Source of the DNA: a virus
Virus record (IMG/VR): IMGVR_UViG_3300042520_003434
Location: 1-40,800 of that record
Direction: 5' to 3' (one strand)
DNA length: 40,800 nt
This document shows positions 1 through 40,800 of this stretch, piece after piece. Under the pieces are notes generated by a model. The model was not told the origin of the DNA. It was given only the letters and a program-made list of their open reading frames with translations, and did no database searches. Made by a program: the position numbers and the translations under genes. Position 1 is the first letter of the stretch, and each line of letters opens with the position of its first letter.

Positions 1-399
1 GATCTGTTGGCCACGTTAAAAGCAGATCAAAAACTAAACGCAGAAGACAACACTTCTGACCTCTTAGCTGAGGCCGAGTATATCTTCAACAATGCTGACG
101 AGTTCCTCGCTGGCGTTGAAGACTACGAGTTCGCAGCCTAAGAGCCTAGTAGAGGATCCTCTAAATCTACTTTGAACGATAGAGGTTCATGCACGAGGTG
201 ACTAGTGTGGTAAAACTTAGTCATAGGTAATATGCGGTCTTTATTCACGCATATAGGCAGACATAAAACTCGGTTGGTACAGCCAGACGGCCTATTGTCT
301 CCGTTACCGTAAGGTAGCTGAAACGCTGAATGTATCCAAGCATGTGAAGACCTTTTAATGTAAATTATAAAGACAGGGGTTCAACTCCCCTCGCCTCCA
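1..399 (+). ncRNA. ssrA: tmRNA (transfer-messenger RNA), 5' end cut by window edge
   Basis: tmRNA rescues ribosomes stalled on broken mRNAs and tags the nascent protein for proteolysis. The window opens inside pseudoknot 1: bases 1-6 (GATCTG) pair with 23-28 (CAGATC), and the resume codon GCA follows 11 nt later at 40, the layout of E. coli tmRNA. A tag frame ends at 139-141. The 3' end carries the hallmark tRNA-like T arm (stem and loop about 374-392) followed by the acceptor strand CGCCTCC and A at 399. CCA is not fully encoded and a run of T follows at 401-406, which may serve termination. The 5' tRNA-like half lies upstream of the window. The gene heads a tRNA cluster in a phage genome. 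The identity is clear; the exact 3' end is good to a few bases. Confidence 0.93.
40..141 (+). other. tmRNA proteolysis-tag reading frame (33 codons plus TAA)
   Basis: The frame starts at the resume codon GCA after pseudoknot 1. The encoded tag begins AEDNTSDLL and ends DYEFAA before TAA. The terminal Ala-Ala matches the protease-recognised end of bacterial tags (E. coli ends ALAA). At 33 residues it is about three times the E. coli tag and near the top of the known size range. The resume point is inferred from spacing to the pseudoknot; an earlier stop-free stretch exists but belongs to the pseudoknot. Confidence 0.75.
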
Positions 400-661
400 C
401 TTTTTTAATGCAGTCATAATGACTGTAAAAAACATTTTTATAAGGATCACTTTCGTCAGCAATTTTGATTCCATTTATATGCAATTGTTTTAATCTACAA
501 TTAGCTCTTTTTACTAAATCTACACGTTGCACAGTAGTCATAACAAGGTGTTTAGAATTTACAAACAATTCTAAAGCGTGATAGAAAGACACAGCGTTAG
601 ACATTCGATTAAAAAGGTCTTCTATAGAGTCAATGCTAGTCACATTAGCATCTAAATTCAT
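365..661 (-). CDS. hypothetical protein, 98 aa, 3' end antisense to tmRNA
   Basis: The frame begins MNLDANVTSID at the ATG read from 661; an alternative start lies 24 nt upstream at 685. The protein is hydrophilic with no recognised motif or membrane segment. Its last nine codons run antisense through the T arm of the tmRNA gene, so the C-terminus (ARGVEPLSL) is what any reverse read of that tRNA-like element would give. Either the true gene simply ends inside ssrA, or the frame is extended by chance. It is divergent from the gene at 735. Function unknown. Confidence 0.45.
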   Translation of the reverse strand: MNLDANVTSIDSIEDLFNRMSNAVSFYHALELFVNSKHLVMTTVQRVDLVKRANCRLKQLHINGIKIADESDPYKNVFYSHYDCIKKVEARGVEPLSL

Positions 662-693
662 AAAACATTTAAATTTAATTATCAAATTTTATC

Positions 694-721
694 TTGAAAA
701 ATATTTTTTTTGTTATAAAAT
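694..721 (+). promoter_or_regulatory. sigma70-like promoter, N16 spacer
   Basis: TTGAAA at 694-699 and TAAAAT at 716-721 are separated by 16 bp. The ATG of the next gene is at 735, 13 nt past the -10 box. Matches the promoter class seen repeatedly in the window. Confidence 0.55.
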
Positions 722-734
722 CTATCTCAGAAGA

Positions 735-1004
735 ATGAAAACAATTAAAGAGCTCAGACAAACAGGATACAAAGTTAGGGTGAATCACGAACGGAACCAT
801 AAAACAATTCACAAGATTAACGGCACACAAACAGTTGTAGACGCTCGAGGAGGAAAAACAACAATTGAAGTAACTACTCCTAATAAAGCTCAAACTGTAG
901 TAGGACAAGCAGTGTGTTCAGAAGAAGATAATTTTAACCATAAAATCGGAAACCAAATTGCACTTGGCCGGGCGCTGCAACAATTTGTTGATTTGTCCAA
1001 ATAA
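735..1004 (+). CDS. hypothetical small basic protein, 89 aa
   Basis: The start MKTIKELRQTGYKVRV was chosen because it follows the promoter at 694-721; an upstream in-frame ATG at 633 would lie before that promoter. The N-terminal half is rich in Lys, Arg and His (KVRVNHERNHKTIHK), and the middle is Thr/Val rich, so nucleic-acid binding is possible but not shown. No known domain was recognised. It stands alone between the tmRNA region and the first tRNA. Confidence 0.6.
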   Translation: MKTIKELRQTGYKVRVNHERNHKTIHKINGTQTVVDARGGKTTIEVTTPNKAQTVVGQAVCSEEDNFNHKIGNQIALGRALQQFVDLSK

Positions 1005-1025
1005 TTATTAGAAGATATTTAACAC

Positions 1026-1112
1026 GCTCGAGTGGCGGAACGGCAGACGCAACGGACTTAAAATCCGTTGATCATAATGATCGTGAGGGTTCGAGTCCCT
1101 CCTCGAGTACCA
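1026..1112 (+). tRNA. tRNA-Leu (TAA)
   Basis: An 87-nt class II tRNA. Acceptor 1026-1032 pairs with 1102-1108 (one G-U), the T arm is GAGGG-TTCGAGT-CCCTC, CCA is encoded at 1110-1112, and a long variable arm is present. Anticodon loop CTTAAAA gives anticodon TAA, reading TTA, a frequent Leu codon in this AT-rich genome. Confidence 0.96.
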
Positions 1113-1120
1113 CTTTAAAT

Positions 1121-1209
1121 GGGTAAGCGGCGAAGTTGGAGGGTCGCATCAGACTGTAAATCTGACAGCTTAATTGCTCTAGTAGGTTCGAATCCTACCT
1201 TACCCACCA
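1121..1209 (+). tRNA. tRNA-Tyr (GTA)
   Basis: Acceptor GGGTAAG (1121-1127) pairs fully with CTTACCC (1199-1205). Anticodon stem TCAGA/TCTGA encloses loop CTGTAAA, anticodon GTA. A long variable arm, as expected for bacterial tRNA-Tyr, and encoded CCA at 1207-1209. Confidence 0.96.
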
Positions 1210-1257
1210 CTATTGTATAAAAAACGCAATAAGAAAAATATAAAAATAAACAAAATT

Positions 1258-1335
1258 GCTCTCATGGTGTAATTGGTTAACACATCTCCCTTTCACGGAG
1301 AAGACTTGCGGGTTCGAGCCCCGCTGAGAGTGCCA
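1258..1335 (+). tRNA. tRNA-Glu (TTC)
   Basis: Acceptor GCTCTCA (1258-1264) pairs with TGAGAGT (1325-1331). Anticodon stem TCTCC/GGAGA encloses CTTTCAC, anticodon TTC. The T arm is intact, discriminator is G, and CCA is encoded at 1333-1335. It reads GAA/GAG. Confidence 0.95.
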
Positions 1336-1351
1336 ACAATAATTATAAAAT

Positions 1352-2359
1352 ATGAAAAAAGCACTTATTACAGGCATAACAGGTCAAGACGGCAGCTATC
1401 TTGCGGATCTTCTTCTCAATAAAGGATACGAAGTGCATGGCATTATACGTCGAGCTAGCTCATTTAACACTTCACGCATTGATCATATATATTCTGACCC
1501 ACACGTTAATGGAGTTCGGCTTTTTCTCCACTACGGCGACCTCGCTGATGGCGGGAATCTCGTGAAGCTCATCTACGACCTCAAGCCTGACGAGGTTTAC
1601 CATCTCGGCGCGCAGAGCCATGTGCGTGTGAGTTTCGACATTCCCGAATACACCGGCGATGTCACCGGCATCGGCACCACGCGTATCCTCGAAGCCCTGC
1701 GCGAGACCGGCGTCCCCGCCCGTTTCTACCAAGCCTCGAGCTCTGAGATGTTCGGCAAAGTGCAAGAGGTCCCCCAAACGGAAAAAACACCCTTCTGGCC
1801 ACGCAGCCCATACGGCGCGGCAAAAATGTATGCCTATTGGATCACGGTGAACTACCGCGAGGGCTACGGCATGCACGCCTCGAACGGCATCCTCTTCAAC
1901 CACGAATCCCCCCGGCGTGGGGAGACCTTCGTCACCCGCAAAATCTCCCGTGCCGTCGCCGCCATCAAACTCGGCAGGCAGGAACACCTCTACCTCGGCA
2001 ACCTCGACGCCAAGCGCGACTGGGGTTACGCCCCCGAGTATGTCGAAGCCATGTGGCTCATGCTCCAGCAGGACGAACCCGCCGACTATGTTATTGCCAC
2101 AAACGAAACGCACACAGTAAAGGAATTCGTAGAACATGCTTTCGCTCACGTCGGCCTCGATTGGGAAAAGTATGTAAAATATGATGCCCGCTACGAACGT
2201 CCAGCAGAAGTTGACCTTTTAATTGGAGATGCGACCAAAGCCAAAAAACAACTTAATTGGGAACCAAAAGTACGTTTTCCGGAACTCGTGAAAATTATGG
2301 TTGACTCAGACATCTCGATATTGCAACAAGGGCCTACATCTACACAATACAGAATTTGA
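1352..2359 (+). CDS. gmd: GDP-mannose 4,6-dehydratase, mosaic base composition
   Basis: Converts GDP-D-mannose to GDP-4-keto-6-deoxymannose, precursor of GDP-fucose, rhamnose and related sugars. A 335-aa short-chain dehydrogenase/reductase: NADP-binding [12 protein letters not shown] near residues 7-18, S/T region ASSSEMFG, the catalytic [12 protein letters not shown] (Tyr-x3-Lys), and the GMD signature [20 protein letters not shown]. It is slightly shorter than E. coli Gmd (about 370 aa). About 1500-2095 is strongly GC-rich with host-like codons, while both ends are AT-rich like the rest of the phage. It sits among tRNA genes, away from the glycan island that holds a second GMD at 24774. Identity is sure; the mosaic reading is inference. 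Confidence 0.95.
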
Positions 2360-2511
2360 AAATACTTCCTTTATCAAAAATACCTTTTCAATACACTGCC
2401 CGTGAGAAAAACAAACCAGAACAAAAAAAATTAAATAAAAATAAAAAAAATTCTTCAATTGATCGTCCAAAAGAAATAAAAAAAGATGACAACACAATCG
2501 GATGGGCATAA
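2356..2511 (+). CDS. possible small Lys-rich protein, 51 aa, TTG start
   Basis: An open frame starts with TTG overlapping the gmd stop (TTGA) and runs to TAA at 2509-2511. The product starts [17 protein letters not shown] and ends DDNTIGWA; it is rich in Lys and Asn. It fills most of the gap between gmd and tRNA-Met. No ribosome binding site is seen, and the frame lies in low-complexity A-rich DNA, so it may be chance. The stop-overlap with gmd is the main argument for it. Confidence 0.35.
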
Positions 2512-2523
2512 ATACTTTCATAT

Positions 2524-2599
2524 CGCGATGGGCTAGGCCAGGTGGTCTGGTGTGTCTCATAAGCACACAAACTGGGTTCGAGTCCCAGCGTCGCAACCA
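2524..2599 (+). tRNA. tRNA-Met (CAT), initiator-like C1-A72 mismatch
   Basis: Acceptor CGCGATG (2524-2530) pairs with CGTCGCA (2589-2595) except C1-A72, the mismatch that marks bacterial initiator tRNA. T arm CTGGG-TTCGAGT-CCCAG is normal, CCA is encoded at 2597-2599, and loop CTCATAA gives CAT. The anticodon stem TGTGT/GCACA lacks the three G-C pairs of classical initiators, and position 8 reads G rather than T, so the charging identity (initiator, elongator or lysidine-modified Ile) is open. Confidence 0.82.
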
Positions 2600-2604
2600 C
2601 TCTC

Positions 2605-2679
2605 GCCGATGTAGCTCAGTGGTAGAGCAACGGTTTTGTAAACCGTCGGTCCTCGGTTCGAATCCGAGCGTTGGCTCCA
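2605..2679 (+). tRNA. tRNA-Thr (TGT)
   Basis: Acceptor GCCGATG pairs with CGTTGGC (2669-2675). Anticodon stem ACGGT/ACCGT encloses TTTGTAA, anticodon TGT, which reads ACA. Discriminator T and encoded CCA at 2677-2679. Confidence 0.95.
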
Positions 2680-2685
2680 TATTTT

Positions 2686-2760
2686 TGATGAGTAGCTCAG
2701 CGGTAGAGCGATCGGCTGTTAACCGATTGGTCGTAGGTTCGATCCCTACCTCATCAGCCA
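2686..2760 (+). tRNA. tRNA-Asn (GTT)
   Basis: Acceptor TGATGAG pairs fully with CTCATCA (2750-2756). Anticodon stem ATCGG/CCGAT encloses CTGTTAA, anticodon GTT. Encoded CCA at 2758-2760. Confidence 0.95.
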
Positions 2761-2763
2761 TTC

Positions 2764-2840
2764 GTGCTTGTAGCTCAGCTGGATAGAGCAATAGCCTTCT
2801 AAGCTATTGGTCGCTGGTTCGAACCCAGCCAAGCACGCCA
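2764..2840 (+). tRNA. tRNA-Arg (TCT)
   Basis: Acceptor GTGCTTG pairs fully with CAAGCAC (2830-2836). Anticodon stem ATAGC/GCTAT encloses CTTCTAA, anticodon TCT, reading AGA, a common Arg codon in this phage. Encoded CCA at 2838-2840, three bases from the stop of the convergent Ig-like gene. Confidence 0.96.
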
Positions 2841-2842
2841 TT

Positions 2843-3220
2843 TTAGACGTAACCTAAGTTACGCAATCTAGTAAAACGTTCTACACCTGATTCCGGATAG
2901 AGAGCAAATTTAGCAAATATACCGGATTCGTTTAACACAGTTAACACAGCAGCACTGGAAGTAGCTGTTGCTACTGCTCGTAAAGGAGCTCCGGAAAGAG
3001 CTGACACTGAAACCGTAAACGAGGAGCCGTTATCTGCTAGAAGAGGATCAATAAAATACGAAGATGATGTAGCCCCAACAATATTTACTGAGTTCCTACT
3101 CCATTGGTAAGAGTAAACAGCAGACGAAAAATTAGCAGAAGCAACTGCCGAAAATGTTGTATTTTGTCCTGGGGTAGCTGAAAGTGATGTTGGCTGAGTT
3201 GTAAATATAACGCTTGACAT
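2843..3220 (-). CDS. Ig-like domain protein, probable virion decoration protein
   Basis: A 125-aa protein with one bacterial Ig-like (I-set type) domain at about residues 5-95: it opens FTTQPTSLSATPGQNTTF, has the core Trp in YSYQWSRNSVNIVGA, and the later DNGSSFTVSVSA strand typical of these folds. A short tail (residues 96-125) ends RFTRLRNLGYV. Ig-like domains are common on tailed-phage capsid, tail and fibre proteins, where they are thought to bind cell-surface glycans weakly. A late-type box sits 5 nt before the ATG, supporting a structural role. No signal peptide. Which virion part carries it cannot be told. Confidence 0.75.
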   Translation of the reverse strand: MSSVIFTTQPTSLSATPGQNTTFSAVASANFSSAVYSYQWSRNSVNIVGATSSSYFIDPLLADNGSSFTVSVSALSGAPLRAVATATSSAAVLTVLNESGIFAKFALYPESGVERFTRLRNLGYV

Positions 3221-3225
3221 AATAT

Positions 3226-3233
3226 TATTTATT
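3226..3233 (-). promoter_or_regulatory. late promoter box, AATAAATA
   Basis: On the minus strand AATAAATA is followed by 5 nt and the ATG at 3220. It resembles the T4 late box TATAAATA used by gp55 sigma, which this phage encodes at 18780. Confidence 0.6.
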
Positions 3234-3276
3234 AAAATGTGTTATTTTTTTATCTTGAATTCTTTAAACGATTTAA

Positions 3277-3284
3277 ACTAAATA
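3277..3284 (+). promoter_or_regulatory. late promoter-like box, ACTAAATA
   Basis: ACTAAATA is followed by ACAAT (5 nt) and the ATG at 3290. Weaker match to TATAAATA, but spacing equals the other late boxes. It would drive the lysis cassette. Confidence 0.45.
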
Positions 3285-3289
3285 ACAAT

Positions 3290-3589
3290 ATGAATTATTT
3301 AGTTTGGATTAAGCCAGTTTTGGTCGTTTTTGTTTTTTTAACATTTACATCTTGTAGATCTGTTCCCAAAAAACAAGATGTTGTTCCATCCGTTACCACA
3401 ATTGAAGTAATTAAAAAGTTGAATGATACAAAACAAGCATTGGATGAGGCTGGGTTAGATAACACAAGAGTGGGATTAAATATAGATAAGGCGCTTACTT
3501 TAGCGGAAAGATTGACCTTACTGTTAGATAAAATAGAAAATGAGCAACAAAAGTATCAAGATAAGATTGTAATATTGCCAGAAAGATAG
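3290..3589 (+). CDS. small lipoprotein, candidate outer-membrane spanin
   Basis: A 99-aa protein that starts MNYLVWIKPVLVVFVFLTFTSC. A charged start, a hydrophobic stretch and lipobox FTSC indicate cleavage by signal peptidase II and lipidation at about Cys22. The rest (residues 40-95) is a charged, helical, coiled-coil-like periplasmic segment. Small lipoproteins of this kind next to endolysins serve as o-spanins that disrupt the outer membrane at lysis. It opens the cassette before two membrane proteins and the M15 peptidase. The ATG was chosen over an upstream one because the signal peptide starts there. The spanin role is inference from context. Confidence 0.65.
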   Translation: MNYLVWIKPVLVVFVFLTFTSCRSVPKKQDVVPSVTTIEVIKKLNDTKQALDEAGLDNTRVGLNIDKALTLAERLTLLLDKIENEQQKYQDKIVILPER

Positions 3590-3597
3590 TAGACGAG

Positions 3598-3605
3598 AAT
3601 AAATA
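3598..3605 (+). promoter_or_regulatory. late promoter box, AATAAATA
   Basis: GAATAAATA, then TTATTGA (7 nt) and the ATG at 3613. It lies in the short gap after the lipoprotein gene. Confidence 0.5.
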
Positions 3606-3612
3606 TTATTGA

Positions 3613-4092
3613 ATGAAAACTATAACTATTACATTTATATTATTTTTGTTTTCAATAATTATGTCTTTTGGACAAACAAACAAAACAACTTCTACGCTGC
3701 AAGAAGCCAAGAGTGTAATTCAAGAATTGAATGTTGAATTAAAATCAGCAAAACAAACAAATTTAGACTTAAGCAAAAAACTAGAAACATCTAAAGGCGA
3801 ATTAGAGTATGCTCGCATCAGAACACAAGAAGTTCAAAAAACAGCAGATATATTGAAGGATTGGGGCATTGAACAACAAAATCAATTATTCGTTTGGATG
3901 GATAAATTCAATAAGGCGATTAAAAGATATCATTTCCTTAAAAATATAACAGCCACAATAGGTGCTTTTTATGGACTTATTCTAGGACTATATTGCATGA
4001 AGTATGTTCCACCTGTATATGGAGTTTACGCATATGCATTACCTTTAATTGGTGTAGTTTTTGGATTTTTTGGGGTTTGGTTATTTTTATGA
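3613..4092 (+). CDS. coiled-coil membrane protein with signal peptide (lysis cassette)
   Basis: A 159-aa protein. Residues 1-20 form a signal peptide or anchor (ITFILFLFSIIMSFG, then QTN). Residues about 27-85 are a long heptad-like coiled coil rich in Glu, Lys and Leu. Residues about 113-159 hold two closely spaced hydrophobic segments, ending in GVVFGFFGVWLFL. The architecture (export signal, periplasmic coiled coil, membrane end) fits a spanin partner or other lysis regulator. It is three bases upstream of the holin candidate. No family was recognised; the role is inferred from position. Confidence 0.6.
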   Translation: MKTITITFILFLFSIIMSFGQTNKTTSTLQEAKSVIQELNVELKSAKQTNLDLSKKLETSKGELEYARIRTQEVQKTADILKDWGIEQQNQLFVWMDKFNKAIKRYHFLKNITATIGAFYGLILGLYCMKYVPPVYGVYAYALPLIGVVFGFFGVWLFL

Positions 4093-4095
4093 ATT

Positions 4096-4569
4096 ATGTG
4101 GGAAAAAATAATCCAAATCACCAAAACAGCAAGTGCTATGCTTCATAGTGGGGATATCCCTCCGAACACTCCTCCTCAACACAGAGAAGATTTAAGTAAA
4201 ATTAACTTTTTAGCTTCAAAAAAATTTTATGTTGTTTTTTGTTCAATTATTATTTTGGCGTTGTTTTATGGAATCAGTATATTTGTTCTGTTTTTAACGG
4301 CTGTAACCCCATCTTTAACTGTTCCGTTTGTTTCTATTTTTACTGAAACCATTAAAATTTTAGCTGTCATTATAGCTAGTTATTTGGGAGTTCAAACAGT
4401 TTTGGATTATAAAATGCAATCCAACAATACATTAAATTTAGAAGGATCGAATTTATTTTCTAAACAAGAATTAGAAGAAAAAATTATAACCGAATGGGCA
4501 GAAAAATATAAAGATGATTTGTCATATGCTCCTTTAAATTGGATACAAAGAAAGGAAGAGCCTATCTAA
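4096..4569 (+). CDS. two-TM membrane protein, candidate holin
   Basis: A 157-aa protein. The first 45 residues are cytosolic-looking and Pro rich (SGDIPPNTPPQHRED). Two long hydrophobic segments follow at about 48-73 and 84-103, then a charged C-terminal tail. Its stop overlaps the start of the M15 peptidase gene by one base (TAATG), so the two are translationally coupled. Two TM helices and a charged tail directly before an endolysin suggest a class II-like holin, though holins are usually shorter. No sequence family was recognised. Confidence 0.5.
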   Translation: MWEKIIQITKTASAMLHSGDIPPNTPPQHREDLSKINFLASKKFYVVFCSIIILALFYGISIFVLFLTAVTPSLTVPFVSIFTETIKILAVIIASYLGVQTVLDYKMQSNNTLNLEGSNLFSKQELEEKIITEWAEKYKDDLSYAPLNWIQRKEEPI

Positions 4570-5045
4570 TGAAAACGTGGCCAAAACAAGATTATCAATC
4601 AATGGTGTCATTCTATGGGGAAGTTGGAAAAAACCAAACTAGCTTAGTTTTGCCTTACACTTTAAAGCTCGCATGGGATCTTAACACGACAGTCAAAAAA
4701 ATAACTTGTCACGAAAAAGTTGCAAGTTCTCTTTATTTTATTTTTGAACAAACATTAAAGACGTACGGCCAAAAAGAAATAGAAAAATTGAGATTAGATG
4801 TATTCGGTGGATGTTTAAATGTACGCAAAATGAGAGGCAGTACTAAAAGTTGGTCAATTCATTCTTGGGGAGCTGCAATTGATTTAGATCCGAATTATAA
4901 TACATTAAAAATGACGGACAAGCAAGCAACGTTTGCAAAACCAGAATACAGAGATTTTTGGAAAATAGTAGAGTCCGAAGGCTGGGTTAGTCTCGGAAAA
5001 GCTCGTAATTATGATTGGATGCATTTTCAGGCAGCCTTACTATGA
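4569..5045 (+). CDS. M15 family peptidoglycan peptidase, probable endolysin
   Basis: A 158-aa zinc peptidase of the VanY/L-alanyl-D-glutamate endopeptidase type that cuts peptidoglycan peptides. Signature SIHSWGAAID at residues 96-105 matches SxHxxGxAxD (zinc ligands His98 and Asp105), and the last ligand is in DWMHFQ (His152). The size fits single-domain phage M15 endolysins. There is no signal peptide, so release would need the holin candidate upstream. The ATG at 4569 overlaps the previous stop and is preferred to an upstream in-frame ATG inside that gene. Its stop overlaps the LOV protein start (ATGA). Confidence 0.88.
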   Translation: MKTWPKQDYQSMVSFYGEVGKNQTSLVLPYTLKLAWDLNTTVKKITCHEKVASSLYFIFEQTLKTYGQKEIEKLRLDVFGGCLNVRKMRGSTKSWSIHSWGAAIDLDPNYNTLKMTDKQATFAKPEYRDFWKIVESEGWVSLGKARNYDWMHFQAALL

Positions 5046-5941
5046 ATACGTTAACAAACGAATCGGTTTTAGAAAACGAGCAAATACTTCGAGGAATTGA
5101 AGCGAGACAGCAAAGTTTGGGCAGGCTTTCTTCGTATTTGTCTGAACTTGAAAGCCAATTAGCTTTAATTTTTGCAGCTTCTCCTGACATTATAGTTTTT
5201 TTAGACGAAAATTCGAACATTATAAGAATAAGTGATGCTGCTTATACTCTGCTTGGTTATAAACGAGAAGAAATGACAGGAAAGTGTTTGTGGGATTTTC
5301 TTTCTATCGCCGACGTAGAGCAAGCTAAACAACATCTAACTGACGTCAAGGAACAAAAATTTATTTCTTTTGAAGCTCGGCGTTATTTGATCAACTATTG
5401 GGTAGCAAAAAATGGAACATTGGTAAAGTTGGCTTGGAGATTTTCACTATACGACGAAAGAGAAAATCAAACTATAGGAGTAGCAACTGACGTCTCCTAT
5501 TTGGGACAAAATGAACGATTAAACATCAAGCTTTTAGACCGAGCGATTAATTTGGCTACCGACGGAATTGTAATTACAGACGCTTGTAGTTCTGACAATT
5601 CAATCGTTTATGTTAATCCTGCTTTTGAGAAAATTACAGGATACGAAAAACAAGAAATAATAGGAAAAAATTGTAGGTTTTTGCAGTCTGAAAATTGTAT
5701 TCATTCTAGAGCATTAAATGTGTTAAGAAAGTGTGTGCAATCTTTTCAAGGGTGTAGTGTTTTATTAGAAAATAAACGTAAAGACGGTTCTCTTTTTTAT
5801 AACCACTTAACTATCTCTACGGTAGTAGAAAATGGAATAACGACAAATTTTATCGGTATCTCTCAAGACGTGACAGATAAAATAGGAGTTGATTTTGAGT
5901 GGTCCCCAAATACAGAAAGAGGTTTTGTAGCAATACTCTAG
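5042..5941 (+). CDS. PAS-LOV protein: probable blue-light sensor without effector domain
   Basis: A 299-aa soluble protein. Order: N-terminal coiled coil (about 8-40), PAS domain (about 40-155), second PAS with a LOV signature (about 165-280), short tail. The LOV domain has GKNCRFLQ at 208-215, where Cys211 would form the flavin-cysteine adduct in blue light. Other flavin contacts are Asn210, Arg212, Gln215, Asn244 (ENKRKDG) and Asn254 (FYNHL). It aligns well with B. subtilis YtvA LOV by memory. One key residue differs: the Gln that flips on illumination (GIQ in YtvA) is Ser274 (GISQD). No kinase, GGDEF, STAS or DNA-binding domain follows. ATG overlaps the endolysin stop (ATGA), so expression is coupled to lysis genes. 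The family call is firm; photochemistry and role are inference. Confidence 0.88.
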   Translation: MNTLTNESVLENEQILRGIEARQQSLGRLSSYLSELESQLALIFAASPDIIVFLDENSNIIRISDAAYTLLGYKREEMTGKCLWDFLSIADVEQAKQHLTDVKEQKFISFEARRYLINYWVAKNGTLVKLAWRFSLYDERENQTIGVATDVSYLGQNERLNIKLLDRAINLATDGIVITDACSSDNSIVYVNPAFEKITGYEKQEIIGKNCRFLQSENCIHSRALNVLRKCVQSFQGCSVLLENKRKDGSLFYNHLTISTVVENGITTNFIGISQDVTDKIGVDFEWSPNTERGFVAIL

Positions 5942-5943
5942 CC

Positions 5944-6351
5944 ATGAACGAAAACTTTAATACAAAAAAAATTCCCAATCAATATGATGGAAATGGCTGG
6001 TCAAAATATCAACTAATGGTTCTTCAGCAATTAGATGATCACAATAAATTGCTTCAAAATTTTAATAAGGAAATTAACGATATTAAACAAACCAACGCAA
6101 TATCAGAAACTGAATTAAAAATGTGGCGAGCTCAAATAATGAAATCTTTAGAAAAAATTGACGAGAAGATGGATTTTATTTTTTATGAGGAAAACGGAGT
6201 AACAAAAAGGTTAAATGTTGTTGAAAATATTATTAATGTGGAAGAAAAATCTCAAACAAAAATTAAAGCTGTCTGGACGTTGTATGCGGCAATTTTAATG
6301 TTTTTAGCCAATGTTGCTCTGCAAATTTGGGAAATTGTATTACGTTCTTAA
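5944..6351 (+). CDS. coiled-coil protein with C-terminal TM anchor
   Basis: A 135-aa protein. Residues 15-100 are charged and helical with heptad-like Leu/Ile spacing, and residues about 105-130 form one TM helix (WTLYAAILMFLANVALQIW). The shape recalls XhlA-type haemolysin/holin-accessory proteins of phage lysis modules. It starts two bases after the LOV gene stop and closes the cassette that begins at 3290. It could be a partner that carries a PAS-LOV signal to the membrane, but that is speculation. The ATG at 5944 is used; an upstream in-frame ATG lies inside the LOV gene. Confidence 0.65.
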   Translation: MNENFNTKKIPNQYDGNGWSKYQLMVLQQLDDHNKLLQNFNKEINDIKQTNAISETELKMWRAQIMKSLEKIDEKMDFIFYEENGVTKRLNVVENIINVEEKSQTKIKAVWTLYAAILMFLANVALQIWEIVLRS

Positions 6352-6382
6352 AAAAAAATACGTAGTGAGTTTAAATATTTTG

Positions 6383-6410
6383 TTGTGGTGTCCAAAATAA
6401 CTAGTATAAT
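6383..6410 (+). promoter_or_regulatory. sigma70-like promoter, N16 spacer
   Basis: TTGTGG at 6383-6388 and consensus TATAAT at 6405-6410, 16 bp apart, 21 nt before the ATG at 6432. It lies in the gap after the lysis cassette. Confidence 0.7.
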
Positions 6411-6431
6411 AGTATATGAATAATAAATCAT

Positions 6432-7280
6432 ATGCAAACACTAACACTACAAGAAGCAATAGCCAAAGTACCTGCAATTGGAGCAACAGAAGCTTCAGAA
6501 CGAGTTTCTGATAGTTATCAATTCGTATCCACTCGCAATATTCTCGAACGGGTAATGGATGATGGTTGGCTAATTACAAACGCAATGGCTCAAAATAGGT
6601 CTCTTTACTCCCAACACCGAGTAACTTTAGTTCACCAAAGCAATCTTGATATTGCTCAAACCGACACGTTGGAATATATTCCTCGAATTGAGCTATTTAA
6701 TTCCCACAATCGAACAAAGCGGTTGATGTTCGCAATTGGGTTGTTTCGCTTTCTCTGCGAAAACGGTTTGATTGTAGCATCTGGTCCTGCTGAAACCATT
6801 CGCACCAAGCATCGTTTTTCGGATGAACGTCTTAGTGACATCATGGAACTCGTTGCCGAAATCTCGGGTAAATTTCCTTCGATTAATCAAAAAGTAAACG
6901 ATTTTAAGACTCGGGAAATGACAGAGCAAGAACAATTTTCTTTTGCTGAATATGCAATTAAAGGACGGTTTAGTTATCGTCCAGCCATGCCTAAGCGTTT
7001 TCGAGATACAGATCGCACAGTAGAAAAATTACTTGGAAGTAGGCGAGAAGAAGATAACGGAAATTCCACTTGGCAAGTATTCAACCGAGTACAAGAAAAT
7101 CTAATTACTGGAATTGAAGGATTTACACGGCCTATCCGTGGATATTCTGACTCAATTCGTGTAAATCAATTGCTGTGGAAGGGAGCAGAAATGTCGCTCG
7201 AATTTAACAACGACACGTTCAATAAACAACTAATGGAACTTCTTATTAAAGACGGCAAGAAAGCAAAAATTTCAGCTTAA
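6432..7280 (+). CDS. DUF932-like phage protein
   Basis: A 282-aa protein resembling DUF932, a family widespread in phages and plasmids whose function is unknown. Supporting stretches are the region around SQHRVTLVH, the RIELFNSHNRTKRLMFAIGLFRFLCENGLIV segment (about 84-114; Asn-Ser then a helix with Cys-Asn/Glu-Asn-Gly as in the family) and the later WQVFNRVQENL. It has its own TATAAT promoter and is followed by a hairpin terminator, so it is a single-gene transcript, which hints at strong early expression. No membrane or export signal. Confidence 0.75.
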   Translation: MQTLTLQEAIAKVPAIGATEASERVSDSYQFVSTRNILERVMDDGWLITNAMAQNRSLYSQHRVTLVHQSNLDIAQTDTLEYIPRIELFNSHNRTKRLMFAIGLFRFLCENGLIVASGPAETIRTKHRFSDERLSDIMELVAEISGKFPSINQKVNDFKTREMTEQEQFSFAEYAIKGRFSYRPAMPKRFRDTDRTVEKLLGSRREEDNGNSTWQVFNRVQENLITGIEGFTRPIRGYSDSIRVNQLLWKGAEMSLEFNNDTFNKQLMELLIKDGKKAKISA

Positions 7281-7294
7281 TCATCATTTGCCGC

Positions 7295-7330
7295 AAGAGA
7301 GGGAAAAATTTTAACTCTCCCTCTCTTGTT
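7295..7330 (+). terminator. hairpin terminator after DUF932 gene
   Basis: AAGAGAGGGA (7295-7304) pairs perfectly with TCCCTCTCTT (7318-7327), a 10-bp stem with a 13-nt loop, followed by a moderately T-rich GTTGTT. The T run is weak. Confidence 0.7.
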
Positions 7331-7341
7331 GTTCAAATAAC

Positions 7342-7587
7342 ATGAATCAACAAACCAAACGTATTCCTACTACAAATTTAAAAGGAAACATCCTGTACAA
7401 ATTTAAAGGAAATTCTATGTCAAAGGAGTCAGCAAAAGTAGTATTACAAGACTCCGACAAACTTACAGTAGAAAGATTAGTAGATAAACAAATAGTAGAT
7501 TTTGTTCGCTGTGATAATCACTGGTTGTTAAGTGGACACACGAATTCTTCTAGCTTGTTGTATGGTACTCAATTTATATTATCATGA
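7342..7587 (+). CDS. hypothetical protein, 81 aa
   Basis: Begins MNQQTKRIPTTNLKGN, hydrophilic, no recognised motif. Its stop overlaps the next start in ATGA, so it is coupled to the metallopeptidase gene. It begins just after the terminator; no clear promoter of the N16 class is seen. Probably a small accessory phage protein. Confidence 0.65.
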   Translation: MNQQTKRIPTTNLKGNILYKFKGNSMSKESAKVVLQDSDKLTVERLVDKQIVDFVRCDNHWLLSGHTNSSSLLYGTQFILS

Positions 7588-8003
7588 AATTTTTTGACAA
7601 ACAAATGACCCACAAACAACTAAGAGCAGCAATCCTTACTGTTTCAAAAAAACTCGGAGTCAACAAAGTTAACTTTAACAAGACAGGCAAATATTTACGA
7701 GGAACATACGAGTGTGTGAACCGCAACATGTACTTGAACTTAAGACAAACAAAAAAGGAAATTCTTGTGTCTTTTTTTCACGAATTAGGTCATCATATGT
7801 CGATAAAAAATAACAGATGGCTTAAATATCACCACTCAGGGTTACAAGCAATTGATCCTCATAAAATTTTTTATATGGAAAATAAAATAGATAAAATAGC
7901 AAGCAAACTATGGAGAAAATATGTTTGCAATAAAATGTGGGGCAATTATAAATTTGTTTACCCAAAAACCCAAAAACGTATGTTTGTAAAGCTTTTTTCT
8001 TAA
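7584..8003 (+). CDS. zincin-type metallopeptidase (HELGH motif)
   Basis: A 139-aa basic protein with SFFHELGHHMS at about residues 64-74. HExxH with a following Gly-His is the zinc site of gluzincin or ImmA/IrrE- and SprT-like peptidases. The Glu that would bind zinc as third ligand is not obvious. No signal peptide, so it acts in the cytoplasm or virion. ImmA-like enzymes cleave repressors, SprT-like enzymes cut DNA-bound proteins; the sequence does not decide between them. Coupled to its neighbour upstream (ATGA). Confidence 0.65.
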   Translation: MKFFDKQMTHKQLRAAILTVSKKLGVNKVNFNKTGKYLRGTYECVNRNMYLNLRQTKKEILVSFFHELGHHMSIKNNRWLKYHHSGLQAIDPHKIFYMENKIDKIASKLWRKYVCNKMWGNYKFVYPKTQKRMFVKLFS

Positions 8004-8015
8004 TTTTTTTATAGC

Positions 8016-8231
8016 ATGAGCGATTTGACAGGGTTTGTATACAAAGTAGAGGATAAATTTTATTTTGACTCAGAAAATTATTCAGAAAACGGAACTCAAC
8101 TTACGTTAAAATACGAAGACGGTGATATGATAAAGTGGATCTGGGAAAATCAAAAAATGATAGGAACTATTCGTCAGCAAGGTTATGATTTAGGTTTGTT
8201 TTATATTGAAAACGTGAAACAACTACAATGA
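8016..8231 (+). CDS. hypothetical small acidic protein, 71 aa
   Basis: Begins MSDLTGFVYKVEDKFYF; alternating aromatic and charged residues suggest a small beta-rich fold. No motif recognised. Its stop overlaps the nuclease start in ATGA, which couples the two genes. Confidence 0.65.
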   Translation: MSDLTGFVYKVEDKFYFDSENYSENGTQLTLKYEDGDMIKWIWENQKMIGTIRQQGYDLGLFYIENVKQLQ

Positions 8232-9016
8232 ACGAACTTATAGAATTATCTATATTCAATCGAATTACCTTTTTAGAAAAAGATCATGTATATTTAATTG
8301 ACGGTAATCCTACCAATGCTCCTTCTGTTACCAGATTACTAAAACGATATAAGCGGAAATTTGATCAGGATTTAATTGCAGCTAGGGTAGCAAAAAAAAG
8401 AAAATGCCCAAAAGAACAAGTAATTCTAGAATGGGAGTTAAATAACGTTCTTTCTACTACGTTGGGCACAATGGTTCATAAATACATTGAGAATTATTAT
8501 GGCAATAAGAGAGTTGAATTTGAGGGATCGTTTGATAGATTAGGTTCAGCGGAAAAAAAACAAATACAGGAAGCTTTCCCTAAAGCCGTAAAGCAATTTC
8601 AAAATTTCTTTCAAGACAACTCTCATTTAATTAGCGTAAAAAACGAACAACCATTAGGAGATATTGATGGCTCAAAAGTTTGTGGAATGTGTGATCTCTT
8701 GTGCTTTAATAAATTGTCAGGGACATTTGAAATTTTGGATTTTAAGACCAATAAAAAAATGAATTCGACAACCAAATGGGGAAACTTATTGCCACCGTTT
8801 GATTATATGACGGAAGGAGAAGTGAATGAATACACCATTCAACTTAATTGTTACAAATATTTTATTGAAAAATATACATCAATAAACATAACTAAACTTA
8901 AATTAGTATGGCTGTACCATGGAAATGAAAACTATCAAGTTTTCGAATTACCTGACATACAAAACGACGTAAAAAATATTTTAACTACATCTTTCTTTTC
9001 ACATGCAAAAGAATAA
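8228..9016 (+). CDS. PD-(D/E)XK nuclease, RecB/Cas4-like exonuclease
   Basis: A 262-aa protein with the order of the RecB-type PD-(D/E)XK core: helix motif GTMVHKYIE (His84 and Glu88), Glu140, GMCDLL (Asp156), then EILDFKTNKK (Asp171-x-Lys173), and the QLNCYKYF helix (motif IV Gln) near 225. This set binds Mg2+ and cuts DNA, usually as an exonuclease. No Cas4-type Fe-S Cys cluster is complete. In T4-like phages such enzymes help degrade host DNA or process ends for recombination. The start overlaps the upstream stop. Its 3' end overlaps the convergent membrane protein gene by 32 bp. Confidence 0.85.
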   Translation: MNELIELSIFNRITFLEKDHVYLIDGNPTNAPSVTRLLKRYKRKFDQDLIAARVAKKRKCPKEQVILEWELNNVLSTTLGTMVHKYIENYYGNKRVEFEGSFDRLGSAEKKQIQEAFPKAVKQFQNFFQDNSHLISVKNEQPLGDIDGSKVCGMCDLLCFNKLSGTFEILDFKTNKKMNSTTKWGNLLPPFDYMTEGEVNEYTIQLNCYKYFIEKYTSINITKLKLVWLYHGNENYQVFELPDIQNDVKNILTTSFFSHAKE

Positions 9017-9347
9017 CAAGAGAACAGACATATATTGGAGCAATGAAAATTAAATGGTTGAGTATAATACCTGCTGCAATGCTCAACCACGCCAATAAAC
9101 AAAACGGACAACTTGCTAGCTTGAGTAAGAATTTGCTGAATCTGTTATTTGTAGTCAGCGATATTTGATGAAGAAACTCAGGAAAATATCTTCCTTCTCC
9201 ACCCATAATAAAAGACGTATACCTTAAACGCAAATTTTCAAAAACGTTAAACAATTGACTATAGTGAATAAACCAATCAGTACAAAACCAAATAATTCCT
9301 ATAGCAGTAACCCAACATGTACCTAGAAAAAAATTTACAAATTGCAT
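8985..9347 (-). CDS. small membrane protein with CPFC motif
   Basis: A 120-aa protein with hydrophobic segments at about 2-25 and 85-115, separated by a soluble loop. CPFCLLAW at about 80-87, just before the second membrane segment, is a CxxC pair as found in several small phage and bacterial membrane proteins; DUF1360 has a similar motif, but the match is uncertain. It is divergent from the 9366 gene and shares the short AT-rich gap. No clear promoter on its strand. Confidence 0.6.
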   Translation of the reverse strand: MQFVNFFLGTCWVTAIGIIWFCTDWFIHYSQLFNVFENLRLRYTSFIMGGEGRYFPEFLHQISLTTNNRFSKFLLKLASCPFCLLAWLSIAAGIILNHLIFIAPIYVCSLVILLHVKRKM

Positions 9348-9352
9348 AAATA
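9345..9352 (+). promoter_or_regulatory. late promoter box, CATAAATA
   Basis: CATAAATA lies 13 nt before the ATG at 9366; it overlaps the start codon of the divergent gene. Confidence 0.45.
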
Positions 9353-9365
9353 ATTTAAATTAATT

Positions 9366-9749
9366 ATGAAATTCGCTGAGCTTTACAACCAAGTATTTAT
9401 AACGGAACAGAACGACCAAGAAGTTGCTAGTCCTGCAGATTTTAACGACGTAAAACCACTTCCAATGCCAGAACAACCTGAAGAAGTTGGAACTACTCCG
9501 GTTGTTCAGTCAACGAATGGAGCTTCAACACTGACTGATTATATTAATCAACTAGAAGAGTTTGCAAACAAGCTAAACGGAACTGATGGCTCTTCATTGC
9601 AATCGTTAGTATCTCAGTTAGACAAAGTCGAAAGTCCATTTGAAGGAATTTATAGCAGAACTAGTGCTGAAATTGTCGATGCAGCTAAAACTCTCCGTTC
9701 TGTATCAGAAAAGCTTAAAAATTTCATCATTCACGCCGCCAAAAAATAA
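9366..9749 (+). CDS. virion-type protein with capsid-targeting-like leader, 127 aa
   Basis: The N-terminus MKFAELYNQVFITE is followed by an acidic, Pro/Gln-rich linker and a helical C-terminal half (residues 50-127). The leader ends in Ile-Thr-Glu (12-14), matching the T4 gp21 prohead-protease site (L/I)-x-E, as in capsid-targeting sequences of T4 internal proteins. Three other proteins in the window share the pattern. A late box precedes it. The protein would be packed in the prohead and trimmed at residue 14; that is inference from motif and promoter class. No function for the mature part was recognised. Confidence 0.7.
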   Translation: MKFAELYNQVFITEQNDQEVASPADFNDVKPLPMPEQPEEVGTTPVVQSTNGASTLTDYINQLEEFANKLNGTDGSSLQSLVSQLDKVESPFEGIYSRTSAEIVDAAKTLRSVSEKLKNFIIHAAKK

Positions 9750-9753
9750 CGTA

Positions 9754-9781
9754 TTGACTGTATGTCGTATTGGTGTATAGT
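9754..9781 (+). promoter_or_regulatory. sigma70-like promoter, N16 spacer
   Basis: TTGACT at 9754-9759 and TATAGT at 9776-9781, 16 bp apart. The GTG start of the primase gene is 6 nt past the -10 box, so transcription would begin at or next to the start codon. Confidence 0.75.
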
Positions 9782-9787
9782 AGAAGC

Positions 9788-10804
9788 GTGGAATTAAATC
9801 AGGAATTTTTAATCGAGATCTTTTATACTCATTGTAAAAGACCAATTCATAAAAAATTTCAGAACGTTTATAACGCAGAATGTCCTGTATGCAAAGAAGG
9901 AAAATCTTCTGGTAGATCTAGAAGATTATTCTATTTTCCAAATAAGCAGTATTTGTATTGTCACAATTGCAGCAAATCATGGAGACCTTTAGAGTGGGTA
10001 AAGGAAGTTTCAAGCATGACTGTTGGAGAGATATTAACAAAGAACGCCCAAAAGATAGGTCAGACCGTTAACACTGCTACAAAGTCTGTTGCTTTGATTT
10101 CTAATAAACCAATACCAGATCTTCCTGAGAGCAGCATAGAGATTACAGATCAACAACAATTTGATTTTTATAAAGAAAACAAATATATCAGATTAGCATT
10201 GCAATATTGCGAAGAAAGAAGATTGCTGACTGCAGTTAATAGTTGCAATAAGTTCTTCGTTTCACTAGAAGACAGGGCTCACAAAAATCGTTTAATTATA
10301 CCATTTTTTAATCAAAATAAAAAAGTAGTTTGCTATCAAACGCGTTCGCTGACGCAAAATCAATTTCCTAAATATTTAACGAAATTTGGGGAAAAGGAAT
10401 TATTTAATATTGATAACGTTAGAGAAGAGATTCCGTACATATTTGTGTTTGAAGGACCTATTGATTCAATGTTTGTGAAAAACGGAGTAGCTATAGCTTC
10501 CTTATCTCCAACTGAAAAGCAGCTACAACATCTGAATACGTTTTTTAGTCATGAGTTGATTTATGTTTTCGATAACGACAAAAATAATAAACAGACCGAA
10601 AAGAAAATAGAAAAACACATTAACTCAAACAAGCGAGTTTTCGTTTGGCCAAAAGAATTTTTAAAATTTAAAGACTTTAATGAAATCTGCTGTAGTCTTA
10701 ATATAGATGAAATCCCATGGAGTTTTGTGGTAAAGAACTCTTTAATTGGAACGGAAGCCTTGATAAAACAAAAACTAGCGTCCTCCCATCGTAGGAACTC
10801 CTAA
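9788..10804 (+). CDS. 61: DNA primase, T4 gp61-like
   Basis: Makes RNA primers for lagging-strand synthesis with the gp41 helicase (36741). 338 aa, close to T4 gp61 (342). The N-terminal zinc-binding domain has Cys32-x2-Cys35 (CPVC) and Cys58-x2-Cys61 (CHNC). The TOPRIM catalytic core has FVFEGPIDSMFV (catalytic Glu) around 225 and YVFDNDK around 260. GTG at 9788 is chosen because the promoter -10 box ends at 9781; an in-frame TTG at 9770 lies inside the promoter. The 3' end overlaps the convergent gene by 30 bp. Confidence 0.9.
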   Translation: MELNQEFLIEIFYTHCKRPIHKKFQNVYNAECPVCKEGKSSGRSRRLFYFPNKQYLYCHNCSKSWRPLEWVKEVSSMTVGEILTKNAQKIGQTVNTATKSVALISNKPIPDLPESSIEITDQQQFDFYKENKYIRLALQYCEERRLLTAVNSCNKFFVSLEDRAHKNRLIIPFFNQNKKVVCYQTRSLTQNQFPKYLTKFGEKELFNIDNVREEIPYIFVFEGPIDSMFVKNGVAIASLSPTEKQLQHLNTFFSHELIYVFDNDKNNKQTEKKIEKHINSNKRVFVWPKEFLKFKDFNEICCSLNIDEIPWSFVVKNSLIGTEALIKQKLASSHRRNS

Positions 10805-11932
10805 GCTTAATCCTTTTGCAATACGAGACAGTCCTCTTATTGCTCCGGCTATGTCACTTGGCTCTCCTTCACTAACGTGATTAGCTAAATTGGTAAGTTC
10901 TGTTATAACTTCTTTAGCAAACGGCGTTTCAATTAGTCTAATATTTTTAATTAAATATCCACCGGATATTCCAGCGAGGTTTGGAGATCCTCCTTCTATT
11001 GTTGGCGGAAATTTAAACACAAAATCGTTTGCTACCAACGGTTCATTTGTTATAAATTCCATAAACGGAGTCTCAGTAGGGAGAGGTTTGCCGCTCGAGT
11101 CGACTGCAGAGAGGGATGCTTGAGCTGCGGCGGCTTCTGCTTGATAAAACTCATGGAATGTATTAGACAATTGTACGAGTTGCTCTCCTGTTACTCGATC
11201 ATATAGCGCTTGTATTTGAGATGGAATTTGAATTTGGCCGGAGTAAGCTTGTGGATTTTCTAGAATACCATCAACCCAGTTAATGGCATTTGGAATGTTG
11301 CTGTTTTTATTAACAGTGGCTCTTACTTTGCGTCGGTTTTCCAAAATTCCATACAAGGCTTTTCTAATACTTAAATCATCAAAGTTCTTTAAATTTAATA
11401 CTCCTATTGTGCTTTGAGCAATCTTTTTTTGTACGACTCTTATATATGAAGTTGCTTTAGCAGAAGCAGGAGTATATCCAAATAAAGAATCTGCAGGATT
11501 ATCTTCGTTGTTTAACTTTTTACAAGTGGTAACAAAATCAGTTCCTAAACCATTTGCTGTTGCTTTGTTGTTTGTAATAGACGTGCCGGAACTCGAAGCA
11601 GTGGTTGTTAAAAACTTTCTGGCATTATCCCCAGTTGTTCCGGGAGTTTTTTCAGTAACATACCACGTAAAATCCATCAAAGGGTACAGCCCCTCTTGAG
11701 CAAGGCCTATAATTGACTCTGCAGACGATCTTACATAGGCATCTGCTAAAATTGGAAATACTTGGTCTGGATCTTTCCAAGAAGAGCTAATTTTAAACTT
11801 TTTTTCCAAAAGAGTTCTGACATCATTAAACATGGAACTGTCTCTCCAATAATTAGCAAATACGTCAGGATCTACTGTTGGGGCTTCTATTAAAAGCATG
11901 TAATTTTCGACTAAGTCTTCAAAATTAATCAT
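10775..11932 (-). CDS. virion protein with capsid-targeting-like leader, 385 aa
   Basis: The N-terminus MINFEDLVENYMLLIE ends in Leu-Ile-Glu (14-16), a gp21-type cleavage motif. The rest is soluble, Ala/Thr/Ser rich, with segments predicted helical (QALYDRVTGEQLVQLSNTF, about 240-258) and a Gly-rich end (LGVPTMGGR). No known domain was recognised. A late box (ATTAAATA) stands exactly 5 nt before the ATG. The late promoter and leader suggest an internal capsid protein that could be ejected with the DNA, the largest such candidate here. An enzymatic activity cannot be excluded. Confidence 0.75.
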   Translation of the reverse strand: MINFEDLVENYMLLIEAPTVDPDVFANYWRDSSMFNDVRTLLEKKFKISSSWKDPDQVFPILADAYVRSSAESIIGLAQEGLYPLMDFTWYVTEKTPGTTGDNARKFLTTTASSSGTSITNNKATANGLGTDFVTTCKKLNNEDNPADSLFGYTPASAKATSYIRVVQKKIAQSTIGVLNLKNFDDLSIRKALYGILENRRKVRATVNKNSNIPNAINWVDGILENPQAYSGQIQIPSQIQALYDRVTGEQLVQLSNTFHEFYQAEAAAAQASLSAVDSSGKPLPTETPFMEFITNEPLVANDFVFKFPPTIEGGSPNLAGISGGYLIKNIRLIETPFAKEVITELTNLANHVSEGEPSDIAGAIRGLSRIAKGLSLGVPTMGGR

Positions 11933-11937
11933 TTAAT

Positions 11938-11945
11938 TATTTAAT
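11938..11945 (-). promoter_or_regulatory. late promoter box, ATTAAATA
   Basis: On the minus strand ATTAAATA, 5 nt, then the ATG at 11932. It is back to back with the plus-strand box at 11969. Confidence 0.5.
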
Positions 11946-11968
11946 GTTTGATAAAAAAAATTAAAATG

Positions 11969-11976
11969 TATAAATA
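11969..11976 (+). promoter_or_regulatory. late promoter, exact TATAAATA
   Basis: A perfect copy of the T4 late consensus, followed by CATAC (5 nt) and the ATG at 11982. Confidence 0.8.
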
Positions 11977-11981
11977 CATAC

Positions 11982-12299
11982 ATGGGTAAAATATTTGACA
12001 ATTTATACAATGACATTTTAAAGGAAACAGCTACGACGACACAACCGTCATCTGCTGCACAGGCTCCACAAAATCCACAAAATCCACAACAACAGCAGCA
12101 ACCAAACCAAAACAATCAAGCTTACCAAAAAACGCCTACTCCTAATATCACTTCTCCTCAACAAAACAATAATGCCGATTTACTAAAAATTGTTCAACAA
12201 AAAATGCAAGACGGACAAGACAAAGAGTTTAATCAACAATTATTACAGATGTTGCAGAATTTAAAGTTACCTAATCAAGCTCAAATTAAACGACCTTAA
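11982..12299 (+). CDS. Gln-rich virion-type protein with capsid-targeting-like leader
   Basis: A 105-aa protein. The leader MGKIFDNLYNDILKE ends in Leu-Lys-Glu (13-15). Residues about 18-60 are low complexity (Pro, Gln, Asn, Ala), and about 62-105 form an amphipathic helical C-terminus. It has the only perfect TATAAATA late promoter in the window. It fits a small internal or scaffold-like prohead protein. No homologous family was recognised. It is co-directional with the zinc-ribbon gene four bases downstream. Confidence 0.75.
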   Translation: MGKIFDNLYNDILKETATTTQPSSAAQAPQNPQNPQQQQQPNQNNQAYQKTPTPNITSPQQNNNADLLKIVQQKMQDGQDKEFNQQLLQMLQNLKLPNQAQIKRP

Positions 12300-12303
12300 T
12301 TAG

Positions 12304-12894
12304 ATGAAGAGTAGGTGCACATATTGTGGATCGTGCGATTACGGAAAAGGTTGTCGTTTTGGTCCACAAAATACTCATTTTCACCTAAACGACGGAAAAA
12401 AATGTGCGTATTGCGGTTCAGGAAGCTTTGGTCGAGGTTGTAAAATCAATCCAACGTCTGATTTGCATATTCACGGAATACACTACAACACAATGTTCAA
12501 AGAATCAATGCAGGAGTTTGTTGAACAAAAACTTTTGCTTCATCAATTAAAAAAAGATTTTGTAGACTTTCCTTGCTTTAAGTTAGGAATAATTGACAAA
12601 CAAGGTAATAAAATAAGAGAGCCGTTATCTGAAAACGAAAAAGCTTCTTACGGGCCATTTACTAAAACTATAATTAAATTAAAAAAATATTTAGGATCTA
12701 AAGTTGATTTAATTGATGCGGAGTTTGCGTTGAGTGAATCTAGCCTTCAAGTAAAGGACATAATTGTTTACAAAAAAATACTTGAATATCAAGACAGAAT
12801 TAACAACCATGTTAATGGGTTGTATAAAATTATAGAAGAGGCCCAACAAGAAGGTTTGTCGTTGGATAGTATTAAAAACTTAATAAAAGCTTGA
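12304..12894 (+). CDS. tandem zinc-ribbon phage protein, 196 aa
   Basis: Two copies of a zinc-binding repeat lie at residues 5-27 and 34-57: CxYCGS-x-(D/F)-YG/FGxGCxx...HxH (first CTYCGSCDYGKGC...HFH, second CAYCGSGSFGRGC...HIH). Each has Cys, Cys, Cys and His ligands. The C-terminal 130 residues are helical; around 95-130 the stretch LGIIDKQGNKIREPLSENEK recalls a domain in structural genes of T4-like cyanophages (from memory). It lies four bases after a late gene, so it is probably a late virion protein. Confidence 0.7.
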   Translation: MKSRCTYCGSCDYGKGCRFGPQNTHFHLNDGKKCAYCGSGSFGRGCKINPTSDLHIHGIHYNTMFKESMQEFVEQKLLLHQLKKDFVDFPCFKLGIIDKQGNKIREPLSENEKASYGPFTKTIIKLKKYLGSKVDLIDAEFALSESSLQVKDIIVYKKILEYQDRINNHVNGLYKIIEEAQQEGLSLDSIKNLIKA

Positions 12895-12918
12895 CATATT
12901 AAAGAAAGCGGTTAAGAT
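12891..12918 (+). promoter_or_regulatory. sigma70-like promoter, N16 spacer, consensus -35
   Basis: TTGACA at 12891-12896 and TAAGAT at 12913-12918, 16 bp apart. ATG at 12926 is 7 nt past the -10 box. It drives the queD-queE operon. Confidence 0.75.
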
Positions 12919-12925
12919 TGTTTGT

Positions 12926-13201
12926 ATGTCAACCATTAATGTAATACTAACAGAAAAAGAAATCGAAACGATTGTCTCCGGATTGTTGTTTTCATGCTCA
13001 GTTAACGTCGTAGCTAACACCGATAAAGATTTTCAGTTAAATCTCCTGGAAGTTGCAACGAAAGTTAAAAGCCATTTGCCGGGTGTTGAGTTAACTAATA
13101 TACAATTTTTAAAAGAAGAAAATTACGAAGATGATATTTCCGAAAAAGTATTGAAAGAATTTGAACATAATATCAAAACAGTGACTTTCGAAGAGGTATA
13201 A
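12926..13201 (+). CDS. hypothetical acidic protein, 91 aa, first gene of queDE operon
   Basis: Begins MSTINVILTEKEIETIVSGL and ends with an acidic stretch. Residues 1-60 look like an alpha/beta fold, but no family was recognised. It is three bases upstream of the QueD-like gene under the same promoter, so a link with 7-deazaguanine synthesis is possible on context only. Confidence 0.65.
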   Translation: MSTINVILTEKEIETIVSGLLFSCSVNVVANTDKDFQLNLLEVATKVKSHLPGVELTNIQFLKEENYEDDISEKVLKEFEHNIKTVTFEEV

Positions 13202-13204
13202 TAT

Positions 13205-13675
13205 ATGGGTGGCAAATATACTTCCACGAAGATTATCGAATTAGGCTCCTGTGCTTTCCGTCAACCAAACGCTGCGTTTGATAGGAACTGCGCAGGAATT
13301 AACTCTAAAAGATGTAGCTTTGTGCACGGATATAAACTTCAAGCAAAGTTTTGGTTTGAGTGTAGCGAATTGGATAACAAAAATTGGGTGGTTGATTTTG
13401 GAGGACTCGGAAATTTAAAATTAGTATTGCAATACCAGTTTGATCATACGCTAACAATAGATAAGACTGATCCTTTGCTTCCTTTGTTCGAGGAATTGCA
13501 CAAACAAGGAGGTTGTGATCTCCGAGTAATGGATGGAGTGGGCATTGAAAAGGTTGCTGAATGGTGTTTTAAAGTAGCTAGTCAGCACATACAAGAAATT
13601 ACAAATAAGCGCTGTTGGGTTTCTAAGGTTGAAGTATGGGAACATAACGCCAATAGTGCAATCTACACAGAATAA
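13205..13675 (+). CDS. queD: QueD-like 6-carboxytetrahydropterin synthase, altered zinc site
   Basis: QueD turns dihydroneopterin triphosphate into 6-carboxy-tetrahydropterin, the substrate of QueE, on the way to preQ0. The 156-aa protein keeps the family outline: RCSFVHGY (Cys37 matches the catalytic Cys, His41 a zinc ligand), WVVDFGGL at 61-68, FDHTL (Asp80-His81) and VEVWEHNA (Glu146). Two of three zinc His are not in place by alignment with E. coli QueD: AAH reads CAF (Phe18) and HGH reads HGY (Tyr43). It is next to queE. Either zinc is bound differently or activity has changed. Confidence 0.78.
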   Translation: MGGKYTSTKIIELGSCAFRQPNAAFDRNCAGINSKRCSFVHGYKLQAKFWFECSELDNKNWVVDFGGLGNLKLVLQYQFDHTLTIDKTDPLLPLFEELHKQGGCDLRVMDGVGIEKVAEWCFKVASQHIQEITNKRCWVSKVEVWEHNANSAIYTE

Positions 13676-13680
13676 CATTT

Positions 13681-14445
13681 ATGAATAACATTGACATAGA
13701 AAAAGAAACCTTATTTTTATCAGACGATAAAGTATTTTACACTTTGGAAGGAGAGGGAGAGTATATAGGCCAACCTTCGGTGTTTATGAGATTATCAATG
13801 TGCAACCTTACCTGTAAAGGATTTGCTTCACCTGATAGTCCAAATGGATGTGATTCTTTTGTTTCGTGGTCTGTAAAAAACAAAATGACTTTTAAAGAAA
13901 TTTTTGATTACATGGAAGATAAAAACTACGTTGAGCATCTTAAAAATCGAGCCATTTTAAAGATTACCGGAGGAGAACCAATCATACAAGAAAAACAATT
14001 GCTCAAGTTTCTTGAGTGTTTTGTTGGCCGTTATAATTTTGTGCCTAGAATAGACTTTGAGACGAACGCTACTCTTACTCCGAGTGAAGAATGGGTCACC
14101 AAATTTAGTGCAACATTCACAACTTCTCCCAAACTGACTACAAACGGAGACCCAGAGGAAAAAACATACAAACCAGAAACGTTGAGGTGGCATGTCGACC
14201 ATAACTCAGGATTTAAATTTGTAATTTCATCCGATCGAGACATAGAAGAAATATGGAGAAAGTACGTTGAAGATTATGAATGTATTAATGTGCCTTTACA
14301 ACGAATTTGGTTTATGCCTTGCTGTGGTTCTAGAAACGAACATATTGAAAAAGCTCAGTCTGTGGCTGAATATGCCAAATCAATGCATGTTAATTTTAGT
14401 CCAAGAATGCATCTGTTAATCTGGGACATGGCTTTAAAGGTTTGA
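13681..14445 (+). CDS. queE: QueE-like 7-carboxy-7-deazaguanine synthase (radical SAM)
   Basis: Radical SAM enzyme that contracts the pterin ring to 7-carboxy-7-deazaguanine, the step after QueD. 254 aa. GEGEYIGQPSVFMRL at 24-38 is the family N-terminus, and the 4Fe-4S cysteines are Cys41, Cys45 and Cys57 (CX3CX11C, not the usual CX3CX2C; QueE variants with other spacing are known). KITGGEP at about 97-103 binds SAM, and the FETNAT stretch follows. T4-like phages use this pathway to place 7-deazaguanines in DNA against restriction. QueC and an insertase are not in the window. Confidence 0.88.
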   Translation: MNNIDIEKETLFLSDDKVFYTLEGEGEYIGQPSVFMRLSMCNLTCKGFASPDSPNGCDSFVSWSVKNKMTFKEIFDYMEDKNYVEHLKNRAILKITGGEPIIQEKQLLKFLECFVGRYNFVPRIDFETNATLTPSEEWVTKFSATFTTSPKLTTNGDPEEKTYKPETLRWHVDHNSGFKFVISSDRDIEEIWRKYVEDYECINVPLQRIWFMPCCGSRNEHIEKAQSVAEYAKSMHVNFSPRMHLLIWDMALKV

Positions 14446-14469
14446 TTTTTAAATAATTTGTTTTAATTA
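14442..14469 (+). promoter_or_regulatory. possible weak promoter, N16 spacer
   Basis: TTGATT at 14442-14447 and TAATTA at 14464-14469, 16 bp apart, 5 nt before ATG 14475. The -10 is poor; spacing alone fits the class. Confidence 0.35.
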
Positions 14470-14474
14470 AAAAC

Positions 14475-15119
14475 ATGAAAATTGCTATATTTGGACCACA
14501 GAATTCCGGAAAATCTACACTAATAGAAGAATTTTTAAAAGAGTGGCCAATGTACAAAAAGCCAGCTCGGACCTATAGAGATATTATTAAAGAGAAAAAC
14601 TTACCTTTAAATAAACAAGGAACAAAGGAATCTCAAAAGGAAATACTAAACGCTTTAGTAGATGAAGCTCAATTTGCAGCAACATCGAATGACACTCACG
14701 TTATATTCGATCGGTGTGTTGTAGATAACATTGCTTATACACTGTGGCATTACGCAAAAGATACGGCTGGGTTTAGTACGGAATTTGTAATTGATTCAAA
14801 GACTATCGCTGCATTTGCCCTCAAACACTTTGATATTCTGTTTTACATACCGGCGCGTAAAGAAATACCAATAATATCTAGAGAAGGCAGAGAAACAGAC
14901 GAGATTTTTAGAGAAGAAATTGACAATATAATCGACTCTTTAGTGGTTTCTTATGAAAAAAACACAGGAGCGTTTTTTCCTTCGGAAGATTGTCCTGCTG
15001 TCATTAGATTAGATGGACCCCCAGACATGAGATTGCCTCAAATACGTTTGTATATCAAACCTAACGGGAATGGGTTTCAAGAACAAGACGGTTCTTTAAT
15101 TGACGTTTCTCAAGTTTAG
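14475..15119 (+). CDS. P-loop NTPase/kinase-like protein (AAA_28/NadR-like)
   Basis: A 214-aa protein. Walker A GPQNSGKST lies at residues 7-15, directly after the first beta strand, as in NadR-like and nucleotide kinase P-loop proteins. THVIFDRCVVDN (about 75-86) has the Asp-Arg Walker B-type motif of kinases, and RKEIPIISREGRETDE (about 130-145) is a lid-like Arg region. Such genes in T4-like phages are often named only as ATPase. A role in nucleotide or cofactor phosphorylation is plausible given the queDE genes upstream, but the substrate is unknown. Confidence 0.75.
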   Translation: MKIAIFGPQNSGKSTLIEEFLKEWPMYKKPARTYRDIIKEKNLPLNKQGTKESQKEILNALVDEAQFAATSNDTHVIFDRCVVDNIAYTLWHYAKDTAGFSTEFVIDSKTIAAFALKHFDILFYIPARKEIPIISREGRETDEIFREEIDNIIDSLVVSYEKNTGAFFPSEDCPAVIRLDGPPDMRLPQIRLYIKPNGNGFQEQDGSLIDVSQV

Positions 15120-15518
15120 CCGCATTAAAAACTTTTTATATTGTTGCTGAGGTTTGATTTGTTTTAAGCTGCTTTGAGCTGCAGCTTCTAAATCTGGGGA
15201 ATTCATATCCAGTGCTCCGCAATATGGAAAAGGAAGTTGATCCATAATTTTATTAAATTGATATTTAATAAAAGACTCTACGTTTTTATTTCTTGGCTTT
15301 GTCCCAAAGCACACTACTTTAGGATAAGGACTCGAAGTTGTTTTATATTGATTTTCTATAGCTCGAATACAATAACAAGCGATAAGTTTCTTTCCGTCAT
15401 TCGAATTTATTGAAATGTTGAATTTGTTGGCAAATTTTAATGCAGTTTTAATTCCGTCTTCTAAAGACGGATATGCATCTAATACACAAACTCTGGATTT
15501 AGGAAATGTTTTTGTCAT
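15096..15518 (-). CDS. hypothetical protein, 140 aa
   Basis: Starts MTKTFPKSRVCVLDAYPSLEDG at the ATG read from 15518; an in-frame ATG 27 nt upstream lies further inside the upstream gene. Basic and soluble, with segments KLIACYCIRAIEN and KVVCFGTKPRNK that suggest an alpha/beta fold. The C-terminus ends with a basic helix (YKKFLMRLNLRNVN). No family recognised. It overlaps the GIY-YIG gene stop by 20 bp and the convergent NTPase gene by 24 bp. Confidence 0.65.
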   Translation of the reverse strand: MTKTFPKSRVCVLDAYPSLEDGIKTALKFANKFNISINSNDGKKLIACYCIRAIENQYKTTSSPYPKVVCFGTKPRNKNVESFIKYQFNKIMDQLPFPYCGALDMNSPDLEAAAQSSLKQIKPQQQYKKFLMRLNLRNVN

Positions 15519-15930
15519 TTTTAAAAGCTTTGGGTGGGCGACCAATTCTTACATTTAAGATTCCGTTGTAAAATTGTTCGTTGAGTATAACATCGAATTC
15601 GATTTGTTTTTTTATTTCTTTATACCCCAATTCCCATTTAGATCCACACCATTCTAAAATAAAAAAAGTAAAGTTTTCTTTTCCATATTTTATAATATCT
15701 TCGTTTAGCTCTTTCGAAGAACCGGTATAGGTTTTCCAGTCTGATTCTTTTATTTGTATTCTTTTGCGTTTTTTACCTTTTAATGGATTCCGTTTTGTTT
15801 TTGATACGCATTGTTTTTTTCCAATATATTGTCTACCATTAATGGTATTCTGAATAATGTAAATAAAACCAAAAGGATTCTCAGGAAAAATGTTGGTTTT
15901 GTCTTTTATTTGCCAGTGACCTAAATCCAT
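15499..15930 (-). CDS. GIY-YIG nuclease
   Basis: A 143-aa protein with the GIY-YIG core: GFIYIIQNTINGRQYIGKKQ at 21-40 (strands carrying Tyr24 and Tyr35-Ile-Gly37), then a basic loop (NPLKGKKRKRIQIK) and the helix region ELNEDIIKYGKENF. The family cuts DNA; phage members include homing (Seg/I-TevI-like) and host-DNA-degrading (DenA-like) enzymes. The short C-terminus has no DNA-binding repeats, which fits a freestanding homing or repair nuclease. It lies three bases after the late gene at 15934, so the two may share a transcript. Confidence 0.82.
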   Translation of the reverse strand: MDLGHWQIKDKTNIFPENPFGFIYIIQNTINGRQYIGKKQCVSKTKRNPLKGKKRKRIQIKESDWKTYTGSSKELNEDIIKYGKENFTFFILEWCGSKWELGYKEIKKQIEFDVILNEQFYNGILNVRIGRPPKAFKNDKNIS

Positions 15931-15933
15931 AAA

Positions 15934-16482
15934 TTATGATTTGTTCCTTTTCTTTTTTCTTCTTTTTCTCTTAGATTTCATTCCTGGTCTTGTTATTACT
16001 CCTCCGTAAATGGAATTGGGAATTCTTGCATCTCCTGGAGCGTAGTTATCTCCACTATATACAGCTGCTGTTGAGACTACCCCTCCTCCAAAAACTGATT
16101 CAGCTCCACCTGAAACGCTACTTTCAGAAACATTAAATCTATTTGTTTGTTGTTGTTTTCCATAATTTTTGACAACTCGGGCTCCTTTTATTGCTGTTTT
16201 TTTATAATGTTTTAACTTAATAAGTTTAATCAAATCAGCAAAAGGTATTAGAGAGATGGCTGAAATGCCTGCGTTTATTATGTGCTTTTTTCTTTCGTCT
16301 GTTTCTTTTGAGAAAGCGGCTCGTAAAGTTGAAATAAGCGTGTTAATTGCGTCAGCTGCTGTGCCAATCGTTGGTTCGAAACCTATAACATCCAATGCTG
16401 CTTGAACTTTGTCGATCATTGATTGCTTTTGCAAAACAGCTTGTTCCGTTAGTGTTGTTTCTACTAATTTGGAAAATTCCAT
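15934..16482 (-). CDS. capsid-targeted protein with pretoxin-like hydrophobic hairpin and basic tail
   Basis: A 182-aa protein in three parts. Leader MEFSKLVETTLTE (cleavage-type Leu-Thr-Glu at 11-13). Residues about 25-88 read ALDVIGFEPTIGTAADAINT, then INAGISAISLIPFADLIKLI: the paired Gly/Pro-rich hydrophobic repeats resemble pretoxin (PT-TG-like) segments of polymorphic toxins and may insert in a membrane. After a Gly/Ser-rich stretch, the last 14 residues are almost all Lys/Arg (KSKRKRRKKKRNKS), fit to bind packaged DNA. A late box lies exactly 5 nt before the ATG. It is probably an internal virion protein ejected on infection; the membrane role is inference. Confidence 0.72.
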   Translation of the reverse strand: MEFSKLVETTLTEQAVLQKQSMIDKVQAALDVIGFEPTIGTAADAINTLISTLRAAFSKETDERKKHIINAGISAISLIPFADLIKLIKLKHYKKTAIKGARVVKNYGKQQQTNRFNVSESSVSGGAESVFGGGVVSTAAVYSGDNYAPGDARIPNSIYGGVITRPGMKSKRKRRKKKRNKS

Positions 16483-16487
16483 TCAGA

Positions 16488-16495
16488 TATTTATT
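16488..16495 (-). promoter_or_regulatory. late promoter box, AATAAATA
   Basis: On the minus strand AATAAATA is followed by CTGAA (5 nt) and the ATG at 16482. Confidence 0.65.
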
Positions 16496-16828
16496 CTAAA
16501 TAAGTTGACTTTTGTAATAAATAAACGATATTACAAAAGTCGCTGTTAGAACTAGCCAGAGCGCATTTGCGCGGGTCTCCGTTGGGAGATAGATAAACAG
16601 GAATCAGCGAATAATAAATTAAAAACATTTCTCGAAGTGCACTTTATGTGTGACCGTTGTTTGGCATTCGCCAGGACCGCTCAAGCCAGCCCTTATAGGA
16701 CAACCGAGGGGGCATATTAATTTTTGATTTTTTGAAGCTTGTTAACCCGACTGAGACTCGTTTTATACGGAGTATTAAGACTGGAGGTTTTCCCTATACA
16801 AAGGGGGAACCTCCCTCCTTCAATCTGT
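16496..16828 (+). other. structured non-coding region between divergent genes (ncRNA or origin candidate)
   Basis: About 330 bp without a credible gene, more GC-rich than its neighbours. Hairpins: GACTTTTGTAATA (16507-16519) with its exact complement at 16529-16541; GCGC-ATTT-GCGC (16561-16572); TCTCC-GTTG-GGAGA (16576-16589); an outer CGCTG/CAGCG pair (16541-16545 with 16605-16609) closing these into one domain; TGGC-ATTC-GCCA near 16662-16673; and GGAGGTTTTCCC (16783-16794) with GGGGGAACCTCC (16803-16814), 12 bp including two G-U. No T run marks a normal terminator. Strand of any RNA is not known; plus is given for reference. It could be a structured RNA, an origin, or leader elements. Confidence 0.55.
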
Positions 16829-16856
16829 TTGGCCGGAATATAAGACTATATATAAA
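16829..16856 (+). promoter_or_regulatory. sigma70-like promoter, N16 spacer
   Basis: TTGGCC at 16829-16834 and TATAAA at 16851-16856, 16 bp apart, 40 nt before uvsY. Unlike the others it leaves a real leader, and the leader holds AAAGGA (16881-16886), a purine-rich possible ribosome site about 10 nt before ATG. Confidence 0.55.
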
Positions 16857-16896
16857 TGGGCGTAGATTTGTTTAAAAAAGAAAGGATAATGTTGGT

Positions 16897-17310
16897 ATGT
16901 CAGATTCTAATGTTTCAAATTTGCTAACTGAATATTACAATAAAATAGAAAAATTTTTGCAGTTTGATGAGTTAAATTTAAAAGATTCTCAAATGTCGTT
17001 ACCCGTCGTAAGACATTACTGGGTAGGGCGATTGATGTTTCACAAACAACAAATAAACAAACTAAAACAAGCTAAAGAAAAAGCCACAAAAGTAATTAAA
17101 CAGAGAATTGAACATGAAACTCCTGTTTCATTAACAGCAAAAACTATAAATGAATCAATCGCAAAGAACGAGATTATTCTAAAAATAGACGAAGACGTTG
17201 CTAATCATGAATTACTCGTCGAATTTCTAACAAAAGTCGAATCTAACTTTCGAGACACTCAGTACGGCATGAACAACCTAACAAAAATTATAACATTAGA
17301 AACAACGTAA
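16897..17310 (+). CDS. uvsY: UvsY-like recombination mediator
   Basis: UvsY loads UvsX recombinase on gp32-coated single-stranded DNA. This protein is 137 aa, exactly the length of T4 UvsY. It is helical, with a basic middle (KQQINKLKQAKEKATKVIKQR, about 50-70) and a motif-rich C-terminal helix. Sequence identity to T4 UvsY is low by eye. The strongest evidence is position: it is coupled (TAATG) to uvsW, as uvsY and uvsW are neighbours in T4, and UvsX, gp32 and gp41 are in the same window. Confidence 0.75.
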   Translation: MSDSNVSNLLTEYYNKIEKFLQFDELNLKDSQMSLPVVRHYWVGRLMFHKQQINKLKQAKEKATKVIKQRIEHETPVSLTAKTINESIAKNEIILKIDEDVANHELLVEFLTKVESNFRDTQYGMNNLTKIITLETT

Positions 17311-18746
17311 TGAACGTAGTTTTTGATTTTGATACAGTAACGAGAAAATGTCGTATAATTTCTGAACACTTAAATGAAATACGAGAAGTCTTTTCGATAG
17401 AAGACAAAGCAATGCAGTTTGTTAGGCGGCGTTTTGGCAAACATTTGCCGGCTCGTAAATATGCTATCACAAACAAAGGAGTATTTGATCTTCCGTTTTT
17501 TGAAATTATATGTAAAACAATTATCGAAAAATTTCCAAGCTTACAAATTAGTCCCACCGAAAAGTTTGTTGATAACTGGAAAGCAAACCCAATAGCTAAT
17601 GACCTCATTAAGTTAAAATTTGAACCTCGGGACTACCAATTTGAATCGGCCTCAACAGCTCTTTTAAAAGGACGCGGAATTATTGTTTTGCCTACTTCAG
17701 CCGGCAAAACTTTAACTATAGGTTTAATTGCTTATACAGCGCTGAGCGCAAAAAATTACAAAACGCTTATTTTAGTACCTAATATACAACTTGTAGAGCA
17801 AACATATCAAGATTTTTTGGAATACGGAGTTTCAAAGGACAATGTAGCAAAATGGACTGGCAATTATGCATACCAAAAAGCTAATATTGTTATAGCAAAC
17901 AATCAAATACTTTTATCAGAAAAACAAGATACCACAGTGTTAAACGAATTTGATTTGATTATTGTCGATGAATGCCACAAACTAGCTAGTGCAGAAAAAA
18001 TTACCAAGCTCGTTAAAAATTTAAAATGTAAGCATATATTTGGTTTTACTGGTTCTTTGCCAAACGAACAATTTGATGTTTGGTCACTTAATCGAATTTT
18101 TGGTCCAATTCTGTATTACAAAAAATCTATAGAATTAAGACAAAATCAATTTATTTCCAACGTACGAGTTGTTGCTTTGGAAATTGAATATAAAAATATT
18201 CCAGAGTTTACCAAACCTTCAATGTCTGAACCTACTGCTGGCTACGAAGAAGAAATAAACTGGCTGCACACCAACAAATTCCGTAACGATGTTTTATCTA
18301 AAATTATAGAAAAATTAGAAACAAACACTTTGATCTTAGTAGATCGTATTGTGCACGGAGAGCACTTACTGAATGTATTAAAAACACAAACAACAAAACA
18401 AATTTATTTCATTCAAGGTTCAGTAGATGTAGCTGAAAGAGAACAAATTCGGGAAATTATGGAACAAAATTCAGGAATTGTGTGTATAGCAATATCCAAG
18501 CTATTTTCTACCGGCATTTCAATTAAAAATTTACATAATGTAGTTTTCGCGGCAATTGGTAAAGCTAGAATAAAAATCATTCAATCAATTGGCCGAAGTT
18601 TACGTTTACATAAAACCAAACAAATGGCTACTATTTTTGATATTGCTGACACAAATCTTGTTTACGGAAACAAGCACTTTTTGGAAAGAAAAGACATCTA
18701 CGTAAGCGAACAAATACCAATTATATCAAAATTAATTGTTGAATAA
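17310..18746 (+). CDS. uvsW: UvsW-like SF2 DNA/RNA helicase
   Basis: A 478-aa superfamily 2 helicase that unwinds R-loops and branched DNA, and in T4 shuts off origin-dependent replication late. YQFESASTAL (about 109-118) is the Q-type motif, PTSAGKT at 128-134 is Walker A, DECH at 220-223 is motif II, FTGSLP is motif III, and SIGRSLRLHK near the end is motif VI with arginine finger. The N-terminal 100 residues match the extra domain of T4 UvsW. It is shorter than T4 UvsW (about 590 aa with extension). Coupled to uvsY. Confidence 0.92.
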   Translation: MNVVFDFDTVTRKCRIISEHLNEIREVFSIEDKAMQFVRRRFGKHLPARKYAITNKGVFDLPFFEIICKTIIEKFPSLQISPTEKFVDNWKANPIANDLIKLKFEPRDYQFESASTALLKGRGIIVLPTSAGKTLTIGLIAYTALSAKNYKTLILVPNIQLVEQTYQDFLEYGVSKDNVAKWTGNYAYQKANIVIANNQILLSEKQDTTVLNEFDLIIVDECHKLASAEKITKLVKNLKCKHIFGFTGSLPNEQFDVWSLNRIFGPILYYKKSIELRQNQFISNVRVVALEIEYKNIPEFTKPSMSEPTAGYEEEINWLHTNKFRNDVLSKIIEKLETNTLILVDRIVHGEHLLNVLKTQTTKQIYFIQGSVDVAEREQIREIMEQNSGIVCIAISKLFSTGISIKNLHNVVFAAIGKARIKIIQSIGRSLRLHKTKQMATIFDIADTNLVYGNKHFLERKDIYVSEQIPIISKLIVE

Positions 18747-18766
18747 CCAATCATTACAAGTACAAT
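18739..18766 (+). promoter_or_regulatory. sigma70-like promoter, N16 spacer
   Basis: TTGAAT at 18739-18744 overlaps the uvsW stop; TACAAT at 18761-18766, 16 bp apart. The gp55 ATG is 13 nt past the -10 box. A TATAAATA at 18773-18780 overlaps that ATG and so cannot serve this gene as an upstream late box. Confidence 0.6.
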
Positions 18767-18779
18767 TAAGCGTATAAAT

Positions 18780-19277
18780 ATGTCCGAAGAAACTAAACCG
18801 CCACAAATTGTACAAAAAAGAGTCCGTAGAACAAAAGAAGAATTAAAAGATGTTTATATAGACCCAGTTGAAATGGAACAACTAATCTCGGTGTATTATA
18901 AAACTGATATAATTTGTGAAAAATTAGCGTCTATGGTTCAAATGATAGCAGTTAGACTTGGCTTAGCTAGAAACTTCTATTCTTACAGCTTTAAAACTGA
19001 AATGCAAGGAGATGCAATCGTAAAAATGATGACCGCTTTGCGTAGAAAAAGATTTAAATGCAATGAAGGATACAATCCATTTTCATATTTTACTAAAGTA
19101 GCATATCACGCCTTCCAAAATTGTATTAAAAAATCAAAAAAGGATTTTGATACATTAAAACGTTATCAAGCAGAAATTTACGAAAATCACGTTTGTGCTG
19201 GTCAAATACCCTCACGTAAAAACTCCCGCTGTGGAGCAAACGATGATTACACTCAAAATGGATATGTTGAAGATTAA
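18780..19277 (+). CDS. 55: late-transcription sigma factor, T4 gp55-like
   Basis: gp55 directs host RNA polymerase to TATAAATA late promoters. The 165-aa protein aligns with T4 gp55 over FKTEMQGDAIVKMM (about 77-90), NPFSYFTKVAYHAFQNCIKK (about 101-120) and the Lys-rich segment that follows; these correspond to sigma region 2. The hydrophobic clamp-binding end of T4 gp55 (DFLYE) is not seen: the C-terminus here is GYVED. It matches the late boxes found upstream of structural genes in this window. Its end overlaps the gp47 gene. Confidence 0.88.
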   Translation: MSEETKPPQIVQKRVRRTKEELKDVYIDPVEMEQLISVYYKTDIICEKLASMVQMIAVRLGLARNFYSYSFKTEMQGDAIVKMMTALRRKRFKCNEGYNPFSYFTKVAYHAFQNCIKKSKKDFDTLKRYQAEIYENHVCAGQIPSRKNSRCGANDDYTQNGYVED

Positions 19278-20322
19278 TCCTAAAAACGACAAAGTTTTGT
19301 TTTTTTCTGATCTGCATTTAGGAGTGCACCAGAATTCTCAGACATGGCACAACATTAGTTTAGAACTTGCGGAGTGGATTAATCAAACCATGAAGCAGCA
19401 TAAATTAGACACTATATTTTTTGCTGGAGACGTGTTTCACGACCGCCATGAAATAGGTGTCAGCACTTTGCATGTAGCAAAAAAGTTTTTTGGTGCACTT
19501 AAGGATTACAAAATACATTTAATTCCAGGTAATCACGATGCGTTCTTATCATCTACTGTTGAAGTAAACTCAGTAGAAATACTAGAAAATAAGAATATAT
19601 TTGTTTATTCAACCCCCACAACTATTTCCGTAAACGATAAAACGGTGACTTTTTGCCCGTGGAAAACTCAAATTAAACAACTTTCAAAAGTAGATATGTT
19701 AGTCGGTCATTTTGAAATAGCCAATTTTAAAATGAATTCAACTAAAATTTGTGATCACGGAGATACATCAACTGATCTGCTAGAAGTAGCAGATCACATT
19801 ATTACTGGCCATTTTCATTACAGAGAATTTAGAGAGTATGATAATAAAAAATATATTTTGTATCTAGGCTCACCATACGAGATGGACTTTGGAGACAGAG
19901 ACCAGCAAAAAGGGGTGTCAATTATAGATTTTAATGACTTTAGTGTTTCGTTCATCGAAAATAAAATAACACCAAAACACTTTAGAGTTAAAATATCTGA
20001 CATTCTAACTAGAAATGCTGGAAATTTACCGTCTCTTGTTAAAAACAATATTGTCAGCTTGTATGTAGATTCCAAAATCGAAACACTAACTCTTGATTTA
20101 CTAATTTCCAAATTAACTCAATATAGTCCATTACAGTTTAGAACCGAATTTAATATTTTAGATGGAGCACAAGTAGATACAAAAGACGTTAAAAAATTAT
20201 CAATAGACATAGAAACAGCGTTTTGTGAGTTTATTGAACATGTTGAAACGAGAGCAACAAAAAAAGAAGTTCTTGATAAATGCATAGAAATGTATAAATT
20301 ATGTCAAGCTTCATATGAATAG
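19258..20322 (+). CDS. 47: SbcD/Mre11-like nuclease subunit, T4 gp47-like
   Basis: Nuclease subunit of the gp46/gp47 recombination complex, which resects DNA ends. Calcineurin-like phosphoesterase motifs are in order: FFSDLHLGVH (motif I), FAGDVFHDR (II), IPGNHDA (III), VGHFEIA (IV) and ITGHFHYRE (V). About 355 aa, near T4 gp47 (339). ATG at 19258 or 19264 is preferred because the conserved first strand follows at once; it overlaps gp55 by about 20 bp. Its partner gp46 is not adjacent as in T4, but 9 kb downstream at 29268. Overlaps the next gene by 8 bp. Confidence 0.92.
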   Translation: MDMLKINPKNDKVLFFSDLHLGVHQNSQTWHNISLELAEWINQTMKQHKLDTIFFAGDVFHDRHEIGVSTLHVAKKFFGALKDYKIHLIPGNHDAFLSSTVEVNSVEILENKNIFVYSTPTTISVNDKTVTFCPWKTQIKQLSKVDMLVGHFEIANFKMNSTKICDHGDTSTDLLEVADHIITGHFHYREFREYDNKKYILYLGSPYEMDFGDRDQQKGVSIIDFNDFSVSFIENKITPKHFRVKISDILTRNAGNLPSLVKNNIVSLYVDSKIETLTLDLLISKLTQYSPLQFRTEFNILDGAQVDTKDVKKLSIDIETAFCEFIEHVETRATKKEVLDKCIEMYKLCQASYE

Positions 20323-21130
20323 CCAAAAATTTTTACTAACATCTGCTAGCAATCATAGTGGTTTATCAAATAAACTTCATGCTTGGGCTCATGCTTATTT
20401 TCTTGCAGAACAAAATAATATGTTGCTTGTACAAGATTGGCAAGGGGACGTGGAGTATTTAGATCTTCCTAAAACAATATCTATTAAAACGTTACCTGAA
20501 GACACAACATGGGTAGATTTAAATACAAATAATTTTAAAAACTTTTCTGGTAGGTTGCCTGACAATATTAATATTAAACTTACGTGTGGTTATAACTATA
20601 GCAGAAACAACGAAGATAAAATACACTACAAAACACTATTTGAACAAGTTCAACTTGACCATCCCAGCTACGAAAAAGTATTGCAAGTTACACAGGATCC
20701 TAATTTAATCGGTCTTCATATAAGAAGATCTGATTTTTATCCACCTACTCAAACAGACGAAGATTTTACTGGAATAAACCGTCAAGTTCATGAAAAATGG
20801 TATGTTTCCGTAATGAATGATTTACAAAAACAAAACTCGAATATTAAATTTTATTTAGCTACAGAAAACACTAATAATTTTTTGCATTTGTATTCAAAAT
20901 TTAATATTATAGATAGAACTATTTTCAATTTAAATGAATCGAATAGACCCGAACACAATTATAAATTATTTTTGCCTGATTTTTTTGATCTATTTGTTTT
21001 AAAGCACGCAAACTGTTTTGTTGAGACACCTAGGTCTTCTTATTCCCACTTAGCATCTTTAATGAGAAACAAACCAACTATAACTTCAAACACATACAAA
21101 GGGTATTATTTCCATACCCGCAATTACTAA
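20315..21130 (+). CDS. fucosyltransferase-like protein (GT11-type motifs)
   Basis: A 271-aa GT-B type protein. SGLSNKLHAWAHAYFLA (about 15-31) resembles the GGLGNQxFQ start of alpha-1,2-fucosyltransferases, LHIRRSDF (134-141) is the GDP-fucose-binding HxRRxD motif, and ETPRSSYSHLASL (about 238-250) matches the third conserved motif. It would move fucose or a related 6-deoxy sugar from its GDP form to a glycan. Two GMD genes in the same genome make the GDP-sugar precursor, which supports the call. No GDP-fucose synthase is in the window. First gene of the island after gp47. Confidence 0.75.
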   Translation: MNSQKFLLTSASNHSGLSNKLHAWAHAYFLAEQNNMLLVQDWQGDVEYLDLPKTISIKTLPEDTTWVDLNTNNFKNFSGRLPDNINIKLTCGYNYSRNNEDKIHYKTLFEQVQLDHPSYEKVLQVTQDPNLIGLHIRRSDFYPPTQTDEDFTGINRQVHEKWYVSVMNDLQKQNSNIKFYLATENTNNFLHLYSKFNIIDRTIFNLNESNRPEHNYKLFLPDFFDLFVLKHANCFVETPRSSYSHLASLMRNKPTITSNTYKGYYFHTRNY

Positions 21131-21133
21131 ATT

Positions 21134-21922
21134 ATGTTAGGAGCAGCAATTATAACTTGCAATAGACCTAATTTTTTTGAAAAATGCTACAACTCTTTGC
21201 CTTTCGATAAAATAGATAAGCTAATAGTAGTAAACGACGGAAAACACTTTCCGTTTCTTGACAAGTTGAATAAAAATACGACATTAATTCAACACAAACA
21301 AAACAAACACGTTGGAGAAAGTAAGAATGTAGCAATGAGGCACATGCTTGATTTAAATTGTGAATATATTTTTACGCTAGAAGACGATATTATTTTAAAA
21401 AACGATTTTATTTTTGACCGTTATATACAAGCACACAAAGACACTGGTTTACATCACTTTAATTTTGGATTCTCTCAAAGAGAAAATTTGAATAACGAGC
21501 TCAAGCCTGTATGGAAATTGACTGTTGATTATAAAAACAGCAAAATAGTTTTAAATCAAAATATTTTAGGAGCTTTTACTTTCTATACAAAAAAATGCTT
21601 ACAAACAATAGGATTGCACCATAAAGATTTTAATAAAGGACATGGAGACCATTTAGAGCTTACATATAGAGCATACAAACACAATTTTACTACTCCGTTT
21701 TGGTGGTTTGCTGACGTATACGGAAGTTGGGATTTAATTGAAAATCAAAGCAATTTTACAACAGATTCTCAAGTAAGAAACCCACAAACGTTTCAAGCAA
21801 ATTTTAACGAAGCAAGGCAAACTTTTAAACGCCTTCACGGTTGTGACATTTTTGAAGTTCCTCAGCCAACAGAATTAGAAGTAATTAAATTTTTAAAAAA
21901 ATTAAAAAATGAACACAATTGA
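21134..21922 (+). CDS. GT-A glycosyltransferase, family 2-like
   Basis: A 262-aa protein beginning GAAIITCNRPNFFEKCYNSL, the nucleotide-sugar binding start of GT2-type enzymes, with VVNDG (about 32-36) and the metal-binding FTLEDDI (about 82-88). GHGDHLELTYRAY (about 172-184) looks like the acceptor-site region. It has no membrane segment, so it acts in the cytoplasm on a soluble or membrane-surface acceptor. It overlaps the next gene by 14 bp in a tight operon. Donor and acceptor unknown. Confidence 0.78.
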   Translation: MLGAAIITCNRPNFFEKCYNSLPFDKIDKLIVVNDGKHFPFLDKLNKNTTLIQHKQNKHVGESKNVAMRHMLDLNCEYIFTLEDDIILKNDFIFDRYIQAHKDTGLHHFNFGFSQRENLNNELKPVWKLTVDYKNSKIVLNQNILGAFTFYTKKCLQTIGLHHKDFNKGHGDHLELTYRAYKHNFTTPFWWFADVYGSWDLIENQSNFTTDSQVRNPQTFQANFNEARQTFKRLHGCDIFEVPQPTELEVIKFLKKLKNEHN

Positions 21923-22634
21923 CTTTATTAGCGAGAGCCATTTAGGGGACTGTATTATACACGCTGATTTTTTAAATAAATTAATAAAAGTAAACAAAAA
22001 TTTGGGTGTTAATTTTTACGTTATAGAAACACATAAAAATCAAGTTGACGAATTTATTGAAAATAAAGACCAAATTAAAACCTTTAATCGTTCTGAAGCT
22101 CCATCGACTGCAGTTAGAGCTTGGATGGCTCAATACGGACATATTAAAATCATTCCATTTGATTTTGGTTTATTAAAATTAAATTTTTATAACAGACTTT
22201 GTCAGGAACTACAAGTAAAATGTCCTTATAACAATATTATTGACTTGTTGCCAGACAGCAATTTATTTTACGAAAATCCGAAAGACCAAAAATGGGACAT
22301 TTTGTTGATTAACTCAGATGGCCACAGTGGCCAAACTAATGGTTTACCATTAGATTGTAATTTGTTTGTTGAAAGGTTTAAACACAAACAAATTATAACT
22401 ACAAAAAAATACAAAAATATTCCATGTACAATTGACTTAAATTATTCAGTAATGGATATTGGAAGACTTTCCTTAAAATGTGACCTAATTATAGGAGTCC
22501 ATACAGCACCATGGCATACAGTCATGAACAGAAAAAATTATGACGCAAATAAAAAATTTTTTCATATGGACGTAAATAACTTTTACTCTTACAAAAACTG
22601 TACAACAATAACATCGTTAGAACAATTAATATAA
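21909..22634 (+). CDS. GT9-like glycosyltransferase (heptosyltransferase-type)
   Basis: A 241-aa protein. FISESHLGDCIIHADFLNKL at the N-terminus resembles the GxLGDxxxxxP start of family 9 GT-B enzymes, and LKCDLIIGVHTAPWHTVM (about 193-210) resembles the donor-site helix of that family. Half-sized relative to typical heptosyltransferases (about 330 aa). It has a relative at 28498. Overlaps neighbours on both sides (14 bp upstream, TAATG downstream). Confidence 0.6.
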   Translation: MNTIDFISESHLGDCIIHADFLNKLIKVNKNLGVNFYVIETHKNQVDEFIENKDQIKTFNRSEAPSTAVRAWMAQYGHIKIIPFDFGLLKLNFYNRLCQELQVKCPYNNIIDLLPDSNLFYENPKDQKWDILLINSDGHSGQTNGLPLDCNLFVERFKHKQIITTKKYKNIPCTIDLNYSVMDIGRLSLKCDLIIGVHTAPWHTVMNRKNYDANKKFFHMDVNNFYSYKNCTTITSLEQLI

Positions 22635-24103
22635 TGAAATTAGCAATAGGAACCCGTCTTTACGAAAAACAATACGACGAAAAAAGACACACTCACTGCA
22701 AAGAAACTTTGTTAAAGATAAAAGACAAATTTCCTTTAAATGTTGATTTATACAATTTGACTTTTGAAACTGAAAAAAACGACGACTGCCGGTTCATTCA
22801 TTTACCCTCGCTTGTTGAAAATTCTTCAACAATCATACCAGAATCTACTAAAAATTTACACATTGCAAAAGAATGTTTTGATATATTAGGAGCTCAGGAT
22901 TGCGATTACTTTTTATATTTAAACAACGACATCTTGTTGTCCGAACGAGCTATAAAACTTATCCTAAAACAAGACTATGAAACGTATAGCTTTTCTAGAC
23001 ACGATATAAAAGAAATTAAAAGTTTAGAAGAACCACTACAACCTATTAAAGTAGAAATTGCGGGGTTTGATGCTTGGTGTTGCAAAACTGATTGGTGGAA
23101 AAGCAACAGACATTATTTCAAGAATTATTTAGTCGGACAATGGCAATGGGACGTAGATTACGCTTTAACTATGTACAATTACAGTCACAGCAAACTTTGC
23201 AACGATCAATTTTACATAGGGCACGAAGACCATCCAAGAGTTTGGAACAGCAATTCTCCTGAAGCTCTTTATAACGATTCGTTATGGAAACAAACTCCCT
23301 ATCAACACGTGTGGGGAGAATACATATATTCAAATTTAATCAACAGACAACCTCGGGGACAATTTTTAACTCCACTTCAGCATGAAGATGAATTGACATC
23401 AAATTTATTAAAATTAAACAACGGTATTATTGAAGTGTGTGACGAAAATTATTTATTAGATCTTCCGCAAGTAACTTTGGTATGTGTTGATTGTAAGCAA
23501 CCAGAAACAGCATTAAAAGCATTGCAATATTCTTCAAAACATATTAATTTTGCTAAAGTTGTTTTATTAGGAGATATCAAACCAAATAATTTTCCTAATA
23601 ATTTTGAGTTTATTTCTATACCAAAAATAAACTCAACTCATGAATACAGCATCTTTATTATAAAGCAATTAAATCAATACATTAATACTGATTATTGTTT
23701 GGTGGTTCAAGGTGATGGATTTGTTGTCAATCCTCATTTATGGAAAAACGAATTTTTAAAATATGATTATATTGGAGCTCCGTGGTCTCAACAAAATCAG
23801 TGGGTTGAAAGTTATGATGCAAGAGTTGGTAACGGTGGTTTTTCTTTAAGAAGCAAGAGGCTGTTAGATGCTACATCTAAGTTTGACGACGTCCCTACTC
23901 ATGAAGATTTATTGTTTACTCAAAGAAGATATTTTAGACGTTTAATTGAAAACGAATTTGATTTAAAAATTGCTCCAGCTTATTTGGCCTATCAATTTTC
24001 TCAAGAGCAAATTTTTCCTGGCCTTAATGTACCAATTGGCAAAAGTTTTGGGTTTCATGGGCCTACTCACTCTTCCTATTTTAATTTGTTGACTTCAGTA
24101 TAA
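22634..24103 (+). CDS. two-domain glycosyltransferase with C-terminal DUF5672
   Basis: A 489-aa fusion. The N-terminal half (about 1-270) looks like a GT-A fold with YFLYLNNDILLSE (about 95-107) as the metal site and a Trp-rich acceptor region. The C-terminal half (about 275-489) matches DUF5672: DYCLVVQGDGFVV, YIGAPWSQQNQW and RVGNGGFSLRSKRLL in the family order. DUF5672 proteins are predicted glycosyltransferases in polysaccharide loci. Two transferases in one chain suggest two successive sugar additions. Operon gene coupled to its upstream neighbour. Confidence 0.78.
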   Translation: MKLAIGTRLYEKQYDEKRHTHCKETLLKIKDKFPLNVDLYNLTFETEKNDDCRFIHLPSLVENSSTIIPESTKNLHIAKECFDILGAQDCDYFLYLNNDILLSERAIKLILKQDYETYSFSRHDIKEIKSLEEPLQPIKVEIAGFDAWCCKTDWWKSNRHYFKNYLVGQWQWDVDYALTMYNYSHSKLCNDQFYIGHEDHPRVWNSNSPEALYNDSLWKQTPYQHVWGEYIYSNLINRQPRGQFLTPLQHEDELTSNLLKLNNGIIEVCDENYLLDLPQVTLVCVDCKQPETALKALQYSSKHINFAKVVLLGDIKPNNFPNNFEFISIPKINSTHEYSIFIIKQLNQYINTDYCLVVQGDGFVVNPHLWKNEFLKYDYIGAPWSQQNQWVESYDARVGNGGFSLRSKRLLDATSKFDDVPTHEDLLFTQRRYFRRLIENEFDLKIAPAYLAYQFSQEQIFPGLNVPIGKSFGFHGPTHSSYFNLLTSV

Positions 24104-24126
24104 TTTAATTTATCTTTTTTATTTAA

Positions 24127-24792
24127 ATGTCTACTTTACTTTTTTGCACTAGCTTTTCTACTACTCAAGATCAATGGGCCACAAGATATCGCCGTTGGCT
24201 GGATTACAATAAAACATCAGGATTAGAGTATGATCAGGTTTTAATAGTAGATGACTGCAGTCCAATTCTCCCTGAATGGAATGATGTACAAATTTTAACT
24301 AAACTAGCTGACGATGCAATTAAACCACCAGATCCAAATATCTTAGTAACATTTAAAACTCACTTAGGTAGGCCATCTACTTGGAATTATCCTGGTTGGT
24401 TTAGAAGTTATGGATTTGCTGCCAAATACGCAGCAAAGTTTCAATTCAAAAAAATTATACACATTGAATCGGATGCATTTTTGTTTTCTAAAAATATCAT
24501 TAACTACATTAATGGACTCAATTCTGGATGGACCTCATTTTGGAGCAACCAGTACAATTTTCCTGAGACAGCTATCCAAGTTATTTGCGAAGACCAAATT
24601 AATAATTTTTTTTGGTTTGCTACTCAAAAGTATAACACCACTCACGTAAACAAGCCAATCGAAAGAATTACTCCCTTTACTAATATAAACAAACGATTTA
24701 AGGGAGACAGGTACAGTGAGTTTTTGGCTTCTCTTCCAGATCAAGTAGATTTTTGTTGCCAATTTCCGGTTGAATGGAAGTTTCCAAAGTGA
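24127..24792 (+). CDS. GT-A glycosyltransferase-like protein, 221 aa
   Basis: Begins STLLFCTSFSTTQDQWATRY, with VLIVDDCSP (about 38-46) as the first Asp site and KKIIHIESDAFLFS (about 107-120) in the place of a DxD-like metal motif (ESDAF). A late Cys-Cys pair is in VDFCCQFPVEW. No membrane segment. The family within GT-A enzymes was not identified. The end overlaps the second GMD gene. Confidence 0.65.
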   Translation: MSTLLFCTSFSTTQDQWATRYRRWLDYNKTSGLEYDQVLIVDDCSPILPEWNDVQILTKLADDAIKPPDPNILVTFKTHLGRPSTWNYPGWFRSYGFAAKYAAKFQFKKIIHIESDAFLFSKNIINYINGLNSGWTSFWSNQYNFPETAIQVICEDQINNFFWFATQKYNTTHVNKPIERITPFTNINKRFKGDRYSEFLASLPDQVDFCCQFPVEWKFPK

Positions 24793-25760
24793 AAAAAAAG
24801 CGAGCATTAATACTCGGTATTGGTGGAATGGATGGAAGCCATTTGGCTGAATTTCTTTTAGATAAAAACTATACAGTGTTTGGAACAGAACGCTCAAACA
24901 GCAATAGACTAAATTTGACACAAATTGAAGATAAGTTAACGTTTTTGTCAGGAGATATATTAAATCAAAATTCATTAGTGGATTGCATAAACCAATCTCA
25001 GCCTGACGAAATTTATAATTTAGCAGCTCAGTCTTTTTTAGAAGATTGCTGGAGTTCACCAGATACTAACGCCAATATTGTCGGAGTCGGAGTTTTACGT
25101 TTACTCGAATCAATTAAAATTTGTAATAAACGTATAAAATTATTTCAAGCAGGTTCTTCTGAAATGTTTGGAACTACAGAAGCAGGCGTTGCTACAGAAA
25201 CTACACCGTTTCAACCAAGAACTCCTTACGGAGCTGCAAAAGTCTATGCATTTTGGTTGTGTCAACATTATAAAACATGCCACAATATGTTTATTTGTAA
25301 CGGTATTTTGTTCAATCACGAAAGTGAGCGAAGGAAAGTGCAATTTTTAACTAGAAAAATTACTCACGGTGTAGCAAAAATTTTTCTTAATATTGAACAC
25401 ACCATAAGCATAGGCAATTTAAATTCTGCAAGGGACTGGGGATATGCTCCTGATTTTGTAAAAGGTATGTGGAGCATGTTACAAGCCCCAACTCCGGATG
25501 ATTATGTGTTAGCAACAGGACAGCTAAAAACTGTAGCTGAACTTTTAGACGAAGCTTTTTGCGCAATTAATGTGTCAGATTGGTCTTCTTACGTATCGAT
25601 TGACAATACATTTTTTAGACCATCAGAAGTAAAGCCATTTAAAGGAGATTCGTCGAAAGCAAAAGCTTGTTTTAATTGGCAGCCAACTACTACGTTTTCA
25701 CAAATGATTCACAAAATGGTAATTAATGATATTGAGTTGTTGAAAAATTCAAAAAAATAG
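24774..25760 (+). CDS. gmd: second GDP-mannose 4,6-dehydratase (phage-like AT-rich copy)
   Basis: A 328-aa SDR enzyme: NADP-binding GIGGMDGSHLAEFLL near 15-29, AGSSEMFGTTE, catalytic TPYGAAKVYAFW (Tyr-x3-Lys), and [20 protein letters not shown]. Same reaction as the copy at 1352, but with base composition like the surrounding phage genes. The loop after the NADP motif differs (GTERSNSNRLNL versus the [10 protein letters not shown] type), as in the GMD-like branch that includes GDP-6-deoxy enzymes. ATG at 24774 overlaps the upstream gene by 19 bp; a GTG at 24789 (GTGA overlap, GGAAG 8 nt before it) is an equal start candidate. Confidence 0.9.
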   Translation: MEVSKVKKKRALILGIGGMDGSHLAEFLLDKNYTVFGTERSNSNRLNLTQIEDKLTFLSGDILNQNSLVDCINQSQPDEIYNLAAQSFLEDCWSSPDTNANIVGVGVLRLLESIKICNKRIKLFQAGSSEMFGTTEAGVATETTPFQPRTPYGAAKVYAFWLCQHYKTCHNMFICNGILFNHESERRKVQFLTRKITHGVAKIFLNIEHTISIGNLNSARDWGYAPDFVKGMWSMLQAPTPDDYVLATGQLKTVAELLDEAFCAINVSDWSSYVSIDNTFFRPSEVKPFKGDSSKAKACFNWQPTTTFSQMIHKMVINDIELLKNSKK

Positions 25761-25768
25761 ATTAAAAT
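25740..25768 (+). promoter_or_regulatory. possible internal promoter, N17 spacer
   Basis: TTGAAA at 25740-25745 and TAAAAT at 25763-25768, 17 bp apart, 12 nt before the ATG at 25781. It would split the glycan operon. Confidence 0.35.
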
Positions 25769-25780
25769 AATACAAATTAA

Positions 25781-27031
25781 ATGAATAAAGAACGTTTTTC
25801 CAAAAAGCTTTTCAGTCTAGGAAATTTATATGTTTCAGATTTTATTAAAAACGAAGCAGACGCCAGAGCCGGCAAGCACGACTTAACTTTAGTAATTGAC
25901 GAACGGTATGGAGCAGTTAGGTTAAATCAAACTACTCCTATACATTCTATGTTCGGAAAATATTGGTATAGAAGCGGTATTAACACTACCATGAAGGGTG
26001 TACTTAAAGGAATAGTAGATGACGTTATTAGTTTGCAACAACACAAAAAAGACGATTTGTGGCTGGACATTGCATGTAATGACGGAACGCTGTTGAGCTA
26101 TGTTCCGAAAGATTATAATAAATTAGGAATAGATCCAGCAGAAGACTCTTTTTTATCAGAGTCCAAAAAAATTGCAGATGATGTAGTCCAAGATTTCTTT
26201 TCGTACGAGTCATATCAACGATCAAAGTTTAAAGACGTTAAAGCAAAGGTAATAACATGTATTGCTATGTTTTATGATTTGGATGAACCTCTTTCTTTCT
26301 TAAAAGATGTGCACAAAGTATTGGACGATGACGGGCTTTTTGTATTGCAAATGAGCTATACTCCTCTTATGTTAAAACAACACGCATTTGACAATATATG
26401 TCATGAGCATGTTTATTACTGGTCTTTAGCATCAATTCAAAAAGTGTTATCCGCCGCAAAGCTTAAAGTAGTAGACGTTCAGTTAAACGACACCAACGGA
26501 GGAAGTTTTCGGTTATACGTTAAGAAAAAAAACAGCAACGTTAATTCTTTTAGCACAGCTCCTTATAGAGACGTGTGCAACGTTCGGATTGAGTCGTTGC
26601 TTAATTGGGAAAGTAAATTAAAAATGACAGATTTTGATACTTGGAATTCGTTTTTTAATCAAATTAACAAACTTAAAGTCCAAACTGTTAACTTTCTTAA
26701 ACGAGAAAAAGCAAAAGGCAAAGTTATATGTGGATATGGAGCATCCACTAAAGGAAACACATTGTTACAATATTTTGGAATAGACAATACTCTAATAACA
26801 GCAATTGCTGAAAGAAGTTCATATAAATTTGGACATAAAACAGTTGGCACTAATATACCAATTATTTCCGAAAAAGAAATGAGAAAACTCAACCCAGATT
26901 ATTTGTTAGTGCTGCCTTGGCATTTTATTGCTGAATTTATTGAAAGAGAAAAGAATTTTCTTGAAAACGGAGGCAAATTTATTGTGCCTTGCCCGGAATT
27001 TAAAATCATTAGTAACTCAACAATTAAATAA
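25781..27031 (+). CDS. sugar C-methyltransferase (TylC3/NovU-like), zinc Cys lost
   Basis: A 416-aa SAM enzyme that in its family methylates a carbon of keto-deoxy-sugars. The layout is N-terminal domain, SAM domain with LDIACNDGTLL (95-105), then the C-terminal domain with GYGASTKGNTLLQYFGI (about 322-338). Catalytic-type residues are kept: YWYRSG (Tyr61, Tyr63) and ICHEHVYYWSL (His208, Glu209, His210). The N-terminal zinc Cys pairs are absent: where the family has CxxCG the sequence is VIDERYG (38-44). A GDP-4-keto-6-deoxymannose made by the neighbouring GMD is a plausible substrate. Confidence 0.82.
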   Translation: MNKERFSKKLFSLGNLYVSDFIKNEADARAGKHDLTLVIDERYGAVRLNQTTPIHSMFGKYWYRSGINTTMKGVLKGIVDDVISLQQHKKDDLWLDIACNDGTLLSYVPKDYNKLGIDPAEDSFLSESKKIADDVVQDFFSYESYQRSKFKDVKAKVITCIAMFYDLDEPLSFLKDVHKVLDDDGLFVLQMSYTPLMLKQHAFDNICHEHVYYWSLASIQKVLSAAKLKVVDVQLNDTNGGSFRLYVKKKNSNVNSFSTAPYRDVCNVRIESLLNWESKLKMTDFDTWNSFFNQINKLKVQTVNFLKREKAKGKVICGYGASTKGNTLLQYFGIDNTLITAIAERSSYKFGHKTVGTNIPIISEKEMRKLNPDYLLVLPWHFIAEFIEREKNFLENGGKFIVPCPEFKIISNSTIK

Positions 27032-27038
27032 TTTAACT

Positions 27039-27641
27039 ATGTATTACGCAGAATTTCATACAGATAAATATATTAGAGAAAAATTTTTTCCTAATTTTTC
27101 AGAGACTCACACTATGGTGGAAGTAGGAGCTGGTCCTCCTCAATTTTATAGTATGTCCAAACACTTTCGTGATCATAGATGGAGATGCATTTGCATCGAA
27201 CCAAATCCAAAATTTATTGAGCAGCACAAACAATTAAATCATGAAATTTATCAATACGCATGTTCTAATGAAGAAAAAATATCTCAATTTCAAATTATTA
27301 ATACTGGATGGGAACAATCAATAAACGGAATTAGTTATTCAAGTCTTACTCCAAAATACGACATAGTCGATCAACATACAACCGAAACAATTGAAGTTTC
27401 GGTTGTTAAATTGGATACTTTATTGTCCAATTTGAACATCGAGTCAGTTGATTTTGTATCTATTGATACAGAAGGATGGGAATTAGAAGTCATGAAAGGA
27501 TTTAATTCAAACAAATATAAACCTAAAGTTATTTTACTTGAAAATTATCTTTATGATGACAAATATGTTTCTTTTATGGAAGAACAAGGATATGCTTTGG
27601 ATACAGCATTGAAATACAATTATATTTTTACTAGAAAATAA
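27039..27641 (+). CDS. FkbM-type methyltransferase (first copy)
   Basis: A 200-aa SAM methyltransferase: MVEVGAGPPQFYS (26-38) is motif I, ICIEPNPKFIEQ (about 52-63) the acidic loop, and VDFVSIDTEGWELEVMKGF (about 139-157) the FkbM hallmark. These enzymes O-methylate sugars or hydroxyl groups. The start at 27039 follows the upstream stop by 7 bp; a longer in-frame start lies inside the upstream gene. Its paralogue is the next gene. Confidence 0.85.
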   Translation: MYYAEFHTDKYIREKFFPNFSETHTMVEVGAGPPQFYSMSKHFRDHRWRCICIEPNPKFIEQHKQLNHEIYQYACSNEEKISQFQIINTGWEQSINGISYSSLTPKYDIVDQHTTETIEVSVVKLDTLLSNLNIESVDFVSIDTEGWELEVMKGFNSNKYKPKVILLENYLYDDKYVSFMEEQGYALDTALKYNYIFTRK

Positions 27642-27644
27642 TTT

Positions 27645-28253
27645 ATGTACGCACAATTCGGAGAAGATGATATAATTGCTCAATACTTTCCGCAAGGATA
27701 CATTGGGAGTTGCATAGACGTTGGCGCCGCAAATGGAGTGGCTGGGAATAATTCATATTTGTTTGAAGAAAGAAAGTGGAATACTCTTTGCGTTGAAGCT
27801 AATCCTACATTGTACGCTCAGTGTAAAGTAGCTAGGACCAACACAGCAAATTATGCTGTTAGCAATTACAACAAAGACGGAGAATTATTTACAATTTATC
27901 ACTTACACAACGGAAACGAAGAAGCAGTAAGTTCTCTAAAAGCAGACAAAAGACTTATAAATGACCACGCTTCTTTAATTAAAAATACTATTGAGATATC
28001 AGTTAATGTAAGGACATTAGATTCAATTATAGAAGAAACCTCGTTGTTTAAAACAATTGATTTTGTATCAATTGATACGGAAGGAACTGAATTAGACGTA
28101 TTAAAAGGGTTTGATATTAATAAATGGAAACCTCGTTTGTTTGTTATTGAGAACAATTATAACAATAACGAAATAGAGCAATATTTGAATAATTTTTCTT
28201 ATAAAAAAGATAAACGAAATGCTGTTAACGATTTTTATTTGTTGCTTGATTAA
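27645..28253 (+). CDS. FkbM-type methyltransferase (second copy)
   Basis: A 202-aa paralogue of the gene before it. Motif I CIDVGAANGVAGN (23-35), LCVEANPTLYAQ (about 46-57) and IDFVSIDTEGTELDVLKGF (about 138-156). Begins MYAQFGEDDIIAQYF, the standard FkbM start (SQxGEDxxl). Separated by three bases from the first copy. Two tandem FkbM enzymes suggest the glycan carries two O-methyl groups or that the copies have different substrates. Confidence 0.88.
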   Translation: MYAQFGEDDIIAQYFPQGYIGSCIDVGAANGVAGNNSYLFEERKWNTLCVEANPTLYAQCKVARTNTANYAVSNYNKDGELFTIYHLHNGNEEAVSSLKADKRLINDHASLIKNTIEISVNVRTLDSIIEETSLFKTIDFVSIDTEGTELDVLKGFDINKWKPRLFVIENNYNNNEIEQYLNNFSYKKDKRNAVNDFYLLLD

Positions 28254-28256
28254 TTT

Positions 28257-28508
28257 ATGGAAACAATCGGAAACCTGATAGACAAATTAACTATTACAAA
28301 CATTCGCATTTGGATGGCAGAAGACATCAAAAGAGATAAAAATGCTTCCGACAAACAAATTGCTGACGCTACTAGAGTAACAAATGTCGCAAATTCGTTT
28401 AGAACTGATTTAATTCAAGAAATAGACGAACAATTAAACGAGATAATTACTACAGGCAAACCACAAAAGCTATACAAACAAGGTTCTACCAAAATGTATG
28501 GGAAATAA
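28257..28508 (+). CDS. small helical protein of glycan loci, 83 aa (DUF4254-like?)
   Basis: Starts METIGNLIDKLTITNIRIWM. The pattern TIGxLIDKLxIxNIRIWxAED and a later DLIxEIDEQL recall small proteins next to glycosyltransferases in bacterial surface-sugar loci (DUF4254-like, from memory, not certain). No catalytic motif; mostly helical, so probably an adaptor or oligomer partner. It overlaps the next transferase gene by 11 bp. Confidence 0.6.
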   Translation: METIGNLIDKLTITNIRIWMAEDIKRDKNASDKQIADATRVTNVANSFRTDLIQEIDEQLNEIITTGKPQKLYKQGSTKMYGK

Positions 28509-29226
28509 AAATTTTTTGGCGGCAGGAAAGCTGGGAGATTTTATTCACCAACTTTGCGTTTGCAAGTATGTATACGATCAAACTGACCAAAAAGTTAACT
28601 TATTTATCACTAACAAAGGAGAAGATTTTGAAAAGCCATTGGATTTTACGTATAATGAATTGTATCCAATTATTTCAAAGCAGCCGTGGTTAAACAAATT
28701 TGAACTCTACAATTCCGAAGCTCACTCAGTAGATGTAGATTTAACTAATTTTAGAAAATCTCCTTTGCTGTATCGAACGAATTGGCTTCGACTATATTTT
28801 CAAATGTTTTTTGGTATACCAGAACCACCAAAAGATTTTAAATGGATACACATAGATCGTGTAGATGACGATTACAAAAACACCGTATTAATAAACCGTT
28901 CGACTCACCGATCGCCCATTACCAACTCGAAGCATCAAATATACGAGCGTTTAATAAATGATTACGACTGTGCATTCATTTGTTATGATGAACATCAGTA
29001 TAAAGCATTCCCGTTTAATTCAAAAATTCCTATGATTAAAGTTAGTACACTGGAAGATTTTTATGTTAAATTAAACAGTTGTAAACATTATTGTGGTAAT
29101 TTAAGTGCTCCTTCTGCTATGGCTACCTCTATAAACAAGTCTCGACTCATAGAACTGCATCCAGGAGACGGAGCTCATTATTTATCAGACGAGCTCTATT
29201 ACTCAAAATTTAAATGGTTTGGCTAA
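28498..29226 (+). CDS. GT9-like glycosyltransferase (second)
   Basis: A 242-aa protein starting NKNFLAAGKLGDFIHQL; the GKLGD motif at about 9-13 is the N-terminal loop of family 9 (heptosyltransferase) enzymes. CGNLSAPSAMATSINKSRLIEL (about 203-224) is like the donor-site motif (GxxSGPxhlAxa). Same small size class as the gene at 21909. Last gene of the island before gp46. Confidence 0.65.
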   Translation: MGNKNFLAAGKLGDFIHQLCVCKYVYDQTDQKVNLFITNKGEDFEKPLDFTYNELYPIISKQPWLNKFELYNSEAHSVDVDLTNFRKSPLLYRTNWLRLYFQMFFGIPEPPKDFKWIHIDRVDDDYKNTVLINRSTHRSPITNSKHQIYERLINDYDCAFICYDEHQYKAFPFNSKIPMIKVSTLEDFYVKLNSCKHYCGNLSAPSAMATSINKSRLIELHPGDGAHYLSDELYYSKFKWFG

Positions 29227-29227
29227 G

Positions 29228-29255
29228 TTGTCTTTTTTGTTTCAAAAGCTATACT
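29228..29255 (+). promoter_or_regulatory. sigma70-like promoter, N16 spacer
   Basis: TTGTCT at 29228-29233 and TATACT at 29250-29255, 16 bp apart, 12 nt before the gp46 ATG. It restores independent expression of gp46 downstream of the glycan island. Confidence 0.7.
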
Positions 29256-29267
29256 AGACTTGGCTAA

Positions 29268-31064
29268 ATGAAATTCATTACTTTTAAATTGCTTGAAGGA
29301 AAAAATTTTCTTTCTTTCGGCAATCAAACCAACTCTATTGATTTAAGACCTGGAGTAAACGCTATAATTGGAACAAATCACGACAAAGAAGATTCCAAGA
29401 ACGGAGCAGGCAAATCCAGTATAACGGAGTTACTTTATTACGCTTTATATGGAACAACTCTCCGAGAAATTTCTAAAGATTACGTTCAAAACAGCTTAAC
29501 TAAACAGAGGTGTGAAGTACGCTTAGAATTTTCTGTTAACTCTAATAACACGACAGATTCTTATACAATTATAAGAAAATTAAATCCCACTCAATGTAAG
29601 CTTATTAAAAACGATGAAGACATAACACGGTCAACTTTAGCTAAAACAAACTTATTAATCCAACAGTTAATACACACCCCAGCTACAGTTTTTCAAAACT
29701 CTGTTATTATGTCTGCTAATAATGCATCGCCTTTTATGGCTTTACCAAAAACAGACAAGCGCAAATTTGTTGAAAGTGTTTTAGGTCTTGAAGTTTTTAC
29801 TCAAATGGTCTTAAGGGTTAGAGACGATTACAGCATTTTTAAAAAGGATTACGAATTAACGTATGCAAAATTAGAACAAACCCAAGCAGAGCTTTCTTTT
29901 AATCAAACCCAATTAGAAAATTATGAACAGTTAAAAACGGAGCGTTTTAGCAAGCTAAATGAAAAGAAAAAAACGATTACTTCGGACATACAAACATTAG
30001 AAAACAAAATTGTTAAATTGGATGCGCCAACCACCGAAAAAGACACAGAACAATTGAATCGTATTGAAACTCTGTTAGTATCTTGGAATGAAAAAAAGCA
30101 AAAACTCCAATCAAAAATTAACACTATACAAGCAGAAGTTAATTCCGAAAACAAGCAAATAAAACAACTTCAAACGAACAAAGACAAATGTCCAACATGT
30201 TCTAGAGAATATTCAGAAGAGCACATAGATCATGTATCCAAACTTATTACAAAGCACAAAGCAACAATAAATCAATTTACTCAAGCAGAAGATAAAATTA
30301 AAAAAAGTTTAGATGAAATTGACCAACAGATAGTTAGCTTACAAGCTGCAAAAAAAGTTTGCATTGAAAATGTAACTCTTGTTACAAAAACAATAAACGA
30401 TAACAATTCATTTACTCTTAGTATTAATCATTTAAAATTAAATTTAAAAGACATTGAAGAAGAAGTTTTAATCGTAAACAAAGAACAAAATAACGAACTT
30501 AAAGGAAAAGTAGCTCTACTTCAAAAGCAAATGATTGAAGTAAAAGAAAAGGTAAATCAATTAAACAACGAATTAAATGTATTAGAAACTGTTAAATTTG
30601 TGATTTCAGAAGAGGGAATTAAATCATTTATCGTAAAAAAAATTCTCAAAGTATTAAATTCTCGTCTAGCTTTTTATCTCAAAAAACTCGAAGCAAATTG
30701 TCTGTGCCAATTTAATGAATTTTTTGACGAAGAAATAGTAGATGAGAGTTCCAACCAAAAGTCTTATTTTAACTTTTCTGGAGGAGAAAGAAAAAGAATT
30801 GATCTAGCATGTTTATTTGCTTTTGCTGATATACGGAGACTCCAAGGAGATGTTAATTTTAGCACGGTATTTTACGATGAATTATTAGATTCGTCGCTTG
30901 ATGATAGAGGGGTGTATCTAACACTTAGGTTGTTAAGAGAGCGCTTTAACGAAAGCGGGGAATCCTGTTACATTATTACACACAGAGGACCAGAAGTAAC
31001 AACAAAAGCAGAACACACAATACACGTAATAAAAAAGAATGGGATTTCTTCAATTCAATCCTAG
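29268..31064 (+). CDS. 46: SbcC/Rad50-like ATPase subunit, T4 gp46-like
   Basis: ATPase partner of gp47 in DNA end resection and recombination-dependent replication. 598 aa (T4 gp46: 560). Walker A around KNGAGKSS (44-51), a long coiled coil on both sides of the zinc hook CPTC (about residue 306), ABC signature NFSGGERKRIDLA (about 503-515), Walker B STVFYDELLDSS, and the switch His in IITHRG. The gene has its own promoter and lies 9 kb from gp47. Confidence 0.93.
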   Translation: MKFITFKLLEGKNFLSFGNQTNSIDLRPGVNAIIGTNHDKEDSKNGAGKSSITELLYYALYGTTLREISKDYVQNSLTKQRCEVRLEFSVNSNNTTDSYTIIRKLNPTQCKLIKNDEDITRSTLAKTNLLIQQLIHTPATVFQNSVIMSANNASPFMALPKTDKRKFVESVLGLEVFTQMVLRVRDDYSIFKKDYELTYAKLEQTQAELSFNQTQLENYEQLKTERFSKLNEKKKTITSDIQTLENKIVKLDAPTTEKDTEQLNRIETLLVSWNEKKQKLQSKINTIQAEVNSENKQIKQLQTNKDKCPTCSREYSEEHIDHVSKLITKHKATINQFTQAEDKIKKSLDEIDQQIVSLQAAKKVCIENVTLVTKTINDNNSFTLSINHLKLNLKDIEEEVLIVNKEQNNELKGKVALLQKQMIEVKEKVNQLNNELNVLETVKFVISEEGIKSFIVKKILKVLNSRLAFYLKKLEANCLCQFNEFFDEEIVDESSNQKSYFNFSGGERKRIDLACLFAFADIRRLQGDVNFSTVFYDELLDSSLDDRGVYLTLRLLRERFNESGESCYIITHRGPEVTTKAEHTIHVIKKNGISSIQS

Positions 31065-31102
31065 TCTTTTTTATTATACTTTGTAATTAATCTTTATATA
31101 TT

Positions 31103-32338
31103 ATGATGAATCAAATAGTAGATGTAGGCATTAAAAGTTTAATTGGAGCGCCGATTGGAACCCCATATGGAGTTCCGACACAAAATTTAGTCACTCGTAC
31201 TGCACAACCTCCAGTAATTCCTCCACCAGCCATGCCTTCAACCGGTCTTAAGCGAGCCTTAAACTACTTGGCTGATTACGGTGGTTGTGGGTTTTATCGT
31301 TGCATGTCTGCTAATTTTTTGTTAAACATCAACCAAAAAGCTGTCATAACAGAATCTACAACTATGATTTTAGATGAACGGTTTTATCAAACCGTTGACT
31401 CCATTAAAGTACAAAGACAAGCAACAACATACCAAAAGGACTTTTTATTTGCTCTTAAACAAATGGGAGAACGCACACAAAAACAAACTAAAATGATTTA
31501 CGAAGTAGATGATGTAGTTTTTGCGGAAGATATTCCTATTTACAATCGAAACAGAGATGCGTTTACTTCACCTGAAATTCAATCGTCCATTAAAGACATT
31601 CTTGGTATTATGGACGAAATTGTTGTTACAACCGATTACTTTAAAGAATACATGTCATCAAAGATTGACAATAAAAAAATTACAGTAATTCCAAACTATC
31701 TTATGAAATGGTGGTTTGATAGATACTACAATCTCAATCAATTACTAAAAGCTTACGACAAAAACAAGAAAAAACCAATAGTTGCTATTTTTGCTTCAGG
31801 CACTCATTGTGATGTGCTTAACAGAACCAATCAACAAGACGACTTTGCGTTTGTTGTGGACAATATTATTAAAACCAGAACTGAATTCAATTGGCATTTT
31901 TACGGTAGCTATCCATTGACGCTAAAACCCTTTATCGACAAAGGAGAAATGAAATTCTTTCCATGGGTCCAGTTATCAGAATTTCCTGAAACTATGGCTA
32001 ACTCTGGAGCTCAATTGACCTTTGCGTGTTTACAAGACAATAATTTTAATCGTTGTAAATCCAACATTAAATTAATTGAAGCGGGTGCACTTGGTTTGCC
32101 ATGTGTATGTCCAGATATGGTTACATACAAAGATGCTTTTTTGAAATACAAAAACGGAAATGAGTTTATTGATTGCATTAAAACAGCGTTAAAAAATCAA
32201 ACAACATATTCAGATATGTGCAAAAAGTCACGAGCTTTTGCTGAAAAGTTTTGGCTAGATGATGATCACAATTTAATGAAACACTACGAAGTGTACTTTA
32301 CTCCTTATAAATCTTCTGAAAGAAGATTTATCGTTTGA
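31103..32338 (+). CDS. GT-B (GT4-like) glycosyltransferase
   Basis: A 411-aa protein. After a Pro-rich start it has DYGGCGFYRCMSANFLL (about 53-69), TKMIYEVDDVVF (about 132-143, the acidic motif of many GT-B phage enzymes) and CKSNIKLIEAGALGLPCVCPD (about 315-335), the E-x7-type donor motif of GT4. No membrane segment. A weak promoter-like TAGTCT-N16-TAATTA lies at 31062-31089. Set between gp46 and gp43, outside the main island; it may glucosylate DNA or a virion/cell glycan, and which of these is not visible. Confidence 0.75.
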   Translation: MMNQIVDVGIKSLIGAPIGTPYGVPTQNLVTRTAQPPVIPPPAMPSTGLKRALNYLADYGGCGFYRCMSANFLLNINQKAVITESTTMILDERFYQTVDSIKVQRQATTYQKDFLFALKQMGERTQKQTKMIYEVDDVVFAEDIPIYNRNRDAFTSPEIQSSIKDILGIMDEIVVTTDYFKEYMSSKIDNKKITVIPNYLMKWWFDRYYNLNQLLKAYDKNKKKPIVAIFASGTHCDVLNRTNQQDDFAFVVDNIIKTRTEFNWHFYGSYPLTLKPFIDKGEMKFFPWVQLSEFPETMANSGAQLTFACLQDNNFNRCKSNIKLIEAGALGLPCVCPDMVTYKDAFLKYKNGNEFIDCIKTALKNQTTYSDMCKKSRAFAEKFWLDDDHNLMKHYEVYFTPYKSSERRFIV

Positions 32339-32362
32339 CATTCTTAACATTTCGTCTAAAGT
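32335..32362 (+). promoter_or_regulatory. sigma70-like promoter, N16 spacer, consensus -35
   Basis: TTGACA at 32335-32340 and TAAAGT at 32357-32362, 16 bp apart, 11 nt before the polymerase ATG. The -35 overlaps the upstream stop codon. Confidence 0.75.
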
Positions 32363-32373
32363 AGAGAACGAAT

Positions 32374-34914
32374 ATGTATCGTTCAGCTTCTTATAATCCT
32401 TTTAATGAATCAGTATTTTTGCGTACGTGGACAGAAGATGGGGACAGGATAGATACCGAAATACCGTTTAGACCGTACCTTTTCTTAGAGAAAGAAGGTT
32501 CGAGTGATGCAACGTCTATTTTCAAAACGTCGCTTGTAAAGAAGCAATTCAAAAACAGCATTGAGAGACGCAGATTCGTTGACAACACTGCAAACAAAAG
32601 AATATTTCACAATTTAGGTCCAGAGCAACAATTTCTTATAGAAATGTATAAGGATCAAAATAATGATCCAGAATTTTCTCAATTTCCTCTTAAAATTTTC
32701 TTATTGGATATTGAGGTTGATACTACTTTTGAATCCGGCTTTCCTACTCCTGAAAAAGCAGCAGTTCCCATTAATTTAATTACTGTGTATGATAGCATTA
32801 AAAAAATTACACACACTTGGGGATTAAAAAACGAATACTCTCCTTCTATAGAGGATTGCGTTTATTATAGATGCAAAGATGAGCAAGACTTAATTTTAAG
32901 ATTTGTGGATTTTTGGAAGTTGGATTATCCAGATGTTGCGTCAGGCTGGAATTCTCAAGGGTTCGATTTTCCGTATATTATAAATCGTTTTAGAAAAGTT
33001 TTTGGGGAAGATTTTATCAATCAGTTATCTCCGACAGGCAATGTCAGAGGAAGAAAAGTCTTTACTGATATGGGCAAAGAAACAACCATATGGTCGATCC
33101 AAGGCATATCCCTTTTGGATTATATGGACTTGTACAAGACGTTTTCTCCAGGAGAAAAGGAATCATTTAGCTTGAATTATATTTCCGAATTAGAACTAGG
33201 CGAAGGAAAAATAGCACACAACGCTGTCAGTCTCGGAGAATTAGCACAAACGGATTGGAAGACATTTGTAGACTATAATATACAAGACGTTCACTTGCTT
33301 GTGAGATTGGAAGAAAAGCTTAAATTTTTGGAAATTGCTAGAATACTTTCTTATAAAGGATGTACAAATTTCGAGTCAGCTTTAGGTAAAGTAGCAATTG
33401 TAACAGGAGCTGTTGCGATACAAGCTTCAAAGCAAGGTTATGTCATTCCTACTTTTCCGAACAAAATTGATAGAGAGTCATACGAAGGAGGTTACGTAAG
33501 AGATCCAGAAAAAGGCTTGCAAAAAGCAATTGTAAGTTTTGACGTAAATTCTTTGTATCCAAATACAATTATTACGTTAAACATATCTCCTGAAACCAAA
33601 CTAGGCAAAGTAATTGATCAAACAGACAAAGAAGTAGCACTAGTTTTGTTAAACGGAAAATCTCACACTCTTTCTATTGATAAATTTCACACCTTTTTGA
33701 AAACCGAAAAAGTAGCACTTTCAAAAGCTGGTGTTTTATATTCTCAAAAAACAAAAGGGGTAATTCCGAACCTTATTGATCAAATTTACAAAGAGCGAGT
33801 AAATACCAAAAACGAATTAACTTTACTTAAAAAATTAAAAAAGTCAGACAAGCAAACCTTGCTTAAAATAACTTATTTAGACACGCTTCAATATACTTTT
33901 AAAATTTTATTGAATTCAATTTACGGTACATTTGCGAACAAACATTCTTCGTTGATGGATATTGATAACGCAACATCAATTACGGTCACTGGCCAAAACG
34001 TGGCGAAAGCTGGAGCTGAAATTATTGATTGCTATCTAAAACAAAAATACAATATCGATAAGTCTTGCACCCTATATCAAGATACAGATTCGATTTATAT
34101 TACAGTAAATCCATTTCTTGAAAAATTCCAAATTGATTTGCTTAACGGCAACGAAATTTCAGAAAAAGCCCACAAATTTGTTAACGAGCTTGACGAGATA
34201 GTAAATAAAGAAATTCTTGAGTGGGCAAAAAAAGAATTATTTTCTGTAGATCCTCGCTACGTTTTTAAAAGAGAAGTTATTTCAGACGTAGGTATTTTTC
34301 TTCAAAAGAAAAGATATATACTCCACGTTTTAGATGTCGAGGGTGTACCGACCGATAAATTTAAATATACAGGAGTAGAACTTGTTCGTTCTACGACTCC
34401 AAAAAAAGTTAAAAAATTAATTGAGGATATAACAAAAACAGCTTTGCTTACTCAATGTCGCAAAAAATCAAACGAGGTATATCAAAATTGCCACACATCA
34501 TTTCAGGCACTAGACCCCAACGACATTGCAGCTAGAACTTCCATTAACAATTTAGAAAAATATGCAAATGGAGCATCTTTATACAAATTTAATAACGCTA
34601 CTCCATCTCACGTAAAAGGGGCAATTGCGTACAATATTCTTATTAAAGAATTGAAACTAGACGATAAATTTGAAGCTATTCAAGCCGGTCAAAAAGTAAA
34701 AAAACTATATTGTGCTAAAAACAAATACGGATTGGATGCTATAACATACACCTCTATCTTACCGGAAGAATTTGGCATTAAGGTGGATTGGGATAAAATG
34801 TTTGCTAAGTTAGTGACTCAACCTATAGAAAGGTTATATCAAGCAATTGGTTGGTCTTTGCCAGAGATAGGGAAAGAAATACAAACTGATCTGTTTGATT
34901 TATTTGCGAAATAA
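32374..34914 (+). CDS. 43: family B DNA polymerase, T4 gp43-like
   Basis: Replicative polymerase with proofreading. 846 aa (T4 gp43: 898). Exonuclease motifs: Exo I LLDIEVDT (Asp112, Glu114), Exo II SGWNSQGFDFPYI, Exo III YNIQDVHLL. Polymerase motifs: A FDVNSLYPN (Asp390 at start), B KILLNSIYG (510-518), C YQDTDSIYI (Asp570, Asp572). All catalytic residues are present. The C-terminus ends TDLFDLFAK, a hydrophobic end as expected for sliding-clamp binding. It has its own strong promoter and opens the 43-uvsX-41 replication block. Confidence 0.97.
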   Translation: MYRSASYNPFNESVFLRTWTEDGDRIDTEIPFRPYLFLEKEGSSDATSIFKTSLVKKQFKNSIERRRFVDNTANKRIFHNLGPEQQFLIEMYKDQNNDPEFSQFPLKIFLLDIEVDTTFESGFPTPEKAAVPINLITVYDSIKKITHTWGLKNEYSPSIEDCVYYRCKDEQDLILRFVDFWKLDYPDVASGWNSQGFDFPYIINRFRKVFGEDFINQLSPTGNVRGRKVFTDMGKETTIWSIQGISLLDYMDLYKTFSPGEKESFSLNYISELELGEGKIAHNAVSLGELAQTDWKTFVDYNIQDVHLLVRLEEKLKFLEIARILSYKGCTNFESALGKVAIVTGAVAIQASKQGYVIPTFPNKIDRESYEGGYVRDPEKGLQKAIVSFDVNSLYPNTIITLNISPETKLGKVIDQTDKEVALVLLNGKSHTLSIDKFHTFLKTEKVALSKAGVLYSQKTKGVIPNLIDQIYKERVNTKNELTLLKKLKKSDKQTLLKITYLDTLQYTFKILLNSIYGTFANKHSSLMDIDNATSITVTGQNVAKAGAEIIDCYLKQKYNIDKSCTLYQDTDSIYITVNPFLEKFQIDLLNGNEISEKAHKFVNELDEIVNKEILEWAKKELFSVDPRYVFKREVISDVGIFLQKKRYILHVLDVEGVPTDKFKYTGVELVRSTTPKKVKKLIEDITKTALLTQCRKKSNEVYQNCHTSFQALDPNDIAARTSINNLEKYANGASLYKFNNATPSHVKGAIAYNILIKELKLDDKFEAIQAGQKVKKLYCAKNKYGLDAITYTSILPEEFGIKVDWDKMFAKLVTQPIERLYQAIGWSLPEIGKEIQTDLFDLFAK

Positions 34915-34922
34915 CATAAATT
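34895..34922 (+). promoter_or_regulatory. possible weak promoter, N16 spacer
   Basis: TTGATT at 34895-34900 and TAAATT at 34917-34922, 16 bp apart, 5 nt before GTG 34928. Confidence 0.4.
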
Positions 34923-34927
34923 AATTT

Positions 34928-35194
34928 GTGAGTAAAAATACACATTTAGATGCACTAACTAGCCATGAATTGTATTACACTCTTATTTCGATTTCCCAAG
35001 AAGATTACTATTTACAGGAATTTTTAGAAACCAATTTGATGGAAGATTTGCTATACACGCTGGATGTATACGATATTATTTACATTGCTTCAGATGATCG
35101 AATTTTATTGACATCAAAAGGAGAAAAATTATTACAATATTTATATTTCGATGTTGAAATTGAAAAATCTAATGTTAAATTATATAAACTATGA
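34928..35194 (+). CDS. hypothetical protein, 88 aa, GTG start
   Basis: Begins SKNTHLDALTSHELYYTL after GTG. Acidic, helical first half, then DDRILLTSKGEKLLQYLYFD (about 56-75), which looks like the beta-wing and last helix of a winged-helix domain; that reading is tentative. The stop overlaps the next ATG (ATGA), coupling it to the following gene in the 43-uvsX interval. Confidence 0.6.
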   Translation: MSKNTHLDALTSHELYYTLISISQEDYYLQEFLETNLMEDLLYTLDVYDIIYIASDDRILLTSKGEKLLQYLYFDVEIEKSNVKLYKL

Positions 35195-35571
35195 ACCAAA
35201 CAAACAATAAACCACTAACGGTGTTTTTGGACACCATCGGCAGAACAATTATCGGTAAAGTCGTTGCAGAAACAGACGAAGCCGTTTCAATTGAAAATCC
35301 AGCAGTTGTGCATGTACAACCAAATCCACAAACAAACCAATTACAATTACAAATTCTACCTTTGTTCTTTAGAGAATTTCAAGCTGATCGGAACGAACCA
35401 ACTGTTTGGAATTATCGCAAATCAAACATTACTCTTTCTGACGATGTTACGTTTGCAGTACAATTTATTTCTCAATACGAGCAAATGTTTCGTCAAGTAG
35501 AAGCCACTCCTCAAACTCAGCCAGAGCCTCAATTAGTTAAGCTTTTTGACGAAGAAGAGGAAGCGAAATAA
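35191..35571 (+). CDS. conserved phage protein, possibly Sm-like fold, 126 aa
   Basis: Starts MNQTNNKPLTVFLDTIGRTI. The run of short strands (LTVFLDTIGRTIIGKVV, then EAVSIENPAVVHV and LQLQILPLFFREF) is compatible with a small Sm-like beta barrel, and similar genes occur near uvsX in T4-like marine phages (from memory). The C-terminus is acidic (DEEEEA). Ends just before a strong terminator, so it closes the polymerase transcript. Function unknown. Confidence 0.65.
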   Translation: MNQTNNKPLTVFLDTIGRTIIGKVVAETDEAVSIENPAVVHVQPNPQTNQLQLQILPLFFREFQADRNEPTVWNYRKSNITLSDDVTFAVQFISQYEQMFRQVEATPQTQPEPQLVKLFDEEEEAK

Positions 35572-35596
35572 TTTAGTCTTGTATATTGTATATCAT

Positions 35597-35628
35597 AATC
35601 CCACTCTTCGGAGTGGGATTTTTTTTTT
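35597..35628 (+). terminator. strong Rho-independent terminator
   Basis: AATCCCACTC (35597-35606), loop TTCG, GAGTGGGATT (35611-35620), a perfect 10-bp stem with the stable cTTCGg loop, followed by a run of T to 35628. It separates the polymerase transcript from uvsX. Confidence 0.95.
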
Positions 35629-35630
35629 AG

Positions 35631-35658
35631 TTGAAATTGAGTTTAATTGTCGTATGCT
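35631..35658 (+). promoter_or_regulatory. sigma70-like promoter, N16 spacer
   Basis: TTGAAA at 35631-35636 and TATGCT at 35653-35658, 16 bp apart. The uvsX ATG is 7 nt past the -10 box, so the mRNA would start at or within a base of it. Directly follows the terminator. Confidence 0.75.
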
Positions 35659-35665
35659 TTTTTAG

Positions 35666-36754
35666 ATGAGTAATTCACTTAAAGATATTTTTGGCTCCGT
35701 TGACAAGCTTAATCCTGACGGAGGAATGATGGACGAAACTTCGATATCAACGCCTTCAGATTGGATCGATACAGGTTCTAAAGCACTAAATGCTATTATT
35801 TCAGGTTCCTTATATAAAGGAGTTCCTGTCGGAAGAATTACAGGTTTTGCTGGGCCATCAGGTGCAGGAAAAACGCTTATTATTAACAAAATTATGGCCA
35901 ACGCTCAAAAGAAAGGCTATATTTCAGTTATTTGGGATTCAGAGGTCGCTGTTGATAAAGATAGCGCTAAAAATGTTGGTTTAGATTTAAAAAAGACAAA
36001 ATACTACCCAGTCGAAACAATCGAGGAATGCAGAAACCAAATAAGTGCGTTTTTGGATAATGTTATTGCAGCAAATGACCCAAAGCTCAAATTTATCGTA
36101 TCTATAGACTCTCTTGGAAACCTCGCGTCATCAAAAGAAATTGAGGATGCCCGTAAAGGTAAAGATGCAGCAGATGTAGGACAAAGAGCTAAAGCAACAA
36201 AGAGTATGATGAGATCAATTACTTACAAAGCTGCTAAAGCCGGAGTTCCGATTCTTTTTTCAAATCACATTTATGAAGGAATGGAAATGTTTCCAAGCTT
36301 GATTAAAAATCAAGCTGGAGGAAAAGGTCCAATTTATTTGGCCTCTGTGTTGGTACAACTTGCTATACGTAATGAAAAAATTTCCGAAAATCCAGATGAA
36401 AAATCAATTGCAATTTCTAACAACGTTTCCGGCGTAACCATGTCAGCAATGACAGTTAAAAATCGTATTGTGCCTCCCTTTCTTAAAACGGAGTTGTATT
36501 TGAATTTTAAAACAGGACTCGATGAAAATACAGGCCTGTTTGATATTGCTTTGGCTTTAGGTATTATTGAACAGTCTGGTAAGACATATCAATTTCAAGG
36601 AGAGAGTGTAGGATACCGAAAGAACCTTGAAAAGGATGTCGACTTTTGGAAGAAGGTGTGTCCAATTTTAGAACAAAAACTCCGAGAAGAATTATGTTAT
36701 GGTTCAACTGATACATCCAATCAAGAAGATCAACTAGTTGATGATGACGAATAA
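35666..36754 (+). CDS. uvsX: UvsX recombinase, RecA-like
   Basis: RecA-family strand-exchange protein of T4-like phages. 362 aa (T4 UvsX: 391). Walker A GPSGAGKT at 63-70, catalytic region VIWDSEVAVD (about 90-99), Walker B FIVSIDSLGNLAS (about 145-157), and the L2-like segment SNHIYEGMEMFPSLIKNQAGG. The C-terminus is acidic (DDDE), as in RecA. First gene of a transcript with gp41 and the DHH enzyme. It overlaps gp41. Confidence 0.95.
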   Translation: MSNSLKDIFGSVDKLNPDGGMMDETSISTPSDWIDTGSKALNAIISGSLYKGVPVGRITGFAGPSGAGKTLIINKIMANAQKKGYISVIWDSEVAVDKDSAKNVGLDLKKTKYYPVETIEECRNQISAFLDNVIAANDPKLKFIVSIDSLGNLASSKEIEDARKGKDAADVGQRAKATKSMMRSITYKAAKAGVPILFSNHIYEGMEMFPSLIKNQAGGKGPIYLASVLVQLAIRNEKISENPDEKSIAISNNVSGVTMSAMTVKNRIVPPFLKTELYLNFKTGLDENTGLFDIALALGIIEQSGKTYQFQGESVGYRKNLEKDVDFWKKVCPILEQKLREELCYGSTDTSNQEDQLVDDDE

Positions 36755-38111
36755 TAAAACTCAATCCAAATTAGATTTAGATTATTTTGAGTCAGTATTA
36801 TTATATAATGCTTTAACTGATTCTGAATATTTAAGTTCCATTATATCATATACAGATCCTTCGTTTTTTGTAGACAAAAATATCGGCAAAGTAATTGATT
36901 GTATATCCCTTTTTTTTACAGAAAGAGGTACAGTACCGTCATTGACGGAAATAAAAGCAAGATTTGTCAGCGAAGAAGACAAAAAAGCGCTTGCTGAAAT
37001 TAAAACTAAATTGAGTGGTTTGCAGGGACCGTTTAACAAAGAAGAACTAATTTCAAATACAGAAAAATTCTTAAAAGAACGATTGGTCTACAAGACAGTT
37101 TTAAACGTTGCAGAAAACTTTTCGAATCAAACATCAGCTTTAGATTCTATTTTGTTAGACTTCGAAAAGGCTTACAATATTTCTTTGAAGGAAAACTTAG
37201 GACATTGGTATTTCGAAGACATCGACAAGCACATTAAAGATCTAACCACCGTTTACAATCCACTTCCAACTAGTTGGAAGTTTTTTGATGAAAAGACCGA
37301 AGGCGGCCTTTTTCCTAAAACACTCACAGTTTTTGCTGGCCAAGTCAATGTAGGAAAATCTATAGTTTTAGGAAATTTAGCAACAAACATGCTTTTGGCT
37401 GACAAAAACGTACTTCTTATCTCCTTAGAGATGTCTGAGTTTATGTATTCAAAACGCATATCCACTCAATTAACGCAAATTCCACACAACGATTTAAAAA
37501 CTTACACTGACGAACTCTCAGAACAAATATCTCATATTAAAAACCGAGTAAACAGCCGTCTAGTAATTAAAGAATATCCACCAAGAAGTGTTACCATACG
37601 TCATATTGATTCATTTATCACCAAACTTAAACATAAAGGATTTTGCCCTGATATAATAGTAGTCGATTATATTAATTTGATTCACCCGATAGCTAAAAAC
37701 CTTAATTCTTACGAATCAATTAAAGAAATCGCAGAACATTTGAGAGGGTTGTCATTCAAATATAATTTGCCCATTGTAAGCGCAACACAACTTAATAGAG
37801 GTAGTTTCAATACATCTTCTCCTGGAATGGAAGGAATTGCTGAATCAATTGGGTTAGCGGCAACGTGCGATGTAATATGCTCATTGTGGCAAGAAGAGGA
37901 AGACCGAGAGTTAGGAATTATTAATATGGGTATGCAAAAAAATCGTTTCGGTCCCAATTTCGGTCATTCTGCTTTTAAGTGCAATTACAACACTCTAACA
38001 CTAAAAGAAACATCTACTGATTATTTTGCCCAAGATGGGGACTCCACAGAAGATGTTGTAAACAATACCTCTACAGCATTAAATATGTTACAAGTTAACG
38101 CAAATGAATAA
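36741..38111 (+). CDS. 41: replicative DNA helicase, DnaB/T4 gp41-like
   Basis: Hexameric 5'-3' helicase of the primosome. About 456 aa (T4 gp41: 475). N-terminal helical domain, then RecA-like core: Walker A AGQVNVGKS (about 204-212), LLISLEMSE (H1a Glu), Walker B DIIVVDYINL (about 305-314), SATQLNRG (H3 Gln), and the QKNRFGP arginine-finger region. ATG at 36741 or 36744 is used; a TTG three bases upstream is possible. It overlaps uvsX by 14 bp and the DHH gene by 8 bp. Confidence 0.95.
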   Translation: MMTNNKTQSKLDLDYFESVLLYNALTDSEYLSSIISYTDPSFFVDKNIGKVIDCISLFFTERGTVPSLTEIKARFVSEEDKKALAEIKTKLSGLQGPFNKEELISNTEKFLKERLVYKTVLNVAENFSNQTSALDSILLDFEKAYNISLKENLGHWYFEDIDKHIKDLTTVYNPLPTSWKFFDEKTEGGLFPKTLTVFAGQVNVGKSIVLGNLATNMLLADKNVLLISLEMSEFMYSKRISTQLTQIPHNDLKTYTDELSEQISHIKNRVNSRLVIKEYPPRSVTIRHIDSFITKLKHKGFCPDIIVVDYINLIHPIAKNLNSYESIKEIAEHLRGLSFKYNLPIVSATQLNRGSFNTSSPGMEGIAESIGLAATCDVICSLWQEEEDRELGIINMGMQKNRFGPNFGHSAFKCNYNTLTLKETSTDYFAQDGDSTEDVVNNTSTALNMLQVNANE

Positions 38112-38991
38112 TGAACAAACAATACAAGTTGTTACACATTCAGACTTAGATGGAGTAGTAAGTTATTTAGTTCTTTGTTGGTTGTATGGAAAAAAATTAA
38201 ATGTTCTTCCAACCACTCCCGCAAAATTAGAACAAGATTATAACTCTTTAATTTCCTCAGGAAAAGTTTGGGATAAACTTTATTTTTTAGATCTTGATGT
38301 TTCCAAATTAGGAGAATCTATAGATAAACAAAATACAGTAATATTAGATCACCACAAAACAAACATATTTCCATTTAAGCATGCCTTGGTTAGAATATAC
38401 AATGAAACCTCTTGTGCAAAATTAATATACGACACGTTTTTTAAAAACACCAATAAATCAGTATCAAGCGCTCAAAAAACATTAATAGCTTTAGCTGATG
38501 ATTGGGATTCTTCTGCTAAACAAACTCCTTTATCAGAAGAATTAAACATAGTCTATCATTCTTTATCAAATAAATTTAATTCTTTTGTTGAAGATTATTA
38601 CAATGGGTTTGTTCGTTTTGATAAATTTAAAACGAACGCAATTTTGTTGTACAAAAAACACTGCAGAGAATATTTAAACGAATTAAATCCTTTTATAGGA
38701 AATATTGATTTTGAAAACAACAAGAATGTTAAAGTTGGAGCAGTTTTTTGTAAAAAATTTGTACAAGAATCGTGTGATTGGTTATTTAAAAACCACGGAG
38801 TCGACGTTGCAATTGCAGTCATTATTGATCAAAAGAGAATTGCAGTAAGACGAAGTTCAAACAACAATACAATTGATGTATCAAAATTTGTTCAAAGAAT
38901 TGCTTCTGGAGGCGGCCATGAAGCAGCAGCTGGAGGTAATTTAACAGAAGAATTTGTTGAGTTCACAAAAATGTTGAAACCTTTAAGTTAA
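38104..38991 (+). CDS. DHH/DHHA1 family phosphoesterase
   Basis: A 295-aa protein with the DHH order: VVTHSDLDGVVS (motif I, about 9-20), YFLDLDVS (II), TVILDHHKT (III, the DHH, about 77-85), ALADDWD (IV), and the DHHA1 nucleotide-binding GGGHEAAAGG near residue 270. Family members are RecJ-like ssDNA exonucleases or NrnA-like enzymes that degrade short oligonucleotides. The size fits NrnA-like better than full RecJ. Its overlap with gp41 suggests a replication or nucleotide-salvage role. Confidence 0.88.
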   Translation: MNNEQTIQVVTHSDLDGVVSYLVLCWLYGKKLNVLPTTPAKLEQDYNSLISSGKVWDKLYFLDLDVSKLGESIDKQNTVILDHHKTNIFPFKHALVRIYNETSCAKLIYDTFFKNTNKSVSSAQKTLIALADDWDSSAKQTPLSEELNIVYHSLSNKFNSFVEDYYNGFVRFDKFKTNAILLYKKHCREYLNELNPFIGNIDFENNKNVKVGAVFCKKFVQESCDWLFKNHGVDVAIAVIIDQKRIAVRRSSNNNTIDVSKFVQRIASGGGHEAAAGGNLTEEFVEFTKMLKPLS

Positions 38992-39001
38992 ACTCTAAGT
39001 A
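38974..39001 (+). promoter_or_regulatory. possible promoter, N16 spacer
   Basis: TTGAAA at 38974-38979 and TAAGTA at 38996-39001, 16 bp apart, 7 nt before ATG 39009. Confidence 0.45.
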
Positions 39002-39008
39002 GATCAAA

Positions 39009-39386
39009 ATGATAGACCAGTATTTTGATGATTTGGATACTTCTGAAGCTAACCCTCTCGATAAAATTCACTCAAAAGAATTTGCTGAAGGCCTTATGAA
39101 GGCTGGTTCATTTATTTCTATGCTGGAAAACAAAAGAATAAATGTTACAGGATTATTTGCCTTGCTCCTAGAAAAAAAAGATTACCAAGACTTTTTTGTT
39201 GAAATTACAGCTTCTGAAACTTTCAAACGCGCAATACTATCTTTGTTGTATTTTTATCCTTCTCTAGTAAAATCTAAAATTACAAAAGCAGTAATTCGAA
39301 AAGTAAATGCAAAATCTTCAGCTAACAGAATTCGAAAAATATCTCTACAACAAACATCTAGCGATATCAAGAATATCAAAAAATAA
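39009..39386 (+). CDS. hypothetical protein in the gp33 position, 125 aa
   Basis: Acidic N-terminus (MIDQYFDDLDTSEANPLDK), helical middle and basic C-terminus (IRKVNAKSSANRIRKIS). In T4 the gene before 59 and 32 is 33, the late-transcription co-activator. Position suggests the same, and the phage does carry gp55, but I see no clear sequence match, and the clamp-binding hydrophobic end of T4 gp33 is missing. It overlaps the gp59-like gene by 80 bp. Confidence 0.6.
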   Translation: MIDQYFDDLDTSEANPLDKIHSKEFAEGLMKAGSFISMLENKRINVTGLFALLLEKKDYQDFFVEITASETFKRAILSLLYFYPSLVKSKITKAVIRKVNAKSSANRIRKISLQQTSSDIKNIKK

Positions 39387-39978
39387 ACCATTCCGCCCAA
39401 AAGGTGATTTTTCTGACGTTAAGGACACAGACAAACACAAATTTTTAAAACGGATTTCTATTTTTTTACAAAAACACCCAGATGTTGATCACGAAACTTA
39501 TTTCGTTTCTCCTTATAAACTTTATCCTGACGTTTCTTATTTTGGGCTAGATTACTTTGCATCGATGAGAGCAATTAAATCCTACACTCTGTATAAGAAG
39601 CAGCAATTATTAGAAAATCCAGACAAACAAATTGATGATGTAAACAAGTCTTTGAGATTTATTGCTAATTTTTGTATACAAAACAAAATGCATTTTCACA
39701 GATACCCTTTTCATAAGACAGCTGACTTGTACACATGGATGCTGCACTATAAACAAAACAAAATAAACATTTATAGCTTATTCGAGTTTACTGACGTCCA
39801 CTCGTCTTTGTCTGAAATTTCAGATGACACAAAAAGTTTTTTTGTGCATGATTTTATAACCCAATTTCACAACCTAAAAATGAAATACAATAACTCAAAT
39901 CAAATTAAATCTTACGTAAAAGCGGCTTTTCCTGTACTATCAAATTTTGTACAAAAAACGCTTGCCAAATCAAAATAA
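39307..39978 (+). CDS. 59: helicase loader, T4 gp59-like
   Basis: gp59 loads gp41 helicase on gp32-coated forks. The 223-aa protein is near T4 gp59 (217). It begins LTEFEKYLYNKHLAI, like the family start (FxxYxxYLAxKxHF), followed by a HMG-like helical basic half with FLKRISIFLQKH, then a second helical half (YFASMRAIKSYTLYKKQQ). Basic and soluble. It sits directly upstream of gp32 as in T4 (33-59-32). Sequence similarity by eye is modest; synteny carries the call. Confidence 0.72.
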   Translation: MQNLQLTEFEKYLYNKHLAISRISKNKPFRPKGDFSDVKDTDKHKFLKRISIFLQKHPDVDHETYFVSPYKLYPDVSYFGLDYFASMRAIKSYTLYKKQQLLENPDKQIDDVNKSLRFIANFCIQNKMHFHRYPFHKTADLYTWMLHYKQNKINIYSLFEFTDVHSSLSEISDDTKSFFVHDFITQFHNLKMKYNNSNQIKSYVKAAFPVLSNFVQKTLAKSK

Positions 39979-39989
39979 TCAACTAAAAT
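39962..39989 (+). promoter_or_regulatory. sigma70-like promoter, N16 spacer
   Basis: TTGCCA at 39962-39967 and TAAAAT at 39984-39989, 16 bp apart, 9 nt before the gp32 ATG. Confidence 0.55.
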
Positions 39990-39998
39990 TAAAACTGT

Positions 39999-40800
39999 AT
40001 GAGCAATATCAATATTAAATCCATGTTCGATCAAATTAAACAATCACTCTCTTCCGATAAAAAAGATGGAGGAGGTAACGGTCTTTATAAAGAAATTCTT
40101 AAATTTACTGCAGGTAACACATATCAAGTTCGTTTGGTGCCTAATGCGAATTCTCCAAAAGAGACAATCTTCCATTATTACAATCACGGTTGGAATTCAA
40201 ATGCTACAGGAAAATACGTGACAGCTCTATGTCCAACTACCTTTGGTGAAAGTTGTCCTATTGATGCTTACTATTTGAAAACATACCGTACAGGCACTCA
40301 ATCTGAAAAGGATAATTCTCGAGTGTTGTCTCGGAAAGAAGGTTGGATGGTAAACGTATATGTTGTGTCTGATCCAGAAAATCCCGAAAATGAAGGTAAA
40401 GTAAAAATTCTTCGTTATGGCAAAGAGCTAGCTAAAATAATTGAATCTGCTCTTGAAGGAGACGATTCTCAAGAGTTCGGTGTAGAAAAGGTGTTCGACG
40501 TGACGAACGGTTCTAGCTTGAGGATCAAGGTTGAAAATCGTTCAGGAAAGGATCGAGGTGGCAAACAAATGATTACGTATGCAGCTTCGAAGTTTTTGTC
40601 TCCTTCTAAGCTCGATGTTACAGAGGAACAATTAGATTCAATTTATAATGCAGCTCACGACTTGAAAGCTGTAAATAAGCCTACTACTCCAGCCGAAATG
40701 CAACGATTGCTTGACGAGCACTTTTTTAACTTGACGACCGGTTCAGTTGAAGAAGAAACTAATGACGATGAATATTCTTCTATTCGTAATGAAGCACCGA
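39999..40800 (+). CDS. 32: single-stranded DNA-binding protein, T4 gp32-like (3' end outside window)
   Basis: Coats ssDNA in replication and recombination. The first 267 codons are in the window, with no stop. Basic N-terminus with GNGLYKEILKF, then the OB-fold core: FHYYNHGWNSN, YVTALCPTTFGESCPID (about 65-82), GWMVNVYVVSDPENPENEGK (about 110-129, the best-conserved T4 match) and ILRYGKELAKI. T4 has zinc ligands His64, Cys77, Cys87, Cys90; here the His and two Cys are present but the third Cys position reads Asp/Ala. The acidic C-terminal tail begins at EEETNDDE. Confidence 0.93.
   Translation, partial: MSNINIKSMFDQIKQSLSSDKKDGGGNGLYKEILKFTAGNTYQVRLVPNANSPKETIFHYYNHGWNSNATGKYVTALCPTTFGESCPIDAYYLKTYRTGTQSEKDNSRVLSRKEGWMVNVYVVSDPENPENEGKVKILRYGKELAKIIESALEGDDSQEFGVEKVFDVTNGSSLRIKVENRSGKDRGGKQMITYAASKFLSPSKLDVTEEQLDSIYNAAHDLKAVNKPTTPAEMQRLLDEHFFNLTTGSVEEETNDDEYSSIRNEAP

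Follow-up and report, generated by a model that had tools for sequence, protein, structure and literature searches.

Background

The known systems closest to the locus described here are the QueD and QueE enzymes of the 7-deazaguanine pathway. The literature presents QueD as an enzyme that requires zinc (PMC9508795), and the PTPS-I signature is given as CxxxHGH (PMC5041015). The QueD of E. coli (PDB 4ntk/4ntm) shares with the virus protein studied here its fold, the catalytic cysteine, the first histidine of HGH, the Asp-His pair and the glutamate, and it resembles the wider branch of that protein in having FolE, QueE and QueC as neighbours. The closest solved structures by profile and by fold are QueD2 of Acinetobacter baumannii (7v0f) and WS1659 of Wolinella (3jyg); in the printed alignments HGH is intact in both, unlike in our protein. 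Two phage systems are documented in PMC6884629: the QueD of phage 9g complements an E. coli queD deletion, and the DNA of HVTV-1 was found by mass spectrometry to contain dPreQ1 (Table 2 of that article), to which the host could contribute.

The locus and its genes

What we call the window is the whole stretch of DNA that was analysed, the 40,800 bases of the IMG/VR record IMGVR_UViG_3300042520_003434, a linear fragment from an uncultured virus. It encodes a DNA polymerase, UvsX, a DnaB-like helicase, SbcC/SbcD-like proteins and a gp32-like protein, a gene set which we read as the replication set of a T4-like freshwater phage. The features that matter here are the following.

12304..12894, + strand: 196-aa protein with Cys/His-rich N-terminal repeats, phrog_2086 (annotated as of unknown function); upstream neighbour in the lineage of the window
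12926..13201, + strand: orf91, 91-aa protein without family match; upstream of QueD/QueE in 12 of the 22 contigs compared (window included)
13205..13675, + strand: QueD-like PTPS protein of the FRQ/HGY branch, 156 aa (family match, alignment, fold)
13681..14445, + strand: QueE-like radical SAM protein, CX3CX11C, 254 aa, with Cys41, Cys45 and Cys57 (family match, fold)
14475..15119, + strand: thymidylate-kinase-like P-loop protein, directly 3' of QueE; adjoins QueE in most relatives
34928..35194, + strand: 88-aa ORF; in the related contigs G002 and G010 this site holds DpdA, formyltransferase-like, kinase and QueF-like genes in a row
39999..40800, + strand: gp32-like ssDNA-binding protein, truncated where the contig stops; FolE comes next in G002, G010, G013 and G014

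As the preliminary description had it, the QueD and QueE ORFs are adjacent. With orf91 just upstream, the gaps are 3 bp between orf91 and QueD and 5 bp between QueD and QueE, and the kinase-like gene begins about 30 bp downstream of QueE. Profile searches gave no family match for orf91. P-loop kinases like that of 14475..15119 also adjoin DpdA in immuto and in the contigs G001-G003, and the kinase may belong to these deazaguanine modules.

The same description gave the three genes a strong common promoter, and this we could not support. There is one TTGACA-N16-TAAGAT site at 12891-12918, ahead of orf91. The region holds only 8 promoter-like sites, fewer than shuffled sequence does (mean 12.4), and across the 15 aligned rows the -10 hexamer shows no conservation. 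The -35 hexamer shares letters with the stop codon of the preceding gene, hence its conservation is confounded with coding.

Two zinc histidines are replaced in QueD

The QueD-like protein matches phrog_2389 (7.4e-31) and Pfam PTPS (2.6e-14, 53.7 bits against a cut-off of 22.4), which places it in the PTPS family. It falls far under the cut-off of the NCBIfam QueD equivalog TIGR03367 (30.6 bits against 89.25). In the profile alignment with E. coli QueD (PDB 4ntm), Phe18 stands where E. coli has His16 and Tyr43 where it has His33, the last histidine of the motif, so that CxxxHGH becomes CxxxHGY. When 16 cellular PTPS paralogues and the QueD proteins of 9g and HVTV-1 were aligned with it by MAFFT, the register was identical; the first-site histidine is present in 18/18 of these comparison rows and HGH in 16/18, the other two (L158 and L161) having HGA. 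The replacement of two zinc histidines, which had been noticed from the letters of the window, is thus seen both against E. coli QueD and against the PTPS paralogues, and of the three zinc histidines of PTPS-I the window retains one. Cys37, His41, Asp80-His81, Glu115 and Glu146 are kept; we take the catalytic residues of QueD to be the cysteine, the Asp-His pair and the glutamate.

All these residues, Phe18 and Tyr43 included, are invariant in 56/56 distinct QueD sequences of freshwater viruses (74 loci with the window, from which proteins shorter than 130 aa and identical sequences were dropped). CxxxHGH gives way to CxxxHGY in the window, in 56/56 viral rows and in 46/46 rows from cellular genomes. 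This means that Phe18 and Tyr43 reflect neither chance nor a sequencing error. The examined stretch contained no QueD at seven of the 80 viral loci (L039, L043, L045, L049, L051, L065 and L081); for L043 and L049 (records G007 and G016), QueD lies elsewhere on the record. Searches of virus records, which covered 21 of the 80 viral loci, found a single PTPS protein in each of 22 contigs, the window and its 21 relatives, and exactly one in 27/27 of the virus and phage records searched, among them 9g, whose protein is of the HGH type.

We obtained an AlphaFold2 model of the protein from an alignment of 35 viral sequences (pLDDT 88.6, pTM 0.83). PTPS/QueD structures rank first among its structural matches, with Z from 15.3 to 12.5 (15.3 for 3jyg, 14.1 for 7v0f and about 13.4 for E. 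coli QueD, at 2.0 A over 118 residues), and the next fold family, dihydroneopterin aldolase, comes at 8.2.

QueE is a loop-length variant

The QueE-like protein matches phrog_2076 (QueE-like) at 1.4e-41 and 143.6 bits, and reaches at best 56.6 bits with the NCBIfam QueE models, against a cut-off of 260.1. Its three cluster cysteines are present as first noted (Cys41, Cys45 and Cys57, the third after 11 residues) and are invariant in 63/63 distinct homologues, left from 81 loci after proteins under 130 aa and identical sequences were dropped; the full CX3CX11C-Asp pattern occurs in 62/63, the one other row having Tyr for Asp58. Known QueE proteins differ from the window in this spacing, and an alternative is already known from the NCBIfam model queE_Cx14CxxC. 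Among other viral QueE proteins, the residues between CX3C and the third cysteine number 2 in Iggy and 9g, 6 in phiSM, 7 in phiST and immuto and 22 in HVTV-1, while Motura has CX10CX2C. (A regex scan for the QueE cysteines found few cellular QueE proteins, and no count was taken from it.)

The model of QueE (pLDDT 84.0, lower around residues 41-70) finds its best matches among QueE entries, at Z 18.5, 18.2, 17.7 and 15.3, the next match standing at 14.1. The entries concerned are 5tgs (B. subtilis, Z 18.5), 6nhl (E. coli) and 4njg (B. multivorans), which span Z 18.5-15.3. Since the spacing varies among viral QueE proteins and the fold is nearest to QueE, we found here no evidence for a new reaction: as judged from the model, the QueE of the window is ordinary variation, its displaced third cysteine marking a loop-length variant. 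At residues 214-215 the QueE of this virus group also has a conserved Cys-Cys pair (63/63 and 62/63); Ala-Gly or Met-Gly stands there in several QueE proteins of other viruses.

The QueD branch in phages, bacteria and archaea

A tblastn search with the window QueD returned 105 phage records at E<=1e-3 (121 with the QueD of 9g as query), and the residues were inspected in five annotated phages: phiST and phiSM of Cellulophaga, immuto of Flavobacterium, Iggy of Pseudomonas and Motura of Achromobacter. All five have the FRQ...HC-x3-HGY form, at 39-48% identity to the window. They differ from the window and from one another in the QueC, QueF and DpdA genes found beside QueD: QueC and QueF in phiSM and immuto, QueC and DpdA in Iggy, no QueC in phiST.

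Conservation in 56/56 QueD and 63/63 QueE sequences rules out a unique or decayed gene pair. We also considered 9g and HVTV-1 as proven relatives with the same changes, and rejected both, as each has a QueD with HGH. No relative proven to be an ordinary QueD was thus found to carry Phe18 and Tyr43, the complementing protein of 9g being of the HGH type, and the literature searched contained no assay of any member of the branch.

A scan of 84,980 prokaryote species genomes found 46 cellular loci, which is a lower bound because the scan rested on one conserved peptide. Tyr43 is present in 46/46 and Phe18 in 45/46; the exception, L121, is taken up at the end. In a QueD tree of 83 rows, a 100/99 split, recovered in 100% of 200 bootstrap trees, sets apart the 65 members of the branch, L121 among them. 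The separating branch is long, and the data do not fix the root; the long branches of this tree include 9g, HVTV-1, L156, phiSM and L145. Twelve archaeal rows form a single 100/99 group. The earlier suggestion of a divergent phage branch therefore holds as to divergence but not as to phages, as marine group II archaea have the branch on their chromosomes and Bradyrhizobium carries it too. An HGY or zinc-deficient QueD branch was not described in the literature that we searched, whose coverage is incomplete. The branch is old, distinct and widespread and, provisionally, new relative to that literature.

What the cellular genomes say about function

The marine group II set consists of twelve loci, whose record titles name Poseidoniales or euryarchaeal MAGs. 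In 11 of the 12, QueD comes shortly after homologues of FolE, QueE and QueC, in that order; the twelfth (L115) is cut by the contig end on the upstream side. PTPS proteins were counted over the whole genome for 27 of the 46 cellular loci, and TGT and QueC were searched in 18 of those 27 genomes. In the marine group II genomes searched whole, the HGY QueD is the only PTPS protein (8/8), a status which falls short of proof as MAGs may be incomplete; the best QueC match adjoins QueD (8/8), and TGT is found in 7/8, the search giving no match in G042. The surroundings of one such cluster, L120 (FolE, a radical SAM protein, a QueC-SelR fusion and PTPS), are methylmalonyl-CoA mutase and the ribosomal proteins S17e, L31e and S19e, which shows that it is chromosomal and not a provirus. 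The fusion, at L120 4845-5951, joins an archaeal QueC to a SelR (methionine sulfoxide reductase B) domain.

A sole-copy PTPS protein beside FolE, QueE and QueC in archaea is the strongest evidence, from gene content, that the branch makes 6-carboxytetrahydropterin (CPH4), and common ocean archaea seem to rely on it. Further PTPS proteins occur in 14/27 of the cellular genomes searched. Bradyrhizobium (L110, L112, L113, L117 and L126) has its branch QueD beside FolE and QueE, with QueC in L113, together with other PTPS proteins; there, the branch QueD sits in a second gene set.

We consider it likely, on conservation, fold and gene context, that the QueD of the window, with its remodelled or absent zinc site, and QueE are working enzymes for consecutive steps of 7-deazaguanine synthesis. 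QueD would convert dihydroneopterin triphosphate to CPH4, most likely an unchanged reaction, while its usual metal site would be empty or would hold the metal differently. QueE would be the CDG synthase, its longer loop still allowing Cys41, Cys45 and Cys57 to hold the [4Fe-4S] cluster, as conservation and fold suggest. The pathway presumably feeds the DNA modification of the phage itself, as in related phages. The preliminary description had offered, as its second option, a product differing from the textbook one. The changes in QueD and QueE do not require this, because the same form of QueD is the sole PTPS protein beside FolE, QueE and QueC in archaea.

The rest of the pathway and the modified base

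Pfam TGT (PF01702) misses phage DpdA, even annotated ones (0/28), and PHROG families were used instead. Among the window and its 21 relatives, FolE was found in 13/22, QueC in 8/22 and DpdA of the immuto type (phrog_19058) in 10/22; DpdA of the 9g/Iggy type was found in 0/22. A search for queC, folE and dpdA, as had been proposed, revealed in the 40.8-kb fragment neither QueC nor, with the PHROG families, DpdA. As for folE, the window ends inside gp32. In G002, G010, G013 and G014 the first gene identified beyond gp32 is FolE, so that the window probably stops only shortly before its folE.

The DpdA module of immuto, a phage with the same QueD branch, has a gene order in common with G002, G006, G010 and G003. 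The run of DpdA, formyltransferase-like, kinase and QueF-like genes stands before orf126 in G002, G006 and G010, in the order of immuto. In G002 and G010 it directly follows the polymerase gene; at that site the window, unlike immuto, has the 88-aa ORF, as do G013 and G014. With tblastn, several DpdA queries (including phiST gp042, of the phrog_20335 type, and the copy of G001) found none in the whole of G013 and G012, nor in 77,000 of the 78,040 bases of G014. The run was recorded at L164, L165, L166 and L167 in the relatives G002, G003, G006 and G010. The DpdA of G001 (L168 5324-6600) is nearer to phiST gp042 (41%) and adjoins a P-loop ATPase, whereas its sisters are of the immuto type.

These contigs bear on whether the pathway of the lineage stops at CDG, the base in the DNA being then carboxy- or plain 7-deazaguanine instead of a preQ0 derivative. 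This is possible, though on balance we doubt it. QueC is absent from 12/12 contigs with orf91 (window included) and present in 8/10 without it, a contrast (one-sided p about 1.4e-4, calculated by hand and uncorrected for relatedness) drawn between contigs that are all fragments. We grouped them by orf91 and not by clade, as the freshwater QueE tree is poorly resolved and does not sort QueC cleanly. phiST, with FolE, QueD and QueE, likewise does without QueC. However, a QueF-like gene lies beside DpdA in G002, G006 and G010, and QueF acts on preQ0; moreover the QueC of the host could serve. From gene content, the candidates for the end product are a preQ0-derived base made with a host QueC and a base at the CDG level. 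HGY QueD proteins alone predict no new base.

The metal site and the reaction

Within the reading that QueD and QueE are working enzymes, the branch could make CPH4 without zinc, with Tyr43 or a water in the Lewis-acid role, a proposal to which we give somewhat less than an even chance. Tyr43 may then polarise the side chain of the substrate in place of the metal.

It is rather unlikely that the enzyme is an ordinary zinc enzyme with substitute ligands, for instance His36 and His41. His36, next to the catalytic cysteine, is indeed found in 46/46 cellular loci, in the five annotated phages and in 49/56 viral sequences, but it is missing from the other 7/56 viral rows; the window itself has Arg36 and a 9-residue insertion. 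Besides, no third invariant ligand is evident.

Improbable, in our opinion, is the idea that the branch has left CPH4 synthesis for another pterin or deazaguanine step such as CDG decarboxylation, CPH4 being supplied by the host. Cui et al. 2023 reportedly named, along with dDG, dCDG and DpdA3, a predicted CDG decarboxylase, DpdL. Two of the three zinc ligands are gone, and the other PTPS proteins of 14/27 cellular genomes would fit such a change of step. Most phage hosts have the pathway (PMC6884629). With a QueD of the host usually at hand, the phage copy need not make CPH4. This idea is opposed by the marine group II genomes, 8/8 of which have no other PTPS protein, and by the kept catalytic residues. 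The downstream sets also differ between phiSM/immuto, Iggy and phiST, which makes it more likely that the step they share is the early one. Finally, the loss of two metal ligands could suggest a decayed or inactive relic, a view hard to credit for a full-length protein strongly conserved across phages, bacteria and archaea.

If CPH4 is made in the absence of zinc, the branch would let the 7-deazaguanine pathway begin without the metal, a trait perhaps favoured where surface waters are poor in zinc. As the HGH motif is used for the annotation of QueD, such a rule would miss a real group of enzymes, one found in the deazaguanine gene sets of many phages, and in phage work the HGY form is no ground for taking a QueD protein to be inactive. 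It also becomes testable how pterin chemistry proceeds when the usual metal site is missing.

The one cellular locus without Phe18, L121 (6001-6426, Halobacteriovoraceae), keeps the first zinc-site histidine, has Tyr at the other site and branches first; its QueD is a possible intermediate.

Follow-up and report, generated by a model that had tools for sequence, protein, structure and literature searches.

The spacer upstream of the uvsY homologue in an uncultivated T4-like phage holds a probable gene for a structured non-coding RNA. The window studied here is the whole stretch of 40,800 nucleotides, positions 1 to 40,800 of IMG/VR record IMGVR_UViG_3300042520_003434, and the RNA gene occupies 16540-16838 on its plus strand, as defined by a 30-sequence alignment, by pair counts and by profile matches in all informative relatives. 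We consider it probable, although far from settled, that this is an independent structured RNA gene of about 300 nt that founds a new family in one uncultivated T4-like clade and acts in trans as a scaffold or decoy. Comparison of the sequences shows its strand, its fold, its strong conservation, its presence as one copy per contig and its conserved position.

The original prediction described a GC-raised region with no credible gene, and both parts of that description hold. The stretch 16483-16896 contains no credible protein gene, and the lengths of the RNA in relatives are not restricted to multiples of three. The G+C content is 45.2% at 16540-16838 versus 33.9% for the whole window, a level reached by only about 3% of equal-sized windows. 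On the left lies a divergent minus-strand gene without assigned function (15934-16482) that is conserved in the clade, and the right neighbour in most relatives is the uvsY homologue (here 16897-17310, plus strand; PHROG 231, E 1e-4). Downstream of uvsY follow genes for a UvsW-like helicase, a late sigma factor (gp55-like) and an SbcD/gp47-like nuclease, so that the predicted uvsY-uvsW-55-47 neighbourhood was also correctly named. Elsewhere in the window, QueD- and QueE-like genes (13205-14445) suggest 7-deazaguanine DNA modification, and positions 1-402 hold a phage-encoded tmRNA truncated by the window start.

Relatives of the element were found solely among uncultivated phages. No match to the region was returned by blastn against 50,697 phage records or by a plasmid search, and two scans of GTDB species genomes gave nothing confirmed by profile; five GTDB pattern matches, unconfirmed in this way, are taken as chance. 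In IMG/VR, a protein search brought up relatives of uvsW with 67% identity, and their intergenic DNA could be aligned from end to end; DNA patterns located the element in about 35 contigs. A profile search of the fetched loci recovered the known members plus several further ones, with E-values down to 1e-107 and no intermediate cases; one pattern match (L015) was rejected as a family member, being a chance occurrence within a large protein gene. The 30 distinct copies all lie in T4-like phage contigs, always near uvsY-uvsW, and each of the 8 long family records has one copy. Mean identity to the window copy is 81% for the RNA, 68% for uvsY DNA and 66% for uvsW DNA. A search of the published literature in an open library found no description of the RNA.

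By uvsW, the loci that carry the RNA group into a single clade (support 1.0). The RNA is missing from two further members of this clade, whose contigs begin too late to include its position. The sister clade, with uvsW 46-52% identical, has no RNA at the same locus or elsewhere in the contigs searched; its gene order, including uvsY, is the same, the spacer measuring no more than about 190 nt in most loci and being filled by a small ORF in a few. The RNA was thus either gained in the former clade or lost in the latter. One family member (L010) is carried by a contig of 217,182 bp (G013) in which a repeat links both contig ends, which suggests a complete genome. This 217-kb relative has a whole tmRNA, whose predicted tag, AEDNTSDLLAEAEYIFNNADEFLAGVEEYELAA, is unusually long. 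The hexamer TTGACA is rarer than expected in this contig (131 occurrences, where about 200 would be expected), as though it were avoided except in promoters.

The plus strand can be assigned as the RNA strand because the alignment contains 206 G-U cells against 15 A-C cells. The predicted fold of this strand, at -119.6 kcal/mol, is more stable than that of shuffled sequences (-97.1 +/- 5.9; z -3.8, with none of 100 shuffles as stable), and the minus strand reaches z -2.6 in the same kind of comparison. Just upstream, at 16505-16532 on the plus strand, is a promoter-like element, TTGACT-N16-GATATT, with a predicted RNA start at about 16539-16540. Its hexamers match 9 of 12 consensus positions, a score that chance alone would also give in this region. 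Of the 30 sequences, 26 have an exact TTGAC box, and the box keeps a constant distance to the first helix, P1, which places the 5' end of the RNA near 16540; the -10-like hexamer, 16 bases downstream, is the weaker of the two. A 13-bp perfect stem, to which attention had been drawn at the outset, is indeed present in the window as an inverted repeat (16507-16519/16529-16541, spanning 16507-16541) with a stability of -13.7 kcal/mol. It is not conserved: apart from two relatives that have other hairpins of their own, none reaches -7 kcal/mol. The stem is explained by its position over the promoter, outside the RNA, and by its strength in this species only.

The 3' end is uncertain and could extend to about 16875. 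Conservation reaches CCGGA (16833-16837), and most relatives have T-runs 30-60 nt further on, without a strong hairpin; these runs are absent from the window. No consistent strong intrinsic terminator was found downstream of the RNA, so that it may share a transcript with the next gene. The last hairpin, P9, has no U-run directly after it. A candidate middle-promoter box upstream of uvsY, GTRGAYTTTTT, occurs at only two sites in the 217-kb relative, where 0-2 are expected, and was rejected as a genome-wide box.

The secondary structure model was drawn from covarying columns and counted on an alignment of 30 distinct sequences (A3). It has 56 pairs, distributed over eleven helices that include one pseudoknot. 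Standard pairs occupy 96.9% of cells across the 30 sequences, and changes on both sides that keep pairing occur in 24 of the 56 pairs, for a total of 111 cells. Shuffled alignments gave 10.9 pairs and 26.0 cells with two-sided changes, none of 500 reaching the observed values, and sliding the partners by 1-3 columns lowered pairing to only 38-53%. The model was derived from the same sequences on which it was tested and is therefore somewhat favoured, but the gap and the two-sided changes far exceed this bias. Covariation and conservation across 30 homologues, two of the checks on which the original prediction had been staked, were thus both present.

All helices lie on the plus strand, and the overall fold consists of a closed 5' domain (P1-P3), a pseudoknotted central domain (P4-P8) and a 3' hairpin (P9). 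The 5' domain (16540-16610) is closed by P1 (16540-16545/16605-16610), with two-sided changes in 3 of 6 pairs, and encloses P2 (16555-16557/16574-16576; 2 of 3 pairs), the inner hairpin of P2 (16561-16562/16571-16572) and P3 (16577-16580/16585-16588; 4 of 4 pairs). The covariation of P1 and of the hairpins inside it bears out the multi-hairpin domain that had been proposed at 16541-16609. In the central domain, compensatory changes are found in 3 of 5 pairs of hairpin P4 (16638-16642/16648-16652), 3 of 5 of hairpin P5 (16661-16665/16670-16674), 2 of 5 of P6 (16682-16686/16737-16741), which encloses P7 and P8, 3 of 5 of P7 (16689-16693/16709-16713) and 3 of 4 of P8 (about 16716-16721/16727-16732). 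The predicted pseudoknot joins GUUGU at 16656-16660 with ACAAC at 16700-16704 in the P7 loop; it is 99.3% paired, and its last pair, 16660/16700, changes from U-A to C-G in two relatives (L039 and L053), which makes its support thinner than that for the other helices. A joining segment at 16742-16767, UUAACCCGACUGAGACUCGUUUUAUA, is highly conserved in the alignment and takes part in no helix of the model. Hairpin P9 (16783-16794/16803-16814) is the 12-bp stem noted earlier at 16783-16814; it is kept in nearly all of the 30 relatives, with 92% of cells paired, but its changes are one-sided only.

P9 is flanked by two direct repeats, each composed of CGGA followed by an A/T-rich motif (X) of 7-10 nt. 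The first copy, CGGA plus X1 (GTATTAAGACT), lies at 16768-16782 and the second, CGGA plus X2 (ATATAAGACTA), at 16834-16848, both on the plus strand. The X motif varies between phages and matches between both copies within one phage: TAAGACT occurs twice in the window, CAATTAATC twice in L029, and CGAAAATTC and CGAAATTTC are the pair in L053. In a permutation test, the within-phage X1/X2 score was 13.8 versus 9.7 +/- 0.55 for permuted pairs (0 of 20,000 permutations; 18 distinct X1). Direct identity of X1 and X2 has a z of 7.5; pairing of X1 with X2 as a helix was also considered and rejected, the complementarity being no better than permutation (z 0.9). A partner for X2 was sought inside the RNA or within 180 nt, with only X2 itself returned, weakly, and the 217-kb relative has no CGGA-X copy elsewhere better than two mismatches. 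By these comparisons, both repeats evolve in concert within each phage although the RNA otherwise hardly varies, and any mechanism must account for them. As a speculative and on balance doubtful suggestion, one partner might read the paired CGGA-X repeats by a mechanism not yet described, with the pseudoknotted body as a fixed scaffold; a protein that recognises a specific RNA or DNA sequence might do the reading, or else a step that copies across P9 or hops over it.

The position of the RNA raises the question of whether it acts in cis, controlling uvsY (plus uvsW, gene 55 and gene 47) as a leader or riboswitch-like element of the same transcript. In most relatives, uvsY comes directly after the RNA in the same orientation, with a gap that is usually 60-110 nt, and a leader would fit with the lack of a clear terminator after it. 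Association with one downstream gene is not constant, however, since 6 of 29 relatives (L012, L020, L022, L025, L028 and L032) have one or more genes between the RNA and uvsY. These include methyltransferase-like genes and an IS-like insertion, with up to 2.7 kb separating the two in L032, and the RNA stays intact. Other genes are also found on its left side in L011, L017 and L027, and the presence of other genes on either side argues that the RNA behaves as its own unit. The missing U-run after P9 and the sister clade, which keeps uvsY in the same order without the RNA, also count against a leader. Leader regulation, one of the options in the original prediction, is therefore disfavoured by the intervening genes, and we regard it as unlikely. 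The IS/TnpB-like gene of L032 (reverse complement, 5877-7244) lies just 3' of the RNA, and both CGGA repeats are altered in that relative only. In L011, L012 and L017, the products of inserts adjoining the RNA start like MKNxDxLLLExAY, resembling capsid-targeting N-termini; such products are perhaps packaged proteins.

A replication origin can be proposed from the same neighbourhood. T4 oriF is ori(uvsY), and its R-loops are unwound by UvsW (PMC3016281). An oriF-like origin in the window would use a transcript R-loop, in which RNA processed by RNase H primes the leading strand, and the fold would be a preprimer like ColE1 RNA II under the control of UvsW. The parallels are that the RNA, like oriF, lies at uvsY in T4-like phages and has a promoter firing towards uvsY. 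However, oriF R-loops need no specific RNA sequence (PMC3016281), whereas selection here acts on the RNA fold. T4 oriF has a middle promoter that depends on MotA, and its A+T-rich unwinding element acts independently of sequence. The locus here has a TTGAC-type promoter and a conserved RNA fold with a G+C-raised body, followed by A+T-rich DNA. The sister clade again lacks the RNA, and the GC skew of the 217-kb relative has no turn at the RNA, although this is weak evidence. An origin of this kind accordingly seems quite improbable.

It is even harder to see the RNA as a ribozyme or as the remnant of a self-splicing element. The pseudoknotted fold, the very conserved unpaired segments and a nearby GIY-YIG nuclease gene would be in keeping with either, but searches with four family members at E values up to 10 gave no match to a ribozyme or intron model of Rfam, phages without the RNA conserve the nuclease just as well, and there is no exon context; we consider this very unlikely. 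The nuclease gene itself, SegE-like and located at 15499-15930 on the minus strand, keeps its position in nearly all relatives, whether or not they have the RNA, and may have been domesticated instead of being a mobile homing gene. The idea of an ordinary intergenic spacer with chance hairpins, which only the 13-bp stem fits, is already refuted by the covariation counts, with conservation and the profile E-values also against it.

Among known RNAs, Rfam 15 (4227 families) has no gathering-level match in the region, and searches with four members at E up to 10 gave only weak and mutually inconsistent matches (best E 0.71). The nearest in kind are GOLLD and ROOL, which are likewise phage-encoded and non-coding, with an extensive pseudoknotted fold. 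An RNA-only homo-oligomer or nanocage would be a further mark of membership in those families. The RNA here has no sequence or model match to them, and it lies at uvsY, in contrast to their location near a tRNA island; in the 217-kb relative, the RNA is at 42.6 kb and the tRNA/tmRNA island at 24.6-27.0 kb. It is also smaller, at about 300 nt versus more than 800 nt for many GOLLDs (PMC12286853). The manA and wcaG motifs are likewise structured RNAs of T4-like phages, namely cyanophages, but are located within the 5' UTRs of metabolic genes (PMC2864571), whereas the RNA described here has no fixed association with one particular downstream gene and no match to their Rfam models. The novelty is at the level of the RNA family, and the mechanism could be of a known sort.

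Of the options first raised for this region, a small RNA is strongly supported, in that the element is conserved, covarying, strand-specific and equipped with its own promoter, although it is larger than a typical small RNA. Host sigma-70-type RNA polymerase would transcribe it from the TTGAC promoter, early in infection or constitutively, a timing suggested only by the type of promoter. The transcript is predicted to fold into a compact pseudoknotted body, and the family probably acts in trans. The combination of this fold with invariant unpaired segments suggests a protein-binding or scaffold RNA, most likely a scaffold or decoy that would bind a phage or host protein or ribonucleoprotein, and this role is preferred over that of an antisense RNA or a uvsY leader. 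Several more specific candidates were tried and rejected. Antisense pairing was examined in five phages as 9-mer complementarity to the starts and bodies of genes, and no target recurred consistently. Seven proteins separate the RNA-bearing from the RNA-lacking phages, none of them evidently RNA-binding. The CCUCCUU after P9, which resembles an anti-Shine-Dalgarno sequence, is not kept in all relatives, and anti-CRISPR, retron and tmRNA readings have no supporting gene or model match.

The alignment and structure suffice to build a covariance model and to search metatranscriptomes for the transcript. T4-like phages are the best-studied large phages, and one clade of them keeps a folded RNA of 300 nt more strictly than the adjoining recombination genes, although it is absent from Rfam and from every isolated-phage record searched. 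That a lytic phage should carry so strongly constrained an RNA suggests that infection involves an RNA-based step not seen in T4 itself.
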